Assembly: GCA_947305255.1 (NCBI GenBank)
Contig: CAMZDE010000003.1
Location: 1 to 46,581 of the forward strand
Direction of reading: 5' to 3'
DNA: 46,581 nt
Source: an uncultured Alphaproteobacteria bacterium
Lineage (GTDB): Bacteria > Pseudomonadota > Alphaproteobacteria > Rs-D84
A program made the translations under genes and the position numbers. Below, in pieces: positions 1 to 46,581 of the stretch. Each line of letters opens with the position of its first letter. Positions within the stretch are counted from its first letter, which is position 1. The notes beneath the pieces are model-generated. The model did not search any database. It was not told the origin of the DNA and worked only from the letters and a program-made list of their open reading frames with translations.

Positions 1-253
1 GATAACGCCCCATCACGTCACCAACGATACGCGCAGATTTCACAGTTGATTTTGTCGCCGGCGCAACATCGTTCATAACATACAAAATACGACGATGCAC
101 TGGTTTACAACCGTCGCGAACATCCGGCAACGCACGATCAACAATAACCGACATTGCGTAATCCAAAAATGATGTTCGCATTTCGTGTTCAATCGGGGAA
201 GTTGGCACCCGAATTTCATTTAATTCGTTATTTGTTTCAATTGTTTCAGACAT
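1..253 (-). CDS. gyrA: DNA gyrase subunit A, N-terminal fragment (runs off the left edge)
   Basis: Partial gene: only the first 84 codons lie in the window. The start is the ATG complementary to 251-253, preceded by an AAGGGA ribosome binding site. The translation contains [17 protein letters not shown] followed by RALPDVRDG and KPVHRRILY, the GyrA N-terminal signature leading into the winged-helix domain that holds the catalytic tyrosine (beyond the edge). GyrA cleaves and rejoins DNA in the A2B2 gyrase that introduces negative supercoils. ParC is less likely because the [14 protein letters not shown] form is typical of GyrA. The quinolone-resistance region is only just reached (GDVMGRY at the edge). 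Confidence 0.93.
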
Positions 254-368
254 TACTTTTTCCCTTATTTTTAAGATACATAAACCCTAGCAATTTTTAC
301 CATTTCGGTCAAGGGATAAAGCATAAAAAACGTCGATTTTTTTCATAAAAATTTGACGCGACAAAAAC

Positions 369-396
369 TTGACAAAACAAACAAAGGTATTAAAAT
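369..396 (+). promoter_or_regulatory. putative sigma-70 promoter (TTGACA, 16 bp, TAAAAT)
   Basis: A perfect -35 box TTGACA at 369-374 and TAAAAT at 391-396, separated by 16 bp. The expected start near 403 lies downstream of the first ATG of the small ORF (397) but upstream of its second ATG (418). It could drive that ORF and/or rpmH. Confidence 0.55.
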
Positions 397-417
397 ATGG
401 CAAAAAGGCAAAAAAAT

Positions 418-522
418 ATGGAAACTTCTGAAATGATAATTTTACATTTATTGGCGGCATTTTTCACGTTTTATTTGTTTGAACAATTCTTAAAATCGTT
501 CGGCATAATAAAAAGTAAATAA
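418..522 (+). CDS. possible 34-aa membrane microprotein upstream of rpmH
   Basis: Short ORF with the properties of a single-span membrane peptide: METSEMIILHLL at the N-terminus, a hydrophobic stretch rich in F, L, A and T, then a basic tail ending KSK. I chose the ATG at 418 because AAAGG lies about 9 nt upstream and the TTGACA/TAAAAT promoter would start transcription near 403. An in-frame ATG at 397 gives 41 aa with its own AAAGGT but would lie upstream of that transcript start. No family is recognised. It may be a chance ORF between gyrA and rpmH. Confidence 0.4.
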   Translation: METSEMIILHLLAAFFTFYLFEQFLKSFGIIKSK

Positions 523-527
523 AATAG

Positions 528-557
528 TTGCGTTTTCATAAAACGTATGATTAAATA
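528..557 (+). promoter_or_regulatory. putative rpmH promoter (TTGCGT, 18 bp, TAAATA)
   Basis: TTGCGT at 528-533 and TAAATA at 552-557, just upstream of the rpmH ribosome binding site AAAAGG (565-570). Confidence 0.4.
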
Positions 558-578
558 TAGGGGCAAAAGGATTTAATT

Positions 579-731
579 ATGGCAACAAAAAGAACATATC
601 AACCATCGAAAACCCGTCGTGTAAAAACACATGGCTTTCGTGAAAAGATGGCAACAAAAAGCGGACGCGATGTTTTGAATCGTCGTCGTGCTGCGGGCCG
701 CAAACGTTTGGCGGTATCCGCAATCAATTAA
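579..731 (+). CDS. rpmH: 50S ribosomal protein L34
   Basis: A 50-residue basic protein beginning [14 protein letters not shown] and continuing through [20 protein letters not shown] with [11 protein letters not shown] near the end. This is the complete L34 signature (KRTYQPS, RxHGFxxRM, GRxVLxxRRxxGR). L34 is a small component of the large ribosomal subunit. The start is supported by AAAAGG 8 nt upstream. A strong intrinsic terminator follows directly. The usual downstream partner rnpA is absent here, where a gene on the opposite strand follows instead. Confidence 0.97.
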
Positions 732-757
732 AAAATCGCCAATCGGCGATTTTTTTA
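731..757 (+). terminator. intrinsic terminator of rpmH
   Basis: Stem ATCGCC/GGCGAT with an AATC loop followed by a run of seven T. The flanking A and T runs let it also work on the minus strand for the converging gene at 776-1297. Confidence 0.85.
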
Positions 758-775
758 TTTGCTATTCCCCCCACA

Positions 776-1297
776 TCATTGTGCGGTCGCAGTAATCAAT
801 GGAACCTCCGCCGTCGCACTGCTACTGTCATCGTCCCATGTTGTGTATATTTTGACACGTTGACTTAATATTCCTTTCGCCACCGCTGCTGCCGTAATCA
901 AACTTTCATCCCATGCCCACGAATCAACTCCAGCCTCATAGTCATCTATAAAAAGTTCTTGTCCAATAACATGATTTAATTGCAATAGTTCGTAACCTTC
1001 TCCCGATAGTTTTAATAACTGTTCTTGTTTTCGGTCAGCTAGATCAAAAGAGGTTTTATTTAGTGCCGCAATCACATCGTTATATGCACCCTTAACATAG
1101 GCAGTGGTGGCAATATGTTCTGCATCAGCGTTCGATATATCCGCTTTTTCATAAAAGGGATTATCTGTTGCCAACTCAACTTTCTCGTAATCATCATCAA
1201 ACTCACCGTTTGGACCTACATGATTTTCGGTTGCATTTACCGCAAACGATAGTATCGATATTATCGCAATCACTGACAATATTCGTTTCGCTTTCAT
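776..1297 (-). CDS. secreted protein, local HIATTAYVKGAYN family, copy 1
   Basis: A 173-aa protein with a lysine-rich signal peptide (MKAKRIL, a hydrophobic core, then a site after VNA). One of four paralogs in the window (also 7665, 27412, 31834). Shared blocks are the signal peptide, an acidic linker, a core HIATTAYVKGAYN followed by an alanine-rich helix (about residues 60-80), and a C-terminal block with LITAAAVA, SQRV and IYTTWD ending in TAQ. The middle (about 85-130) has no similarity to the other copies. The ATTAYV core resembles repeats in phage tail fibres, but I do not recognise a named family. Ribosome binding site AGGAG. It lies downstream of attenuator-like leader 1. Role unknown; probably exported to periplasm or surface. 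Confidence 0.85.
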   Translation of the reverse strand: MKAKRILSVIAIISILSFAVNATENHVGPNGEFDDDYEKVELATDNPFYEKADISNADAEHIATTAYVKGAYNDVIAALNKTSFDLADRKQEQLLKLSGEGYELLQLNHVIGQELFIDDYEAGVDSWAWDESLITAAAVAKGILSQRVKIYTTWDDDSSSATAEVPLITATAQ

Positions 1298-1370
1298 TTT
1301 TTCTCCTTTCGTATTATTTGGTTTACCCGTATCCGCTTAGGCGGGCCGCGGTTGTTGTGTCCGTTGGACA

Positions 1371-1565
1371 CAACAAAAGACCACCAAAAATTGGTGGTCG
1401 GGGAGTTGGTGTCAACAAGTGAATGTTTCCGCGCCTTGCGGCTAACGGCTCCCCGACCATTAGTCAGGGACGATAACGGTGCAAAAACACCGATACATCT
1501 TTTTAACGATGCTTTCGCACCGCACTTGTAGGCCACCACAGCCCCGAACCCAATTATTCAGGTTC
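1371..1565 (-). promoter_or_regulatory. attenuator-like structured leader RNA, copy 1 (upstream of 776-1297)
   Basis: Transcribed leftward from a TGTTATAAT promoter. In order it holds: a 5' hairpin GAACC/GGTTC followed by GGGG; a GNRA-capped hairpin GGTGC-GAAA-GCATC; a CGGTG/CACCG hairpin; segment 1 CCCTGAC (1463-1469); segment 2 GGTCGGGGAGCC (1447-1458); segment 3 CTCCCCGACCACC (1393-1405); and segment 4 GGTGGTC (1379-1385) followed by TTTTGTTG. Segments 1:2, 2:3 and 3:4 can each pair, and 3:4 is an intrinsic terminator. A further GTTGTGTCC/GGACACAAC hairpin lies between the terminator and the gene. Same architecture as leaders at 7416, 28068, 32440 and 38015. Not a riboswitch class I recognise. 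Confidence 0.75.
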
Positions 1566-1571
1566 GTGATT

Positions 1572-1580
1572 ATTATAACA
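1572..1580 (-). promoter_or_regulatory. extended -10 promoter of leader 1
   Basis: TGTTATAAT on the minus strand. The upstream ~35 bp (ATTTTTATATACA through TTCAGATG) is nearly the same as that of leader 2 at 7366-7409, so promoter and leader were duplicated together. Confidence 0.75.
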
Positions 1581-1619
1581 CATCTGAAAAACTTTGTGTA
1601 TATAAAAATTATTTCCAAT

Positions 1620-1646
1620 TAAAAAATCGCCAAACGGCGATTTTTT
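1620..1646 (-). terminator. terminator of the thioesterase gene
   Basis: Inverted repeat AAAAATCGCC/GGCGATTTTT with a short loop, overlapping the stop codon of the gene ending at 1645. T-rich on both strands. Confidence 0.75.
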
Positions 1647-2373
1647 ATATCTTGTCCCAATAACACACTATTTTTGCATGCTCAATTTCATCTGTCATTA
1701 TTTTGTGACGTGAAACTGTTTCTTCTTTGGCAACCTCTATACGCACAGTTGGTGTATTCGGATTGATTTCATGTTCAAAATATATTTCCATGCCACGCAA
1801 TTTATGTTCGTTGCGAAAATTAAAGCCAACTGATTCAGTTGCCCATACCGCATAGACCGCGTTGTTTATATGCTGGTTCACGTCAACGTCATCAAAACGA
1901 CATGCCATCACACTGGATTTAGTCGGCACAAAGTCAGGACATTTATCAAATTCGCGTTCCCAGACACGTTCTGGCAATCCGGTCCATTCGGGGAACCATT
2001 CAGAAATACGCATTGGGCGACGTGTTTGTAAATCAATCAACACCCATTGTGATATTGCACGAATTTTTAATTTGCCGTTTTCATCACGGATTTCGAAATC
2101 ACGTTCTGATTTTACCGCACCCGATACCGACGGCCACGTAGAATATGTTAACTGTTCACCGCTGTGTGGCATATCGATTATATCAATGAAATAATGTGTG
2201 ACAACCCATGCAATACCGTGCGCAATACAATAATCACGCCCTGCCCCCAACATAGTTGCATGTTTGTCCGCCAATCCCTGCAATTCATTCATCAACATAA
2301 TTGGCCGCATAAAACCATAGCGGTCACATTGATACGCTTTTAATGCATGTGTTTCAACCAGTTTTGATACCAT
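1645..2373 (-). CDS. acyl-ACP thioesterase family protein (double hot-dog)
   Basis: A 242-aa protein resembling the bacterial branch of the FatA/FatB acyl-ACP thioesterases (Acyl-ACP_TE family), which release free fatty acids from acyl carrier protein in the cytoplasm. An N-terminal hot-dog half starts VETHALKAYQCDRYG and the second half holds the DVNQHINNAVY segment (about residues 165-175), whose Asn and His correspond to the catalytic pair of the plant enzymes; ES follows shortly after as a candidate acidic residue. Strong ribosome binding site GGGGGAG. The stretch just upstream of that site is perfectly complementary over 10 nt to the loop of the small RNA at 35924 (see findings). Confidence 0.8.
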   Translation of the reverse strand: MVSKLVETHALKAYQCDRYGFMRPIMLMNELQGLADKHATMLGAGRDYCIAHGIAWVVTHYFIDIIDMPHSGEQLTYSTWPSVSGAVKSERDFEIRDENGKLKIRAISQWVLIDLQTRRPMRISEWFPEWTGLPERVWEREFDKCPDFVPTKSSVMACRFDDVDVNQHINNAVYAVWATESVGFNFRNEHKLRGMEIYFEHEINPNTPTVRIEVAKEETVSRHKIMTDEIEHAKIVCYWDKI

Positions 2374-2396
2374 AATCTCCCCCCGTGGTTATGATT

Positions 2397-4799
2397 TTAC
2401 TGTTCATTATTTTGTGCAACAACAAAATCGATTTTGTCACCCAAAATGATTTCGTTCGCACGCGATGCAGATTTAATCAGCCCATGTAAAATTTCCGGTG
2501 TATCCGATGGAATTGTTAAAGTTTCCAATTTTGCGCCGTTACCAATTTTACGTTCTGTACGCAACCCGCGAACATTTTTCAAAATGTTCAATGCGATATC
2601 CATTTGTGAAACGTCTGTATCGTATTCAGATTTTACCTCTGGGTATGCGGTCAAGTGTAATGTTTCGCCGCCTTCGTATTCACGATAAATCTTTTGCCAT
2701 AATTCTTCGGTAATAAATGGAACAAATGGCGCATACAGACCAATTATCGTACGCAACACAGTGAACAATGTCCATTGTGCCGCCAATTTAGATTCGGCAC
2801 TATATTTTTCAGGCGACCAAAATCTGTCTTTGATAAATTCAATGTATTGGTCACAGAATATATCCCAAAAGAACGTATCAATCGCAGACCGCGCATTATA
2901 ATTATCATATTTATCCAAATTCTTACGCGTTTCTGCAATTGCATGATTCAATTCAGACAAAACCCATCTATCTTCGACAAAGCGATTTTCAACAGAAACC
3001 GCCGACGCAGTTTTCGGATCAAAATCTGTCAAATACATCAACACAAATTTCGCAACGTTCCATAATTTAGTCAATAATTTTGAACCGCGTTTTACTTCGT
3101 CATCGCTGTATCTTAAATTCGTTCCGATTGGCGCAGTCGCAATCCAATAGCGCAATGCGTCGGCACCAAATTTTTGAACTGCATCTAATGGGTCGGTTCC
3201 GTTGCCCTTGGTTTTCGACATCTTTTGTCCCTTAGAGTCCAAAACCAAACCGTGGAAATTCACAGTATGGAATGGAACGTCGCCCATAACATACATCCCC
3301 ATCATCACCATACGCGCAACCCAAAAGAATATAATATCCGCCGCAGTGTACAACAAATCAGTCGGATAATATTTCTTTAATTCGTCTGTCACATCTGGCC
3401 AGCCCAATGTCGAAAACGGCCACAATCCAGACGAAAACCAAGTATCCAAAACGTCTGGGTCACGTGTTAATGTTTTTCCGCCCGATTGTTTGATTGCTTC
3501 TTCTTCGCTTTCTGCGACATAAACATTTCCGTCTGCGTCATACCATGCAGGAATATGATGTCCCCACCACAACTGACGCGAAATAGTCCACGGGCGAATT
3601 TCACGCATCCATGCCATAAACAAATTATAACGATGTTCCGGCAAGAACTTTATTTTGCCCGCCTCTACCGCCGCAATTGCAGGTTGTGCTAACTTTTCAG
3701 CGTCCACAAACCATTGTGTCGTCAAAGTTGGTTCAACCGGAACCTGACCACGTTGTGAATATGGCGTTGGAATGATTTTATCTTCTATCTTGGTCATCAG
3801 GCCGGCCGCCTCTATATCTTCAACAATAGCCTTGCGCGCAACATACCTATCCATGCCGCGATATTTTTCAGGTATCACAGATTCATTATTCAATTTCGCG
3901 TCCGGCGTCAAAATGCAAAGCGGTTCCAGATTATGGCGAACCCCTACTTCCCAGTCATCAAAATCATGTGCCGGTGTAATTTTCACCGCACCAGTTCCCT
4001 TTTCTGGGTCGGCATGAACGTCACCGATAATTGGGATTTCAATATTTGTTAACGGAATAATCGCCTTTTTCCCAATCAAATGTTTCAATTTTTCGTTTTC
4101 AGGATGAATTGCAATCGCTTTGTCCCCGAACAAAGTTTCAGGACGCGTCGTCGCAATTTCAATAAATCCACCATCTTTTAACGGATAATTGAAATAATAA
4201 AATTTTCCGTGTTCTTCGCGCGTTTCGATTTCCAAATCAGACACAGACGTTTGCTGTTTTGGACACCAATTTACAAGACGCTTTTCGCGATAAATTAAAC
4301 CTTCGTTATACATTTTGACGAACAATTTAGTGACGGCGCGCGACAAACCTTCGTCCATAGTAAATCTTTCGCGTTTCCATACCGGCGTCACGCCCAAGAT
4401 ATGTAATTGATTCAGGATTTGGCCACCTTTGTCCGCTTTCCACTTCCATGCGTAATCTAATTTTTCATTCAACGATAGTGCATGTGGGTTTATGCCACGT
4501 TTTGACAAATCACGTTCTACTAATAATTGGGTTGCGATTGATGCATGATCAGTCCCCGGTTGCCACAACACATCAAACCCAGCCATACGTTTATATCTGC
4601 AAATAATATCAGTCAACACGTTATCAAGCGCATGCCCCATATGCAAATTTCCCGTCACGTTTGGTGGCGGCATCATAATACAGAATGGGCGTTTATTACT
4701 ATTTACATCATTTTCCCAAAAATTATTAGAATCCCAAAAGTTTTGAATTCTGGTTTCTAAATCACGCGTATCTATGTTTTTACCTAAATCGATATTCAT
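2397..4799 (-). CDS. valS: valyl-tRNA synthetase, short form
   Basis: An 800-aa class I aminoacyl-tRNA synthetase that charges tRNA-Val. PPPNVTGNLHMGHAL (HIGH motif, about 44-58), an NWCP zinc-type motif, the editing-domain segment with ATTRPETLFGD, GTDHAS, and GQKMSKTKGN (KMSKS) are all present in order. It ends shortly after the anticodon-binding domain and lacks the C-terminal coiled-coil arm found in ~950-residue bacterial enzymes such as that of E. coli. The archaeal-type enzyme of Rickettsia is also short, so this may be the same lineage (inference). It sits between the thioesterase gene and a small opposite-strand hypothetical; the start ATG at 4799 lacks a strong ribosome binding site. 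Confidence 0.96.
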   Translation of the reverse strand: MNIDLGKNIDTRDLETRIQNFWDSNNFWENDVNSNKRPFCIMMPPPNVTGNLHMGHALDNVLTDIICRYKRMAGFDVLWQPGTDHASIATQLLVERDLSKRGINPHALSLNEKLDYAWKWKADKGGQILNQLHILGVTPVWKRERFTMDEGLSRAVTKLFVKMYNEGLIYREKRLVNWCPKQQTSVSDLEIETREEHGKFYYFNYPLKDGGFIEIATTRPETLFGDKAIAIHPENEKLKHLIGKKAIIPLTNIEIPIIGDVHADPEKGTGAVKITPAHDFDDWEVGVRHNLEPLCILTPDAKLNNESVIPEKYRGMDRYVARKAIVEDIEAAGLMTKIEDKIIPTPYSQRGQVPVEPTLTTQWFVDAEKLAQPAIAAVEAGKIKFLPEHRYNLFMAWMREIRPWTISRQLWWGHHIPAWYDADGNVYVAESEEEAIKQSGGKTLTRDPDVLDTWFSSGLWPFSTLGWPDVTDELKKYYPTDLLYTAADIIFFWVARMVMMGMYVMGDVPFHTVNFHGLVLDSKGQKMSKTKGNGTDPLDAVQKFGADALRYWIATAPIGTNLRYSDDEVKRGSKLLTKLWNVAKFVLMYLTDFDPKTASAVSVENRFVEDRWVLSELNHAIAETRKNLDKYDNYNARSAIDTFFWDIFCDQYIEFIKDRFWSPEKYSAESKLAAQWTLFTVLRTIIGLYAPFVPFITEELWQKIYREYEGGETLHLTAYPEVKSEYDTDVSQMDIALNILKNVRGLRTERKIGNGAKLETLTIPSDTPEILHGLIKSASRANEIILGDKIDFVVAQNNEQ

Positions 4800-4943
4800 T
4801 TGTGTCCTCTGATATTTATAAACACCTAGATTTTACACAATAAAAAACGCAAAATCAAGTGGTTGAAAAACAAAAGATTCCTAGTGAAAAAACGCTTTGA
4901 AAAGCATACTATTTCAACGAAACGAACAGTGGGAGAAAATAAT

Positions 4944-5306
4944 ATGAACAAAATCCTGAAAATACTTATCAAAGAATCTATTCACAACAATTTGTTGACG
5001 CATATAAAAAACAGCACTGGCGATAAATACGTAATTTTTAATCGCGACGGACGCGAAATATTGTCCGTAGATAATGGTTGGGCGACAAACAATTATAGTA
5101 TTTATGTGAACGGAAAAAATTTGTTGTCTGTGAAATGGGACGAAACAAATTCACGACCACTGGACGGCAATCAAAAAGACATGTTGGACATCATCAATGT
5201 TTGCAAAGAAAAAATAGATTTGCAAGAAACCGTTCAAACAATGAATTCAAACGAATTAGAAACCGCAAATTTTTTACAAAAATCTTTGTGCAATGTTACA
5301 AATTAA
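4944..5306 (+). CDS. hypothetical cytoplasmic protein, 120 aa
   Basis: Start chosen at the ATG at 4944 because GGGAGA lies about 8 nt upstream; the reading frame is open for 27 more codons upstream but without such a site. It starts MNKILKILIKES and has no signal peptide or membrane span. The centre (GDKYVIFNRDGREIL, then YSIYVNGKNLLSVKW) reads as a small beta-rich domain, and the C-terminal third is polar and probably helical. Not recognised. Its stop codon overlaps the stop of the convergent comF-like gene by 4 nt, so the two transcripts must overlap. Confidence 0.65.
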   Translation: MNKILKILIKESIHNNLLTHIKNSTGDKYVIFNRDGREILSVDNGWATNNYSIYVNGKNLLSVKWDETNSRPLDGNQKDMLDIINVCKEKIDLQETVQTMNSNELETANFLQKSLCNVTN

Positions 5307-6025
5307 ATCGAATGAACAACGCGACAGAACGAAACAGCGTACACAGCGGTCGCGCCCGCATTACGTAAAATGCGATTTAATTCATAAAATGTTGCACCCG
5401 ATGTCATAACATCGTCAACCAACAAAATCTTTTTACCTTTGATTTTATTTTTATCAATAATTTTGAAAACACCATGCACATTTTGACGACGCTGTTTTGT
5501 TGTTTTATGTCCCATGTCCGGTTTATATTTACGCGAAATCGAATCAACATCTAAAAAGGCATTAAAATGTTTTGCAATCGGACGTGCCAATAATGTCGCC
5601 TGATTATAGCCACGATAAAACAATCGACGCCATGCCAAAGGTACCGGAATTACAACGTCTATATTCAAATTCAAATCATGCAAAACATTTATCATCGCGC
5701 GCGACATCATTGTTTGATATTTTAATTGTGACGCATGTTTAAACGGTAACATAATATTTTTAGAAACATCATCATAAACACATGCAGAACGAATAAAATC
5801 TAAATCACATTCGCCGGCCGCACAATGTGGGCAAAGCGGCCGCGCCCCCAAATCCAAATCCGCAGGAAACGGATAACCACATTTGAAACATTTTGGGTTT
5901 GATATCCAATTAAAAGATTTCCAACAATTCGCACAAATTGTCCCGTGCGACATAACGCTTTCACCACATATCGGACAAATCGGCGGATAAAGGAAATTAC
6001 AAAGACGATTAAATATTTTTACCAC
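5303..6025 (-). CDS. ComF-family phosphoribosyltransferase-like protein
   Basis: A 240-aa ComF/GntX-type protein. The N-terminal zinc-ribbon part has four pairs of cysteines (CPICGE, CANCW, CFKCGYPF, CPHC). The C-terminal phosphoribosyltransferase domain has RGYNQATLLARPIA and the PRPP-binding loop ILLVDDVMTSGAT (about 195-207). In naturally competent bacteria ComF works in the cytoplasm in DNA uptake; in others its role is unknown. The start is a GTG inside the last codons of the upstream OmpA-like gene (GTGGTAA overlap), which implies translational coupling. The 3' end overlaps the convergent gene by 4 nt. Confidence 0.9.
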   Translation of the reverse strand: MVKIFNRLCNFLYPPICPICGESVMSHGTICANCWKSFNWISNPKCFKCGYPFPADLDLGARPLCPHCAAGECDLDFIRSACVYDDVSKNIMLPFKHASQLKYQTMMSRAMINVLHDLNLNIDVVIPVPLAWRRLFYRGYNQATLLARPIAKHFNAFLDVDSISRKYKPDMGHKTTKQRRQNVHGVFKIIDKNKIKGKKILLVDDVMTSGATFYELNRILRNAGATAVYAVSFCRVVHSI

Positions 6026-7278
6026 GCCATACTTTTGTATGTTTTCTTAGAAATACTATCCCCGAACATATTACGTTTTTGTTGGGTCAATGTTTCAAAA
6101 GTATCACCTGATATAATACGCAATACAAAAACATCATCACTGCGTTGCGACAATACCGGCACAATACGTTGGTCGGCAACACCAGTGTCGCGTAAAACCT
6201 GTTCAACAATCGCCAATCTGCGCGCCGCCAATTTACGCGCATCTTTGCTATGAGTCACAGATTCAGGAATCGCAATTTGTATCGCACGTTTCGGATTATT
6301 CACAACGATTGACGCAGTTTCACTAAGCAGTGTGTAATTATCGCGTGACAAACCCGCATCGCCATTCATAAACGATATTTTGATTTCCAATGGGCGAACA
6401 CCACTGTCCATTTCAGATAAATCGCGTTGCGCGGAAAATCCTTCTATTTCCGATGTCATATCACTGGCCACGTCATAGCGGTCATCGATTTGGTATGTCG
6501 ACAAATGTTTGTTTTCAGAAAGGTAAGTTTTCTTAAACGCCTTTTTCAATTCGTTCGGCGACATTTTCGACATCTTGTTATCCGTCGCAACAATCTTTGG
6601 TTCCGTATTTTTCGCCGCCACAGAACGCATAACAACATCGCGTGTTGTTTCCATCGGAACAATTTCACGACGAACATTTACGCCGTCTGTGCGTGGTTTT
6701 ACCATAGTTTCCATCGCGATTGTTTTTTCAGGCTTTTCAGAATTACGTTCACGAACCATCGCAATATTCGCCTCTGTCTGTTTTTGACGTTCGTTCAAGC
6801 GCGCAATTTCATTACGCAATGCATTTAATTCATCTAACGTTTCACGCGTTGCAATCGGTGTCTTGTTTTGCGCAACGCGCGGTGTCGGTTTAGAATCCAA
6901 ACTTTCTTCGGGTAATAATGCCTCTGAGCGCATGACAGCGATTTCGTCCATACGTGGCATACGCAACGGCGCATCATTGTTCGCCCACAAATCAGAACTG
7001 GGGCGCAAAGGTTTTAATACATCACCTGCAAATTTTTGTTCACCTGTTTTTTTTGCAGTGCGCGCGACAACTTTTTTTTCTGACTTTTTTTCAGAATTTT
7101 TTGCGACCGATTTTGGCAATGGCGTAACCGCGACGCGCGACGGTTGAATTATTTCTTCGCCGAAAATTGCACGCGCAGATATTGAACCATTCGAAACGTC
7201 AACAACCGGCAAATTCGGCCCTGCAAAGGCATTTGCATAAACACAAAAAACAAATAAAAATATAGTGAAACGTTGCAT
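6019..7278 (-). CDS. secreted/periplasmic protein with an OmpA-like C-terminal domain
   Basis: A 419-aa protein. I chose the ATG at 7278 because it follows AAGGAAAGGAAC and gives a signal peptide (MQRFTIFLFVFCVYANAFA). The next ~230 residues are polar, basic and low-complexity (RTAKK, SEKKSEKK, an NEIARLNERQKQ coiled-coil stretch) and likely disordered. The last ~100 residues (ISFMNGDAGLSRDNYTLL, NNPKRAIQIAI, RKLAARRLAIVEQVL, TGVADQRI) follow the OmpA/MotB peptidoglycan-binding fold, although the usual GHTD segment is degenerate. Probably an envelope protein touching peptidoglycan. It is translationally coupled to the ComF-like gene. Confidence 0.7.
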   Translation of the reverse strand: MQRFTIFLFVFCVYANAFAGPNLPVVDVSNGSISARAIFGEEIIQPSRVAVTPLPKSVAKNSEKKSEKKVVARTAKKTGEQKFAGDVLKPLRPSSDLWANNDAPLRMPRMDEIAVMRSEALLPEESLDSKPTPRVAQNKTPIATRETLDELNALRNEIARLNERQKQTEANIAMVRERNSEKPEKTIAMETMVKPRTDGVNVRREIVPMETTRDVVMRSVAAKNTEPKIVATDNKMSKMSPNELKKAFKKTYLSENKHLSTYQIDDRYDVASDMTSEIEGFSAQRDLSEMDSGVRPLEIKISFMNGDAGLSRDNYTLLSETASIVVNNPKRAIQIAIPESVTHSKDARKLAARRLAIVEQVLRDTGVADQRIVPVLSQRSDDVFVLRIISGDTFETLTQQKRNMFGDSISKKTYKSMAW

Positions 7279-7400
7279 GTTCCTTTCCTTCCTGATTTCA
7301 TCATAGAACAAATCGCGAAACCGTGGCAAGCAAAAAATACACCCCGAAAGTTGTTTTTTGTATTTATGGAAATTTTTATATACAAAAATGTTTTCAGATG

Positions 7401-7409
7401 TGTTATAAT
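7401..7409 (+). promoter_or_regulatory. extended -10 promoter of leader 2
   Basis: TGTTATAAT (TATAAT at 7404-7409) preceded by TTTTCAGA and an A/T-rich tract nearly identical to that at leader 1. No clear -35 box, as expected for an extended -10 promoter. Confidence 0.75.
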
Positions 7410-7415
7410 TGACAT

Positions 7416-7645
7416 CGAACCTAAGGGATTGGGTTCGGGGTCTTAGAAAAACCTTACAACTTCGGTGTAAAGGCATCGTAATCTAAAAAGTTTCCGATGT
7501 TTTTATGTCGTTAATATCCTTGACCTAGCGGTCGAGGATTCCGTAATGTATGTCCAAGGGGCCAACCCCGAAAGATTACGGAGAGCACTAAGTTGTTGCT
7601 TTTTCTAGTCCTCGACCACCTATTTTTGGGTGGTCTTTATTTTTA
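7416..7645 (+). promoter_or_regulatory. attenuator-like structured leader RNA, copy 2 (upstream of 7665-8267)
   Basis: 5' hairpin GAACC/GGTTC then GGGG; GGTGTAAAGGCATCG core; CATCG/CGATG pairing; segment 1 ATCCTTGACC (7516-7525); segment 2 GGTCGAGGAT (7530-7539); an inner hairpin TCCGTAAT/ATTACGGA capped by GGGG-CCAA-CCCC; segment 3 TCCTCGACCACC (7609-7620); segment 4 GGTGGTC (7629-7635) followed by TTTATTTTT. Segment 2 pairs perfectly with either segment 1 or segment 3, and segment 3 with segment 4 forms the terminator. The A in segment 2 and the T in segment 3 replace the G and C of copy 1, a compensatory change. The gene starts 20 nt after the terminator. Confidence 0.77.
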
Positions 7646-7664
7646 ATAAAAAGAGGGAAAGAAA

Positions 7665-8267
7665 ATGAAAGCAAAACGAATTTTATCAATCGCAATTATC
7701 GCCGCATTACCGTTCGGGGCACATGCAACCGATCCGGTTGTTGCCGTCGGGCCGGCACATGCGTCATCAAATCCGGTTGTCGCAACCGCCAACGCACCAT
7801 ACGTGACCGTAACCCCGACTCAGGCGGACGAATCACATATCGCCACCACCGCGTATGTTAAGGGGGCCTATAACGATGCCATCGCCGCAGTGAATAAAGT
7901 GGATGAAACTGTTGGTGAACAAATAGATAATGTTGTTGAACAGTTTCAGCGTGAAGATGCTGATTTGTATGAAGCTTTACATGCTGAAATTGAAAATACA
8001 AACAGTTCGTTTGACGACAAACAAAATAAATTTATTTTGGTTAGTAATCAAAGTAGCGGTGTGTCCGAATATGTGTTAGATAAGTCAGCGTTTTCTAATG
8101 AAATTCGAAACGGGTATGTTGCAAGTGTGGTTTCAGAAGATTCTAGTTTGGTTACTGCGGGGGCCGTGGCGGATGTATTTGCGTCGCAACGTGCCACGAT
8201 ATATACAACATGGGATACCAACGCCACGACTCAGGTTCCATTATCTTTTGTCCCTGTGCAGCCGTAA
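7665..8267 (+). CDS. secreted protein, local HIATTAYVKGAYN family, copy 2
   Basis: A 200-aa paralog of 776-1297, 27412 and 31834, on the opposite strand from the others. Signal peptide MKAKRILSIAIIAAL with cleavage after AHA; a Val/Ala/Pro-rich linker; the HIATTAYVKGAYN core (about 64-76); a unique glutamate-rich middle (EQIDNVVEQFQRED onward, likely helical); then the C-terminal block LVTAGAVA, SQRATIYTTWD and a T-x-V-P-L tail. Unlike the others it ends VPVQP rather than TAQ. Ribosome binding site GAGGGAAAG. It sits behind leader 2. Function unknown. Confidence 0.87.
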   Translation: MKAKRILSIAIIAALPFGAHATDPVVAVGPAHASSNPVVATANAPYVTVTPTQADESHIATTAYVKGAYNDAIAAVNKVDETVGEQIDNVVEQFQREDADLYEALHAEIENTNSSFDDKQNKFILVSNQSSGVSEYVLDKSAFSNEIRNGYVASVVSEDSSLVTAGAVADVFASQRATIYTTWDTNATTQVPLSFVPVQP

Positions 8268-8344
8268 CCCCCACTGTCGCTTTTGCCCCGCCATTGCGGC
8301 GGGGCCGACGAGATAAGCCCTTTGGCGTAATCGAGTCGGGGGCG

Positions 8345-8449
8345 GGTCTAAGGATTTTCAGAAAAAATAAATAATCCAAACAAATGACATTTAACCCGTC
8401 CCCGCATCGTGCTTCGTTTTACTCGCACTCTGCGACCCCGCCGCAAGGG
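8345..8449 (+). repeat. 105-bp dispersed repeat, copy 1
   Basis: Matches the reverse complement of 28376-28480 over the same length with about 8 mismatches and no gaps. It starts GGTCTAAGGATTTTCAG and ends in ACCCCGCCGCAAGGG, the left arm and loop of a terminator hairpin. No ORF and no transposase nearby. Both copies lie beside genes of the HIATTAYVKGAYN family. Confidence 0.85.
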
Positions 8450-8462
8450 CGGGGTTTGTTTT
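8434..8462 (+). terminator. intrinsic terminator
   Basis: ACCCCGCC-GCAA-GGGCGGGGT stem followed by TTGTTTTT. It may end transcripts from 7665-8267 or from the repeat. A similar GCCCCGCC/GGCGGGGC hairpin without a T tract lies nearer the gene, at 8283-8306. Confidence 0.8.
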
Positions 8463-8476
8463 TCGGCGGCGGGGAA

Positions 8477-9523
8477 TTACTTTGTCACGACGTCGGCGAT
8501 TTTTTGAACCGCCAGATTTTCTACATACGATTTTTTCGCCATTTTATCAAGGCGTGACGGATTATCAAATAATTCGTCTAATGTTGCGGTCAACCATTTC
8601 GCCGAAAATTTATCCTGGGCCACATCAAAACCACCACCCAATTTTGCAAATGATGCCGCGTTTGCCGCCTGATCGGGGTTGATATTCAACGGAACCAAAA
8701 TCGCAGGCCGCCCGATTGTTTCCAATTCTATGACCGTGCTGGCACCGCTGCGTCCGATTACCAAATCAGAATCGACTATCGCGCCGGCCATATCGTGAAT
8801 AAACGACAACACATTTGCGCGAATTTTGTGTTCCGCATAAAAACGTTGTAATTTTTCGACGTTTTCAGGACGCGTTTGATGCGTTATAAATATTTTTTTG
8901 TTTTTCATTTTTGCAACTGCAACTGGGACTATTTCGTCCAAAATCTGGGCCCCCAATGAACCGCCGGTCACCAATATTTTATTTTCGTGTTTCAACGGCG
9001 CGTTTGACGATTTCAAGAAATCAGAACGCACCGGCAAACCGGTATAAATGATTTCTGCGGTTGATTTGTTCGGCATACCGGAAACGTTTTGAAAACTAAG
9101 CATCAAAGTTTTAACCCAGCGCAACGAAAATTTATTCGCGCGACCGATTGCCGCGTTCTGTTCGTGCAAATATGTTGGTATTTTCCACAAATGCGCTGCG
9201 AATACCGCCGGCACAGATGCATATCCGCCAAACGCAACCAATCGTTGTGGTCGAAAAATCATAAACCGCAACGATAACGCGATTGCAGATAAACCAATCT
9301 TTGACAACGCGATAATTTGTTTGATTTTTGATTTTGCACCGACGCCAGACGCCCAAACAAACGCCATTTTTGCAGACTTTGGTTTTCCGTCACGAACCAT
9401 TTTCACAACGCGGCTATCGCATGATATAGTTATTTTATGTCCGCGATTTGCTAATTCATTTGCGACACTAAGCGCGGGAAAAACATGTCCGCCGGTGCCA
9501 CCTGTTGCAATCCATATTTTCAT
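8477..9523 (-). CDS. murG: MurG, UDP-GlcNAc:lipid I N-acetylglucosaminyltransferase
   Basis: A 348-aa GT28-family enzyme that adds GlcNAc to lipid I to form lipid II on the inner face of the membrane. The glycine-rich GGTGGHVFPA loop (8-17), YLHEQNAAIGRANK, the VTGGSLGAQILDE segment and the UDP-binding region GRSGASTVIELETIGRPA and DQAANA are all present. Ribosome binding site GGGGGC. It is the last gene of a minus-strand run mrcA-mraY-ftsW-murG, with 17 nt separating it from ftsW. The usual neighbours murC, murB and ddl are not downstream. Confidence 0.97.
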   Translation of the reverse strand: MKIWIATGGTGGHVFPALSVANELANRGHKITISCDSRVVKMVRDGKPKSAKMAFVWASGVGAKSKIKQIIALSKIGLSAIALSLRFMIFRPQRLVAFGGYASVPAVFAAHLWKIPTYLHEQNAAIGRANKFSLRWVKTLMLSFQNVSGMPNKSTAEIIYTGLPVRSDFLKSSNAPLKHENKILVTGGSLGAQILDEIVPVAVAKMKNKKIFITHQTRPENVEKLQRFYAEHKIRANVLSFIHDMAGAIVDSDLVIGRSGASTVIELETIGRPAILVPLNINPDQAANAASFAKLGGGFDVAQDKFSAKWLTATLDELFDNPSRLDKMAKKSYVENLAVQKIADVVTK

Positions 9524-9540
9524 TATTTGCCCCCTTAAAT

Positions 9541-10686
9541 TTAATTATTCCATGTATCTTCGCGTATTAATGCCAACGTTATACCAAACAGAATGCAAAA
9601 TACAACGAAAGACACACCACCATATGAAACAAAAGGCAACGTCATTCCTTTGTCAATTACCAAATGCAATGCCGTCATCAAATTAAAGCAAATTTGTCCG
9701 CCGAATAATGCCGCCGCACCCGCCACAGCATAGACAACAAAATCATCTTTGGCCATCGATGCGTGTTTAATCAATTTACTTAAAATCACGAACAGCAACA
9801 CAACCAATGCACAGGCACTGATTGCGCCCCAATCTTCGGCAATCGCAGAATAAACAAAATCGTTCGTTGATTCAGGTAATACTTCTTTGACGTATGCTTC
9901 TTCACCACTGCCGAATAATCCGCCATGACGAATAGAATTGATTGAATACCATGCCTGACTATCGCGGGCAATATCAAATATATGCGCTGCACGTTTTTTA
10001 ATATGCGGCATAAATGTCAATGCAGCAACGGCCATCACACCAAATACACTGAATATCACCGGTAAGAATTTATATGGGAAACCCGCAACAAATAACATTA
10101 TCGCCAACACACCGGTGTATAGCAAAGCAGTTCCAACGTCGGGATGCATAAATATCAGCGCTATACAAATTGCGAACAATATAGCATATGGCCACCAACT
10201 TATCAGTTTGAATTTGAAAGCGTCTTTGTTCATAAAAATATCACTGCCGTAAACTTTGTGCATTTTTGATAAAAACCACGCAGTCAACACGACAAAAAAT
10301 GGCTTTAAAAAATCAGACGGCATAAAACTGAATCCGCCCATATAGAACCAGCGCAAACTACCGTTTTTTGGGTGTTTATTGATAAACGTGAATAACAGCG
10401 CGATAATACCCAACACTAATCCGACAATCGATATTCGAATCACTTGTTTTTTATTCAACATACTGAATCCGAACAGCGCGACAAAACCCATAGAATACGG
10501 CAACAAAGCCTTTTTAAGAAAGAAAAACCATGGGTCGCCCTTATGCGCGGCTTCGGCCGCTCCGACGGAAACGACCGCCAATAAACCAATCACTATCAAT
10601 ATAAGAATGCACCCCAACAGACCACGATCTATTTCAAAATACCAACTGGTTAATTTGCTTTCTTCGCTGCGTGTGATTCTTAACAT
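9541..10686 (-). CDS. ftsW: FtsW, SEDS-family lipid II glycosyltransferase of the divisome
   Basis: A 381-aa polytopic SEDS protein that polymerises lipid II at the septum together with a class B PBP. About ten membrane spans, with NKHPKNGSLRWFYMGGFSFMPSDFLK in the front half (residue stretch shown shortened in two parts: NGSLRW, PSDFLKP), HPDVGTALL, and the C-terminal signature GMTLPFVSYGG. I chose the ATG at 10686 (AAAGG 10 nt upstream); the frame is open to a TTG inside the end of mraY. Spacing and order show an operon with mraY. murD, normally between mraY and ftsW, is missing. The bases just before the start codon (TAACCACG) are complementary to the small-RNA loop at 35993. Confidence 0.95.
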   Translation of the reverse strand: MLRITRSEESKLTSWYFEIDRGLLGCILILIVIGLLAVVSVGAAEAAHKGDPWFFFLKKALLPYSMGFVALFGFSMLNKKQVIRISIVGLVLGIIALLFTFINKHPKNGSLRWFYMGGFSFMPSDFLKPFFVVLTAWFLSKMHKVYGSDIFMNKDAFKFKLISWWPYAILFAICIALIFMHPDVGTALLYTGVLAIMLFVAGFPYKFLPVIFSVFGVMAVAALTFMPHIKKRAAHIFDIARDSQAWYSINSIRHGGLFGSGEEAYVKEVLPESTNDFVYSAIAEDWGAISACALVVLLFVILSKLIKHASMAKDDFVVYAVAGAAALFGGQICFNLMTALHLVIDKGMTLPFVSYGGVSFVVFCILFGITLALIREDTWNN

Positions 10687-10708
10687 CGTGGTTAAACCTT
10701 TCTGTGAT

Positions 10709-11842
10709 TTATGCAAATTTTAACAAAACCAAGGCCAAACCCGAAAACAATATAGATAACACAAAAAATCTATCTACTATCTTTGTTTCCGGCCAACCCA
10801 ATTCTTCGAAATGATGATGCAACGGCGCGCGCAAGAACACACGACGTCCCGTTCCCGTGATTTTACGCGTTATTTTGAAACACATTGTTTGAATAAACGA
10901 AGACAGCAAAATCAAAACCATCATACCTGCGGCAACGCCCATAATGATTTCAGATTTTAATAACATCGCAACAGTTCCCATAAATCCACCCAATGCCAAA
11001 GATCCAACGTCGCCCATAAATATAGATGCAGGTTTTGCATTGAACCACAAAAATCCAGCTACCGCGCCAAACGCCGCACCCAACGGGGCGTAGAGCGCGC
11101 TGGCTTCTGGTAAAAACATAACTGCGTCCATGAAACCAATTCTGGTTGCGCCATATAACGCGACCGTCAAAACAATCAAAACCGGCAGATATAATTTTGA
11201 TAACATTCCGTCCAGACCGTCTGTGATATTCGTCGCATTTGCAGAACCACATATAACGAAATACGCAAACACGTAATACAAAAATCCCAATGTTAACGGG
11301 ACACCAAATATGAAACCAATTGTCCAACTATCCAACGGTAAAACCACACTGGAACCCAAAACTATCGACAAATTCGGCACATAGCCCGGCATAGTTTTAT
11401 TTATAAAATAAGCCAATGCGATTACACATATCGCCTCTAATCCTAAACGCATTGATGGTGACAAACCGTTTGCTGCTTTCTTGGATTGGCTTTTGATTTT
11501 TTTATAATCATCTGCAAAACCAATGAAAGAAAACATCAAAAGTGCAGCAATCGCAATCCAACCCGTTGTATTATTCATCGGCATAAACAGCAGCGCAGAC
11601 ACCAACATAGCAATTATTATCAAAATCCCGCCCATTGACGGTGTGCCTGCTTTCTTGCGATGTTCAAGTGGGACATTTTCGCTGATTGGTTGACCATGGC
11701 CCTGAATTTTACGCATCAAACGGATAAAACTATTTCCGAATATCAACATAATCAGGAAAGACATTCCAAACGCGGCCGCGAATTGCACCCAACCGCTTAC
11801 AAAAAATTGATAACCGCGATTTATCATAAAATCAGTCAGCAT
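10709..11842 (-). CDS. mraY: MraY, phospho-MurNAc-pentapeptide transferase
   Basis: A 377-aa integral membrane enzyme that transfers phospho-MurNAc-pentapeptide to undecaprenyl phosphate, making lipid I. Visible family motifs: KKAGTPSMGGILI near residue 65, FADDYKKI (catalytic aspartates), NATNITDGLDG, FMGDVGSLALGG and the LHHHFEELGWPE loop. About ten membrane spans. Ribosome binding site AAGGAG 8 nt before the start. It is the first gene of the mraY-ftsW-murG group, 79 bp downstream of the PBP gene. Confidence 0.97.
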   Translation of the reverse strand: MLTDFMINRGYQFFVSGWVQFAAAFGMSFLIMLIFGNSFIRLMRKIQGHGQPISENVPLEHRKKAGTPSMGGILIIIAMLVSALLFMPMNNTTGWIAIAALLMFSFIGFADDYKKIKSQSKKAANGLSPSMRLGLEAICVIALAYFINKTMPGYVPNLSIVLGSSVVLPLDSWTIGFIFGVPLTLGFLYYVFAYFVICGSANATNITDGLDGMLSKLYLPVLIVLTVALYGATRIGFMDAVMFLPEASALYAPLGAAFGAVAGFLWFNAKPASIFMGDVGSLALGGFMGTVAMLLKSEIIMGVAAGMMVLILLSSFIQTMCFKITRKITGTGRRVFLRAPLHHHFEELGWPETKIVDRFFVLSILFSGLALVLLKFA

Positions 11843-11921
11843 AAAAATCTCCTTTTACTTCTATGTTGAATATTTTATCATAAAAATCAATCTAAATAAA
11901 AGAATATATGTATAATATTTT

Positions 11922-13976
11922 CTAAAATATTCCGCCAAGCATAGGTTTTTGATTTGTATCATCTGATACCTTGGCCGGATTTGGTTTTTGCCCAGATTTG
12001 AACGCTTCGTTTATAATAATACCGTTTGGATCCTGCGCAGCCGCAACCCCAGAATTACGGTTCACACGAACAAATGTTAATCCATCAGGCACAGGAAACG
12101 GTTGATTGCTTTCATTTTGTAATGCTGTTTTCATAAAATCAGCAAACACGCGTGCCGCCATGTGCGAACCGGCACCTTTGCCCAATGGTTCGGGCGTATC
12201 ATAACCCAAATAGACGCCAGCTATTAAATTTTTAGAAAATCCGACAAACCAAACATCTTTGACCTGATTCGTTGTCCCTGTCTTGCCCGCGATAGTATGC
12301 CCCGAAACACGTGCCTGTTTCCCAGTGCCGCGTTCCACCGCACCTTGGAGTATCGAAACAATTTGATATAAACTTTGCGCATCAGATAATGGTTCGCCAA
12401 ATTCATCTGATTGTGGCGGCAAAAGTTCTGGATTCCATTCGATTTGTTTATGCGATTGCCCACCAATGACATTACCGTATCTATCTTCTATGTAATCAAC
12501 CATTCGTGGTTGGACAGCGCGTCCGCCATTAACAAATGCGGAATATCCCAAAACTAACTTTTCCAACGTCGTTTCACCCGACCCCAACGCCAAAGATTCG
12601 TTTAACCGGCCGCCCTCTAAATTTTTAGGATAAACCCCGAAACGTTGCGCTGTTTCAATTGCATCACGAACACCAATATCTTCGACAAGGCGCACCGTTG
12701 GAACATTCCGTGACGTTTCTAATGAAAAACGCAAAGTAATATCGCCTAAAAATTTTCTATCGTAATTTTCAGGTTTCCATTCTTTGTTATTTTCACGCCA
12801 ACCAACAACCGGCGCATCTAATATCAATGTTTGTGGGCCATAACCTTTTTCCAGCGCAGCCAAATACACAAATGGTTTAATCGTAGAACCAATTTGACGA
12901 TACGCCTGAGTTGCACGGTTAAAAGAACTTTCAATAAAAGAACGTCCCCCAACCATCGCCAAAATGCGTCCCGTATGTGGATTCATCGCAATAATTGCGC
13001 CTTGGAGTTTTTGTTCGCCGTCCCCCCTATTTTTATTAAAAGCATCTAATTCTTTGGCCAACGCGGTTGCCGCCGCACGCTGGTATTCAGGTATAATTGT
13101 TGTTTTTATATATAAACCTTCGTTATAAAGGGTTTCACGACCGATTTGATCCAACAAACTACGCCGAACATCTTCCGCAAAATATTGGAAATCCATTTCC
13201 ATTTGTTCAGTAAATCCTGAATTTATATTTAATGGTTCAGCCGCCGCAATATCCGCCTCTTGTTTTGTGATGAATCCGTCTTTGACCATACGACCCAAAA
13301 CATAATTACGACGTTCAACTGCACGATTTCTATCATTTGGTGCCTTTGGCAATGACGCCAAAAATGCACATTCAGATAACGATAAATCTTTGACCGGCTT
13401 ATTAAAATACATCAAAGCCGCCGAACCAACACCATATGCACGTGCGCCTAAAAATATCTGGTTCAAATATAATGTCATTATGTGTTGTTTTGAAAAACTA
13501 CGTTCCAGACGCAGGGCCAATATAGCCTCTTTAATTTTTCGTGATATTGTTCGATCAGATGTTAAAAAGAAATTTTTTGCAACCTGTTGTGTGATGGTCG
13601 ATGCACCAGTAAATTTTTTATTAAACCCAAACAAACGCATTGTATTATTCAATGTCGCACGCACAATTCCGCGCATATCAATCCCAGGGTGCGTCCAGAA
13701 ATTTTGATCTTCGGCCGCAACAAAAGCATTTATCAACTGTTTCGGCATATCTTCAAAATCAATGAAAACACGGCGTTCTGCGGCATATTCAATCAACAAA
13801 GAACCGTCCGCAGCATAAAGACGTGTCGCCACAGGTGGTGCATATGTTGCAAGGTTTTTATAATCAGGCAAATCATTCCCATATATCAAAACCAGTGTCG
13901 CCAATCCGGCGATTGCCGCGACGAAACACCAAAATATCACACCGATAACATAATGAAAAATCTTATTGAATTTCAT
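11922..13976 (-). CDS. mrcA: class A penicillin-binding protein 1A (transglycosylase/transpeptidase)
   Basis: A 684-aa bifunctional peptidoglycan synthase anchored by one N-terminal span (about 9-32). GT51 domain: FVAAEDQNFWTHPGID with the catalytic Glu at 89, GASTITQQVAKN, and RKIKEAILALRLE. Transpeptidase domain: the SxxK motif in GSTIKPFVYL (about 375), SRN in LETSRNVPTVRL, and the KTG box in AGKTGTTNQVKDVWFVG (about 575). It is shorter than the ~800-850 residues usual in this subfamily, mainly between the two domains. It lies upstream of mraY and probably feeds the same wall-synthesis pathway. No strong ribosome binding site. Confidence 0.95.
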   Translation of the reverse strand: MKFNKIFHYVIGVIFWCFVAAIAGLATLVLIYGNDLPDYKNLATYAPPVATRLYAADGSLLIEYAAERRVFIDFEDMPKQLINAFVAAEDQNFWTHPGIDMRGIVRATLNNTMRLFGFNKKFTGASTITQQVAKNFFLTSDRTISRKIKEAILALRLERSFSKQHIMTLYLNQIFLGARAYGVGSAALMYFNKPVKDLSLSECAFLASLPKAPNDRNRAVERRNYVLGRMVKDGFITKQEADIAAAEPLNINSGFTEQMEMDFQYFAEDVRRSLLDQIGRETLYNEGLYIKTTIIPEYQRAAATALAKELDAFNKNRGDGEQKLQGAIIAMNPHTGRILAMVGGRSFIESSFNRATQAYRQIGSTIKPFVYLAALEKGYGPQTLILDAPVVGWRENNKEWKPENYDRKFLGDITLRFSLETSRNVPTVRLVEDIGVRDAIETAQRFGVYPKNLEGGRLNESLALGSGETTLEKLVLGYSAFVNGGRAVQPRMVDYIEDRYGNVIGGQSHKQIEWNPELLPPQSDEFGEPLSDAQSLYQIVSILQGAVERGTGKQARVSGHTIAGKTGTTNQVKDVWFVGFSKNLIAGVYLGYDTPEPLGKGAGSHMAARVFADFMKTALQNESNQPFPVPDGLTFVRVNRNSGVAAAQDPNGIIINEAFKSGQKPNPAKVSDDTNQKPMLGGIF

Positions 13977-14023
13977 AAAATGAATTTTATGTTAAATATT
14001 TATAATTTGCAAGTAATGTTTCA

Positions 14024-14050
14024 ATAAAAAAAACCGGCAACGCCGGTTAT
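14024..14050 (-). terminator. terminator after the IMPase-like gene
   Basis: AACCGGC-GTT-GCCGGTT followed by eight T on the minus strand, directly after the stop at 14055. Confidence 0.9.
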
Positions 14051-14054
14051 AAAT

Positions 14055-14765
14055 TTATATTTCTACGATTCCATTCATTGCGATTATGTCGCCGGCGCGT
14101 TCAAATACTTTGCCGCCCGCCTCACGAACCAATAATTCGCCCGCCGCCATTTCCGCATAATCCAACGGATCAGACACAAATGCGTCCATTTTACCAGCAG
14201 CGACCCATGCAAAATCCAATGCAGGGCAACCTGTTTCACGCGCATTGCCCGCCACAACAGGACGCACACCAATCGTATTATATCCGATTGTCAAATCGCC
14301 TGCTTCTTTCAAATTAGACACGCGAATCTTTTCAGAATGATATGCAGAAAACACATATGCACCGTTGCCCGCTTCGGCATAATACAACCGTTCATCAATT
14401 GGTGAATAAACCAACGCGATTTTTGTTTCACCGTTTGTACGCAAAGCCAGCGAAATTGCAAAATGCGAATTACCACGAACAAAATTTGCCGCCCCAGACA
14501 AGGCCAACACAAATTCATCGCGTCCGTCGCCTGTTTTCGACACATTCGGCGTCAACAAACCGGCACTTGGGCGAACCAGTTGCAAATCGTTAAGAATGCT
14601 TTCTTCGATTCGATTCGACGCTTTGGCTACAAAATCACGCGCCCCAGATAAAGATTGCTGAAGATTTTCAACTTCGCCGAAATCGTGGCGCAAACCAGAC
14701 GCAGTGTTTTGCAACGCCGCAAACATCTTGTTTAATTCCGTTGAACCTTTAATCAGCAAATCCAT
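14055..14765 (-). CDS. inositol-monophosphatase (SuhB)-family protein lacking the metal-binding site
   Basis: A 236-aa protein; the ATG at 14765 follows AGGTG, and a GTG three codons upstream is possible. SuhB-like landmarks in order: FVRGNSHFAISLALRTNGE, VYSPIDERLYYAEAGNGAYV, GCPALDFAWVAAGKMDAF and AAGELLVREAGG. The family's first metal motif, W-V-I-D-P-L-D-G-T-T-N-F in SuhB, reads F-V-L-A-L-S-G-A-A-N-F here: both magnesium-binding aspartates are replaced and one residue is deleted. The upstream GEE motif is also gone, while the C-terminal aspartate (PLDYAE) remains. It is therefore probably not a phosphatase and may keep only a structural or regulatory role, as reported for SuhB in rRNA antitermination. 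It follows rpmE by 21 bp. Confidence 0.8.
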   Translation of the reverse strand: MDLLIKGSTELNKMFAALQNTASGLRHDFGEVENLQQSLSGARDFVAKASNRIEESILNDLQLVRPSAGLLTPNVSKTGDGRDEFVLALSGAANFVRGNSHFAISLALRTNGETKIALVYSPIDERLYYAEAGNGAYVFSAYHSEKIRVSNLKEAGDLTIGYNTIGVRPVVAGNARETGCPALDFAWVAAGKMDAFVSDPLDYAEMAAGELLVREAGGKVFERAGDIIAMNGIVEI

Positions 14766-14786
14766 ATTTCGCACCTGAAATTAAAT

Positions 14787-14999
14787 TTAGAATTTAAATC
14801 CTGCAAATTTGCTTTTGAATTCTGCCGCGCGTTTACCTTTGACACCTTCGTTATTACGTTGGCCAGTCCACGCCGGATGATTCAAATTATCCGTGGATAA
14901 AACCAAATCTTTTTTAACCGAAGAATACATTTTTACAGTCTTTCCGTCGGTTGTTGTGACGTTTATTTCATGATATTCTGGATGAATTCCTTGTTTCAT
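14787..14999 (-). CDS. rpmE: 50S ribosomal protein L31
   Basis: A 70-aa L31 of the form without zinc cysteines. It starts MKQGIHPEYHEINVTTTDG and continues to DNLNHPAWTGQRN, which matches the L31 pattern xHPxY and SHPFYTGxQ. It binds the large subunit and forms the bridge between the central protuberance and the 30S head. It stands alone or with the IMPase-like gene 21 bp downstream. Confidence 0.94.
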   Translation of the reverse strand: MKQGIHPEYHEINVTTTDGKTVKMYSSVKKDLVLSTDNLNHPAWTGQRNNEGVKGKRAAEFKSKFAGFKF

Positions 15000-15085
15000 C
15001 GTATATGTCCTTTGTTTATTTATTACATTGAATAGCGCAAGGATTATACCTGTTTTTTTCGTAAAATCAAGTTAAATTAAAAAAA

Positions 15086-15595
15086 TCAATATTGCCCGAT
15101 ACAGCCCAAATATGAATTCCCAGTAGATTCCAAAATATTTATAAATTGGTTCTGATTTTTACCAGAAAACAGTGCCAATATAGTCCCCGCATCAGTGGCC
15201 AACATATCTGCAACAGTCGCGATAGACGAATTCATTTTCTTGAAAAATCCACTGGTTGGATGGATTTCGGCTGCCAACAATTGGTTGGTCCCATGTAATT
15301 TGACGTTTTCTTCGGCAACAATCACCATTAATTGGCATTCGGGCGATACGATTATCTTTTCCACAATGACGCCACCACCACCCAATAATTCGCCCCACCA
15401 ACCCGTCGATTCGCAAAACACAGGATAATATATGGTTGCATCTGGGTTTTTATCGAAAATAGCAGCAATATCTAAATCGTCACAAACAACGTCCGGCATC
15501 AGCCCAGTTGCCGCATTTATAACCTTACGCGATAACTGGTAATCCGCATCACCAGTTGTTTTTTGTGGCCAATAAAGAATCGGAAACTTTCTCAT
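15086..15595 (-). CDS. hypothetical protein, 169 aa
   Basis: A soluble-looking protein starting MRKFPILYWPQK, with no signal peptide. Notable parts are PVVCDDLDIAAIFDKNPDATIYYPV-like acidic text (seen as DVVCDDLDIAA), a glycine run LLGGGGVIVEK, and a C-terminal NSYLGCIGQY. I do not recognise the family. TATAAT ends only 8 nt before the ATG (at 15604-15609), so the transcript may start at the start codon; a GTG one codon earlier is equally possible. Confidence 0.6.
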   Translation of the reverse strand: MRKFPILYWPQKTTGDADYQLSRKVINAATGLMPDVVCDDLDIAAIFDKNPDATIYYPVFCESTGWWGELLGGGGVIVEKIIVSPECQLMVIVAEENVKLHGTNQLLAAEIHPTSGFFKKMNSSIATVADMLATDAGTILALFSGKNQNQFINILESTGNSYLGCIGQY

Positions 15596-15663
15596 CACTG
15601 TGAATTATATCAGATTCGGTTTGAATAAAAAAGTGGGGGTTGTTAAATAAACTACTTGATTTT

Positions 15664-16956
15664 TTATTTTTTTATGGCGTCCGCCCATTTTTTAAGGTTT
15701 TTCCACATTAAATCTAAATCTTTTTTTGCAGTTTGATAGTATTTATCTGAGATTTTTATGTTAAACAGCATTTCTGTCAATTGCGGTATCATCGTCATAA
15801 ACATAGCAATAAATATACCCATCAGAATCGCTGTGATAATGCTGTCATTCTGTAAAACCAAGCCGTCCATCAAAATTTTCGAATCGTTTTGTGCAATTGC
15901 ATTGGCCAAAACATCTGCCCCAGACCAACTACCAAAAGATGCGTTCAAAAACATAATTGAAAACGCCAAAAACACCACTGTCAGTGCGATTCCGACAACC
16001 GCTTTGATTACATCATCTATCATTTGGCGAATCGTCTGGCCACCTTTTGGAAATACAGCAAACGCGTCTTCGTCAAACATCCATGCCATTAACATCAAAG
16101 GCAACATTACTAAATCCAGAGATAATTTTATAAAAATCTCTAAGAAATATAACGGTATTGGCAAAAGCGCGTAAAAATACAACGCCAATATCAAAAACCC
16201 AGCCAATATTAATGGAACATTTGGAAATATAGGAACATTCGATAAAATCTTATGCTGGTATTCTTCATTGAATGCCATATTCATAATTGTCCAACCAACG
16301 GTCATTCCTAGACCTGTTATTTGGTGAACATTTGCAACCTGACATGCCAATTGGTGCCGCAATTTCGGCGAAAAAGCACCGTATTCGGACGCCGCACTTG
16401 ATACAGATACAGGATCTGCAATTGCAGACGCAATCATACATTCAGAAAAAGTATCATTATCCGAAACTATGTAATCAAACGACGTACCAATGGTTAATGC
16501 AGGTTCAATAAAAACATTCGTTATCAAACGCGGCAACGGCATCACCAGTAAACCAATCAATACAGTCATTTTTACGACATACGTGCTGAAATTCCCGATA
16601 ATTTTGGAACTATCTTCCATTTTTCTGTTTATCATATTAGAAGACAAACGCCATGCGATTAAAATCGCCAACAATGTTGCAGACATTGGAATAACAACCA
16701 ATCCCAACGCGTGATATACCCCCGGCAATAAATTAGACATTGAAATCATAACATCTGAGAATATTTGGCACGTCCAACACGATGAAAAGAAATCCAATGC
16801 GTCCTGCATATTAACGGGGGAAACGCTGCGCCATATAGAAACACCAACAATCCCGACGCCGGCCGCAATTGCGCCAATGGCCAATGGTGCCAACGCCCAT
16901 GCGCCACATGGAAACAGTGCAATCAAAAACGCCCAAAACTTTTTTAACGATTTCAT
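15664..16956 (-). CDS. VirB6/TrbL-like polytopic membrane protein 1
   Basis: A 430-aa protein; the ATG at 16956 gives a signal sequence (MKSLKKFWAFLIALFPCGAWA shortened: MKSLKKFW then ALFPCGAWA). About seven further hydrophobic spans follow. Near residue 60 it has SSCWTCQIFSDV, a CxxC block also seen in copies 3 and 4. Around 150-165 is FIEPALTIGTSFD, matching a motif found in all five neighbours (x-P-x-x-x-hydrophobic-G-S/T). The LDLVMLPLMLMAWMFD segment plus an amphipathic GGQTIRQMIDDVI stretch fits the VirB6/TrbL pattern of type IV secretion inner-membrane proteins. It is divergent from copies 2-5. TATAAT lies 7 nt before the ATG, so translation may be leaderless. Confidence 0.6.
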   Translation of the reverse strand: MKSLKKFWAFLIALFPCGAWALAPLAIGAIAAGVGIVGVSIWRSVSPVNMQDALDFFSSCWTCQIFSDVMISMSNLLPGVYHALGLVVIPMSATLLAILIAWRLSSNMINRKMEDSSKIIGNFSTYVVKMTVLIGLLVMPLPRLITNVFIEPALTIGTSFDYIVSDNDTFSECMIASAIADPVSVSSAASEYGAFSPKLRHQLACQVANVHQITGLGMTVGWTIMNMAFNEEYQHKILSNVPIFPNVPLILAGFLILALYFYALLPIPLYFLEIFIKLSLDLVMLPLMLMAWMFDEDAFAVFPKGGQTIRQMIDDVIKAVVGIALTVVFLAFSIMFLNASFGSWSGADVLANAIAQNDSKILMDGLVLQNDSIITAILMGIFIAMFMTMIPQLTEMLFNIKISDKYYQTAKKDLDLMWKNLKKWADAIKK

Positions 16957-16963
16957 GATTTTA

Positions 16964-16997
16964 ATTATACCATAAATTATTATAAATGTGATATAAT
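16964..16997. promoter_or_regulatory. divergent promoter pair between membrane proteins 1 and 2
   Basis: Minus-strand TGGTATAAT (TATAAT at 16964-16969) facing the gene at 16956, and plus-strand TGATATAAT (TATAAT at 16992-16997) facing the gene at 17026. Both are extended -10 sequences. Confidence 0.7.
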
Positions 16998-17025
16998 TCA
17001 ATAAACAAAATATATAAAAGAGAGA

Positions 17026-18336
17026 ATGTTTAATTCAAAACCGCACATATCGCGATTTTTTCGGCGTATCCCAATAATTATTGGGGCGGTATTTTTTGCG
17101 TGCGGTTTATTCATGGAACCGGCACATGCAAATATACTGGACGCATATAATCTGGCACCGTTTGTTCCTTTGGTCCTTGAATCAATGATGAACATCGCAA
17201 CATCGCTATATAAATATTTCGTTGGCAACGGAACAGGATTAATCTATATCTTGATTTATGCGTTTTTGGGTTTTTATATCGGATTGTATCTTGTAAAATT
17301 ATATTTACCAAAAGATTGGCTTTCTTTTCTAGGTTTTTCAGATGGCGGTGAAATGTGGGGCGGAAAACTGACCGGATGGTCTGTGGCTGAAAATGTGACG
17401 AAACCGTGCATTCGTGCCATTGTTGCGATTGTTGTGTTGTTACAAATCAAACCTATATACGTGACCAATTGGTTGGTTAATCCTTTTCTGGAATTTGGTT
17501 CCATATACACAGAGAGCATTTTAAAAACAATAAACCATTCAACTTTTGATGCCGCAGATGCACCGGCATGTCCTGCATCTATCGAAGAACAGGGTTGGAT
17601 TTCCAAACGCAGTTGTGATTTTTTGGTTCAACCTGTGTATATCATTTCAAAAGAAAACAATCGCATCATAAAATATGGCTTAGATTTTTTAAGAAGCGGT
17701 CTGGCCGGTTTGATGACTCTGATTCCGCACGGCGGCGAAAGCATATTAAATATTATCACGGGTATAATGCTGCTTAGTGCGTTTATATCTGCGAATTTAT
17801 TTATGGCGCTGCTTATCATTCAGGCGATATTTGATTTTTGTTTATCACTGATTATGTATCCGTTCAATGTGTTGGTATGGGTGGCAAAAAAATCAGACAA
17901 ATGGATTGATGTATTGCCAGCGTTCAGTCAAATCATAGACGCACTGAAAAAATTGGTTATTACCATGATTGCATGTGCATTTATATTGTGCATAAACATC
18001 GCATTGGTACGTGCATTGTTTAATTGGTCATCATCTGTATTTGTTGTTGCCGCCGGTGGCGTTGCGTCTTCTAATGTTCCTGCGATTACAAATACGGCTA
18101 TGAATTTTGGGCAACATTCTATTTTGTGGATATCGTCATTATTAACGTTCTTTTTGATGCAAAACATTTTCAAAAAGACACGCGAAAGATTAGATTTATA
18201 CACCAAAGGAACATCGCGTAATCTTTACAACAATGTGACAGGGGACGCGAAAGTAATATGGGGCAAAGCAAAATCGGCCCCAAGCACAATAAAAAACATT
18301 TGGCAGGCAGGCAAAAAGATAGCAGGAAAGAAATAA
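17026..18336 (+). CDS. VirB6/TrbL-like polytopic membrane protein 2
   Basis: A 436-aa protein with an N-terminal signal/anchor (FRRIPIIIGAVFFACG, then AHA) and about seven more spans. The shared motif appears as WLVNPFLEFGSIY (about 150-162). The DFCLSLIMYPFNVLVWVAKKSDKW segment (seen as SLIMYPFNVLVWVAKK) corresponds to the D...P...W block of its neighbours, followed by an amphipathic helix and two spans. The C-terminal ~55 residues are basic (KKTRERLDLYTKG to AGKKIAGKK) and probably cytoplasmic. Ribosome binding site AAGAGAG. It is the first gene of a four-gene plus-strand operon ending at 22254. The VirB6-like assignment rests on topology and shared motifs only. Confidence 0.6.
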   Translation: MFNSKPHISRFFRRIPIIIGAVFFACGLFMEPAHANILDAYNLAPFVPLVLESMMNIATSLYKYFVGNGTGLIYILIYAFLGFYIGLYLVKLYLPKDWLSFLGFSDGGEMWGGKLTGWSVAENVTKPCIRAIVAIVVLLQIKPIYVTNWLVNPFLEFGSIYTESILKTINHSTFDAADAPACPASIEEQGWISKRSCDFLVQPVYIISKENNRIIKYGLDFLRSGLAGLMTLIPHGGESILNIITGIMLLSAFISANLFMALLIIQAIFDFCLSLIMYPFNVLVWVAKKSDKWIDVLPAFSQIIDALKKLVITMIACAFILCINIALVRALFNWSSSVFVVAAGGVASSNVPAITNTAMNFGQHSILWISSLLTFFLMQNIFKKTRERLDLYTKGTSRNLYNNVTGDAKVIWGKAKSAPSTIKNIWQAGKKIAGKK

Positions 18337-18342
18337 AACATT

Positions 18343-19530
18343 ATGCAAGATATAGGCAATTTATTTGTTGGAAATGTTGTTCAATGCTGGGCATGTGGCG
18401 TGTTCGACAATCTGTTTTCTATTGTGTCGAACGCCGGCGCAGCAATGTATCAAAAATTGACTGTTTTTGGCATTCTTATCTTTTGCGTGTTATTTACATT
18501 CTATGTTATCAATGTCGTATGGCAAAATTTAAAAGCCCCGAAAACAGATGCGTTGTTCACAAAATCTATTAAACCTGTTTTAATAAAATCTTTGGTTGCA
18601 TTATCATTATTGGGGTTGGGGTTAACGGTTCCAAAACTTATTTCAAAGATAACATTCGAACCTGTTGCGTTAGTGACATTGGGTTTTTCACAAAGCATGT
18701 TGCCACCTGATTATGTTGTTGCCACAGATTACACACCAATTCAATTAGACAATAATGGATTTTTTACCCCGCAATTGCGTGACACTGTTTTACAACTGAT
18801 TCAAACCAGTATTACTAATTTCCAAGTTTATATAAAAATGGGAATCGGGATTATTGATGCTTCGTTTTCTATATCAGATTTATTATGGATTGGGTCACTT
18901 ATAAAACATATAATTGTATGTTTTATCGGATTGTTGTTGACGTATAATTTTGTCCGATTATTTATTAAATATTCTTTCTGTTTTATGGATATAATTTTAG
19001 CAATGGCATTGTTCGCATTCTTTTTCCCATTGTCATTGGTTTTCTTTATATTCAAAGGCGCATCTAATTTACCGGGCTGGATGAAAAGTTTAGGCGGGGA
19101 TTTAGGTTCTGGCCAAATAAAAAATCTGATAAATGCAATTGTGTCTGTGGCATCAACTATTTTAACATATACTATCATAATGATGATTATCAGCGGATTT
19201 TTGAAATCAAATGGAATGGACCTAAATTCAATGAACGCATCATACGAATCACTGTTCGATTTTGATTTAGAAAATTCAAATGCAATGCAAATTACTTTTG
19301 CGGGTGCTATTGTTTTGGTTTATGTGATACGATATATTGCAGATCAAATTCCCGAAATTACAAAAAAGATTTTGTCTGTATTTAATCTGTCACAAAACGA
19401 TTCGTTATCCAAAGAAGCAGGCGAAAACATGTTAAAATTGACATCGTTGATTGCAGATAATGCGAAAAAATTGGCAACAGCCGTGATAAATCCTGATTCT
19501 GTTAAAACATCGGAAGAAAAGAAAAAATGA
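18343..19530 (+). CDS. VirB6/TrbL-like polytopic membrane protein 3
   Basis: A 395-aa protein starting 7 nt after the previous stop. It has no classical signal peptide. Residues 10-25 read VVQCWACGVFDNLF, the same CxxC block as in copy 1. FEPVALVTLGFSQ is its version of the shared P...G motif (one residue longer). The central FMDIILAMALFAFFFP segment and the FKGASNLPGW loop match the D...P...W block. The tail after about 330 is charged (ITKKILSVFNL to EEKKK). It overlaps the next gene by 4 nt (ATGA), so translation is probably coupled. Confidence 0.6.
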   Translation: MQDIGNLFVGNVVQCWACGVFDNLFSIVSNAGAAMYQKLTVFGILIFCVLFTFYVINVVWQNLKAPKTDALFTKSIKPVLIKSLVALSLLGLGLTVPKLISKITFEPVALVTLGFSQSMLPPDYVVATDYTPIQLDNNGFFTPQLRDTVLQLIQTSITNFQVYIKMGIGIIDASFSISDLLWIGSLIKHIIVCFIGLLLTYNFVRLFIKYSFCFMDIILAMALFAFFFPLSLVFFIFKGASNLPGWMKSLGGDLGSGQIKNLINAIVSVASTILTYTIIMMIISGFLKSNGMDLNSMNASYESLFDFDLENSNAMQITFAGAIVLVYVIRYIADQIPEITKKILSVFNLSQNDSLSKEAGENMLKLTSLIADNAKKLATAVINPDSVKTSEEKKK

Positions 19531-20963
19531 TAAAAAAATGGTTGATTGAAAAAGGTTTCAAAATCGTTATAGGCGCAATTATATTGGGCGTCGGGATTTG
19601 GTATTTGTCGTCGTCAATTGGTGGCGCGTCGTTATCGTACACCAGCGTTGATAATTTTATGCATCAAATAGAATCTACACGTCCGATTGAAACAGGTGTC
19701 CCAGGGTGTTTCTTATGTGGATATATCGCCGATTTGTTTGCAGTTTTAGGGCGCACCACAGAAATGTTTTGGCAAGGAATTGTTCATACGTTATGGATAT
19801 TGATGGCGGTTGGGTTTGGAATTTTCATAATATTTCATACTGTGCAATTCTTTCGCGAAAACGCGACCAGCAAAGATATCACTGATTTAACAAAAAACAC
19901 ACCTAAATTAAATTTCAAAAAATGGTTCGACAAGATATGGAAAAATGGCGTCCGTATTTTAATTGCAGGTGCATTGATTGGCGCATTAAACTGGTCGGGG
20001 ACTGGGGCGTTACGAACAACAACTAATTTAACAGTGACACCGGTTATGTATATCGGTTCTATGTTATCAATGGCGGCAACTGGCGTTGTCAGCGGCGGTA
20101 AATGTGATATGGCGACAACTGCGCAATCAGACGAAGATATTTTGAATCCTGTATTAAAACCATTTATGTGTGTGATTGGGAATTTGAATACTGTGATGTT
20201 GGCGGGCGCTGGCGGCGGGTTTGCTTTAATGAATTATGCATGGATGGACATGGGCGGTGGTGTTTTCACGTGGATTGCCGGTTTATCATTGGTAATAATG
20301 TTTTTAATCATCGGATTTAATTTGTTATTCGAAGTTTTAAGCGTGATTTTCAAATTAATATTCATAATTATATTTATGCCGCTTTTGTTGGCCGCGGCCG
20401 CATTTGAACAAATCTGGAAACTGGCCAAAGGATTATTAAATTCTGCGATATCTATGTTGATAAATTCCGCGGTCAGCATAATTAAAATCAGTCTGAAAAT
20501 TTGTATTATATATGCGATTGTATATTTTTCAGCAACCGAATATGGATTCACAACTATTTTACCACCACTGTTGAATAATGCCCAAAACGAAACATTATCA
20601 GGACAATCTGCGGCCGTGTATGATGTATTTTCTTATTGCGAACACGCGTCCATTATCGACGGTAACATAGATAAAGCGACATTCAAAAACTGTTTCGATA
20701 ATAAACGCGCAGTGGTTGAAGCAAAATATCCACACGCATTTGATTTTATGGACGACGGATTTAATTTCTTGCTGTTTATGATTGGTGTTGCGCTGTTGTA
20801 TTTTTGGATTATATCACCACAAATTGATAAACTATTGACGCCGGTTGGCAAAGAAAAATTCGATTATGGTCAATGGCTGAAAGATTTTGGTAAAACAACC
20901 GTGAATGCGCCGTATAATATATATGCCAAGGTCAAAGAGACAATCGACAAAGGGAAAAAATAA
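19527..20963 (+). CDS. VirB6/TrbL-like polytopic membrane protein 4
   Basis: A 478-aa protein, the longest of the five. An N-terminal span (GFKIVIGAIILGVGIWYL) is followed by a short exported segment with GVPGCFLCGYIADLF (CxxC block, about 50-64). LTVTPVMYIGSMLSM is the shared P...G motif. A glycine-rich loop (AGAGGGFALMNYAWMDMGGG) precedes a long hydrophobic block ending in FMPLLLAAAAFEQIW. A soluble loop with two cysteines (SYCEHA, KNCFDNKRA, about 370-395) may face the periplasm. The C-terminus is basic. It starts inside the previous stop codon. Confidence 0.6.
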   Translation: MIKKWLIEKGFKIVIGAIILGVGIWYLSSSIGGASLSYTSVDNFMHQIESTRPIETGVPGCFLCGYIADLFAVLGRTTEMFWQGIVHTLWILMAVGFGIFIIFHTVQFFRENATSKDITDLTKNTPKLNFKKWFDKIWKNGVRILIAGALIGALNWSGTGALRTTTNLTVTPVMYIGSMLSMAATGVVSGGKCDMATTAQSDEDILNPVLKPFMCVIGNLNTVMLAGAGGGFALMNYAWMDMGGGVFTWIAGLSLVIMFLIIGFNLLFEVLSVIFKLIFIIIFMPLLLAAAAFEQIWKLAKGLLNSAISMLINSAVSIIKISLKICIIYAIVYFSATEYGFTTILPPLLNNAQNETLSGQSAAVYDVFSYCEHASIIDGNIDKATFKNCFDNKRAVVEAKYPHAFDFMDDGFNFLLFMIGVALLYFWIISPQIDKLLTPVGKEKFDYGQWLKDFGKTTVNAPYNIYAKVKETIDKGKK

Positions 20964-20964
20964 A

Positions 20965-22254
20965 ATGCAAATAATAAAAAAACTTAAATCTTTATTGATT
21001 AGCGTTTTATGCGTCGTTTGCATTTGCGGTGCAACCTATGCCGCAGGTAACGAACCGTTGGGCGATGTCGGCGAATATGGTGCATGGATTAACCAAGATA
21101 ATATGGAAAAATTTTCAGAATCTCTGTCTTCTGATGTCACGCAATTTCAAAACAAGTTTGAAACAGATATCAAATCACCAACCTTTGTCCCAATCGAAGT
21201 TAAAATCGGTCTGGCGTTGATGAAGGCACTTTATGATATAAACGGCATATTACAGATTTCACTTGTTCCTTTTGCAATAATATTTTTATTTGTTATGTAT
21301 GCGCTTTGGATTGGATTAGAGGCATACAAATTAATTCGTGATTCAGGTAATTATAAAAAAACATTATACGATATATTCAAAACAGGCATCATTATCGCCG
21401 TATGGATGATGATTTTGGATTATGGGCCGGCAAAGATATTCGCTATGATAATCGGGCCAATTATGTCAATCGGAACATATCTGTCTGATTTTATTTTGAA
21501 CACTACGGGCCAGATGTATAATGTCGATATTCCTGATACGTGTGCGGTTATACATCAATATGTTGACGCACACAATACTGGCAAATTATTAATAGATGCA
21601 AATGCGGCTGCAAACATTATGTGTCTGCCGGGGCGCATATCGACATATTTTTATCATGCCACCGCCACAGGCTTTCAATGGATGCTGTACGGATTCACAC
21701 ATAGCATTACTGCGATATTTATTGGCGCAGTATCAATATTCGTATTTATAAAATGTATTTTCAAATATGCGTTTATGACATTGGGTGTTGTGACAGATTT
21801 ATTTTTGAAACTTTTGATGTTACCGTTCACTGCCATTTCAGAATCGTTGCCAAAAACATCTGAAAGCAATTATGCAGGCCAACTGTTCACTGGTTTATCA
21901 AAAATATTTAATAGTGCGAATTTCAAATTGTCTGATGTGATTGCTGCGTTTATAAATGCGACAATATATTTTGTCAGTTTATCAATTATTATTTCGATAT
22001 GCGCGGTATTATTGTCAAATATTATCGCATTAAACGGCGACCATACATATTCTGTGGCCGCATCTATGACCGCGTTATTAACAGGTTGTTTGGTGTTATA
22101 TTTGGCAAACAAAGCCGACGAATATTCAAAGAAAATTGGCGGCAAGATTGATAATTCTTTTGGAACCAAATTACAAAGCGATGCAAAAACATTATTGGGT
22201 GACGCTAAAAAAATTGGTGGAATGTTTTTCAAAGATTGGATTAAGAAAAAATAA
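20965..22254 (+). CDS. VirB6/TrbL-like polytopic membrane protein 5
   Basis: A 429-aa protein. The ATG at 20965 directly follows the previous stop and AAGGG, and gives a signal peptide (KKLKSLLISVLCVVCICG, then TYAAG). About six further spans. MIIGPIMSIGTYLSD carries the shared P...G motif. It lacks the N-terminal CxxC block of copies 1, 3 and 4. FLKLLMLPFTAISES corresponds to the D...P block. The tail is basic and ends IKKK. It is the last gene of the operon and ends 3 bp from the convergent helicase gene. No VirB4, VirB8-11 or VirD4 homologue occurs in the window. Confidence 0.6.
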   Translation: MQIIKKLKSLLISVLCVVCICGATYAAGNEPLGDVGEYGAWINQDNMEKFSESLSSDVTQFQNKFETDIKSPTFVPIEVKIGLALMKALYDINGILQISLVPFAIIFLFVMYALWIGLEAYKLIRDSGNYKKTLYDIFKTGIIIAVWMMILDYGPAKIFAMIIGPIMSIGTYLSDFILNTTGQMYNVDIPDTCAVIHQYVDAHNTGKLLIDANAAANIMCLPGRISTYFYHATATGFQWMLYGFTHSITAIFIGAVSIFVFIKCIFKYAFMTLGVVTDLFLKLLMLPFTAISESLPKTSESNYAGQLFTGLSKIFNSANFKLSDVIAAFINATIYFVSLSIIISICAVLLSNIIALNGDHTYSVAASMTALLTGCLVLYLANKADEYSKKIGGKIDNSFGTKLQSDAKTLLGDAKKIGGMFFKDWIKKK

Positions 22255-22257
22255 TTT

Positions 22258-24360
22258 TTATATAAACTTAACAAAATTTCGCGCGACGTTTTTTATACCC
22301 TTGGTCTTAAAAGCAATTGTTAAGATATCGCCATCTTCAGCAATTACAACACCCGACCCCATTTCGTTATGCAAAACCATTTTTCCCACAGCTGATGATT
22401 TAATCGTCGTATTTTTGCGACGCGAATGACGTGGTGCAGGTTCGTCGTGTACGGTGTGTTTTTCCCCGTTTACATTTACAAAACGTTCATCTATTTCACC
22501 AATAAAACGCGATGGCGATTGATAAAGACGCTGTCCAAACATAGACCGCACCATCGCGTTCGTTATAATCACACGCACACGCGCACGCGTTATCGCGACA
22601 TATGCCAATCTGCGTTCTTCTTCTAAATCGCCTTCTTGGGTGGATTTTTCATTTGGGAAAATACCCTCTTCCCATGCAGGCAAAAATACAGTATTAAATT
22701 CTAGACCTTTGGCGGCATGAATTGTCATTATTGAAACAACATTTTTATCTTCGATTTCATTATCATTGTCGTCCGTCATCATCAATGCAGCATGCTCTAA
22801 AAATTCTGGCAACGAATCATATTTTGCAACAACCGACGAAATCAGTTCACGAATGTGTTCTATACGTTCGTTCGCATCAACATCTTTGGATTGACGCCAC
22901 ATATTTATATAGCCCGAATTTTCCAACAATTGTTGCACCGCATCTTTTGGGGCCATATTCTGCCAATCAAAATCAAACGCATGCAAAAATTCATCTGCCT
23001 TGGCCCGTTGAGAATTTGACAGTTTTGCATTTTTTAATCCGTCCATTAAATTCGTCCCGCTATCACGCAGTTTCGCAATCGCCGCATCACCAAAACCACG
23101 CCGCGGTTTAGAAATAATTCTTTCGAAAGATAAATTATCAAACGGATATACCAACAAACGCACATACGCAATTGCATCGCGTATTTCCATTCTGTCATAA
23201 AATTTTGTTGCACCGACCAATTTATACGGAATCTGTTTAGACGAAAATTCTTCTTCGAATGTTCGCGACAAAGACCCCGCGCGAATCAATATCGCAAATT
23301 CAGAATAATTATTCGCGTTATTTTTCATGATGATATCGGCAATAAAGCGCGCTTCGTCCCAATCAGACGCCACAGTGAACACATATAAGCATTCGCCCAT
23401 ATCAACATTCGGTGCCGTTCGTAAATCTTTGCCTAATCGGCCTGTATTATTTTTTATCAACGAATTTGCGGCACCCAGAATATTCCCAGTACTGCGATAA
23501 TTTGTTTCCAGGCGAATTATTTTTGCATTTGGATAATTTTTTTCAAATTCTAAAATATTTTTTATTTCGGCGCCACGCCATGAATATATAGATTGATCAT
23601 CATCGCCGACACAACAAATATTCGGATTATCAACCCCAGCTGTTAACATTTTCAGCAATGCCATTTGCGCCGCATTTGTATCTTGGAATTCATCGACCAG
23701 AATATATTTGAATTGCCGCTGGTATTTATTCAAAACATCAGGGCTGGATTCAAACAATCGCAACACGTATAAAATAATATCACCAAAATCAATCGCATTT
23801 GCACGCACCAATTCATTATTATATTCGACCAAAATTTTACGTGTATTTTCCCCCAGCGACATTTTATTAAAATCGGTGATTCCTTTGTCTTTAATCCCAG
23901 AAATTGTATCGACCCAATCTGATGGATTATATTCTTTGGTATCCAACCCCAGATTTGTTATCACGCGTTTAAGAACGGCCCGCTGTTCATCTTCGCCATA
24001 AATTAAAAAATCACGTGTTAATCCTGCGAACGCGCAATTAGACCGCAAAATACGCAAACAAATTGAATGAAACGTCCCCATCCATAAATCAGCACACAAA
24101 TGCGCGACATCTGAATATTGTGCGACACGAAAACGCATTTCGTTTGCGGCCTTGTTCGTGAAAGTCAAAGCCAATATCTGCCATGGGGTTGCCGAATTAG
24201 TATGCAATATATGCGCAATTCGCGATGTTAAAACGCGTGTTTTTCCGGTTCCTGCACCAGACAACACCAACAACGGCCCGTTTAATGTTGTGACCGCCAT
24301 TTTTTGTTCGTCGTTCAAATTATCCATATAATCCATAGTGTCTTTTTTCTGATTTTCCAT
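22258..24360 (-). CDS. UvrD/PcrA-type superfamily 1 DNA helicase
   Basis: A 700-aa 3'-5' SF1A helicase. Walker A GAGTGKTR (35-42), motif II DEFQDTN, motif III GDDDQSIYSWRGA, motif IV TNYRSTGNI, motif V TIHAAKGLEF and motif VI YVAITRAR are all present in order. The C-terminus (KMVLHNEMGSGVV to the end) resembles the small beta-barrel at the end of PcrA/UvrD. It unwinds DNA in mismatch and nucleotide-excision repair and removes obstacles to replication. It is divergent from the exonuclease gene. TATAAA lies 7 nt before the ATG at 24360, and there is no ribosome binding site, so the mRNA may be leaderless; an in-frame ATG eight codons later is an alternative. Confidence 0.95.
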   Translation of the reverse strand: MENQKKDTMDYMDNLNDEQKMAVTTLNGPLLVLSGAGTGKTRVLTSRIAHILHTNSATPWQILALTFTNKAANEMRFRVAQYSDVAHLCADLWMGTFHSICLRILRSNCAFAGLTRDFLIYGEDEQRAVLKRVITNLGLDTKEYNPSDWVDTISGIKDKGITDFNKMSLGENTRKILVEYNNELVRANAIDFGDIILYVLRLFESSPDVLNKYQRQFKYILVDEFQDTNAAQMALLKMLTAGVDNPNICCVGDDDQSIYSWRGAEIKNILEFEKNYPNAKIIRLETNYRSTGNILGAANSLIKNNTGRLGKDLRTAPNVDMGECLYVFTVASDWDEARFIADIIMKNNANNYSEFAILIRAGSLSRTFEEEFSSKQIPYKLVGATKFYDRMEIRDAIAYVRLLVYPFDNLSFERIISKPRRGFGDAAIAKLRDSGTNLMDGLKNAKLSNSQRAKADEFLHAFDFDWQNMAPKDAVQQLLENSGYINMWRQSKDVDANERIEHIRELISSVVAKYDSLPEFLEHAALMMTDDNDNEIEDKNVVSIMTIHAAKGLEFNTVFLPAWEEGIFPNEKSTQEGDLEEERRLAYVAITRARVRVIITNAMVRSMFGQRLYQSPSRFIGEIDERFVNVNGEKHTVHDEPAPRHSRRKNTTIKSSAVGKMVLHNEMGSGVVIAEDGDILTIAFKTKGIKNVARNFVKFI

Positions 24361-24362
24361 AT

Positions 24363-24391
24363 TGTAATTTATAAAAGATTTCTATACAATC
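24363..24391 (+). promoter_or_regulatory. promoter of the dnaQ-like gene
   Basis: TTGTAA at 24363-24368 and TACAAT at 24386-24391 with 17 bp between, 30 bp upstream of the start codon. Confidence 0.6.
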
Positions 24392-24421
24392 ATTTTGTTA
24401 TCTCAAAAGGATTATTTTACT

Positions 24422-25102
24422 ATGGCCCGAATCATTTGTTTTGACATTGAAACCACAGGTTTTGAATATATGCGTGGTGACCGCTGTATTGAAATCGGCG
24501 CGGTCGAATTGATTGATGGGAAATTGACCGACAATACTTTCCACGAATATATAAACCCAGAGGGAAAAATCATTCCGCCTGAAACATATATGGTTCACAA
24601 AATTTCAAATGCTTTCTTGGAAGACAAACCGACCATGGCGGTTGTTGCACCAAAATTTTTGGAATTTGTTGGGGATTCGCAAATTGTCGCGCATAATGGA
24701 TTGGATTTCGACTTTCCGTTTATAAATTATGAATTGAACAAATTAAAATTAAAGCCGATTCCGCGTTCCCAGATGTTGGATTCTATCGTAATCGCACGTA
24801 ATCGCGTCTATGGCCCCAAGGCTTATACACTGGACGCATTGGCAAAATGGTTTGGCGTATCTTTGACGGCACGTGCAGATGCACACGGCGCGTTAATTGA
24901 CGCTGAAATTTTAGCGCACGTATATCTGGAACTTGAAAATACTGCGCCGGCGATGGACATAAATGAATTAATGGATAAACAGCACGATGCTTTCTTGAAA
25001 ACACCAAAGATTGGAAACGATTTTCCAAAGCGCACGTTTGAAATACCGGCCGACGAATTACAAACACATAATGAATTTATGGAAAAAATATTAAACGCTT
25101 AA
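24422..25102 (+). CDS. dnaQ: DnaQ-type 3'-5' exonuclease (DNA polymerase III epsilon)
   Basis: A 226-aa DEDDh exonuclease. I chose the ATG at 24422, with AAAAGG 10 nt upstream; the frame is open 9 codons further. Exo I FDIETTG with the first Asp-Glu (about 6-12), Exo II HNGLDFDFPFIN, and Exo III with HGALIDAEILA (His...Asp). These are the metal-binding proofreading residues of the epsilon subunit. The C-terminal ~50 residues could hold the alpha-binding segment. It stands alone, divergent from the helicase and convergent with the large secreted protein, from which only 10 bp separate it. Confidence 0.9.
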   Translation: MARIICFDIETTGFEYMRGDRCIEIGAVELIDGKLTDNTFHEYINPEGKIIPPETYMVHKISNAFLEDKPTMAVVAPKFLEFVGDSQIVAHNGLDFDFPFINYELNKLKLKPIPRSQMLDSIVIARNRVYGPKAYTLDALAKWFGVSLTARADAHGALIDAEILAHVYLELENTAPAMDINELMDKQHDAFLKTPKIGNDFPKRTFEIPADELQTHNEFMEKILNA

Positions 25103-25112
25103 ATGAAATTTT

Positions 25113-27293
25113 TTAATTATGGCCGCCCGTGGCACAGCCTGAATTTTCCATAGAATTTGCGGTTCCACCATTTGCAACGTATCCTGAATCACATTCAGAA
25201 CACGCACCCAACGTGTTACGATATTCGTTTGTCGCACATGATGCCAAACACGCACCGCCCCACACAGTATAACCTTCATTACATCTGCAACGCGTGTTAA
25301 CGTACCCACCAATAGTTCTGTTCGGTGACACAACCTGTTCGCCCAGCGCGATAAAACTGGAATTGCTGGGGCATAATAACGATTGATAGAACAATTCAGA
25401 AACGCCCATAATCAAATCTGTTGGGCCGCCGGCCAAAACAGTTTCATCATATGCAAACACCGCATAACCGCATGTCAACGCAACATTATAGCAGGCCCCC
25501 GTCATAACATTATAAATACTGTTCACGTTTGCAGCCGTTGTATAAGAATTTATCTGGGTCACCTGTTGATTATAACAATCAGAAACATCCGCCAAACAAC
25601 TGGACGCATAATCAGAAATCAATTTTGCCTGTGCCGCCTTGATATTTACCATCGCGCGTTGAACATAATTCACAATAACATCATTATATGGTTTATATGT
25701 CGCCGTTTTGCCGTTTAAATTATATGTAAAATCTTGGCATTTATCCAACACAGGGCGACACAATCCGCCGTCTTTGACCGATTGACCGGTTCCAATTTTA
25801 GTCATCAAATAATTCACAATGCACGCGCCATCGCCTTTCTTGCAATCCGTATCAGTCATTGCAGTTTGAATAAATCCTGCATCTATCTTGGAATTATCAT
25901 ATTCTTCCATAAATGCCATGATTTGCGATATGTCATTACCTAAAACAACATTACCGTTTTCATCAATATATCTTTTCGTTGGATCCAGACATTTCAAATA
26001 GCCTTCGCCACAAACCATATCGTCCAACATACAATTTTCCAGCGCACCAATACACCCACGTGCATCATATTGATTCTTGTTTTGCAGAACCGACAAACGA
26101 CCCTTTTGCAGCATTAAATTTGCACTGCGGACATTTGATATCAATTTTTGGTTCAAATTAGTCAGACCTTGTTCATACGCGGCACAATCTTTGGAAATTG
26201 CCAAATCATAGTTCCCAGAAATCTGAGATTCTGTGGCACCGGCATCTTTGCATTGATTCAATACAGTTTTGCAACGTTTGGTTGCTTCCTTGTACAAATC
26301 CCTGCCACGTTTTGAAGATATATCATTCGAAGATGTAAATAATTCCAATCCGAACATCTCAGACGAATCTGATGAAAAATCCAAATCCATATCCAACAAA
26401 GAATTATTTTCAGACAAATACGACATAGATTTTGACGATGTCGGATCTTTAATCATATCGGCAATATCGTCCAACATAGAACGTGTTTGCGAAGTATCTT
26501 TGTTTTTTGATAATTCTAATTCCGCCTCTGTCGCGTTCATAATCGCGCGGATTTCATCGGCCGACAACCCCAGATATCTGATATTTTGGGCAACATCATT
26601 TAATTCAGCGTTTGCATCTTCGACCGCCTGTTGCACTTTGGCATATTTGGCCAGATTTTCTGAACATGAACAACGTTTTTGATTTGCATCAACCACCATA
26701 CAGAATTGATCCATGCAATCATTGTATTGCTGTTGACAAGTGCTATTTAAATCCGCAGTCTTTTCCAGCACGTCTTTGGCGGCCGCAATAGATTCCGCAG
26801 TTGGTGTAATCTGTTTTTTTGTTCCCAATGTCAATACGCGTTCTTGGATATTGCGTGTATCCGTATCAGATTCAACCGATTGACGCGTGTGTTCGGCGGT
26901 ATCAGTATTTTCAGAACGCGGCATAATTCTGGCACGATGAACAACAACACCATTATTCGTTGAATCAGTCCGCATTCCGCGCGTCACAACATTTGCATTT
27001 GATTCAGATGCCGAACGCGTAGCATTTTTTTGCGCCCCACGTGCCACAACATTTGTATTCTGTGAACCCGCACGCGATATAATATTCCCAGATTTTTGCT
27101 TATTCGCATCAGATGTTGAACGTGGTGTATTACGTGTGGCCACGCCACCGTCACGTGTCGCGCGATTTTTTGAAACAACAGTTTCAACATCACTTTTGTT
27201 TTTTGTCTGATTTGTGCGTGTCACAGACGTTGCCGCGAAAGAATCGGCGGCAAACAACACGGCCATAAAAAGACATAACGAAAATTTTCTCAT
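25113..27293 (-). CDS. large secreted Cys-rich protein A (paralog of 32730-34880)
   Basis: A 726-aa exported protein of no family I know. The ATG at 27293 gives a signal peptide (MRKFSLCLFMAVLFAADSFA split: MRKFSLCLFM, AADSFA). Residues ~20-150 are Ser/Thr/Arg/Asn-rich and likely disordered, with a loosely repeated N-V-V-x-R element (NVVARG, NVVTRG, IISRAG). A Cys domain follows (CQQQYNDCMDQFC, then KRCSCSENLAKYA), shared with 32730-34880, and a coiled-coil (DANAELNDVAQNI onward). The middle holds many paired cysteines. The end (TRCRCNEGYTVWGGAC, CSECDSGYVANGG) looks like a small EGF/TNFR-type Cys module. Surface or periplasmic role inferred. The leader is only about 6 nt. Confidence 0.75.
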   Translation of the reverse strand: MRKFSLCLFMAVLFAADSFAATSVTRTNQTKNKSDVETVVSKNRATRDGGVATRNTPRSTSDANKQKSGNIISRAGSQNTNVVARGAQKNATRSASESNANVVTRGMRTDSTNNGVVVHRARIMPRSENTDTAEHTRQSVESDTDTRNIQERVLTLGTKKQITPTAESIAAAKDVLEKTADLNSTCQQQYNDCMDQFCMVVDANQKRCSCSENLAKYAKVQQAVEDANAELNDVAQNIRYLGLSADEIRAIMNATEAELELSKNKDTSQTRSMLDDIADMIKDPTSSKSMSYLSENNSLLDMDLDFSSDSSEMFGLELFTSSNDISSKRGRDLYKEATKRCKTVLNQCKDAGATESQISGNYDLAISKDCAAYEQGLTNLNQKLISNVRSANLMLQKGRLSVLQNKNQYDARGCIGALENCMLDDMVCGEGYLKCLDPTKRYIDENGNVVLGNDISQIMAFMEEYDNSKIDAGFIQTAMTDTDCKKGDGACIVNYLMTKIGTGQSVKDGGLCRPVLDKCQDFTYNLNGKTATYKPYNDVIVNYVQRAMVNIKAAQAKLISDYASSCLADVSDCYNQQVTQINSYTTAANVNSIYNVMTGACYNVALTCGYAVFAYDETVLAGGPTDLIMGVSELFYQSLLCPSNSSFIALGEQVVSPNRTIGGYVNTRCRCNEGYTVWGGACLASCATNEYRNTLGACSECDSGYVANGGTANSMENSGCATGGHN

Positions 27294-27354
27294 CTCTTTT
27301 GAAATAATTATATCATAAAAAACATACAAAACAAAGAATATTTAGACAATAAAT

Positions 27355-27380
27355 AAATCCCCGCCAATGGCGGGAATTTA
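27355..27380 (-). terminator. terminator of the 27412 gene
   Basis: CCCGCC-ATTG-GCGGGG followed by ATTTATTTATT on the minus strand. Confidence 0.7.
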
Positions 27381-27411
27381 TTATCGCACCCACGCAACCA
27401 ATGTGAACGAA

Positions 27412-28044
27412 TTATTGCGCGGTTGATAATTCAACCTGTGTCGTCGCATTTGAATCCCACGTAGTATAAATATCAACACGTTTTTCACCAATCATATCAC
27501 TGGCTACATCATAAGCGATATCTGAAGCAGCATCTTTAACAACTTTGCCCGCACCATGCACCAATTGCAAAACCGCACCCGATGTTATTAACATCTCATC
27601 TGGATTATTCCCAATTTCTTCTTGCAGCCAATTATACACACTTCTAAACTCTTCTTCGGACTGCGTAGTTATCACGCCACCTAGTTCTATAAAATCACCA
27701 TTACCTACATCTGTACTGGTTGACAATACATCCGCAACAATATTATCACCATCCGCATTAGTTAACTGTGCCTGTTTAGTGTTAGTGATATCGCCTACTT
27801 TGTTCACTGCGGCAATTGCGCTGTTATAGGCACCCTTTACATACGCGGTTGTTGCGATATGGTCTTGGTCGGCGGTGTCAATATTAACACGACCATATGG
27901 TGCGCCCGCGCCTGTTGTTGGCGCGGGGTGATTTGTATCTGCCACGCTTGGCGCGGTGTACATCGCCCCCGATATATTTTCAGCCATTGCACCGAATGGC
28001 AACGCAAGCATTATTGCGATTGTTAATAAGTTTCTTGTTGTCAT
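27412..28044 (-). CDS. secreted protein, local HIATTAYVKGAYN family, copy 3
   Basis: A 210-aa family member. The ATG at 28044 follows AAGGAGAG and gives a signal peptide (MTTRNLLTIAIMLAL, cleavage after AMA). The next ~45 residues (ENISGAMYTAP, TNHPAPTT, GRVNIDTADQDHIATTAYV) are almost the same as in copy 4. The middle (about 95-170: TDVGNGDFIELGGV, SVYNWLQEEIGN) is unique. The C-terminal block is longer than in other copies and reads EKRVDIYTTWD rather than SQRV, ending STAQ. It lies behind leader 3. The reading frame runs upstream through the leader but has no start signal there. Confidence 0.86.
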   Translation of the reverse strand: MTTRNLLTIAIMLALPFGAMAENISGAMYTAPSVADTNHPAPTTGAGAPYGRVNIDTADQDHIATTAYVKGAYNSAIAAVNKVGDITNTKQAQLTNADGDNIVADVLSTSTDVGNGDFIELGGVITTQSEEEFRSVYNWLQEEIGNNPDEMLITSGAVLQLVHGAGKVVKDAASDIAYDVASDMIGEKRVDIYTTWDSNATTQVELSTAQ

Positions 28045-28067
28045 AGTTTCTCTCCTTTTTTTGTTGC

Positions 28068-28248
28068 AACAACAAAAAACCACCTGAAAATCAAAGGTGG
28101 TTGGAGGTTCGAAACAACTCAAACTGAAATTGTGCGCCTTATTCAATTTATTCGGCAGCCCTCCAACCATATAGTTGGAGATTTTAACGCTATCTCTAAC
28201 GCAGTTTGAAACGGGTTTCGACACCCCATCGGTGGAACCCCCACCGAC
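28068..28248 (-). promoter_or_regulatory. attenuator-like structured leader RNA, copy 3 (upstream of 27412-28044)
   Basis: Minus strand. 5' hairpin TCGGTGG/CCACCGA followed by TGGGGT; segment 1 CTCCAAC (28174-28180); segment 2 GGTTGGAGGG (28159-28168); segment 3 CCTCCAACCACC (28096-28108); segment 4 GGTGGTT (28078-28084) followed by TTTTGTTGTTG. Segments 2:3 pair perfectly as GGTTGGAGG/CCTCCAACC, where copies 1, 2 and 5 have GGTC/GACC; segments 1 and 4 change in step. Promoter: TTGCAT, 17 bp, TAAAAT (28255-28260) with TGA upstream. With copy 4 it forms a second subtype of the family. Confidence 0.77.
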
Positions 28249-28375
28249 ACAGGTATTTTATCAAAAATTACCCCCCGATGCAAATGGATTTTTTATATTG
28301 TGATAAAATCTTGCATACAACACTTTTATTCGCGGTGCCGGAAATAATTCTGCCCCACGTCGCAAAAAAAAACCA

Positions 28376-28480
28376 CCCTTGCGGCGGGGTCGCAGAGTGC
28401 GAGTAAAATGAAGCATGATGCGGGGGCGGGTTAGATATTGTTTGTTCGGATTATTTATTTTTTCTGAAAATCCTTAGACC
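28376..28480 (-). repeat. 105-bp dispersed repeat, copy 2 (inverted relative to copy 1)
   Basis: Reverse complement matches 8345-8449 over the full 105 bp with about 8 mismatches. On the minus strand it runs into GGGTGG and nine T, so a terminator-like hairpin is kept despite sequence change. Next to it (28481-28505) is GCGAACGACTGCGGGAATCC, a short palindromic-repeat-like end. The rest of 28249-28598 holds no gene; a CCG/CGG...TGGC/GCCA palindrome lies at 28517-28536. Confidence 0.83.
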
Positions 28481-28551
28481 AGCGAACGACTGCGGGAATC
28501 CAGATAATTAAAAAGATCCGTGTGGCGTGTGCCACGGTGAAAAATGGCAAA

Positions 28552-28580
28552 AAAACCCGTCGCAATTGCGACGGGTAAAA
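28552..28580 (-). terminator. terminator after rpmA
   Basis: ACCCGTCGC-AATT-GCGACGGGT followed by seven T on the minus strand. Confidence 0.9.
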
Positions 28581-28598
28581 ATAAACATACGATGTTAA

Positions 28599-28859
28599 TT
28601 ATTTTTCGTCTGGAACGACCGACACAGTCTTTCTGTCGCCGTTGCCACGTTTAAATGTGACGATTCCAGCGATTTTTGCGAACAAAGTATGATCTTTGCC
28701 CATGCCGACATTCAACCCAGGGTGCACAGATGTTCCGCGTTGGCGAATAATGATATTGCCAGGAATAACGCGGCTGCCCCCGCTTTTCTTAACACCTAAT
28801 CTGCGTCCGGCCGAATCACGTCCGTTTGTTGATGCAGAACCAGCTTTCTTATGTGCCAT
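28599..28859 (-). CDS. rpmA: 50S ribosomal protein L27
   Basis: An 86-aa L27: [26 protein letters not shown] and [13 protein letters not shown] match the family throughout. It sits near the peptidyl transferase centre. The N-terminus has the mature MAHKK form, so no Firmicutes-style prepeptide. Ribosome binding site AAGGAG. It follows rplU by 35 bp in the standard rplU-rpmA operon; the usual downstream obg is not present. Confidence 0.97.
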
Positions 28860-28894
28860 AATTAAACTCCTTCATCTTTATTTTATCGGGCGAA

Positions 28895-29194
28895 TTAAGC
28901 CTTAATAGATTTGATTTTCAAAACAGTGATAAACTGGCGATGACCGGCAGTTCTGCGATAATTTTGGCGACGTTTTTTCTTGAACACCAAAACCTTATCA
29001 TCACGTTTTTGTTCGATTACATCGGCAACAACCTTAGCCCCCGCGATAAACGGATTACCAACTTTGTCACCAACCATTAAAACCTTGTCAAATTCGACAG
29101 AACCGGTTGCATCTAATTTTTCAACCTTTACAATGTCGCCCTCGCAAACGCGATATTGTTTGCCGCCGGTTTGAAAGATAGCATATGTTGACAT
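28895..29194 (-). CDS. rplU: 50S ribosomal protein L21
   Basis: A 99-aa L21. I chose the ATG at 29194, which gives the standard N-terminus MSTYAIFQTGGKQYRV; the frame continues 19 codons upstream without a family match. KVVADVIEQKRDDKVLVFKKKRR and the conserved YRRTAGHRQ (seen as RRQNYRRTAGHRQ) near the end fit the family (...KRRKNYRRKxGHRQ...). It binds 23S rRNA with L20. First gene of the rplU-rpmA pair. Confidence 0.96.
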   Translation of the reverse strand: MSTYAIFQTGGKQYRVCEGDIVKVEKLDATGSVEFDKVLMVGDKVGNPFIAGAKVVADVIEQKRDDKVLVFKKKRRQNYRRTAGHRQFITVLKIKSIKA

Positions 29195-29367
29195 ATTTTT
29201 TATCTCTATTGTTTGTTTAAGTTCTTGTATTATTTCGATTTGTCGAAACATTTATGCAAATTATATATATAAAATACCAAAAGTCAACATTTTTGTATAA
29301 AAATTTATGCAAATGGTTCAACCTCCCTCCCGCCCTTTGGGCGTGCCCCCCCATTGTTGTGGCAAAA

Positions 29368-29394
29368 ACAAAAAACCGCCATTGTGGCGGCAGA
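29368..29394 (-). terminator. terminator of the 29412 gene
   Basis: CCGCC-ACAAT-GGCGG followed by six T on the minus strand. Confidence 0.8.
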
Positions 29395-29411
29395 TTTTAT
29401 GCACCCCATTA

Positions 29412-31688
29412 TTAATCCAACAGGTCGCGCAAACTAATCGATTTGTTTTGATTATTGATTTTACGTCTTTCTGACGACAATTTAGAAATTATTTCATTGG
29501 CGCACAATTTTATATTCTTCTTGTCTGTGCAAGATTTGCCAGTTTTCACGCCGTCAAAAACGCCATCTTTGGTGTATTTAATATACGATTCACAATGTGT
29601 CCATTTGCCTTTGGTTTTGACATCGCTGCCTTCGGCGGTCAGACGCGACACAACAACATCTAAATCATTTTGTAATTGAACACAGGCATCTTTGGCCGAC
29701 GTTCCATCTGCGGCACGCGCAATCGATTGCATGTTGCCGGATACACATTCAACGAACCTATCAAAATCAACCTGGTACGAACAATCAATGGCCCCTGTCA
29801 GCGCGACAGATTTATTCGCACGATTACCGCCGACCAGACCGACGCCATACGATGACGACGATTCGCCGTCGCTTTTCGCGCCTGCCGCTTCCAAAGTTGT
29901 GGTCAACACAGATTTTTCCAATTGCGTTTTCAATCTGCGCAGTGTCGCATTCAGATATTCATATTGTTTATACATCTGTTGCGAAATCACAGTCACTTTT
30001 AACGCGACCATTTCGCGGATTTCTTCGGATTGACTGATATTCGCGGTCCCCGTCATACCGACAACACCGGTTCTATCGATTGTTGGGATACCGGCATTAT
30101 ACGGATGCGTATCACAGATTGCATAAGTTCCCGCAATATACGGACAATCATCATTTTTTTCTAAATCTTTGTTTAGTTTGCGGACAACAACATCTGTGAC
30201 ACAGAATTTTGCGTCTTTGGCAGGGACAGTCCGACTGGACGCCGAAGATTGCAAGATTTTTTTATCATTTTCTTTGTCATTACTGAAACAATATTTCATA
30301 TTTTCGTTCACATCGTTACTGACACTAGGTTCGGTCTGATGCAACCATGTATCCAGCGTTTCGATATCAACCATACCCTGACCACGTTTAGTCTTGGTGC
30401 GACGCGCAAACAACTTTGACGTTTCCAGCGCACTTGATGCACACGCAACAACACGTTGATTGTCTTTCGCCTCTTTGTCCACGTCTAACCAACCGGCGTA
30501 AATTTCTTCGCCATCTGTCAAAGGTTTCAACCAAGTGCATGCACGACAAGATTTCCACCCAGATTCCAAAACGCTGGCTTCGCCGTAACAGACACGCGGT
30601 GCATCTGACACATATTCGCCACCAGGTTTAAAATAACCATATGTAATATACCAACCGTTACCAACCCCAGGGCACATATATTGAGACCAAGAACTGCACG
30701 TATCGTCCAACATCGCATAAATCTGGGATAAATCTACACCGACATTTTGTGCATTTATCAATGCGTCATAGATTTTATCAATTGTATTATCATATGGTTC
30801 CAAGAACCCAGAGGCCAATTCGCGCCATTTTTTCACGCGCTTTGGTCCCGTGCAATTATTTCCGCGCGCGTCACAACCCGCATAATCAAAAGAATTTTGC
30901 ATTGCGGTCTTGGTCGCCTTTAATGACACTTCGGCATTTTCGATTTCAGTCATAATTTGGCCGGTTATTTGTTGCCGCACTAAAATTTCACTGGATATGC
31001 CGCGCTCAATCGCCGATTCTTGGGGTTGAGTCACAGTCATAGTTTGAACCGCCGGCGAAATCGTATTTTGGGTTGACGCAGTTATATTTTGCAACGCGGC
31101 CGCGTTTTGTTCAGCCTGAGCCGCCAGTGCATCCTGTAATTGTTGTTGCGTTTGCGCGTTTTGTTGCGCCATTTGCTGTTGAATTTGGGCCATCTGGCTT
31201 TGCATATTTGCCTGCATCTGGGCAATTTGTTGCGCAGTTTGTTCGGACGCCGCATTTTGCGCAGCCGCGGCCGCAGCCGCAGCCTCAGCAGACGCAGCAT
31301 TCAATTTAGCCGTAGAATTCGCCACCAACTGGGCCGACATATACGATATTAAATCATCGCCGTATTTTTCACATACACTATTCGATTGGACACAGCCCGC
31401 AACAATTGCCGCCGCCACTTCGGAATCGACGCAACCGCCATTCGCACATTTCGGCGTCGCGCAACGCATAACCACCGCATTACAATTTCCAAAATCTGCA
31501 CGTGCCGTCGGTTGACCCGAATTATCACGAACATTCGTCAAAGTCGCCCATTGATTATTATTAGAATTGCTGGGGTTATATGCCGTTAAATTATGGCCAG
31601 CATTTGTCGCGACCACGGCATGCGCATCCGTGCCGATAAACGGCGCAGAACATAAACATATCGTCAAAATGCGCGATAATATTCTCAT
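29412..31688 (-). CDS. large secreted Ala/Gln-rich coiled-coil protein
   Basis: A 758-aa exported protein, not recognised. Signal peptide MRILSRILTICLC with cleavage after DAHA. Residues ~65-110 hold a cluster of six cysteines (CNAVVMRCATPKC, NGGCVD, GCVQSNSVC). Residues ~120-200 are a long Ala/Gln coiled coil (runs of A, then QMQANMQSQMAQIQQQ). The rest is a mixed domain with many paired cysteines (CDARGNNC, CSSWSQYMCPGVGNGW, CRACTW, CSYQVDFDRFVEC). The end (SLRDLLD) is acidic. TAAAAT lies 14 nt before the ATG, so the leader is about 7 nt, as for 25113-27293. It lies alone between ribosomal-protein genes and family copy 4. Envelope or secretion-related role is a guess. Confidence 0.72.
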   Translation of the reverse strand: MRILSRILTICLCSAPFIGTDAHAVVATNAGHNLTAYNPSNSNNNQWATLTNVRDNSGQPTARADFGNCNAVVMRCATPKCANGGCVDSEVAAAIVAGCVQSNSVCEKYGDDLISYMSAQLVANSTAKLNAASAEAAAAAAAAQNAASEQTAQQIAQMQANMQSQMAQIQQQMAQQNAQTQQQLQDALAAQAEQNAAALQNITASTQNTISPAVQTMTVTQPQESAIERGISSEILVRQQITGQIMTEIENAEVSLKATKTAMQNSFDYAGCDARGNNCTGPKRVKKWRELASGFLEPYDNTIDKIYDALINAQNVGVDLSQIYAMLDDTCSSWSQYMCPGVGNGWYITYGYFKPGGEYVSDAPRVCYGEASVLESGWKSCRACTWLKPLTDGEEIYAGWLDVDKEAKDNQRVVACASSALETSKLFARRTKTKRGQGMVDIETLDTWLHQTEPSVSNDVNENMKYCFSNDKENDKKILQSSASSRTVPAKDAKFCVTDVVVRKLNKDLEKNDDCPYIAGTYAICDTHPYNAGIPTIDRTGVVGMTGTANISQSEEIREMVALKVTVISQQMYKQYEYLNATLRRLKTQLEKSVLTTTLEAAGAKSDGESSSSYGVGLVGGNRANKSVALTGAIDCSYQVDFDRFVECVSGNMQSIARAADGTSAKDACVQLQNDLDVVVSRLTAEGSDVKTKGKWTHCESYIKYTKDGVFDGVKTGKSCTDKKNIKLCANEIISKLSSERRKINNQNKSISLRDLLD

Positions 31689-31833
31689 CTCTCGTAATTA
31701 TGATTTTATCATAAAAAATCAGTGGTGTAAAGTAGATTTAAGGGGATTTAAGTTTTATTATACGCCTTATTATGATGACCGGCGTGGCAAAGCCACACCG
31801 AATCCACCCACACGCCGATAAACACACGACGAT

Positions 31834-32415
31834 TTATTGCGCCGTTGACAGAGCAACCTGAGTCGTGGCATTTGAATCCCACGTCGTATATATATCAACA
31901 CGTTGACTTAAAATCCCCTCTGCCACAGCTTTCGCACTTATTAAACTCGAATCATAAAAACCATCGTAATAATTATTTTCTATGTCATTATCCCTGAGCG
32001 CATCAAGAAAATTTCCAGAGCCAACAACATAGCCACCACCATTAGCACCCTCTTCATATTCCAGTCTGTCTTGTTTGTAGTCAAGATCCCTATAAGACGC
32101 ATATTGTTGTTGGTCAACAACTTTCATTGTTTCTTCTACTGCTGTTTCTATTGCAAACTCGGTCACTTTGTTCACTGCGGCGATGGCACTATTATATGCA
32201 CCCTTTACATATGCGGTTGTCGCGATATGTTCTTGGTCGGCGGTATCTATATTCACACGACCATATAGCGGGTCTGCACTGGTTGTTGGTGCAGGGTGAT
32301 TTGTGTCATAGTGTGCCGGCGCAGTGTACATCGCACCCGAGATATTTTCAGCGTGTGCAGCAAATGGCAATGCCACGATTACGGCGATTGATAATAAAGT
32401 TTTTGTTGCTTTCAT
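31834..32415 (-). CDS. secreted protein, local HIATTAYVKGAYN family, copy 4
   Basis: A 193-aa family member. Signal peptide MKATKTLLSIAVIVAL with cleavage after AHA. The following ENISGAMYTAP, TNHPAPTT and GRVNIDTADQEHIATTAYV are nearly identical to copy 3, so the N-terminal halves were recently duplicated or exchanged. The middle (about 90-150) is Tyr/Asp/Gly-rich (SYRDLDYKQDRLEYEEG, NNYYDGFYD) and unrelated to the other copies. The C-terminal block SLISAKAVAEGILSQRVDI, then YTTWD and STAQ, is closest to copy 1. Ribosome binding site AAGGAGAG. It lies behind leader 4. A GC-rich hairpin without a T tract (about 31779-31800) follows it. Confidence 0.86.
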   Translation of the reverse strand: MKATKTLLSIAVIVALPFAAHAENISGAMYTAPAHYDTNHPAPTTSADPLYGRVNIDTADQEHIATTAYVKGAYNSAIAAVNKVTEFAIETAVEETMKVVDQQQYASYRDLDYKQDRLEYEEGANGGGYVVGSGNFLDALRDNDIENNYYDGFYDSSLISAKAVAEGILSQRVDIYTTWDSNATTQVALSTAQ

Positions 32416-32439
32416 CGTTCCTCTCCTTTATTTGTTTCA

Positions 32440-32627
32440 ACAACAAAAACCACCCATAAAAAGGTGGTTGGAGGTTCAAGACAATTTGAGTGAAATTGTG
32501 TGCTTATTCTGTCGGAATCCGGCATTATTCGCAACCCTCCAACCATAAGTTGGAGATTTTTACGTCCGTATTAAACGAACAACACTCAATCGGGTCTTGA
32601 AACCCCATCAACAGAACACCTGTTGAC
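32440..32627 (-). promoter_or_regulatory. attenuator-like structured leader RNA, copy 4 (upstream of 31834-32415)
   Basis: Minus strand from a TGTTATAAT promoter (TATAAT at 32634-32639; TTGTGT 17 bp upstream). 5' hairpin TCAACAG/CTGTTGA then ATGGGGT, the same place and size as in copy 3 but with different bases that still pair; segment 1 CTCCAAC (32549-32555); segment 2 GGTTGGAGGG (32535-32544); segment 3 CCTCCAACCACC; segment 4 GGTGGTT followed by TTTGTTGTTG. The connecting stretch between segments 2 and 3 has a different sequence from copy 3 but similar length. Confidence 0.77.
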
Positions 32628-32699
32628 GCTAGCATTATAACACATTTTCAATACACACACAATAATAAATTTTAGATTTTGTATATGACTTGATTACAA

Positions 32700-32735
32700 A
32701 AAAATACCGCCCGTTTGGGCGGTGTTTTTTTAATC
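32700..32735 (-). terminator. terminator of the 32730 gene
   Basis: CACCGCC-CAAAC-GGGCGGT followed by a T run on the minus strand. It overlaps the stop codon region. Confidence 0.85.
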
Positions 32736-34880
32736 TGATGTCTTTTGCTTTTTCCATCCACGCAGACAATCTTCGTTTGCCGCGGTACAAGATGTATTGC
32801 CTTCGCCAACCAAAGATTTTTGCAGACACGCTTCACGAATTGTTTTGGAATCCGTTGTTGCATCTGCGCCACTGGCCGCGCCTGTACCGTACAAGATTTC
32901 ACTGATTGTGACAACGTTACGGCATGTATTCGTTGAATAATCGTCAGTGTTGTTACATCTCGTGCTATCTGGCAAATCTATGACCGCTGTCAACTGAGTT
33001 TGCAATGGCGAACAAATCATAGTTTCATAACAATGCGGGACCTGAGACACCTGAGAACAATACGATTTTATACGTGCAGTTGTCCATTTGTCGTCATCTT
33101 CGTAATTTTCATAGCAATCCCAAATTTCGCTGATACATTCGTTGAAATTATCAATTGCAGCCGTCGCATCAGCAAATGCTTTTTCGTCCGCTTCCTGTTT
33201 GAATTCCAAACGTTTTTGTTGCAACGCCTGTTCCGCAGCGATTTTTTGATAGTTAATGTTTTGTGCCGTTTGTTTCAATTGCGCACCATAAACATCACAT
33301 GCAGAATTCGCGTCCAATAAATATTTCTGCATAATTGAACGACGGGCGTCCGCGACCGGCCCACGAACCGAATAATACGGGTCTGTGGTCGATGTCGTTG
33401 TCGTTTTTGTTCCACTGGTCGTTGTGGTTGTTGTGGTGTATCCAAAACAACTGGCCACCGAAGATTCATTCGCTGTGCTGGATCCGCGTTCGTTCAAGAC
33501 GACGTCGCCAGTGCTGGAATTAACAGAAATATAACTATTGTAATTAAACGGACAATTCGATGTCGCACTGGTTGCGCATTTCGAATGTGTTTTGCCATCT
33601 GAATCCGTCAAAGAACCCGGATTACCGCAACTTTCATAAATTCCGTTAAAGCACGAATCCAAAACGCGTCCGCAAACATTGTTGTGCGCATATTCGAATA
33701 ATTTATAACCCCATTTATTTGCCAACGAATCCAAAGACGCGATTTCTTCATCATCAGTCAACCCAATCACACCGTTTACCAGACCGCTGACCGTTGTGAC
33801 CTGAACCAACAAATTGTCATTATCGGTTATCGTATATTGTTTCGCCAAATCTTTGGCATCGGCCCATGCCTTTAACTGGGCCAATATATCAGATGATGAG
33901 CCATCAATGTTTTTGATATCAAATCCGAAACTGTTGCCCGTGCTGTTGCAATATGACGGCATCGCACATGTTGCCAAAGTTCCCGTATCAGTATATGTCG
34001 GATGTTCATCACACCATGCTTGTTTATCGGTTGCTTCTTTATAAGAAACACAATTCATAACCTTTTCCGCGTCAGTCAGCGAAAAAGCATACGATAAATC
34101 GTCACCTTTGCCTTTGGTCGCAATTAATAATGACAATTGACCCGACAATTTAATTAATTCTTCGTTGGCCGCTTCCAATGCATCTTCGGCAGCCAAGAAA
34201 TTCGTCGCACGACCAGCACAAGAACAGCGTCCCTTAGTATCACTGCGCGCGGTGCAGATTTCGTCCATACACGTATAATACGACGACAAACAATTTGCAT
34301 ATGCGTCCGCAGAAATCAAACCGGTCGAAGAATCAATAATGCTGGAATACGAACCAGAATACAATTTACTTGTCAAATAAGAATATGTCGTAGAACCCGC
34401 ACGTGTTGTACCCGTTGCCATTACATTCCCAGTCGCACTGACCCGTGAAGGTGTTGCAGATGCACGCGCACGAACCGCACGATTATTTGTGTTACGTGTT
34501 GATGGCGCCTTTTGTGTTCTGGACACAACATTACGTGACGCCGCATTTGTTGCACGCGTCGCCCCACCGGTACGTGATGCAACCGAACGCGATGCCACAG
34601 AACGCGAAACCGTCGCATTATCGGTTGTCGGTGTTGCCACAGGTTGCACAGCCGTTGTCCGCGAAGCAGTCGAACGCGACACAGTCTGTTTAGGTGTTGC
34701 ACGTTTTGTGCGCGTTGGTTGACGTGTATTACGCACAACGTTTGTATTATCGGGAACAATCGGATCTGCAAAAACAGAACGCATCGATATAAACGTAGAA
34801 CAAACAAAAAATGCAGTCGCCAAAAGGAACACCGTCCCCAGCGCATTTTTGCAAGAATCCATATTCATACGAATTTTCAT
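32730..34880 (-). CDS. large secreted Cys-rich protein B (paralog of 25113-27293)
   Basis: A 716-aa exported protein. The ATG at 34880 follows AGGAG and gives a long signal segment (KNALGTVFLLATAFFVCSTF, then VFA). Residues ~45-160 are a Ser/Thr/Arg/Ala-rich disordered region with repeated V-x-S-R units (TVSRST, SVASRSVASR, NVVSRT). The shared Cys domain follows (CLSSYYTCMDEIC, then GRCSCAGRATNFL) and a helix EDALEAANEEL, matching 25113-27293 at the same place. Later parts have paired cysteines, a Thr-rich run (TTTTTTSGTKTTTTSTT) and CNSTGNSFGFD. The two proteins diverge in their C-terminal halves. Function unknown. Confidence 0.75.
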   Translation of the reverse strand: MKIRMNMDSCKNALGTVFLLATAFFVCSTFISMRSVFADPIVPDNTNVVRNTRQPTRTKRATPKQTVSRSTASRTTAVQPVATPTTDNATVSRSVASRSVASRTGGATRATNAASRNVVSRTQKAPSTRNTNNRAVRARASATPSRVSATGNVMATGTTRAGSTTYSYLTSKLYSGSYSSIIDSSTGLISADAYANCLSSYYTCMDEICTARSDTKGRCSCAGRATNFLAAEDALEAANEELIKLSGQLSLLIATKGKGDDLSYAFSLTDAEKVMNCVSYKEATDKQAWCDEHPTYTDTGTLATCAMPSYCNSTGNSFGFDIKNIDGSSSDILAQLKAWADAKDLAKQYTITDNDNLLVQVTTVSGLVNGVIGLTDDEEIASLDSLANKWGYKLFEYAHNNVCGRVLDSCFNGIYESCGNPGSLTDSDGKTHSKCATSATSNCPFNYNSYISVNSSTGDVVLNERGSSTANESSVASCFGYTTTTTTTSGTKTTTTSTTDPYYSVRGPVADARRSIMQKYLLDANSACDVYGAQLKQTAQNINYQKIAAEQALQQKRLEFKQEADEKAFADATAAIDNFNECISEIWDCYENYEDDDKWTTARIKSYCSQVSQVPHCYETMICSPLQTQLTAVIDLPDSTRCNNTDDYSTNTCRNVVTISEILYGTGAASGADATTDSKTIREACLQKSLVGEGNTSCTAANEDCLRGWKKQKTSD

Positions 34881-34960
34881 GAAATATCTCCTGTCATATT
34901 TTGCACGCAACAGATGCCGTTTTCCGGCAAAAATTACGAACAATTCCTTCACTTAAAAAA

Positions 34961-34989
34961 ATTATAACATTTTTGACGCGGTCTGTAAA
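34961..34989 (-). promoter_or_regulatory. promoter of the 32730 gene
   Basis: TTTACA at 34984-34989 and TGTTATAAT ending at 34961 with 17 bp between. The leader is about 75 nt and has no obvious attenuator. Confidence 0.65.
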
Positions 34990-35032
34990 TAACAAAAATC
35001 ATATTGTGGGTATAAAAACCGCTTTATTTTAT

Positions 35033-35060
35033 TAGACAACAAAAACAAAAGCTCTATAAT
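35033..35060 (+). promoter_or_regulatory. promoter of the 35083 gene
   Basis: TAGACA at 35033-35038 and TATAAT at 35055-35060, 16 bp apart, directly upstream of the ribosome binding site AAAGGA. Confidence 0.6.
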
Positions 35061-35082
35061 CAAAAACAAAGGAATAAAAAAA

Positions 35083-35316
35083 ATGGAACAAAAGCAAAAT
35101 ACAGATAATAAAAATCAAAGAACTTTGTTCTCTATACCAATAAACGTTATGTTGGAAATAATATTGCTGTGCGCACTTTGTGGTATCGGCATCAAAGAAT
35201 GCAAACGTGCGGATTTACGCCTGAAACGCGACAAAATTAAATACGAAAGATTTATGGACAGCATTAAAAAACACGATTCTGCGATGTGCTTTTTGAACCA
35301 AACAAATGGGAGATAA
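35083..35316 (+). CDS. small single-span membrane protein, 77 aa
   Basis: Starts MEQKQNTDNKNQ (polar), has one hydrophobic span (VMLEIILLCALCGIGI, about 24-39) and a basic, probably cytoplasmic or periplasmic tail (RADLRLKRDKIKYERF). Ribosome binding site AAAGGAA. It ends 3 bp before the PagL-like gene and is almost certainly co-transcribed with it. No family recognised; a small partner or regulator of the deacylase is possible but unproven. Confidence 0.7.
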   Translation: MEQKQNTDNKNQRTLFSIPINVMLEIILLCALCGIGIKECKRADLRLKRDKIKYERFMDSIKKHDSAMCFLNQTNGR

Positions 35317-35319
35317 ATT

Positions 35320-35874
35320 ATGAAAAAACATTTAATTTCTTTCGCTGCTGCGGTATTGATGATGCCTGCTGTTGCGGACACCAACATTATGTTTGGTGAC
35401 AAAATAAATTCGATTACTTTCTATGCTGCCCAAGGTGTGGGGTCGGGCTCTCTATTAAAACTGGTTCAACCAGGTCTTTGGGATTTTGACCCACAGACAT
35501 TTACCATGCTGCAATATAGCCAACCTATTAAATTCTTTCGGTTGGATTCGCGATTGAATTTGAATATGGTACAAAATTTTGCGTATAAATCTAGTGAAGG
35601 ACTGGATTTCTGGGGTATAGGAATTTCGATTGATACTGCGCTATTGCAATACAAAGATTGGTATATGGGAATTGGTATTGGGCCATATATGCGCGATCAT
35701 ATGGACCGTTGGGTCGAAAGCCGTTTGGTGTTCGGCGAAAAGGTTTTCATTGGCAAAAACATCAATGAAGATTGGCATGTCGAATTGTTCACTATACATT
35801 TTTCAAATGGGAATTTCACACCCGCAAACGAAGGCTTTAATTTCGCAGGTTTAAGCATTGGATATAAATTTTAA
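35320..35874 (+). CDS. PagL-like lipid A 3-O-deacylase, outer membrane
   Basis: A 184-aa protein with a signal peptide (MKKHLISFAAAVLMM, cleavage after AVA) and the rest predicted as an 8-strand beta-barrel. The end reads ELFTIHFSNGNF, NEGFNFAGLSIGYKF, which fits the PagL pattern: catalytic His and Ser in H-x-S, a Glu about 11 residues later, and a C-terminal aromatic residue typical of outer-membrane barrels. PagL removes the 3-O acyl chain of lipid A and so alters the outer membrane. Presence implies lipopolysaccharide. It is translated just after the small membrane protein. The promoter box of small RNA 1 begins at its stop codon. Confidence 0.75.
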   Translation: MKKHLISFAAAVLMMPAVADTNIMFGDKINSITFYAAQGVGSGSLLKLVQPGLWDFDPQTFTMLQYSQPIKFFRLDSRLNLNMVQNFAYKSSEGLDFWGIGISIDTALLQYKDWYMGIGIGPYMRDHMDRWVESRLVFGEKVFIGKNINEDWHVELFTIHFSNGNFTPANEGFNFAGLSIGYKF

Positions 35875-35916
35875 GAAAACGTACCTGTGGCGCAAAAAGC
35901 ATAAAAAATGCATAAT
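35875..35916 (+). promoter_or_regulatory. promoter of small RNA 1 with conserved upstream box
   Basis: Box GAAAACGTACCTGTGGCG (35875-35892) shared with 38283-38300. Within it TGGCGC takes the -35 position, 17 bp before CATAAT (35911-35916). The 17-bp spacing is identical in the second copy. Confidence 0.65.
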
Positions 35917-35923
35917 TATTATT

Positions 35924-36048
35924 GTCCATATGCGACAGCCCCTTAAAAACAAAAAACACGAAACGGGATATATGGACACACGATGCCTTTTACCGTGGTT
36001 ATTGGCATCACATGGGTCCCATATCAAAGTGGGACCCGAGTTTTTTTT
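35924..36048 (+). ncRNA. predicted small RNA 1 (~125 nt)
   Basis: No ORF. Stem I GTCCATAT/ATATGGAC (35924-35931 with 35970-35977). Stem II GATGCC/GGCATC presents the loop TTTTACCGTGGTTATT. The terminator GGGTCCCA/TGGGACCC (36014-36037) is followed by eight T. Same order of elements, same loop core ACCGTGGT and nearly the same length as small RNA 2. The terminator abuts the convergent gene ending at 36047. The loop base CCGTGGTTAT is complementary to the leader of the thioesterase mRNA. Confidence 0.65.
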
Positions 36049-36766
36049 AATCTGAATTGCCGTTGATAATATTGTTGCCAACAAATCCGCCAATGGGCCC
36101 TATACCCACCGCAGTCCCACCATAATTCACACGATTTGACGATGTATCCTGGGCGGTATTTATTTGTGCCTGGTCGTTTTCACTGTTCAAAGCAGTCGCA
36201 CGATAAAGAGAAGAATATACACCAGCGTTTATACCTGTGTTTTCTTGGTCATATAAACCTATTTGTGCCTTGTCCATAATAATTTCGCTTTCAATACCAG
36301 GTTTCATACCCAACGCTTCTTTGCGTTCTTTTAAACTGGCGGCCAGCGCAAAATATTCACTGCGTAACTGCATCAATTTTTCATCATTTCCGCCGGGCAA
36401 CTCAACAGGCACAGTCCCAAATTTAACAGATTTTCCATCGCCATAGGAACAACGCATAGTTTCAATATATGCCGTCATATCTGTCACCGCTTCGCGATCT
36501 GCGCGTTGTTCAGCCAAACCCTGTGCCAGTTGCATACCGCCAATCCCTGTCGCCGCCACTGTTGCCGCGGCCAGCGTCCGATTTGCCAAAGATTGTTCAC
36601 GTTTTTTTGCTTCCTCGTATGCTTTTTGCAATTCTTCATATTCATGATTTATGGTCTCGGCATATTGATACAGTTCTTTAACAGACATTTTTGTCAAATC
36701 GATTTCATCAGCATAAACGCTATTTATGAGAACAACACAACAAAATAGAATAGATTTTATTTTCAT
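36047..36766 (-). CDS. secreted coiled-coil protein with glycine-rich segments
   Basis: A 239-aa exported protein. Signal peptide MKIKSILFCCVVLINSVYA. Residues ~25-65 form a coiled coil (ELYQYAETINHEYEELQ, KAYEEAKKREQ), followed by a glycine/alanine hydrophobic stretch (AAATVAATGIGGMQLAQG, about 64-82) that could insert in a membrane, and a second helical region (MQLRSEYFALAASLKERK). The end is glycine-rich (GGTAVGIGPIGGFVGNN). Not recognised. It overlaps the upstream gene 36763-38001 by 4 nt (ATGA), so the two are coupled and share leader 5. Confidence 0.72.
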   Translation of the reverse strand: MKIKSILFCCVVLINSVYADEIDLTKMSVKELYQYAETINHEYEELQKAYEEAKKREQSLANRTLAAATVAATGIGGMQLAQGLAEQRADREAVTDMTAYIETMRCSYGDGKSVKFGTVPVELPGGNDEKLMQLRSEYFALAASLKERKEALGMKPGIESEIIMDKAQIGLYDQENTGINAGVYSSLYRATALNSENDQAQINTAQDTSSNRVNYGGTAVGIGPIGGFVGNNIINGNSD

Positions 36767-38001
36767 TCTGTCACTCTTTCATCATGTTCAATTGGCTCTC
36801 GTTTTGTTTCTGTTTTTTGATAATTTCCATAAAACGATAAAGTGTGTCCATAAATGCTCCCCATAGGGATATGGTTGCTTTCCCAATCATGATACCAACC
36901 ACCGTTTTCGTTATGGTCTTGAAACTTCCCGTTTTTCGTATCAATACGATCTTGATTTTCCCAATTTCTGACCGCAGTGAAATCCTGAATCATATCATAA
37001 AAACCAACATGACAATCACAATAAATCAGAGTATCCAATTGATTTAAGGGTCCAGAACAATTACAATCGCTATACGCATCTGCATTTATATGTGTATTGC
37101 TTAACACATCATCATAGTCATAGGAAATATCAATCAGATTATCACCTGGATATTCTGTTATATTTAATTCATATTTTTCGTATTTTTCTGGTCTTTGTTC
37201 AACGTTCCAGCACCCTATCGCCACCGTTTGACACTCTTTATTATAAGGATTTATAGACCACCTTCGATGGTTTGAATTTTCATTTACTTTTAGTAAATAA
37301 TTGTATTCTTTTTCTGCTTTACGAAGTTTTTTACGTTTTTCTCTAACTTTTTTTCTGGAATGTTCAGATTTTTGTGTTTCTAATATATATTCCCGGTTTG
37401 CTTTTTCGAATTCTTCCAGGGCATTTCTTAATTCATCTGCCAAGCTTTTTATTTCATTTGTTTCTTCCAGACAATATTTTTCACAATAGATATCAACAGG
37501 GGCTTTTGCTGTTTCCTGGGCAATCAAATCATCAAATAACTTAACATCCGTTTGTTTAAAATGTCCCATTTTATCACAGGTTTTACATTTTGAACCTGCC
37601 TTGGTTATTAAATCTTTTTCAGAAAGATAAAGAGTCCTATATTTAACATCCGATGTATTAAAATAATTTGTTTCATTACCTTCTTTTTCCACCGTTACCC
37701 CATCTTTAGCGCGCATATAAATATCATCGATAAAATTTTGTTTTACTTCTTCAAATGCTATACGTGCCAGATAATTTCTTATTACCATACGTTTGGCATC
37801 AATACTTAAATTATCAAAACCAACCCAATCAAAGTCGTTATATCTTTGCTTTACCTGTTCAACCAGTTTGTCAAATTCTTCTTGGTTAATTTTCATATTG
37901 TTTTCAATTATAGATATATTTGTTTCAACATCTATATTTTCAGCATCCGCATACGAAAACACCGACAGTGTCAGAAAAAACAACACAAAAATCTTTCTCA
38001 C
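36763..38001 (-). CDS. secreted Cys-containing coiled-coil protein under leader 5
   Basis: A 412-aa exported protein starting at GTG (38001) with GGGGG 6 nt upstream. Signal peptide MRKIFVLFFLTLSVF with cleavage after ADA. N-terminal acidic helical region; CKTCDKMGHFKQTD at about 140 (CxxC); CEKYCLEETNEIK; a strongly charged coiled coil (about 190-240, KKVREKRKKLRKAEKE); then a Tyr/Asp-rich C-terminal part with CNCSGPL and YCDCHVGFYD. No family recognised and no similarity to the HIATTAYVKGAYN family, although it carries the same type of leader RNA. First gene of a two-gene operon with 36047. Confidence 0.75.
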   Translation of the reverse strand: MRKIFVLFFLTLSVFSYADAENIDVETNISIIENNMKINQEEFDKLVEQVKQRYNDFDWVGFDNLSIDAKRMVIRNYLARIAFEEVKQNFIDDIYMRAKDGVTVEKEGNETNYFNTSDVKYRTLYLSEKDLITKAGSKCKTCDKMGHFKQTDVKLFDDLIAQETAKAPVDIYCEKYCLEETNEIKSLADELRNALEEFEKANREYILETQKSEHSRKKVREKRKKLRKAEKEYNYLLKVNENSNHRRWSINPYNKECQTVAIGCWNVEQRPEKYEKYELNITEYPGDNLIDISYDYDDVLSNTHINADAYSDCNCSGPLNQLDTLIYCDCHVGFYDMIQDFTAVRNWENQDRIDTKNGKFQDHNENGGWYHDWESNHIPMGSIYGHTLSFYGNYQKTETKREPIEHDERVTE

Positions 38002-38014
38002 CGTTTGCCCCCTG

Positions 38015-38235
38015 ATAAAAAATGACCACCAGAAAATTGGTGGTCGGGGAATTGCTAAATCATGTTGTTATTGACTCTGTCGCTTTCGGGTTGCCCCTAT
38101 TTTATAACGGACAGTCCCCCGACCATAAGTCAGGGATGATAACGGCGCAAAAGACACCGATAACATCATTATAACGATGCTTTCGCACCGAACAACATGG
38201 GCTTAGCATAGCCCCGAACCAATCTTTCAGGTTCA
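38015..38235 (-). promoter_or_regulatory. attenuator-like structured leader RNA, copy 5 (upstream of 36763-38001)
   Basis: Minus strand from TGATAGAAT (TAGAAT at 38242-38247). 5' hairpin GAACC/GGTTC then GGGG; GGTGCGAAAGCATCG core; CGGTG/GCGCCG hairpin; segment 1 CCCTGAC (38129-38135); segment 2 GGTCGGGGGAC (38114-38124); GGGGCAACCCGAAAG as in copy 2; segment 3 TCCCCGACCACC (38039-38050); segment 4 GGTGGTC (38024-38030) followed by ATTTTTTAT. Closest to copies 1 and 2, but the downstream gene is unrelated to theirs. Confidence 0.75.
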
Positions 38236-38282
38236 ATTTGGATTCTATCATAAAAAAATAAAAATTAAAACCAAAAATTTGA

Positions 38283-38324
38283 GAAAACGTACCTATGGCG
38301 GGGTGATAAAAAATAACCTATAAT
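38283..38324 (+). promoter_or_regulatory. promoter of small RNA 2 with conserved upstream box
   Basis: GAAAACGTACCTATGGCG at 38283-38300, one mismatch from the box at 35875. TGGCGG lies at the -35 position, 17 bp before TATAAT (38319-38324). Confidence 0.68.
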
Positions 38325-38330
38325 AAAACT

Positions 38331-38456
38331 GTCTGATGACACACGGCAACCCCAAAGAATTATTTCGACGGCGGGTTGAGGTCACAGACCATCAATGTCC
38401 CCAATAACCGTGGTGCGGGGCGTTGAAAAAATCCCGCCCATTTGGGCGGGGTTTTA
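38331..38456 (+). ncRNA. predicted small RNA 2 (~126 nt)
   Basis: Stem I GTCTG/CAGAC with GAC/GTC and an inner AACCC/GGGTT; stem II with CCCC/GGGG around the loop AATAACCGTGGTGC; then the terminator CCCGCCC-ATTT-GGGCGGG with TTTTATTT. No ORF. Arrangement, length and loop core ACCGTGGT are the same as in small RNA 1, although the stems differ in sequence. The terminator also serves the convergent gene at 38461. Confidence 0.68.
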
Positions 38457-38460
38457 TTTA

Positions 38461-38850
38461 TTACATACCACATTCATTACATGCCGGACGAACACGAACA
38501 TATGTGTTTGACGGAACGTATTTAATTACTGGTTTATATTCTTGGATTGTTTCACGAACAAAATATTCACGATTAACAACCGCAGATACAGGTTTCATTT
38601 GATATGGACATGGACGATATGCATTCATACGTGGCGCATCCCATGTGCGTTGATAACGTGTTGTTGTGTTTATTTCTTCGTTAACGCTTTCGCATTCAAC
38701 AATAGTCACAACCGACCCAGATTCAGCCGCAGCCCTATCCAGCGCAGCACGCATTTGTTCTGCGTCGCAATTTGGAACCGTCACACGATAATAATCCGCA
38801 AATGCAACACTGGAAAACAAAGCAACAAAAACAAAAATCAATTTCTTCAT
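38461..38850 (-). CDS. secreted protein, 129 aa
   Basis: The ATG at 38850 follows AAAGGGA and gives a signal peptide (MKKLIFVFVALFSSVAFA). The mature part starts DYYRVTVPNCDAEQMRAAL, then a helix and GSVVTIVECESV, and ends with a Tyr/Val-rich stretch (YFVRETIQEYKPVIKYV) and RPACNECGM. Four cysteines plus a CxxCxM-like tail suggest disulfides. Not recognised. The promoter is TTGCAG with TATACAAT near 38937-38962, giving a leader of about 85 nt. It is divergent from 39031. Confidence 0.72.
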   Translation of the reverse strand: MKKLIFVFVALFSSVAFADYYRVTVPNCDAEQMRAALDRAAAESGSVVTIVECESVNEEINTTTRYQRTWDAPRMNAYRPCPYQMKPVSAVVNREYFVRETIQEYKPVIKYVPSNTYVRVRPACNECGM

Positions 38851-38972
38851 ATGATATCCCTTTGTTGGTGTGTTCCCAAAAACCATTCGGCAGTGGGAAG
38901 TTTTTGTTCTCTCTGCAATCCCCGTTGATTGGCATTGTATAACATATTTTTTCATCTGCAACAAAAAGATAG

Positions 38973-39001
38973 TTGACAAAACGCAAAAATTGTATTATAT
39001 T
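38973..39001 (+). promoter_or_regulatory. promoter of the 39031 gene
   Basis: TTGACA (38973-38978), 17 bp, TATATT (38996-39001): a near-consensus sigma-70 promoter, followed by AAAGGAAG and the start codon. Confidence 0.75.
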
Positions 39002-39030
39002 TAGTACATAAAGAAAAGGAAGTAATTCTT

Positions 39031-39882
39031 ATGAACGATAAAATTGATTCTGTTCGTATGATTATAAAATACAATCCGTACCGTGAATATTTTGGTTCAT
39101 GGACGCCACGTCGGCTGCAAAAAATATTCCGTGAAATATACAAAGATCCTTTTCGACCGTTGGTATATATGGGCATCGGTCAATTATCTATTGATGTAAT
39201 ATGTGATGCGTTATGGGCCGAAATGTCTTATAATCCAACACGATTTGGTTCAACAAATCCTTTCGTTTTTGATGGTGTAAAAAGCATTAAATCATTCTGC
39301 AAAAAATATAAAAATTCAAAAGCACCAGAAGACGATGTTTTGCAAAAAATCATTCGCGAATTAGAATATTTTCTATATTTTATCGGGAAATCCAACCCCG
39401 AATTTAACACAACCGGAAAAATAAAAACCGAACAAATCTTGATAAATTGTGACAGAAACAGAAAATCCGGTTATGGATACAAGGCTTTGGCTTGTTTGAC
39501 ACGCTGTATTCATTTGATTGCGACACAAAACCTTAACGATTACAGAAACAAAAAATTCCGCAAATCAATCCAAGAAGTATCTGTTGCGCGTCATCCAAAT
39601 ATGAAACGATCTAACAAATATGTGAATATTATAAAAATAGAGACAACAAAGAAAGAAGCCGATGATTTATTCAATGCAATAACAAAGAAAAACAGTGAAA
39701 TTATAGATACTGAAACACGGATTAAAAACATGAACGAATACGATCCGCCGGTTGACACGTCGCTGGAAGATTCAGAACTATCGTATAAAGCCCAAGAATT
39801 ACAAGAATTGGAAGAAAGATATGCCCGTACCAAGGCTCAACATGACAACATGTTGGCATATCAGCGTTATTACGAAAAATAA
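39031..39882 (+). CDS. hypothetical cytoplasmic protein, 283 aa
   Basis: No signal peptide or membrane span. N-terminal ~190 residues are basic and aromatic (YNPYREYFGSWTPRRLQKIF, RPLVYMGIGQLSIDVICDAL), with a central FDGVKSIKSFCKKYKNS. The C-terminal ~90 residues are a coiled coil (KKEADDLFNAITKKNSE, AQELQELEERYARTKAQ). Not recognised. Single gene between its own near-consensus promoter and a terminator at 39885-39908. Confidence 0.72.
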   Translation: MNDKIDSVRMIIKYNPYREYFGSWTPRRLQKIFREIYKDPFRPLVYMGIGQLSIDVICDALWAEMSYNPTRFGSTNPFVFDGVKSIKSFCKKYKNSKAPEDDVLQKIIRELEYFLYFIGKSNPEFNTTGKIKTEQILINCDRNRKSGYGYKALACLTRCIHLIATQNLNDYRNKKFRKSIQEVSVARHPNMKRSNKYVNIIKIETTKKEADDLFNAITKKNSEIIDTETRIKNMNEYDPPVDTSLEDSELSYKAQELQELEERYARTKAQHDNMLAYQRYYEK

Positions 39883-39884
39883 TT

Positions 39885-39908
39885 AAAAACGCCCAAATGG
39901 GCGTTTTT
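39885..39908 (+). terminator. terminator of the 39031 gene
   Basis: AAAAACGCCC-AAAT-GGGCGTTTTT, symmetrical. Confidence 0.9.
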
Positions 39909-39937
39909 ATCAACCATAAAAAAGGAAAAAGCACCCA

Positions 39938-40447
39938 ATGCGCACAATGCAAAAATATACTATAAATCATTTTATGAAAAAACATTTTGATATCAAAGGC
40001 TCTATTATTCTGGGCATGCATGATGCGATTGTTTCGCTGACCGGTTTGATTGCAGGGTTGGCATTCGCTTTCACAGATAAAAACATTACTATTTTATCCT
40101 GTATAATATCGTCAATCACGGCGTCTTTGTCCATGGGTGCAGCAAATTATCTGGCTGTAAAAACAATAAATAAAAAGCATGCAATTCATGCTGCTATTTA
40201 CACAGGCATTTCTTACATGGCAACTTGCGCGATGTTGATTTTACCATTGATAATATTTTACAATAGGTTTATTGCACTTTCATCAGTATTTATACTTGTT
40301 ATACTTATAATTTACTTGTTTAATTTTATTTTTTACAGAAAAAATCAATTTGCGCGACATTTTTATGAAATGTTGACAATATGTTTGGGCGTATCATTGG
40401 TTGCTTTTGTAATTGGTGAAGCGGCAAAATATTATCTGGGCATATAA
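39938..40447 (+). CDS. VIT1/CCC1-family (DUF125) membrane transporter, short
   Basis: A 169-aa protein with about five spans. The first span (GMHDAIVSLTGLIAGLAFA, about 26-44) matches the vacuolar iron transporter family signature (G-x-x-D-x-hydrophobic-x-x-x-x-G), and SLSMGAANYLAVKT matches the second conserved helix (S-M-A-x-x-E/N-Y-hydrophobic). Plant and yeast members move Fe/Mn into vacuoles; bacterial roles are less certain. It is much shorter than the ~230 residues usual, because the cytoplasmic metal-binding loop between spans 2 and 3 is almost absent. Ribosome binding site AAAGGAAA. Confidence 0.72.
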   Translation: MRTMQKYTINHFMKKHFDIKGSIILGMHDAIVSLTGLIAGLAFAFTDKNITILSCIISSITASLSMGAANYLAVKTINKKHAIHAAIYTGISYMATCAMLILPLIIFYNRFIALSSVFILVILIIYLFNFIFYRKNQFARHFYEMLTICLGVSLVAFVIGEAAKYYLGI

Positions 40448-40448
40448 G

Positions 40449-40476
40449 AAAACCGCCGTTGCGGCGGTTAAAATTT
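40449..40476. terminator. bidirectional terminator
   Basis: AACCGCCG-TTG-CGGCGGTT between the convergent genes 39938 and 40475; T-rich on the minus side and A/T-rich on the plus side. Confidence 0.8.
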
Positions 40477-40981
40477 ATTCTTCATCAACCAATGCCATAT
40501 TTAATCCGTATTTCTCTGCCGGACCAATAATACTATATCTTTTCTTGTTTACAAACCCCATCAGGCCGGTCTGGCCATGAAACAAATACGCATATTGGTT
40601 ATCTTGGGCCATTGTCGCCATATCTATTGGTGTTCCATTTGTATAAACCAAATCATGAACAGTATGATCTTTTACCTTTCTTTTTTGTTTCAAACGTAAA
40701 TCCGTCATAGGACACCGGTAAACCAAATTTTCTTTCTCTATTTTTGCGTTTTGTGCCGCAATATATTGCCTGCATTGCTCTTTAGTTTTTGCGCGACGTA
40801 TACATATTTGTAAATCTTCGGGAAAATCAGCAAAATCAATCTGACACGATTCAACAGTGTTACAGTTTTCTTCGGTCATTGTTCCGCGCTGATATCCAAT
40901 CACTTCGCAATCAGATACATCAACCGCCGCAAAACCCAACACTGGCGAAAAACATAACAAAATAAACAACAATTTACGCAT
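40475..40981 (-). CDS. secreted Cys-rich protein, 168 aa
   Basis: The ATG at 40981 follows AAGGAA and gives a signal peptide (MRKLLFILLCFSPVLGFA). The mature part has seven cysteines in its first ~90 residues (DVSDCEVIG, ENCNTVESCQIDF, LQICIRRA, EQCRQYIAA, YRCPMTD), probably disulfide-bonded in the periplasm. The C-terminal half (AYLFHGQTGLMGFVNKKRYSI) may be a beta domain. Not recognised. Promoter TGATATAAT at about 41009-41017. Confidence 0.7.
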   Translation of the reverse strand: MRKLLFILLCFSPVLGFAAVDVSDCEVIGYQRGTMTEENCNTVESCQIDFADFPEDLQICIRRAKTKEQCRQYIAAQNAKIEKENLVYRCPMTDLRLKQKRKVKDHTVHDLVYTNGTPIDMATMAQDNQYAYLFHGQTGLMGFVNKKRYSIIGPAEKYGLNMALVDEE

Positions 40982-41039
40982 AATAAAAAATTCCTTCTTT
41001 GACAAACATTATATCATATTTTTTGCAAAATATATAATA

Positions 41040-41063
41040 AAAAAAACCGCCCATTTGGGCGGA
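41040..41063 (-). terminator. terminator of the 41068 gene
   Basis: CCGCCC-AAAT-GGGCGG followed by eight T on the minus strand. Confidence 0.88.
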
Positions 41064-41067
41064 TGTT

Positions 41068-41307
41068 TTAACGACAACCTTTGGACAGTGCTTGTATCAT
41101 CATATCTTTCACAGATTGGCGTGCCACAGCAAACTGTTCAGCGGTCATATATTCTTCATCACACGAATTCATCGCATTTATAATATATGTCATACGGTCA
41201 CCAGTTGACATTTCAATCAAAGAATTATATTTCTTTTCTTGACCATTCTCCACAACAATTCTGCTTTTTTGTATTTTTTGGTTTATTGAACGTAAAAATT
41301 TGTTCAT
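41068..41307 (-). CDS. small hypothetical protein, 79 aa
   Basis: Basic N-terminus (MNKFLRSINQKIQKSR), then YNSLIEMSTGDRMTYIINAM, an acidic stretch and a helical end (VARQSVKDMMIQALSKG). The EMSTGDRMTYI segment resembles EMMSASDRVAYY in the next gene upstream (41329-41520), so the two are likely related. Ribosome binding site AAGGG. Located between the rRNA operon terminator and the secreted protein 40475. Function unknown. Confidence 0.65.
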   Translation of the reverse strand: MNKFLRSINQKIQKSRIVVENGQEKKYNSLIEMSTGDRMTYIINAMNSCDEEYMTAEQFAVARQSVKDMMIQALSKGCR

Positions 41308-41328
41308 TTTTTTACCCTTTGTGTTTAT

Positions 41329-41520
41329 TTATGCGCCACGTACGCGACGCCACGAATATGACAACCCCGCATAATATGCAACGCGATCACTGGCAGACAT
41401 CATTTCAGGCGACGAGCAAAAACGATGCACAATTTGATTATTTTGCTTTTCAACAATCTCTATATTCATTGGGTTATACGATTGTAAAAAAGTTTTTTTG
41501 CCTTTTATTATAATATTCAT
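41329..41520 (-). CDS. small hypothetical protein, 63 aa
   Basis: The ATG at 41520 has GGAGA 6 nt upstream; nine more codons are open before it. Sequence MNIIIKGKKTFLQSYNP, then CSSPEMMSASDRVAYYAGL and a basic end (SWRRVRGA). It shares the M-S-x-x-D-R-x-x-Y element with 41068-41307 and precedes it by 21 bp, probably in one transcript. Not recognised. Confidence 0.6.
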   Translation of the reverse strand: MNIIIKGKKTFLQSYNPMNIEIVEKQNNQIVHRFCSSPEMMSASDRVAYYAGLSYSWRRVRGA

Positions 41521-41555
41521 TTCTATCTCCATTTTTTTATATCCCATTTTAGGGC

Positions 41556-41582
41556 AAAAAAACCGCCGAAATCGGCGGTTTA
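41556..41582 (-). terminator. terminator of the rRNA operon
   Basis: AAACCGCC-GATTT-CGGCGG followed by seven T on the minus strand, 33 bp after 5S. Confidence 0.88.
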
Positions 41583-41614
41583 CTATCGGTTTTTATACCT
41601 TTGTCTGGATTTAA

Positions 41615-41730
41615 TTCTGGCGACGACCTACTCTTCCGTGGCTTAAGCCAAAGTACCATCGGCGATACGGCTTTTCCCTGTCTGGTTCGGAATGGAACAG
41701 AGGGTTACATCCGCTCTATAATCACCAGAA
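41615..41730 (-). rRNA. rrf: 5S ribosomal RNA
   Basis: Minus-strand sequence starts TTCTGGTGATTATAGAGC and ends TCGTCGCCAGAA, with the conserved CCATTCCGAACC loop region and GGTAC...GGGAGAGTAGG-type 3' half. Flanking CTGGATTTA/TAAATCCAG (41606-41614 with 41731-41740) extends the terminal helix and is a likely processing stem. About 116 nt. Confidence 0.93.
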
Positions 41731-41815
41731 TTAAATCCAGCGAACTCATTATAATCTCACAAATTCTATTGTCAAGAATCTTTCAACGTTCTCTTCAAGC
41801 ATAATATATGATAAA

Positions 41816-44560
<2,745 letters not shown>

Positions 44561-44873
44561 TCTTATGCTTGAAGAGAATGTCTTTTAAGCACAAAACCTA
44601 AAAATAACTTGAATGAGCAGACGTTTTCACGTCTTTTAAGCATTTAAGTTGATTCTTGCTCTCTTTAAATTGAATTATCACTTTCGTGATTACTCTCTTT
44701 AGAAAGAATATTTTGAGATTACGATGTTCAACAAATCAAACTTTCGTTTAATTTGCGACATAAAAACCGATTAACAATATATTGCTATGAAAGCAGATTC
44801 CATTGGATATTCATTTGGAATATTTGGAATCAAAAATGAAAAATCATTTTTGATTTCAACCTCATCTTAAAAC
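44561..44873 (-). other. rRNA spacer between tRNA-Ile and 23S
   Basis: AT-rich spacer with short hairpins (ACGTTTTCACGT; ATCACTTTCGTGAT; AAAAATGAAAAATCATTTTTGATTT region at 44832-44855). It contains no tRNA-Ala and no ORF. Probably holds antitermination and processing signals. Confidence 0.7.
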
Positions 44874-44950
44874 TGGTGGGTCAGGAAGAACTCGAATCTT
44901 CGACCTTCGCTGTATCAGAGCGACATTCTAACCAACTGAACTACTGACCC
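44874..44950 (-). tRNA. tRNA-Ile (anticodon GAT)
   Basis: 77 nt including an encoded CCA. Acceptor GGGTCAG/CTGACCC, anticodon stem TCGCT/AGCGA around loop CTGATAC, T-loop TTCGAGT. Sits between 16S and 23S. Confidence 0.96.
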
Positions 44951-45072
44951 ATAACTAATTGAAGTTTCTGATAGGCCGCAATTCCGCTGATACCAGAATC
45001 TTCGTCCAAAAAAGAGATATTCAGACAGTCGCACTTGGATTTGACCGTTTTCGTGAAAACGGTATTCTCTAT

Positions 45073-46574
<1,502 letters not shown>

Positions 46575-46581
46575 TAAAAAA

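Follow-up and report, generated by a model that had tools for sequence, protein, structure and literature searches.

Transcription attenuators of the trp amino-acid type alternate between a fold with segments 1:2 and 3:4 paired, the latter being the terminator, and a 2:3 antiterminator. Phages silence their own antirepressor genes by c4 antisense RNA, and in the annotated record of phage P1 the order is putative a1 and b1, c4, a2, b2, and then, 10 nt on, icd. The c4 RNA is released by RNase P; its b' segment covers the ribosome site, and a' gives the specificity (PMC5320573). The C4-derived Group 1 sRNAs of Acinetobacter baumannii are numerous and have been described as processed sRNAs (PMC5320573). 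Another RNA, sRNA-Xcc1 (RF02221), has been described as a trans-acting sRNA that occurs in integron cassettes upstream of symE, and not as a leader (PMC2996969, PMC12444791). In the literature accessible to us, to which the 2011 sRNA-Xcc1 paper did not belong, no paper was found that links sRNA-Xcc1 with c4 or describes the leaders reported here.

We compared these systems with a repeated leader RNA in 46,581 nt of DNA (the window) from an uncultured gut alphaproteobacterium. Leader copy 5 occupies 38009-38236 on the minus strand, directly upstream of a GTG start codon at 38001, and is the same RNA element as leader copies 1-4; the interval 36763-38235 given for it in the initial annotation is mostly the 412-aa gene behind it. 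Two forms of the leader occur: copies 1, 2, and 5 are of type A, and copies 3 and 4, like most others, belong to the shorter type B. Copy 1 (1372-1566, core 1393-1458, minus strand) stands before the HIATTAY gene at 776-1297, copy 2 (7416-7644, core 7530-7620, plus strand) before that at 7665-8267, copy 3 (28070-28262, core 28096-28168, minus strand) before that at 27412-28044, and copy 4 (32440-32628, core 32463-32544, minus strand) before that at 31834-32415. The described closeness of copy 5 to copies 1 and 2 held for the 15-base core GGTGCGAAAGCATCG, which is exact in copies 1 and 5 with 3 mismatches in copy 2, and was counted 7 times against a maximum of 6 and a mean of 1.3 in 100 shuffles. 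It did not hold for the hairpin GGGGCAACCCGAAAG, which is exact in copy 5 alone, copy 2 having GGGGCCAACCCCGAAAG and copy 1 lacking the segment. A blastn search with the 227-base copy 5 recovered about 11 further leaders from the same genome, most with E values of 1e-7 to 1e-33, and the RNA of copy 5 folds with -89.4 kcal/mol (z = -5.8 relative to shuffles).

The elements of the leader are arranged 5' to 3' as -10 element, P1, b, a, P3, P4, core (closing helix, P5, a', b'), terminator, and start codon. In copy 5, where all of them lie on the minus strand, the -10-like hexamer TAGAAT (38242-38247) is followed by the P1 hairpin (GAACC...GGTTC, 38216-38234), which was identified from the fold and is shared with the type A copies; in most own-genome copies the hexamer stands at a nearly constant distance from this first hairpin. 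Two upstream targets come next. Target b (TGCTAA, 38203-38208), the equivalent of a1 of P1 c4, pairs with the antisense strand b' (TTAGCA, 38053-38058), and target a (CATGTTGTT, 38191-38199), the private address and equivalent of b1, is complementary at 9/9 bases to the antisense loop a' (AACAACATG, 38061-38069); the leader's a thus corresponds to the b of c4. The P3 domain (38143-38190), which includes GGTGCGAAAGCATCG, can be drawn from sequence and fold as the hairpins CGGTGC/GCATCG and CGGTG/GCGCCG or as one long helix. The P4 hairpin CCCTGAC-TTATG-GTCGGGG (38117-38135), present in 36/37 leaders, ties up the 5' strand of the closing helix. The core itself (38039-38124; covariance model R1, E = 4.7e-14) consists of the closing helix GGTCGGGG/CCCCGACC, the P5 hairpin, the a' loop, the b' strand, and a 3' ACC, and RF02221 matches sister copies in the same register. 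An intrinsic terminator, GACCACCA...TGGTGGTC-A-TTTTTT (38015-38045), ends the leader, with its 5' arm overlapping the 3' strand of the closing helix. Beyond the leader and oriented away from it, a possible small RNA gene of about 120 nt was noticed at about 38325-38457 on the plus strand, with a promoter-like TATAAT and a strong GC terminator; an Rfam scan gave no convincing match to it.

The gene behind copy 5 (36763-38001, minus strand) encodes an exported 412-aa protein without a known family, which matched no Pfam family above its cut-off. It is followed by the gene for a 239-aa exported protein (36047-36766). The initial annotation had seen no resemblance of the 412-aa protein to the HIATTAYVKGAYN (HIATTAY) family, and our searches agree: BLASTP against the family gave E = 3.4, and a family HMM built on 45 members scored it at -0.3 bits (E 0.16 among 3 sequences), whereas a true member, itself part of the training set, reached 166 bits. 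As judged from these sequence comparisons, the 412-aa protein is unrelated to the family. This genome, small as it is, encodes 45 or more paralogous members of the HIATTAYVKGAYN family, exported proteins with lengths of 141-297 aa. No Pfam family was found for the copies scanned, and the paralogues are possibly a variable surface repertoire.

R1 was built from 33 gut-leader cores, all from Alphaproteobacteria. In the own genome (835 kb, 74% complete) it found 54 copies, 53 of them at E <= 2.5e-5, including one weak match before a TatD-like gene. An ORF of the HIATTAY/KGAYN family follows 45 of the 54, and contig ends truncate another 3; the remaining leaders precede the 412-aa protein, an LPP20-like lipoprotein, a resolvase-like protein, an LRR-like exported protein, and an unknown protein. 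A second repeated non-coding element of 128 nt, 88% identical between its copies and with a GC-rich end hairpin, was seen at 8334-8461 (plus strand) and 28364-28491 (minus strand), with a third copy at G000:C21:14380-14500 and a fragment at C2:5450.

Of the 39 genomes searched with R1, the own one among them, 31 gave matches, and one congener reached as many as 50 copies. Matches to the exact type A pattern among GTDB contigs came mostly from metagenome-assembled genomes (MAGs) of ruminant- and termite-gut Alphaproteobacteria; most of the loci compared are from MAGs. After a check for a/a' pairing and the closing helix, 56/82 pattern matches were kept and 26/82 failed. The failing or chance matches came from unrelated bacteria, and a few that passed also look chance-like (e.g. 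L151, L159, L181, L189, L192). Inspection of the genes behind the leaders in the own genome, the relatives, and the GTDB set revealed a signal- or TM-like N-terminus in 68/86, as against 89/333 other ORFs of the same loci, by a crude heuristic. Their Pfam matches include outer-membrane barrels, the YadA anchor, PagL, Surface_Ag_2, and PAP2. The exceptions include genes for a C-5 DNA methylase, for enzymes of the Stealth and FkbM families, for an HTH_3 and a Resolvase-like protein, and apparently for HsdM.

These comparisons support the view, first put forward in the initial annotation, of the leader as a portable module, with roughly 80% of the genes behind it coding for exported or membrane proteins. 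In this genome it stands before several genes that are unrelated to each other, and in other gut Alphaproteobacteria the genes that follow it belong to widely differing families. Its proposed dedication to exported proteins fits most of the genes counted, by the same heuristic, and fails for the methylase, Stealth, FkbM, HTH, resolvase-like, and apparent HsdM genes. Its independence of any one gene family is borne out across species, while in the own genome the HIATTAY/KGAYN family has it as its standing leader.

Rfam at its gathering thresholds found rRNA and tRNA alone in the whole window and no known riboswitch or leader, and RF02221 was the sole consistent match in permissive scans. RF02221 matches the leader cores in register (L002, 50.3 bits; L007, 39.8; L011, 39.1; others, 26-47), all below its gathering score of 53 bits. 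It was significant in 23/40 genomes (own and relatives), with E values down to 1.7e-8 per genome, in 0/14 controls, and in 55/399 genomes across Pseudomonadota; reciprocally, R1 matches sRNA-Xcc1 cores elsewhere with E values down to 2.9e-7. The two RNAs have a homologous core structure in the same register and share a closing helix starting GG(N)CGGGG, the P5 hairpin, the a' stem-loop, the b' strand, and the ACC after the helix. By sequence and structure, the gut leader is a variant of sRNA-Xcc1, although it scores below the Rfam cut-off. The leaders differ from sRNA-Xcc1 in that P4 and the terminator have been added and the downstream targets at the ribosome site are absent. A congener carries, beside leader-type copies, a phage-like sRNA-Xcc1 (L021, G019:C7:80229-80314; 57.8 bits) with a start-codon target, and a copy of this type is a possible source of the leader family.

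The phage loci of sRNA-Xcc1 reveal the layout of the P1 c4 antisense RNA, with targets upstream, two antisense loops, and targets at the ribosome-binding site, as far as sequence can tell. The a' loop matches an upstream segment in 35 and a downstream segment in 32 of the 36 phage loci, the downstream target ends a median of 9 nt before the start codon, and own pairing exceeded all permutations both upstream and downstream. The genes behind are antirepressors (P22_AR, BRO-N, KilA-N, AntA). Terminator-like stems were found in 10/48 of the phage form, of which P4 and the terminator are not typical. The c4 layout was seen in loci L086-L134 (IMG/VR) and L051-L080, which come from phages and Pseudomonadota genomes. 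Some chromosomal copies of sRNA-Xcc1 precede small SymE-like proteins. Between the upstream targets and the core, phage loci (e.g. L101, L108) and the P1 c4 region (L301) carry a GCGG/CCGC/GCGG-T-run, which resembles an internal attenuator both in phage sRNA-Xcc1 and in P1 c4; the leader P3 may have something similar.

The leaders have much in common with the C4 RNA of P1 and P7 (RF01695), namely a promoter, upstream targets, a hairpin domain, a core with two antisense segments, and a closing helix that starts with GG. They differ in that the a2 and b2 found before icd are missing, an intrinsic terminator stands in their place, no antirepressor is a neighbour, and there are many copies per genome. 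RF01695, which does find P1 c4, gave no match at E <= 10 in the scanned leader loci, and P1 c4 is not recognised by R1. Most leader copies have GG at the start of the closing helix, and RCC follows the helix; this arrangement might fit an RNase P substrate. The Group 1 sRNAs of A. baumannii resemble the leaders in being chromosomal, multicopy, and of the c4 type with a varying specificity loop, but the leader RNA is joined to a terminator and a gene.

Complementarity between core and upstream targets, the c4-type feature that the gut leaders retain, is private to each copy; neither these private addresses nor the c4-type architecture figured in the initial annotation. In the 21 leaders of type A, the mean score of a' was 7.69 of 8 positions against its own a and 4.98 against the a of others (best of 20000 permutations, 6.19), and that of b' was 5.86 of 6 against its own b and 4.42 against others (best permutation, 5.12). 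The a/a' test allowed a register window and gave mismatched pairs equal freedom. A fixed-register version had been set aside, with 76% of a/a' positions paired against 49% shuffled and several leaders shifted by one base; the fixed-register b/b' test failed because of this shift. In the own genome, 49/51 leaders pair a' with their own upstream segment at >=7/8, compared with 8.5% of between-leader pairs; in the pattern-scan set a' was picked by complementarity, so the own-pairing score there is not independent evidence. The a addresses are distinct in 20/21 type A leaders. The self-matching address private to each copy points to a set of many on/off switches, all derived from a single phage-type part and addressable one by one.

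The private pairing bears on two other accounts of the repeats. A riboswitch or protein-binding leader, in which a metabolite or protein bound by the core would govern the terminator and the a/a' helix would be merely structural, could explain the conserved unpaired core residues of type A (TATACAA..GAAAG), the terminator architecture, and the many copies serving related functions. We regard it as improbable, since a structural helix need not differ in nearly every copy, a/a' has the same place and order as the target/antisense pairs in phage sRNA-Xcc1 and P1 c4, whose sequence recurs at the ribosome site, and Rfam gave no riboswitch match. Less likely still are leaders that are recombination or cassette-shuffling sites, a promoter plus a repeat by which surface-protein genes are duplicated or swapped, with regulation secondary. 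The 54 similar copies before paralogous genes, several of them near contig ends, would suit such sites, as would the presence of sRNA-Xcc1 in integron cassettes (PMC12444791), on a plasmid beside a Tn3 transposase, and in phages. However, exchange inside the leaders would break the match between a and a', which holds in nearly every copy across a distance of about 100 nt, and compensating changes preserve the closing helix, P4, and terminator.

The second c4-type feature, repetition of the targets at the ribosome-binding site, was found in 32/36 phage sRNA-Xcc1 loci and not in the gut leaders. In the 40 nt before the start codon of the gut leaders, a' matched its own region no better than others (5.38 against 5.36 of 7), and a target for b' was absent. 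A broader duplex test on the gut leaders gave a small downstream excess (-16.8 versus -14.9 kcal/mol; permutation fraction 0.0003) that is not localised to the start codon.

The downstream end of the leader carries a different kind of signal. An intrinsic terminator scored above the 95% shuffle cut in 40/42 leaders, and one is present in 53/54 of those in the own genome; in nearly all of the 40 the first base of its 5' arm lies 2-6 nt inside the closing helix, which itself shows changes on both sides at 7/8 pairs. The terminator thus overlaps an alternative antiterminator helix, the arrangement of an attenuator. In the own genome, a median of 32 nt separates the terminator stem from the start codon, which leaves a second promoter no space, so that the gene must be transcribed through the leader. 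This spacing counts against an independent trans-acting, c4-like sRNA gene with its own promoter and terminator, whose loops would act on other mRNAs. Such a gene would account for the promoter-like -10 and the terminator, and would accord with the trans-acting role described for c4 and sRNA-Xcc1 and with the numerous c4-derived sRNAs of Acinetobacter (PMC5320573). The antisense loops, however, match their own upstream segment and nothing close to the start codon of the following gene, within the region searched, and we hold a separate sRNA gene to be about as improbable as a riboswitch.

Folding energies were calculated for secondary structure, ignoring pseudoknots and co-transcriptional folding. 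In pseudoknot-free minimum-energy folds, the terminator formed in 31/37 leaders and the closing helix in 1/37. The energy needed to force the closing helix was 11.8 kcal/mol for the full leader, 3.4 once the upstream targets and P3 had been taken away, and 1.0 for the core by itself. The fall from 11.8 to 3.4 kcal/mol argues that the upstream pairing locks the terminating fold. Even without the upstream targets, the closing helix stays 3.4 kcal/mol less favourable as long as P4 is there, so breaking the upstream pairing alone may not suffice. From these energies alone we infer that the default state is off.

We think it probable that the leader is an antisense module of the c4/sRNA-Xcc1 type that has turned into a cis-acting transcription attenuator, has been multiplied before about 50 genes, and is off by default. 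The sequences themselves display its architecture, private complementarity, terminator overlap, and loss of ribosome-site targets. A promoter just upstream would start the RNA at P1, and targets b and a would pair with the antisense segments a' and b' of the core to form P2. In the fold locked by P2, the 5' strand of the closing helix would be held in P4 and the terminator would form, and transcription would presumably stop in vivo before the gene. In the alternative fold the strands of the closing helix would pair, crossing P2 and taking bases from the terminator stem, which would allow read-through. The four-segment logic is that of the trp-type attenuators, but control would sit in an RNA-RNA address and not in the translation of a leader peptide.

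The leader would open when P2 is broken, and its private a/a' address would in principle let each copy be opened on its own. The opener could be the copy's own core, released from read-through transcripts, another RNA, a protein, or a transcription-speed signal; what we say of the opener, like the processing of the core, we infer. If a released core supplied its own leader, a positive loop would form, speculative as this is. A private, RNA-addressed memory switch, in which the core released from a read-through transcript pairs in trans with the upstream target on newly made transcripts of the same locus, blocks the terminating fold, and keeps the gene on, is conceivable but rather unlikely. 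If it were true, about 50 orthogonal switches in a 0.8-Mb genome would allow changing sets of surface proteins without DNA rearrangement.

For the RNA family, these results reinterpret sRNA-Xcc1, widely annotated as a trans-acting sRNA, as an RNA with the phage c4 layout before antirepressor genes. A module of this phage type has become a chromosomal leader that is used about 50 times in one small genome, and the leader set would amount to a natural library of orthogonal RNA attenuators. Whether orthogonal RNA addresses of 8-9 bases control a variable surface proteome gene by gene has thereby become a testable question.
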